DNA of 7,299 nt from Bacteroidota bacterium. Lineage in GTDB: Bacteria; Bacteroidota; Bacteroidia; Bacteroidales; Bacteroidaceae. Of this stretch, positions 1 through 7,299 are shown piece by piece (position 1 is the stretch's first letter; every line of letters begins with the position of its first letter). The stretch is from the NCBI GenBank assembly GCA_023458215.1, contig JAEXAJ010000016.1, positions 1 through 7,299 of the forward strand. Direction: 5' to 3'. The notes under the pieces are model-generated. The model had not been told where the DNA came from, ran no database searches, and saw nothing but the letters and a program-made list of their open reading frames with translations. Made by a program: the position numbers and the translations under genes.

Positions 1-323
1 TTACAGGGTGGTTTAACCAGTCAATTGACGGAAAGATTTTATCCGGCTTTGTATGGAATGGTTTCCCGGTATGGTTATCTACCGAAAATCAGTTTAATTA
101 CAAGGCTGCTTATGACCTTGCCGTGCAGACCGGAGGTTCAAGTTTGCCTGTCACTTTCAAGTTTGGTTCTGATGATAATCCACAGTATTATAAATTCAAT
201 ACGGTAGAAGAGCTTTCTGATTTCTATACCAAATCGGTTGGATACATACAGGATATATTACAACGGGGATGGGCAAGAAAGGACGGATTTGATTTTTCTA
301 AATATCAGGAGGAATTGGGATGA
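1..323 (+). CDS. DUF4376-like phage tail protein, C-terminal part (5' truncated by window edge)
   Basis: The reading frame is open from the left edge (frame starting at base 3) to the TGA at 321-323, giving about 106 residues, so the true start lies upstream; the GTG at 123 is only an internal codon. The visible part contains a WNGFPVWLS segment, then a beta-type stretch and a helical stretch ending in FDFSKYQEEL. This order (short beta unit with VWL, then a long helix, then an aromatic tail) resembles DUF4376-type proteins common beside tail-fibre genes of Bacteroidales phages; that assignment is from memory. A tail-tip or fibre-assembly role is inferred from position. The stop overlaps the next start as ATGA, suggesting translational coupling. 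Confidence 0.55.
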   Translation, partial: TGWFNQSIDGKILSGFVWNGFPVWLSTENQFNYKAAYDLAVQTGGSSLPVTFKFGSDDNPQYYKFNTVEELSDFYTKSVGYIQDILQRGWARKDGFDFSKYQEELG

Positions 324-520
324 GTATAGTAAACGGAATAATCACAGCGCCGATTAATATGAAGGACCCGTACGTTTGTATGGGTGTGGGAAAGTATAAT
401 GGCTACATGGAAAATGGAGAGTTGAAATTCAACATGAATCAGATTCCATTGGCTGAAATGGCTTCCATTGTGACCGCGATAGCCAATTGTATCAACGAGA
501 TTAAAGAAGAAACAGTATAA
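320..520 (+). CDS. Small phage protein of unknown function (66 aa)
   Basis: The ATG at 320 overlaps the stop of the upstream gene (ATGA) and is preceded by a perfect AGGAGG at 307-312, seven bases before the start, so start choice is well supported. The protein has no signal peptide or membrane segment. An N-terminal IITAPINMKDPYV stretch suggests a short beta region; residues about 45-62 (AEMASIVTAIANCINEI) form an amphipathic helix. I do not recognise a family. Its place between a tail-type protein and the coiled-coil protein suggests a structural or assembly accessory role, which is inference only. Confidence 0.65.
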   Translation: MSIVNGIITAPINMKDPYVCMGVGKYNGYMENGELKFNMNQIPLAEMASIVTAIANCINEIKEETV

Positions 521-538
521 CATCAAAAAATAAGAATT

Positions 539-1138
539 ATGACTTACGAAGAAGTATTTTATAAAAGAGTTATTTTGGCAAATATCCCCCTTGTATATGA
601 AGGAAGAAAACTTCCCAAGTCTGAAACCGCAAGCGTAATGCTTATGCGAGTGGCCTGCAATAAAATAGTGGACGAGTTTCAGGAAGACATGAGAAAAGTA
701 GAAGAAGACCTGAAAAAAGAAGGGTTTTCGGAACGTTCACAGGCAATCGCGGAAATGGAGGACATTGACCGTAGAAAGAAAGCCGCCGAGGAATGGAAGA
801 AAGGTGATAAGGACGCAAATGGGAAACCAATCGAGAAGCCGGAAATGCCTACTAAAGAGGAACTGGAAAAAGCAGAGAAGACTCGGGAGACTAAAGATGA
901 ATACGATAAGGAACTTAAGGAGTTGGAAGACAATCTCAATGAAATCCGTGGAAGAAAACTGAAAGAAAAGGTTGATAAGAAGGGTACTTATACCTTCTCC
1001 CGTGCTGAATATGCTGAGATATGCGAGGTTATCGGCTATGAAGGTGATATCGAGGTGGTAGGTTTTACTGAACATCCGTCAAAAACATCAAGAGTAGAAT
1101 TTCTATCGGCGATTGCCTCCAATTTGGTAGCGCAGTGA
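539..1138 (+). CDS. Highly charged coiled-coil phage protein of unknown function (199 aa)
   Basis: An uninterrupted ORF with the ATG at 539 lies 18 nt after the preceding stop. Residues about 1-40 are a mixed N-terminal segment; about 45-150 are extremely rich in Lys and Glu with heptad-like spacing, broken near 88-105 by a Gly/Pro-containing stretch (NGKPIEKPEMP), so two coiled-coil helices joined by a hinge are likely. Residues about 150-199 form a small non-coiled tail with YTFSRAEYAEICEVIG. No signal peptide or membrane segment is visible. I do not recognise a family. Position just before the lysis genes suggests a late structural or assembly protein. The next gene follows only after a 114-nt structured gap. 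Confidence 0.7.
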   Translation: MTYEEVFYKRVILANIPLVYEGRKLPKSETASVMLMRVACNKIVDEFQEDMRKVEEDLKKEGFSERSQAIAEMEDIDRRKKAAEEWKKGDKDANGKPIEKPEMPTKEELEKAEKTRETKDEYDKELKELEDNLNEIRGRKLKEKVDKKGTYTFSRAEYAEICEVIGYEGDIEVVGFTEHPSKTSRVEFLSAIASNLVAQ

Positions 1139-1145
1139 TAGAAAA

Positions 1146-1180
1146 TATCCCGTCTTACTCATCACGAGCCAGGCGGGATA
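1146..1180 (+). other. Hairpin in the gap before the holin
   Basis: The arms 1146-1155 (TATCCCGTCT) and 1171-1180 (AGGCGGGATA) form a 10-bp stem with one G-U pair around a 15-nt loop; the loop itself contains CTC/GAG able to pair. On the plus strand no T-run follows, so it is not a normal terminator of the upstream gene. On the minus strand the stem is followed by TTTTCTAT, which looks terminator-like, but no leftward gene is seen here. It may be a processing or regulatory element of the late mRNA ahead of the holin. Confidence 0.5.
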
Positions 1181-1197
1181 ACGACAAAACTACTATG

Positions 1198-1212
1198 TGA
1201 CCTTAACGGTCA
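1198..1212 (+). repeat. Short inverted repeat upstream of the holin
   Basis: TGACC (1198-1202) and GGTCA (1208-1212) are separated by TTAAC. The arms can be extended by two weak wobble pairs. It lies about 40 nt upstream of the holin ATG. It could be a small RNA hairpin or a protein-binding site; at this length chance occurrence is possible. Confidence 0.3.
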
Positions 1213-1252
1213 TGTTGCAAAGATAATATTAATAATTAGATAATATTTGAGA

Positions 1253-1744
1253 ATGGATAGATTATTGACATTAGACCAAATTCGGGTGATATGCGTGTCG
1301 TTATTTAGTTCGATGTTAGCGTATCTGACACCCACCAAAGGCTTCCTTATAGCTTTGGCGGTGATGTTTGCCTTTAATATCTGGTGCGGTATGCGTGCCG
1401 ATGGCGTGAGTATAGTGAGGTGCAAAAACTTCAAGTGGGGCAAATTCAAAAACGCCTTGGCAGAGCTGCTTTTGTATCTGGTTATTATTGAGGTGGTGTT
1501 CGTTTTCATGGATTCAATAGGTGATGGTGAAAGTGCTCTCATCGTGATAAAGACTATTACGTACGTCTTCTCATACGTGTATCTTCAAAACGCATTCAAG
1601 AACTTGATTATAGCATACCCGAAGAATAAGGCTTTCCGAATAATCTACCATTTGATAAGGTTTGAGTTCAAGCGTGCGATGCCCTCACATGTACAGGGAG
1701 TAATTGAAAGAATTGAAAACGAAATTGATAAGGAGGATAATTAA
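1253..1744 (+). CDS. Probable phage holin (163 aa, multi-span membrane protein)
   Basis: Holins make the lethal lesions in the inner membrane that give the endolysin access to the wall. The likely start is the ATG at 1253; a TTG two codons upstream is possible. Four hydrophobic segments are visible: about residues 10-25, 30-46, 69-86 and 95-114. They are followed by a basic, then acidic, cytoplasmic-type tail (about 116-163). Segment 2 contains FNIWCG, resembling the D-x-x-TG turn of large holin families with several spans. The stop and the start of the endolysin share one base (TAATG, 1742-1746), and an AGGAGG at 1731-1736 inside the end of this gene serves the endolysin. Family placement is inferred from topology, size and position, not from a confident sequence match. 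Confidence 0.75.
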   Translation: MDRLLTLDQIRVICVSLFSSMLAYLTPTKGFLIALAVMFAFNIWCGMRADGVSIVRCKNFKWGKFKNALAELLLYLVIIEVVFVFMDSIGDGESALIVIKTITYVFSYVYLQNAFKNLIIAYPKNKAFRIIYHLIRFEFKRAMPSHVQGVIERIENEIDKEDN

Positions 1745-2259
1745 TGGCGAATGTAGAAAAGTTAGTTCCATTCATCTTAAAGTGGGAGGGTGGATTTGTG
1801 AATGATCCTGATGACTTGGGTGGAGCAACCAATAAAGGCGTGACGCTCTCAACTTATATGCAGTATTGCAGAAAGAAAGGTTATCCGGTGCCAACCGTTG
1901 AGAGACTGAAGAACTTATCGGATCGGGAATGGACTGAGATATTAAAGACGATGTATTGGGACAGATGGAAGGCTGACCAGATAGAAAGCCAGTCCGTAGC
2001 TAATATTTTAGTAGACTGGGTATGGGCTTCTGGAAACTACGGTATCAAGATACCACAAGAACTACTTAACGTTAAGGTGGACGGCATTGTCGGACCTAAA
2101 ACCATTGATGCTGTTAATTCACGTAACCCTCGTGAATTGTTCGACCTTATCAAGATTGCTCGGTTCGATTGTATCGAAGATATATGTCGAAAGCGACCTG
2201 CTAACAACAAGTTTAAGCGTGGATGGATGAACCGGATTAATGATTTGAGATTTGAGTAG
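1744..2259 (+). CDS. Phage endolysin, glycoside hydrolase family 108 lysozyme
   Basis: A muramidase-type enzyme that cleaves the peptidoglycan glycan backbone at lysis. The N-terminal GH108 domain (about residues 5-95) shows the signature WEGGF, NDP, DLGG and TNKGVT at 14-34; Glu15 of the EGG motif is the expected catalytic acid. The C-terminal part (about 105-168) fits the peptidoglycan-binding domain that normally accompanies GH108, with VDGIVGPKT at 112-120 and FKRGWMNR at 157-164. The length of 171 aa is typical. There is no signal peptide, so export through the holin lesion is expected. AGGAGG at 1731-1736 and the TAATG overlap with the holin fix the start and make a coupled holin-endolysin cassette. 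Confidence 0.93.
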   Translation: MANVEKLVPFILKWEGGFVNDPDDLGGATNKGVTLSTYMQYCRKKGYPVPTVERLKNLSDREWTEILKTMYWDRWKADQIESQSVANILVDWVWASGNYGIKIPQELLNVKVDGIVGPKTIDAVNSRNPRELFDLIKIARFDCIEDICRKRPANNKFKRGWMNRINDLRFE

Positions 2260-2288
2260 TAAATTAGCAACATTAAAGATATAGTATT

Positions 2289-2570
2289 ATGACAGCAACA
2301 GATTTACAATTTAGCAAGAATTCAGAAAACAGATATGAGGCACAATTCGTATCTGAGGGTGCGGTAACTATCCAGATGGAACGCTCTGGAAGTGGCTATA
2401 TTAATGTGTATGCCAATCTTGATGGCATGGATAAGAAGTTTATAGGCGGTTATGGAAGTTACAATGGAGGCAGCAACGAGGTTTTTACTGTGGATGTCCC
2501 TTCTGGCATTACCGTTACCATTGAGTCATTACAGGAAGTTGTTTCTGCAAAGATGTTGAGCAATGGATAG
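2289..2570 (+). CDS. Small beta-rich phage protein of unknown function (93 aa)
   Basis: The ORF begins at the ATG at 2289, 29 nt after the endolysin stop, and its last eight bases overlap the start of the next gene (2563). The sequence alternates hydrophobic and polar residues throughout (YEAQFVSEGAVTIQMERSG, FTVDVPSGITVTI), predicting a single small beta-sandwich. There is no signal peptide, cysteine or membrane segment. I do not recognise a named family. Tight coupling with the large LamG-like protein suggests it accompanies or helps assemble the adhesin, as an inference from position. Confidence 0.7.
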   Translation: MTATDLQFSKNSENRYEAQFVSEGAVTIQMERSGSGYINVYANLDGMDKKFIGGYGSYNGGSNEVFTVDVPSGITVTIESLQEVVSAKMLSNG

Positions 2571-3690
2571 GTTTGGAATAGGACAGGTTAGATTGCCGGA
2601 ATTTCATATAGATAATTTCCGGCTTCCGGCATTCGGAAATAGCTCTGGAACCAGTGGAAATCATGAGATTGGACTCCATAAATCCCTTGTAGACGCTTGG
2701 TATTTCTCTGGTTACTCCAATGAAAATCCTCCTGCCTCTCTTGTGGGAGCAAAGGGGAATGCGCTGGCTTTTCTGAATTTTGCGTTTAGTCTCAACAGTG
2801 GGTTTGGGATTTACAATTTTAATTTCCGTTTATGGGGCGGTAGTGATTTGGTTAACAGAACAAGTTCAGCCCTAAAATCAACTTTGGGTGGTGAGGTTCT
2901 TATGGGAGGTAGGAATATGTCAGGTACCGCAGGGGAAGCATTTCATGTAACTTATCCAGAACTAAAAATACGAGTTACAGGGTTAACTGCCCAAAGTTCC
3001 ATAAGAATATCCAATCTCTTAAATGATGGAAGCAAAATTGATGTCGTACCTTTATTGGATGTTATTACCCAAGATGGAGAGTACACAATTCCAGCAGGCG
3101 AATTTACTATCACTCCTGTTGAGGGCGCTACTGCCTCCGCTACCATATTATATATAAGGCATTATGATAATATAGAGGGAAACGAAATAACCGTCGAACA
3201 AATCCCCTCCTATGATGGATACCTTTGCTTTGACGGGGTGGATGATTATATTGTTTGGAACACATCACCTATTCTTGAAGACTATACGGTCATCTGTAAA
3301 AGGAAATGGTTTAATACAGACCCGACATCAACAAAGGCTATAGCATCAAAGAGAAAATCGGGAGGAAAACTGGACGGAGCTTTCATATTTGAAAGAATAA
3401 CTTATACATATATAAGGGCTTTTAATTATGGATTTATCACAGATATCGAGATATCCCAACAAGATGTAGTTTATCAGACAGCAAGTTCTTATAATGGTCA
3501 CTATGCGCTTAAACGTGGTACACTAACAGACACGGAGTTGTTATCATTGGGTTCATCTGGACCGGGTTATGAGTTTGCCCAATGTGCTATCGCCTACTTC
3601 GCACTATACAGCCGTACCCTTACCACGCAAGAGATAGAAAAAGAGAAAGTTAAACTTGAAGCTGAATGGAATAAAAGATTAATCAAATGA
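2563..3690 (+). CDS. LamG/concanavalin-like phage tail adhesin or receptor-binding protein (375 aa)
   Basis: A probable host-recognition protein of the phage tail. An N-terminal linker (1-40, with repeated RLPEFH/RLPAFG) is followed by SLVDAWYFSGYSNENPP (41-57). Residues about 218-372 look like a concanavalin-A/LamG-like lectin fold: GYLCFDGVDDYI (219-230) is the usual first strand and LYSRTLTTQEIEKE (348-361) the usual last strand and helix. Between them, about 82-215, sits a separate Gly/Thr-rich beta region (LGGEVLMGGRNMSGTAG, then FTITPVEGATASATILYIRHYD) that seems inserted into the lectin-type scaffold. No signal peptide or enzyme motif is visible. The start overlaps the previous ORF by 8 bases and the stop overlaps the next ATG (ATGA at 3687-3690). 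The lectin assignment is pattern-based; the receptor role is inference. Confidence 0.7.
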   Translation: MDRFGIGQVRLPEFHIDNFRLPAFGNSSGTSGNHEIGLHKSLVDAWYFSGYSNENPPASLVGAKGNALAFLNFAFSLNSGFGIYNFNFRLWGGSDLVNRTSSALKSTLGGEVLMGGRNMSGTAGEAFHVTYPELKIRVTGLTAQSSIRISNLLNDGSKIDVVPLLDVITQDGEYTIPAGEFTITPVEGATASATILYIRHYDNIEGNEITVEQIPSYDGYLCFDGVDDYIVWNTSPILEDYTVICKRKWFNTDPTSTKAIASKRKSGGKLDGAFIFERITYTYIRAFNYGFITDIEISQQDVVYQTASSYNGHYALKRGTLTDTELLSLGSSGPGYEFAQCAIAYFALYSRTLTTQEIEKEKVKLEAEWNKRLIK

Positions 3691-3914
3691 AATATGCAAT
3701 TGTAACAGTAGAATGGTGTTTAGGAAAGGGAATAGCAGTACCTACCTATGCCCGAAAAAGTATAAATGGCAATAAAGTTATTCTTCACTATGATTTTATA
3801 AGTCCTGTGCTTACTAAAGAAGATGTGATTGAAGTATATGAACATAGCTCTCAGGAGTTGAATACTATATTGAATGGTGAGGAATGGACTGAAAAATCCC
3901 AGGTTTTGGTTTAA
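3687..3914 (+). CDS. Small phage protein of unknown function downstream of the adhesin (75 aa)
   Basis: The ATG at 3687 overlaps the stop of the adhesin gene as ATGA, so translation is probably coupled. The sequence starts MKYAIVTVEWC, then VILHYDFISPVLT and a C-terminal helical EDVIEVYEHSSQELNTIL ending near a Trp-containing EEWTEKS. It looks like a small mixed alpha/beta protein without membrane segment or signal. I do not recognise a named family. Because it is coupled to a receptor-binding protein it may be a chaperone or accessory of that protein, but nothing in the sequence proves this. Confidence 0.65.
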   Translation: MKYAIVTVEWCLGKGIAVPTYARKSINGNKVILHYDFISPVLTKEDVIEVYEHSSQELNTILNGEEWTEKSQVLV

Positions 3915-3965
3915 CGGCAATGTGCTGTCACAGCGGAAGGCCGTTCAAAAGAGTTCACATGAACT
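3913..3965 (+). other. Hairpin-rich gap before the spanin gene
   Basis: AACGGC (3913-3918) pairs with GCCGTT (3940-3945), enclosing a second inverted repeat, GCTGT/ACAGC (3924-3928 and 3930-3934) or alternatively TGTG/CACA (3921-3924 and 3929-3932). Shortly after, AGTTCA (3952-3957) and TGAACT (3960-3965) form a 6-bp inverted repeat separated by CA. No T-run follows, so this is not a clear terminator. It fills the 84-nt space between the adhesin-associated gene and the spanin-like gene and could control or process that part of the message. Confidence 0.4.
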
Positions 3966-3998
3966 TAGTAATAACAGATAACCAAAGAAAAAGGTTCT

Positions 3999-4502
3999 AT
4001 GAATATACAGGAATTTAAAGAATATTCCCGCTTGGGGATCGGAACGCTTATCGGGCTATCTTTGATGGCTATTGCGTTAAGCTTGTCATCTTGTAAGACA
4101 AGAACCGTATATATGCCTTTTGAAACCAAAGTAGTAGACAGCGTTATATATCATGATACTGCCTTCCAAGAGAAACTGATTCCCTATAAGGATAGTGTAT
4201 CTACTCGTGATACCACGTCTTTTTTGAGTAATCCTTATGCATATAGCTATGCGGGGTTGAAGGATGGTTTTCTGTATCATTCCCTTGGTATATATCCTTT
4301 TGCCACGGTAAGGATAAATGTGCCTTATTTTGTGGAGAAGATACGCCGTATCGAGATACCTAAACCTTATCCGGTTGAAAGGGAACTTAGTTGGTGGGAG
4401 AAAACAAAGATGGACATTGGGGGATACGCCATTGTTGCCATTGTAATAACGATATTGATTGTAGTGGGAAAACTTGTATATAAACTAAAGAAAGGAGGAT
4501 GA
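3999..4502 (+). CDS. Probable unimolecular spanin (lipoprotein with C-terminal transmembrane helix, 167 aa)
   Basis: Spanins complete lysis of Gram-negative hosts by joining inner and outer membranes after the wall is cut. Here one protein carries both anchors. A lipoprotein signal (hydrophobic 12-30) ends in LSLSSC with the lipobox Cys at 32, so the mature N terminus would be acylated and sent to the outer membrane. A C-terminal helix (about 140-160, GGYAIVAIVITILIVVGKLV), flanked by WWEKTKMD and KLKKGG, would sit in the inner membrane. The periplasmic part between (33-139) is strand-like with few charges in its middle. Lysine, not aspartate, follows the Cys. This layout is that of u-spanins such as T1 gp11. 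The start at 3999 has AAGG at 3991-3994. It follows the holin and endolysin but is separated from them by adhesin genes. The role is inferred from topology and context. Confidence 0.72.
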   Translation: MNIQEFKEYSRLGIGTLIGLSLMAIALSLSSCKTRTVYMPFETKVVDSVIYHDTAFQEKLIPYKDSVSTRDTTSFLSNPYAYSYAGLKDGFLYHSLGIYPFATVRINVPYFVEKIRRIEIPKPYPVERELSWWEKTKMDIGGYAIVAIVITILIVVGKLVYKLKKGG

Positions 4503-4518
4503 TATGATTTAGTAATAA
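4491..4518 (+). promoter_or_regulatory. Strong Shine-Dalgarno followed by two-codon ORFs (fMet-Ile-stop)
   Basis: AAAGGAGG (4491-4498) lies in the last codons of the spanin gene. It is followed by ATG ATA TGA (4499-4507, overlapping the spanin stop) and ATG ATT TAG TAA TAA (4504-4518). The second ATG has a good 5-nt spacing from the Shine-Dalgarno. Both mini-ORFs would encode fMet-Ile. Either this is the leftover start of a lost downstream gene (an in-frame continuation FSNNLTGMSRSISQYINK follows the TGA at 4505), or a minigene comparable in form to the lambda bar minigenes (AUG-AUA-stop). Only the sequence arrangement is certain. Confidence 0.4.
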
Positions 4519-4563
4519 CTTAACCGGGATGAGTAGAAGCATCTCGCAATACATTAACAAATG

Positions 4564-4706
4564 ATCTCTTTTTGGGGCTTAGAGATAGATAAAGAAAGCC
4601 CGTCCCTTGCTACGTCTGGTAAATCACAAGGGACCACAGTCACAATCCAATGCTGTTACAAGGCTTTCAGTCTTCAAATAACATACGGGTTGTGACTATT
4701 GTTTTT
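4564..4706 (+). ncRNA. Candidate structured RNA: H-type pseudoknot, two hairpins and T-rich tail
   Basis: Within about 140 nt nearly everything can pair. ATCTCT (4564-4569) pairs with AGAGAT (4581-4586), and GGGCTT (4575-4580) in its loop pairs with AAGCCC (4596-4601): a compact H-type pseudoknot with a 9-nt A-rich crossing loop. Directly abutting is an 8-bp hairpin, GTCCCTTG/CAAGGGAC (4602-4609, 4627-4634). After 3 nt comes an 11-bp stem with one G-U, AGTCACAATCC/GGGTTGTGACT (4638-4648, 4687-4697), containing TGTTA/TAACA (4654-4658, 4679-4683), followed by ATTGTTTTT (4698-4706), terminator-like. GAAAGCC (4594-4600) can instead pair with GGCTTTC (4662-4668), an alternative fold. No promoter is obvious, so processing from the late mRNA is possible. 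A 44-codon ORF (4561-4695, MISFWGLEID...) runs through it and is the alternative reading. Structure is from eye only. Confidence 0.4.
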
Positions 4707-4765
4707 AATAACTTTATGTTTTATAACAGATATGAAAACAAAAGATTTATACCAGACGGTGAACT

Positions 4766-4790
4766 ACCCATGAGCTAAAGACTTGTGGGT
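4766..4790 (+). repeat. Hairpin resembling IS200/IS605-type ends
   Basis: ACCCATGAG (4766-4774) pairs with CTTGTGGGT (4782-4790): nine pairs, two of them wobble, around the loop CTAAAGA, followed by TTT. The context GTGAACTACCCA, then CTAAAG, then GTGGGTTTT recalls the subterminal hairpins of IS200/IS605-family elements as I remember them. No transposase or TnpB gene is in the window, so at most this is an orphan end or remnant. It may equally be a hairpin ahead of the next gene, whose possible starts at 4785 and 4794 lie in or right behind it. Confidence 0.4.
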
Positions 4791-4814
4791 TTTATGGCGA
4801 TTAATATAAATGCT

Positions 4815-5048
4815 ATGGCAAATTATAATTACGAAGAGGAAAGCGTGAACGCTTTAATTAAATGGGCTGAGACCGCACAATTACCCCAAGAGGTTATATT
4901 GAGTGCTGCGGAACATATTACCGACACCAGTATTTATGTTCGTGCCAACATTAATGACATCAAGCAACATTATCCTGATCAGTTCTATAATCCAGGAATT
5001 GACAGGCTGTATCGGTTAAAAGAATTTATAGAAGGGACGGCAGAATAA
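4815..5048 (+). CDS. DUF6965-like small protein of unknown function (77 aa)
   Basis: I chose the ATG at 4815 (MANYNYEEES) because the other in-frame starts, GTG 4785 and ATG 4794, lie in or directly behind a stable hairpin; 4794 remains possible and adds seven residues. The protein is small, acidic and helical: WAETAQLPQEVILSAAEHITD (about 17-37), then YVRANINDIKQHY, then DRLYRLKEFIEG near the C terminus. This order (LP-x-E, a 'DTS-YV' start of a second helix, and a final DRL-x-RLKE helix) resembles the Bacteroidales family annotated as DUF6965; this is a recollection, not a search. The function is unknown. It converges with the leftward DUF5053 unit across a terminator. Confidence 0.6.
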   Translation: MANYNYEEESVNALIKWAETAQLPQEVILSAAEHITDTSIYVRANINDIKQHYPDQFYNPGIDRLYRLKEFIEGTAE

Positions 5049-5062
5049 GTCGTCTCTTTAAT

Positions 5063-5094
5063 AAAAATCCCCGGTACGCTCGAATACCGGGGAT
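5063..5094 (-). terminator. Intrinsic terminator of the leftward DUF5053 unit
   Basis: ATCCCCGGTA (5067-5076) and TACCGGGGAT (5085-5094) form a perfect 10-bp stem with an 8-nt loop. Read on the minus strand, it is followed by a run of five T (plus-strand A 5063-5067) and then ATTAAAG. It lies about 20 nt beyond the stop of the leftward gene at 5115. It sits between convergent genes; for rightward transcription the hairpin has no T-run, so it would be a weaker stop. Confidence 0.88.
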
Positions 5095-5114
5095 CGTGTC
5101 ATAAGAAACAGCCA

Positions 5115-5537
5115 TTAACAAGTAATAGACAGCGAGCTAATTTTACTTCCAATTTCTTTTAGTGCCCGGTTGAATGTGGCTACTTCCTCACGATTCAAGG
5201 TGTAGACTTTTCCGCGTACCTTGTTTCCATTGATGCGCTGATACAACCATGCTGCACTTTTACCGAAATAGTTTTTAGCAATATAGGAGAGGGGAAGAAT
5301 ATCGGCAACTTCTTTCAACTGATCTCTAATTTTCAATTCATGTTCTATATGCCCGATACTTTCCTTTATTTCTCCTAATCCTTCTTCGTACCATTCTTTG
5401 GCTGCGGATTTATCTTCGGCAGTCATTTGAAGAGATTTCAATTCCTCTTCCAGGATATTTAGTCTTTTTCGTTCTTCTGCATTAAGAGAGCCCATTAATG
5501 GTTTCATCTCTGCTAAAATATCTTGTACTCTTCTCAT
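5115..5537 (-). CDS. DUF5053-like protein, possible regulator (140 aa)
   Basis: Residues 1-75 form charged helices (coiled-coil type, with KPLMGSLNAEERKR at 12-25). The C-terminal part carries LPLSYIAKNYFGKSAAWLYQ (81-100), then RINGN and a helix ending in IGSKISSL. The SYIAKNYFGKS-x-x-WLYQRINGN stretch has the spacing of a helix-turn-helix with a recognition-like second helix, and matches the C-terminal core I recall for DUF5053, a Bacteroidales family often near integrases. A DNA-binding role is inference. No membrane segment or signal is present. It is the second gene of a leftward unit, after a 53-aa gene and an intercistronic hairpin, and ends just before a strong terminator. Confidence 0.72.
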   Translation of the reverse strand: MRRVQDILAEMKPLMGSLNAEERKRLNILEEELKSLQMTAEDKSAAKEWYEEGLGEIKESIGHIEHELKIRDQLKEVADILPLSYIAKNYFGKSAAWLYQRINGNKVRGKVYTLNREEVATFNRALKEIGSKISSLSITC

Positions 5538-5552
5538 GGGATAATGTTTTTA

Positions 5553-5574
5553 GGATGCCCGCTGAGGGGCATCC
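5553..5574 (-). other. Intercistronic hairpin between the 53-aa gene and the DUF5053-like gene
   Basis: GGATGCCC (5553-5560) and GGGCATCC (5567-5574) form a perfect 8-bp stem with a 6-nt loop. On the minus strand it starts 8 nt after the stop of the 53-aa gene and ends 15 nt before the ATG of the DUF5053-like gene. The minus-strand flank after the stem is TAAAAAC, not a T-run, so it is not a typical terminator in that direction. Likely roles are RNA processing, stabilisation, or control of the ratio of the two proteins. On the plus strand GGTTGTTTT follows it. Confidence 0.6.
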
Positions 5575-5581
5575 GGTTGTT

Positions 5582-5743
5582 TTACTTCTTTTCCTTTAGC
5601 AGTTTGCTAAGGTCGTCTAACATTAGATTTATTTGCCTTTCCTTTTCTTCCGGTGTAATTCCCAGTAAGGGAGCGATTCTTGTGTAATCAGCAATCTTTT
5701 GTTTGACTTTCTCAATTTCTTGCTTTAGTTCTTCATCTGTCAT
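5582..5743 (-). CDS. Small helical protein, first gene of the leftward unit (53 aa)
   Basis: On the minus strand an ATG at 5743 opens 53 codons to a TAA at 5582-5584. The protein begins MTDEELKQEIEKVKQK, continues IAPLLGITPEEKER and ends in a LSKLLKEKK helix: two charged helices around a Pro/Gly turn. It starts about 38 nt after the predicted transcription start of a strong promoter match and is followed by the DUF5053-like gene. Its middle resembles the N terminus of that neighbour (P-L-x-G, then E-E-(K/R)-x-R, then an acidic-Leu helix), so both may share a helical-hairpin module. I do not recognise a family. A partner or modulator role for the neighbour is inference. Confidence 0.7.
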   Translation of the reverse strand: MTDEELKQEIEKVKQKIADYTRIAPLLGITPEEKERQINLMLDDLSKLLKEKK

Positions 5744-5787
5744 TACTTGTTTTTTAGAGGTTAATAATCTGTTTCCTTATGACTCTG

Positions 5788-5819
5788 CAAATATACATAA
5801 TAAAAATGTTATGTACAAA
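5788..5819 (-). promoter_or_regulatory. Bacteroides-type promoter of the leftward DUF5053 unit
   Basis: On the minus strand TTTG (5819-5816) is followed after exactly 20 nt by TATATTTG (5795-5788), an exact match to the Bacteroides sigma-ABfr consensus (-33 TTTG, -7 TAnnTTTG). Transcription would start near 5781 and give a leader of about 38 nt before the 53-aa gene. This is the best promoter match in the window. Confidence 0.85.
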
Positions 5820-5825
5820 CGTTTG
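5794..5825. promoter_or_regulatory. Operator-like inverted repeats over the promoter
   Basis: TACATAA (5794-5800) and TTATGTA (5809-5815) form a perfect 7-bp inverted repeat with an 8-nt spacer, filling the space between the -33 and -7 elements. A second palindrome, CAAACGTTTG (5816-5825), covers the -33 element itself. A dimeric repressor bound at either site would block polymerase. The DUF5053-like protein of the same unit is a candidate binder, but this is inference, and AT-rich palindromes can occur by chance. Confidence 0.5.
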
Positions 5826-5868
5826 GGAAATTATTTTAAAATTTTACTCTATAATTTTTAGCTGAGGC

Positions 5869-7113
5869 TTACATCATTGCCATCATTTGCATTTGATTCC
5901 GCATCTCGATGAATGGTTTGAATACTTCTGGGGCGTTTACATAGTCTATTACCCTCCGTATTGCCGCATCAGCCTGGTACTGTTTTACACGCACATAGGA
6001 ATTTATCGTAATACCTGTTTTAATAGAGTGTCCAAGACAATATTCAATGATAGGATAGGGGATACCTATTTCAGCCGCAAATTGGGCAAATGTTTTGCGA
6101 GCCGAGTAATAGGTTAGGTTACCTTTGATATTTAATTCCTTAGCCAGAAGCTTGAGGCATTTATTGATGTAGCATTGCAAGTTCCTGGAAGTATATTTGT
6201 AATCAAATTCCAGCAGCCCGGTTTGTCCTATATACTTATTTAATATGCCGGACGCTTCCGGGCAAACGCTAATCTTGATTTTCCGGTTTTTCTTCTTGTG
6301 TTCGCTACTTTTTTGGCGTATATAGCTGATTTCTCCCTCTGAGAAGTTTATTTGTATGAGGTCGGCAAAGTTCATTCCACCGAGGTAAAATGAAACCAGG
6401 AACATGTCTTTGGCCAATGTCAACTGCTTGCTATGGGATACATCGGCTTTAATAATCTTCCTTACTTCCTCTACGGGAATGTCTAATTCCCGAGGTTCCG
6501 GCGTTGGAATAGTGGTGTAGGCAAATGGGTGCTTGTCGCATCGAAGCAAACCGAGTTTGATAGCTTCGTTCACCCTGGCTTTGATATGGCATAGTCTGAT
6601 CTGCCGTCCACCATCAGTATGCCCGTGCATTTTCATCCATCGGTCAAAGTGCTCGACCGTGATGTGGTTCATGATTATCATTGGTACATCGCCTTCTGCC
6701 GCATTGAATACCTTCATAGTATCTTCCATCATTTTGGCGTAGCTTTCCCGGCCTTCCTCTTTTATCTCTTTGATTCGTTGGCGCATGAATTCATTGAAGG
6801 TGCGAACGTCGGGTACGGCTTTATCTTGTTGGATAAGTATAGCTTTGATTTGCTTGGCTGAATAGTAATCGATATTATCGATATACTGTAATCGTTCTTT
6901 GTACTTTTTAAGTTCAAAAAGTAGGCGCTTATTTACCATTGCCGCATCGTTACGGGCGACAACTTTACCATTGTACCATTGACAGGCATCGTCAAGCTGA
7001 TACTCTGTTTTGATGTATTCTCTACTATTTTTGGAGTAGATACAAATGAAAATTGGAAATTTCCCCGCTTTTGTGGGTTTCGATGAGAAAATTGTTAGTG
7101 ATAATGCTGCCAT
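5869..7113 (-). CDS. Tyrosine recombinase/integrase of the prophage (414 aa from the chosen start)
   Basis: It integrates and excises the element by site-specific recombination at the adjacent tRNA. The chosen start, ATG 7113 (MAALSLTIFSSKP), matches how Bacteroidetes integrases usually begin; an upstream in-frame ATG at 7206 would add 31 residues over repeat-containing DNA and is less likely. Domains: arm-type DNA-binding (1-85), SAM-like core-binding (about 103-200), catalytic (about 210-395). Active-site candidates are Lys268 (RQKS), Arg339 (YYSARKTF), His362 (CLGHS) and the nucleophile Tyr373 (NSYVRV). The usual first Arg aligns with Asn248 (GGMNFADL), and the usual His before Arg339 is Tyr336. 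The C terminus ends in a Met-rich QMQMMAMM tail. It reads away from the tRNA, beyond a terminator, so it needs its own promoter, which I could not identify. Confidence 0.93.
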   Translation of the reverse strand: MAALSLTIFSSKPTKAGKFPIFICIYSKNSREYIKTEYQLDDACQWYNGKVVARNDAAMVNKRLLFELKKYKERLQYIDNIDYYSAKQIKAILIQQDKAVPDVRTFNEFMRQRIKEIKEEGRESYAKMMEDTMKVFNAAEGDVPMIIMNHITVEHFDRWMKMHGHTDGGRQIRLCHIKARVNEAIKLGLLRCDKHPFAYTTIPTPEPRELDIPVEEVRKIIKADVSHSKQLTLAKDMFLVSFYLGGMNFADLIQINFSEGEISYIRQKSSEHKKKNRKIKISVCPEASGILNKYIGQTGLLEFDYKYTSRNLQCYINKCLKLLAKELNIKGNLTYYSARKTFAQFAAEIGIPYPIIEYCLGHSIKTGITINSYVRVKQYQADAAIRRVIDYVNAPEVFKPFIEMRNQMQMMAMM

Positions 7114-7138
7114 AATGCTATAAATTTTAAATCGCCAA

Positions 7139-7160
7139 TTTTCCACACTTTTTCCACACT
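7139..7160. repeat. Two tandem 11-bp repeats upstream of the integrase start
   Basis: TTTTCCACACT occurs twice, head to tail with no gap (7139-7149, 7150-7160), 26 bp upstream of the chosen integrase ATG. One-helical-turn spacing puts both copies on the same face of the DNA. They could be arm-type sites for the integrase or sites for another recombination or regulatory protein. Each copy also contains TTTTCCACA, which fits the relaxed DnaA-box consensus TTWTNCACA. If the 7206 start were used, the repeats would be coding. Confidence 0.65.
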
Positions 7161-7209
7161 GTTTGACCTGTGGGCAGGAAACGAACGATTTTTTTTTATA
7201 GCCCAATGC

Positions 7210-7256
7210 TAAAAAGAAAACGGTGTAAGTATCTGTATCTAAGATAAATACACCGT
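7210..7256 (-). terminator. Intrinsic terminator downstream of the tRNA
   Basis: ACGGTGTA (7220-7227) and TACACCGT (7249-7256) form an 8-bp stem. A symmetric 2x2 internal mismatch then leads to a further 5-bp stem, TATCT/AGATA (7230-7234, 7242-7246). Read on the minus strand the hairpin starts 12 nt after the tRNA end and is followed by TTTCTTTTT. This should end the tRNA transcript before the integrase gene. Confidence 0.82.
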
Positions 7257-7267
7257 CTGTTCCAAAG

Positions 7268-7299
7268 AGCCGCTAGCCAGACTTGAACTGGCGACCTAC
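7268..7299 (-). tRNA. 3' part of a tRNA, probably tRNA-Thr; likely attachment site (5' part beyond window)
   Basis: On the minus strand from 7299: variable-loop bases AGGTC, T-stem GCCAG (7292-7288), T-loop TTCAAGT (7287-7281), T-stem CTGGC (7280-7276), acceptor 3' strand TAGCGGC (7275-7269) and discriminator T (7268). No CCA is encoded, as usual in Bacteroidales. A matching 5' strand would be GCCGCTA, outside the window. U at the discriminator is rare and suggests Thr (Cys is the main alternative); the anticodon is not visible. The 3' end faces the integrase, as expected when a phage integrates into a tRNA and restores its 3' end. Confidence 0.85.

Follow-up and report, generated by a model that had tools for sequence, protein, structure and literature searches.

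A plus-strand pseudoknot and a predicted minus-strand small RNA encoded by one DNA segment in Bacteroidales phages

The locus and the fold of its RNA

The window, i.e. the whole stretch of 7,299 nt of DNA analysed here, is a phage or prophage segment. It carries a GH108 endolysin gene at 1744-2259, assigned by a profile match, and a tyrosine integrase gene near its right end. On the plus strand at 3999..4502 is a gene (hereafter gene A) for a protein of 167 aa that has no match in Pfam or PHROGs; its position, an LSSC lipobox and a C-terminal membrane stretch suggest that it is spanin-like. The DUF6965 gene (4794..5048, plus strand; Pfam PF22292, E 6.5e-17) lies downstream of the element described below. 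An earlier note, made from the letters of this DNA alone, had placed a compact structured RNA at 4564-4706, comprising a pseudoknot, a hairpin at 4602-4634 and a stem at 4638-4697. All of these pairings are present in the sequence and the fold is real. The description was incomplete, in that the conserved element extends upstream to AAAGGAGG at 4491 and downstream to about 4733, and the downstream hairpins resemble a worn gene for an antisense small RNA.

The element begins on the plus strand with the Shine-Dalgarno-like AAAGGAGG and a two-codon ORF (together 4491..4512), recognised by eye and in an alignment of relatives (A1). The ORF is ATG-ATT-TAG at 4504-4512, for which AAAGGAGG would be a strong Shine-Dalgarno sequence at a spacing of 5 nt. 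Elsewhere it reads ATG-ACT-TAG (L007/L012), ATG-AAA-TAG (L021/L022) or ATG-AAG-TAG (L031), the last in frame with gene A. Such an ORF recalls phage minigenes. There follows hairpin 1 (4525..4546, plus strand), CGGGATG-AGTAGAAG-CATCTCG, seen in the fold; comparison by eye indicates that its loop GTAGAAG is conserved, with compensatory changes in the stem between phages.

The H-type pseudoknot occupies 4564..4601 of the plus strand, and is indicated both by the sequence and by comparison with homologues. Stem P1, read directly from the sequence, comprises 6 bp between 4564-4569 and 4581-4586. P2 is also 6 bp in length, formed between 4575-4580 and 4596-4601, with zero bases between the inner arms. 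L1 is 4570-4574, and the crossing loop at 4587-4595, AGATAAAGA, is A-rich. Hairpin 2 (4602..4634, plus strand) is a variable segment, in which 4602-4609 form 8 bp with 4627-4634 (GTCCCTTG/CAAGGGAC). After a linker (4635-4637) there is a long hairpin (4638..4697, plus strand) having an 11-bp base (4638-4648 with 4687-4697, including one U.G pair on the plus strand) together with inner and apical stems; this is the window's version of the antisense rod discussed below. Directly 3′ of the 11-bp stem is ATTGTTTTT, at 4698-4706. A simple terminator scan called no terminator near 4706 on the plus strand.

When folded by RNAfold (i.e. without pseudoknots) 4564-4706 has an energy of -43.9 kcal/mol, compared with a mean of -29.9 (sd 3.75) for shuffled sequences. 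This corresponds to a z of -3.74, and none of 200 shuffles was equally good, bearing out the earlier suggestion that there is more pairing than expected by chance. For the longer segment 4488-4745 z is -3.08. The minus strand folds more weakly (4585-4735; z -2.25, with 4 of 200 shuffles equally good). Chance folding is ruled out by the comparison with shuffled sequences, taken with the covariation of P1 among homologues.

Relatives of the element and conservation of the pseudoknot

We collected 52 non-redundant relatives, drawn from phages and prophages of Bacteroidales and from a small number of chromosomal sites. Five records of annotated phages were matched by 4400-5060 in a blastn search suited to distant relatives. 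Two of these are contigs of gut phages (L006 and L007), which match over about 4479-4601; the other three match the DUF6965 gene. The conserved order in alignment A1 is the end of the upstream gene, AAAGGAGG, the two-codon ORF, the hairpin with the GTAGAAG loop and the pseudoknot. Protein and pattern scans added L004, L005/L013, L012, L014, L016 (Phocaeicola coprophilus), L021, L022 and L024, and three further pattern matches (L015, L018 and L023) were judged by eye to be due to chance. The L004 element is identical in L011 and in L017 (Bacteroides gallinarum). Gene A has relatives in L004 and L005 (62% and 64% identity), with the same element 3′ of both. L014 has the window's GCCCGTCCCTT junction and the 5′ arm of hairpin 2, where the stored sequence stops; viral contigs had no match to a pattern based on hairpin 2 of the window. 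Four relatives folded from the pseudoknot through the long hairpin gave z values of -6.8 to -9.3. A blast search with 4470-4800 in 158 genomes of one genus returned six short weak matches only; one of these, L050, was inspected and is unrelated.

Covariance models were constructed from six (R1), 20 (R2) and 37 copies (R3). With R1, matches were obtained in 18 of the 399 genomes searched from the family to which B. gallinarum belongs; these include the two seed genomes and a doubtful match (L042). R2 matched 18 of 393 genomes of the order, including one seed and two doubtful ones; the doubtful matches of the two models (L042, L067 and L068) stand in these genome tallies and are left out of the copy counts. 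R3 matched 53 of the 399 family genomes when E was limited to 0.001, and found as many as three distinct copies in a genome. Two genomes, G258 and G203, have three distinct copies each, a fourth match being the other strand of one copy; this is consistent with several related prophages. In the phylum R3 matched only four of 395 genomes, two of which were already in the training set, and the other two copies (L091 and L092) also carry the promoter-like box discussed below. The window was found by R2 at E 4.9e-7, and thus belongs to the family. L009 contains a copy that R1 matches weakly, and a blast search with this copy led to hankyphage p00 and its related records (five of the seven records found; L045). 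The element is therefore present in hankyphages, described in PMC12135933 as widespread transposable phages of gut Bacteroides.

In many copies the upstream genes belong by position to the lysis region, and in hankyphage-type copies (L045) the upstream gene is a DUF4376 gene behind the DGR reverse transcriptase. Downstream of some copies is a gene for a 97-aa protein; in L028 this protein has a weak likeness to DnaA-C (E 3.9e-5, which does not reach the Pfam cut-off), and its relative in L004 has no match. Others are followed by a gene for a protein of 80 aa with a weak likeness to Mor (E 0.0055 and 0.0088, again short of the cut-off), by a thymidylate synthase gene or by genes for D12-class DNA methylases. 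The proposal in the earlier note that the element might regulate the DUF6965-like gene is unsupported, since the relatives examined have other genes downstream. The copy in L009 (2818-2971) lies directly behind a DUF6965 gene related to the window's 4794-5048, i.e. with that gene on the opposite side compared with the window, and is without the pseudoknot.

Eight copies look chromosomal from their neighbours, judged partly by eye (L039, L040, L041, L059, L061, L062, L064 and L065), and a P2 of 4 bp is missing from all eight. Three of them (L059, L061 and L062) are flanked by an ECF sigma gene on one side and a rubrerythrin gene on the other; Pfam confirms both genes in L059 and the sigma gene in L061, the remainder being assigned by eye. 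In these three genomes of the order a copy of the predicted antisense RNA is found at the same chromosomal place (element from 1501 onward), and in L059 a Fur-family gene follows the rubrerythrin gene. We also note that the window has a TATCTTTG box on its minus strand at 1218-1225, alongside a ATCCCGTC..GGCGGGAT hairpin and then AACGACAAAA (1139-1225), and that a similar hairpin with AACGACAAAA adjoins the copies in L039, L040 and L041.

P2 is mostly GGGG to GGGGGCTT with its complement across the copies, and the sequence of P1 varies widely, with more than ten versions (e.g. CTCT/AGAG, ATTCT/AGAAT, ATCCT/AGGAT and TGCCC/GGGCA). Applying a fixed rule to 48 rows, and dropping the duplicates L022, L034 and L035, gave 30 copies with a P2 of at least 4 bp, among them the window, L005 and L014. 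The summed score for pairing of each copy's own P1 arms was 139, compared with 99 (sd 8.5) for arms permuted between copies without regard to their relatedness, and 0 of 10000 permutations scored as high. Taking one copy per 3′ arm (21 copies) the scores were 90 and 62.9 (3 of 10000). Of the 13 distinct copies found later with R3, 12 have a P2 of at least 4 bp, and their P1 scores were 63.5 for own and 39.8 (sd 5.2) for permuted arms (0 of 10000). For all 42 copies with a usable P2, six further duplicates having been dropped, own arms scored 202.5 and permuted arms 131.3 (sd 10.3; 0 of 4000 as high), with the P1 cut-off of 4.5 reached in 30 copies and missed in 12. Swapped arms often reach a score of 5 (31.7% of 852 swaps, compared with 20 of 30 for own arms) because the arms are biased to pyrimidine and purine. 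On this comparison of sequences the predicted pseudoknot is kept by compensatory change. The structured RNA proposed in the earlier note is thus conserved, and the covariation that it had suggested looking for among homologues is found in the pseudoknot.

In the 30 copies that exceed the P1 cut-off the mean lengths are 3.1 nt for L1, 8.3 nt for L3, 5.2 bp for P1 and 5.8 bp for P2. With this H-type geometry the short loop would need to span the minor groove of P2 if the RNA were made from the minus strand, so the pseudoknot is suited to the plus strand. In 20 of these 30 copies an ORF of 60 codons or more has its stop codon close to the start of P1, no more than 20 nt before it or 4 nt after it; the remaining 10, including the window, are without such an adjoining stop codon. 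The stop codon in L073 lies within P1 itself.

A predicted small RNA on the opposite strand

The sequence TAnnTTTG is found on the minus strand, outside the long hairpin, in 50 of the 52 non-redundant relatives (and in 42 of 48 rows of an earlier alignment), where nn is TC, CC, CT, CA, TT, TA or AT. This is the -7 consensus of the primary sigma factor of Bacteroides, as given in PMC7366714. No consistent TTTG at -33 was seen in the 48 rows. The models contain the columns of the box, so their matches are not blind to it; free variation confined to nn is as a promoter predicts. The candidate antisense promoter is a sequence match found in the relatives and absent in the window.

Proceeding from the box, the minus strand contains a rod, then a strand complementary to the apical loop of the rod, and then a U-rich tract (e.g. 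GGGGGCUUUUUU). An intrinsic (Rho-independent) terminator would have a GC helix with the U-tract directly after it. The G-run that precedes the U-rich tract was identified by eye, and its partner strand is in the apical loop, far upstream. From the sequences we predict that the antisense RNA of the relatives would end at the site corresponding to 4591..4601 of the window, read as GGGCTTTCTTT on the minus strand. The site shares its DNA with P2 and the A-rich loop of the pseudoknot; a single C-run/G-run provides stem 2 of the pseudoknot when read on the plus strand, and the final stem of the putative small RNA when read on the minus strand. Box and 3′ end are 114-144 nt apart in the 45 copies summarised, with a mean of 126 nt, and 110 nt apart in L065; the predicted antisense RNA would be about 125 nt in all.

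The rod is a covarying helix of about 40 bp on the minus strand. In an alignment of 37 copies (A8) 91.9% of its cells are paired, with 413 cells changed on both sides, and its covariation score is 0.667, compared with 0.187 when partners are shuffled and 0.056-0.117 when they are slid. Because A8 was fitted to the structure, its pairing and covariation values are biased in favour of that structure. To reach the 3′ end, the loop would have to bend back over the length of the 40-bp rod. A fold-back ruler, i.e. an outer stem equal in length to the inner stem, is absent in 45 copies, the means being 16.5 and 21.9 bp with a correlation of -0.68.

The strand on which these helices are selected can be examined from their stability and wobble pairs. 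The helix between the loop and the 3′ end has a mean energy of -23.5 kcal/mol on the minus strand versus -19.8 kcal/mol on the plus strand; the minus strand gives the more stable helix in 23 of 24 relatives (the wrong C-run was taken for L043), and in 11 of 13 later copies. A column-wise count on A8 gives a weaker difference than this per-copy test, with 85.3% of cells paired on the minus and 78.6% on the plus strand. The outer and inner stems are independent of the loop-to-3′-end helix. They have 44 A.C cells (i.e. G.U on the minus strand) versus 21 G.U cells on the plus strand, and 31 cells with other mismatches; the wobbles favour the minus strand in 22 copies and the plus strand in six. 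The apical stem is opposite in character, with 61 plus-strand G.U versus three A.C cells. The tests on the apical stem and on the loop-to-3′-end helix amount to one piece of evidence because the same bases are used in both, and we read the apical segment as having two folds, pairing with the 3′ end on the minus strand and locally on the plus strand. The energies of the whole rod are about equal on the two strands. The wobbles of the outer and inner stems and the loop-to-3′-end helix point to selection of a structured antisense RNA on the minus strand, the apical stem being contrary.

In the window, AAAGGAGG, the two-codon ORF, hairpin 1 and a 6-bp P1 are retained. At the position of the antisense promoter box (4725..4732, minus strand) the sequence is TATCTGTT in place of the TAnnTTTG of the relatives, and there is no TAnnTTTG on either strand between 4064 and 5788. 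The rod is altered, hairpin 2 is local and the 11-bp stem has its wobble on the plus strand; the loop-to-3′-end helix is weak, at -14.3 kcal/mol on the minus and -14.8 kcal/mol on the plus strand. We think that the antisense RNA has been lost from the window and the sense half kept, because the box reads TATCTGTT, the rod is altered and the loop-to-3′-end helix is weak. As no close relative of the whole element was found, the antisense RNA might instead have been absent there from the start.

Possible function and comparison with known systems

Comparison shows an H-type pseudoknot on the plus strand and, in nearly all relatives, the features of a putative small-RNA gene on the minus strand. 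The explanation to which we lean, at a little short of an even chance, is countertranscript control between a late phage mRNA and the predicted antisense RNA, of which the window has a partly worn copy. The steps that go beyond the two encoded RNAs are those that we infer. The antisense RNA would be made from a host-type promoter, and its pairing with the sense message could extend from the pseudoknot as far as the leader of the gene that follows. In several copies that gene encodes a DNA methylase or a protein with a weak likeness to DnaA-C or Mor. A ribosome arriving at the stop codon of gene A would open the sense pseudoknot. When folded, the pseudoknot would hide the C-run from the G-run of the antisense RNA, and so would decide whether a duplex starts. 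In the window probably only the sense half still works, because the antisense box is gone. Counting against this explanation are the plus-strand preference of the apical stem, the fold-back required of the loop and the lack of a ruler for it, the 12 of 42 copies that miss the P1 cut-off, the 10 of 30 pseudoknot copies with no stop codon alongside, the missing box in the window, and the chromosomal-looking copies, which keep the predicted small RNA without a pseudoknot. More speculatively, and with distinctly less confidence, the shared segment might act as a lock, encoding P2 and the A-rich loop in one RNA, where the pseudoknot would close off the end of a late message, and the closing helix and U-tract in the other, a countertranscript. 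Whichever RNA folds first would then decide between a duplex and independent messages, providing a switch between lysogeny and late-gene expression made from RNA alone.

The main rival to countertranscript control is that the antisense RNA acts in trans as a structured RNA, e.g. by binding RNA polymerase in the manner of 6S RNA or by binding a host protein, the pseudoknot serving simply to insulate the small-RNA gene from late transcription or RNA decay. We consider this possible, if somewhat unlikely. The structure of the predicted RNA is conserved far beyond its sequence and the length from box to 3′ end is confined (114-144 nt, or 110 nt in L065). Moreover the chromosomal-looking copies, three of them between ECF sigma and rubrerythrin genes, have neither a pseudoknot nor a phage neighbour, which suggests that there the small RNA has a role of its own in trans. 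It is not the resident 6S RNA, however, as the element is found in just 53 of the 399 family genomes. The Rfam 6S model itself gave two weak matches and none over its cut-off in eight genomes, and since this model may miss Bacteroides 6S the comparison is a weak one; no 6S call was made by Rfam on the scanned copies of the element. B. thetaiotaomicron is reported in PMC7366714 to have its own 6S RNA.

The remaining explanations place the function on the plus strand. The element could be an attenuator, in which translation of gene A opens the pseudoknot and the C-run pairs with the apical G-run, changing expression of the next gene, with the opposite-strand promoter being secondary. The plus strand indeed offers mutually exclusive pairings (P2, the C-run with the apical G-run, and the apical hairpin), the stop codon is beside the pseudoknot in two-thirds of the 30 copies, and the apical stem keeps its plus-strand G.U pairs. 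Yet in the relatives checked by eye no plus-strand U-tract comes after it, the C-run/apical helix has at least one minus-strand G.U (i.e. a plus-strand A.C mismatch) in 23 of 24 copies, and the minus-strand box is present in 50 of 52; we find an attenuator improbable. Less probable again is an ordinary 3′-end structure, with hairpins that stabilise or end the late operon mRNA and a pseudoknot of no special function. The location behind late genes, and in the window the 11-bp stem followed by ATTGTTTTT, would suit such a structure, but it does not account for the covariation of P1 or for the minus-strand box and wobble bias, and the simple terminator scan calls nothing there. Lastly, the 44-codon ORF at 4561-4695 might be a real small gene with the pairings as by-products. 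Its frame is open in the window and similar residues occur in L006, but it is not conserved among 12 copies including the window. There is an ATG five codons upstream in four, sixteen codons upstream in one (L014) and none in seven, and a stop codon is reached after 3 to 53 codons in the 11 copies whose sequence does not run out. Two of the outcomes that the earlier note named as refuting its structured RNA, a lack of compensatory changes in homologues and codon conservation of this ORF, are contrary to what is seen. We reject the ORF as a gene, giving it hardly any chance.

No family in Rfam 15 was above its gathering cut-off on the window, in agreement with the earlier note, or on the 24 loci scanned (23 accepted copies and the doubtful L068; the remaining accepted copies, including those of hankyphages, were left out), and a known Rfam family is rejected for the scanned copies. 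Below the cut-off only mir-192 (E 3.4, L063) and SCARNA7 (E 3.8, L066) touched a copy. Pistol-ribozyme and preQ1-like topologies were considered and Rfam made no call. The ribozyme or riboswitch also envisaged earlier finds no support. We recognised no description of the element in the passages searched of the open-access literature. The supplements of PMC8040213 hold thousands of candidates. One of these, HMP_4078, is described in the text as palindromic, found mostly in Bacteroidetes and close to phage domains, so the element may already have been predicted, unnamed, in that work. The element is common (53 of 399 family genomes) and present in hankyphages, yet has no Rfam family on the scanned copies. 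If the antisense RNA is made, it would provide a handle on the means by which these little-understood prophages restrain or release late genes. It would also exemplify a single DNA segment that carries, on its opposite strands, two RNA structures under selection.

Several known RNAs resemble parts of the element. Two short stems and an A-rich crossing loop are typical of H-type pseudoknots in phage mRNAs and of preQ1-I riboswitches; the element has these too, but is positioned after a stop codon, shares its DNA with a predicted antisense RNA and receives no Rfam call. BTnc049 and other Bacteroides small RNAs in Rfam are likewise intergenic. In L040 BTnc049 (RF04179, E 1e-16) is about 110 nt from the element and on the strand opposite the antisense RNA, and does not overlap it; it is a separate stretch, about 40 nt beyond the small AACGACAAAA hairpin beside the element. 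6S RNA is a long rod with an internal loop, and the predicted antisense RNA is similarly a long rod-like RNA with an internal loop, differing in its loop-to-3′-end helix, its phage location and its patchy distribution. Countertranscript control of repZ in ColIb-P9/IncI plasmids uses an antisense Inc RNA and, as a switch, a pseudoknot that is needed for translation of the downstream gene once a leader ORF has been read. The element resembles this in having a pseudoknot in its sense leader, a predicted stem-loop RNA encoded antisense on the same DNA, complementary stretches that are masked and, by eye and in some copies only, a short upstream ORF. By contrast with repZ, the element has no replication gene and its pseudoknot is behind an upstream phage gene, there are chromosomal-looking copies without the pseudoknot, and the predicted antisense RNA would end inside the pseudoknot itself.
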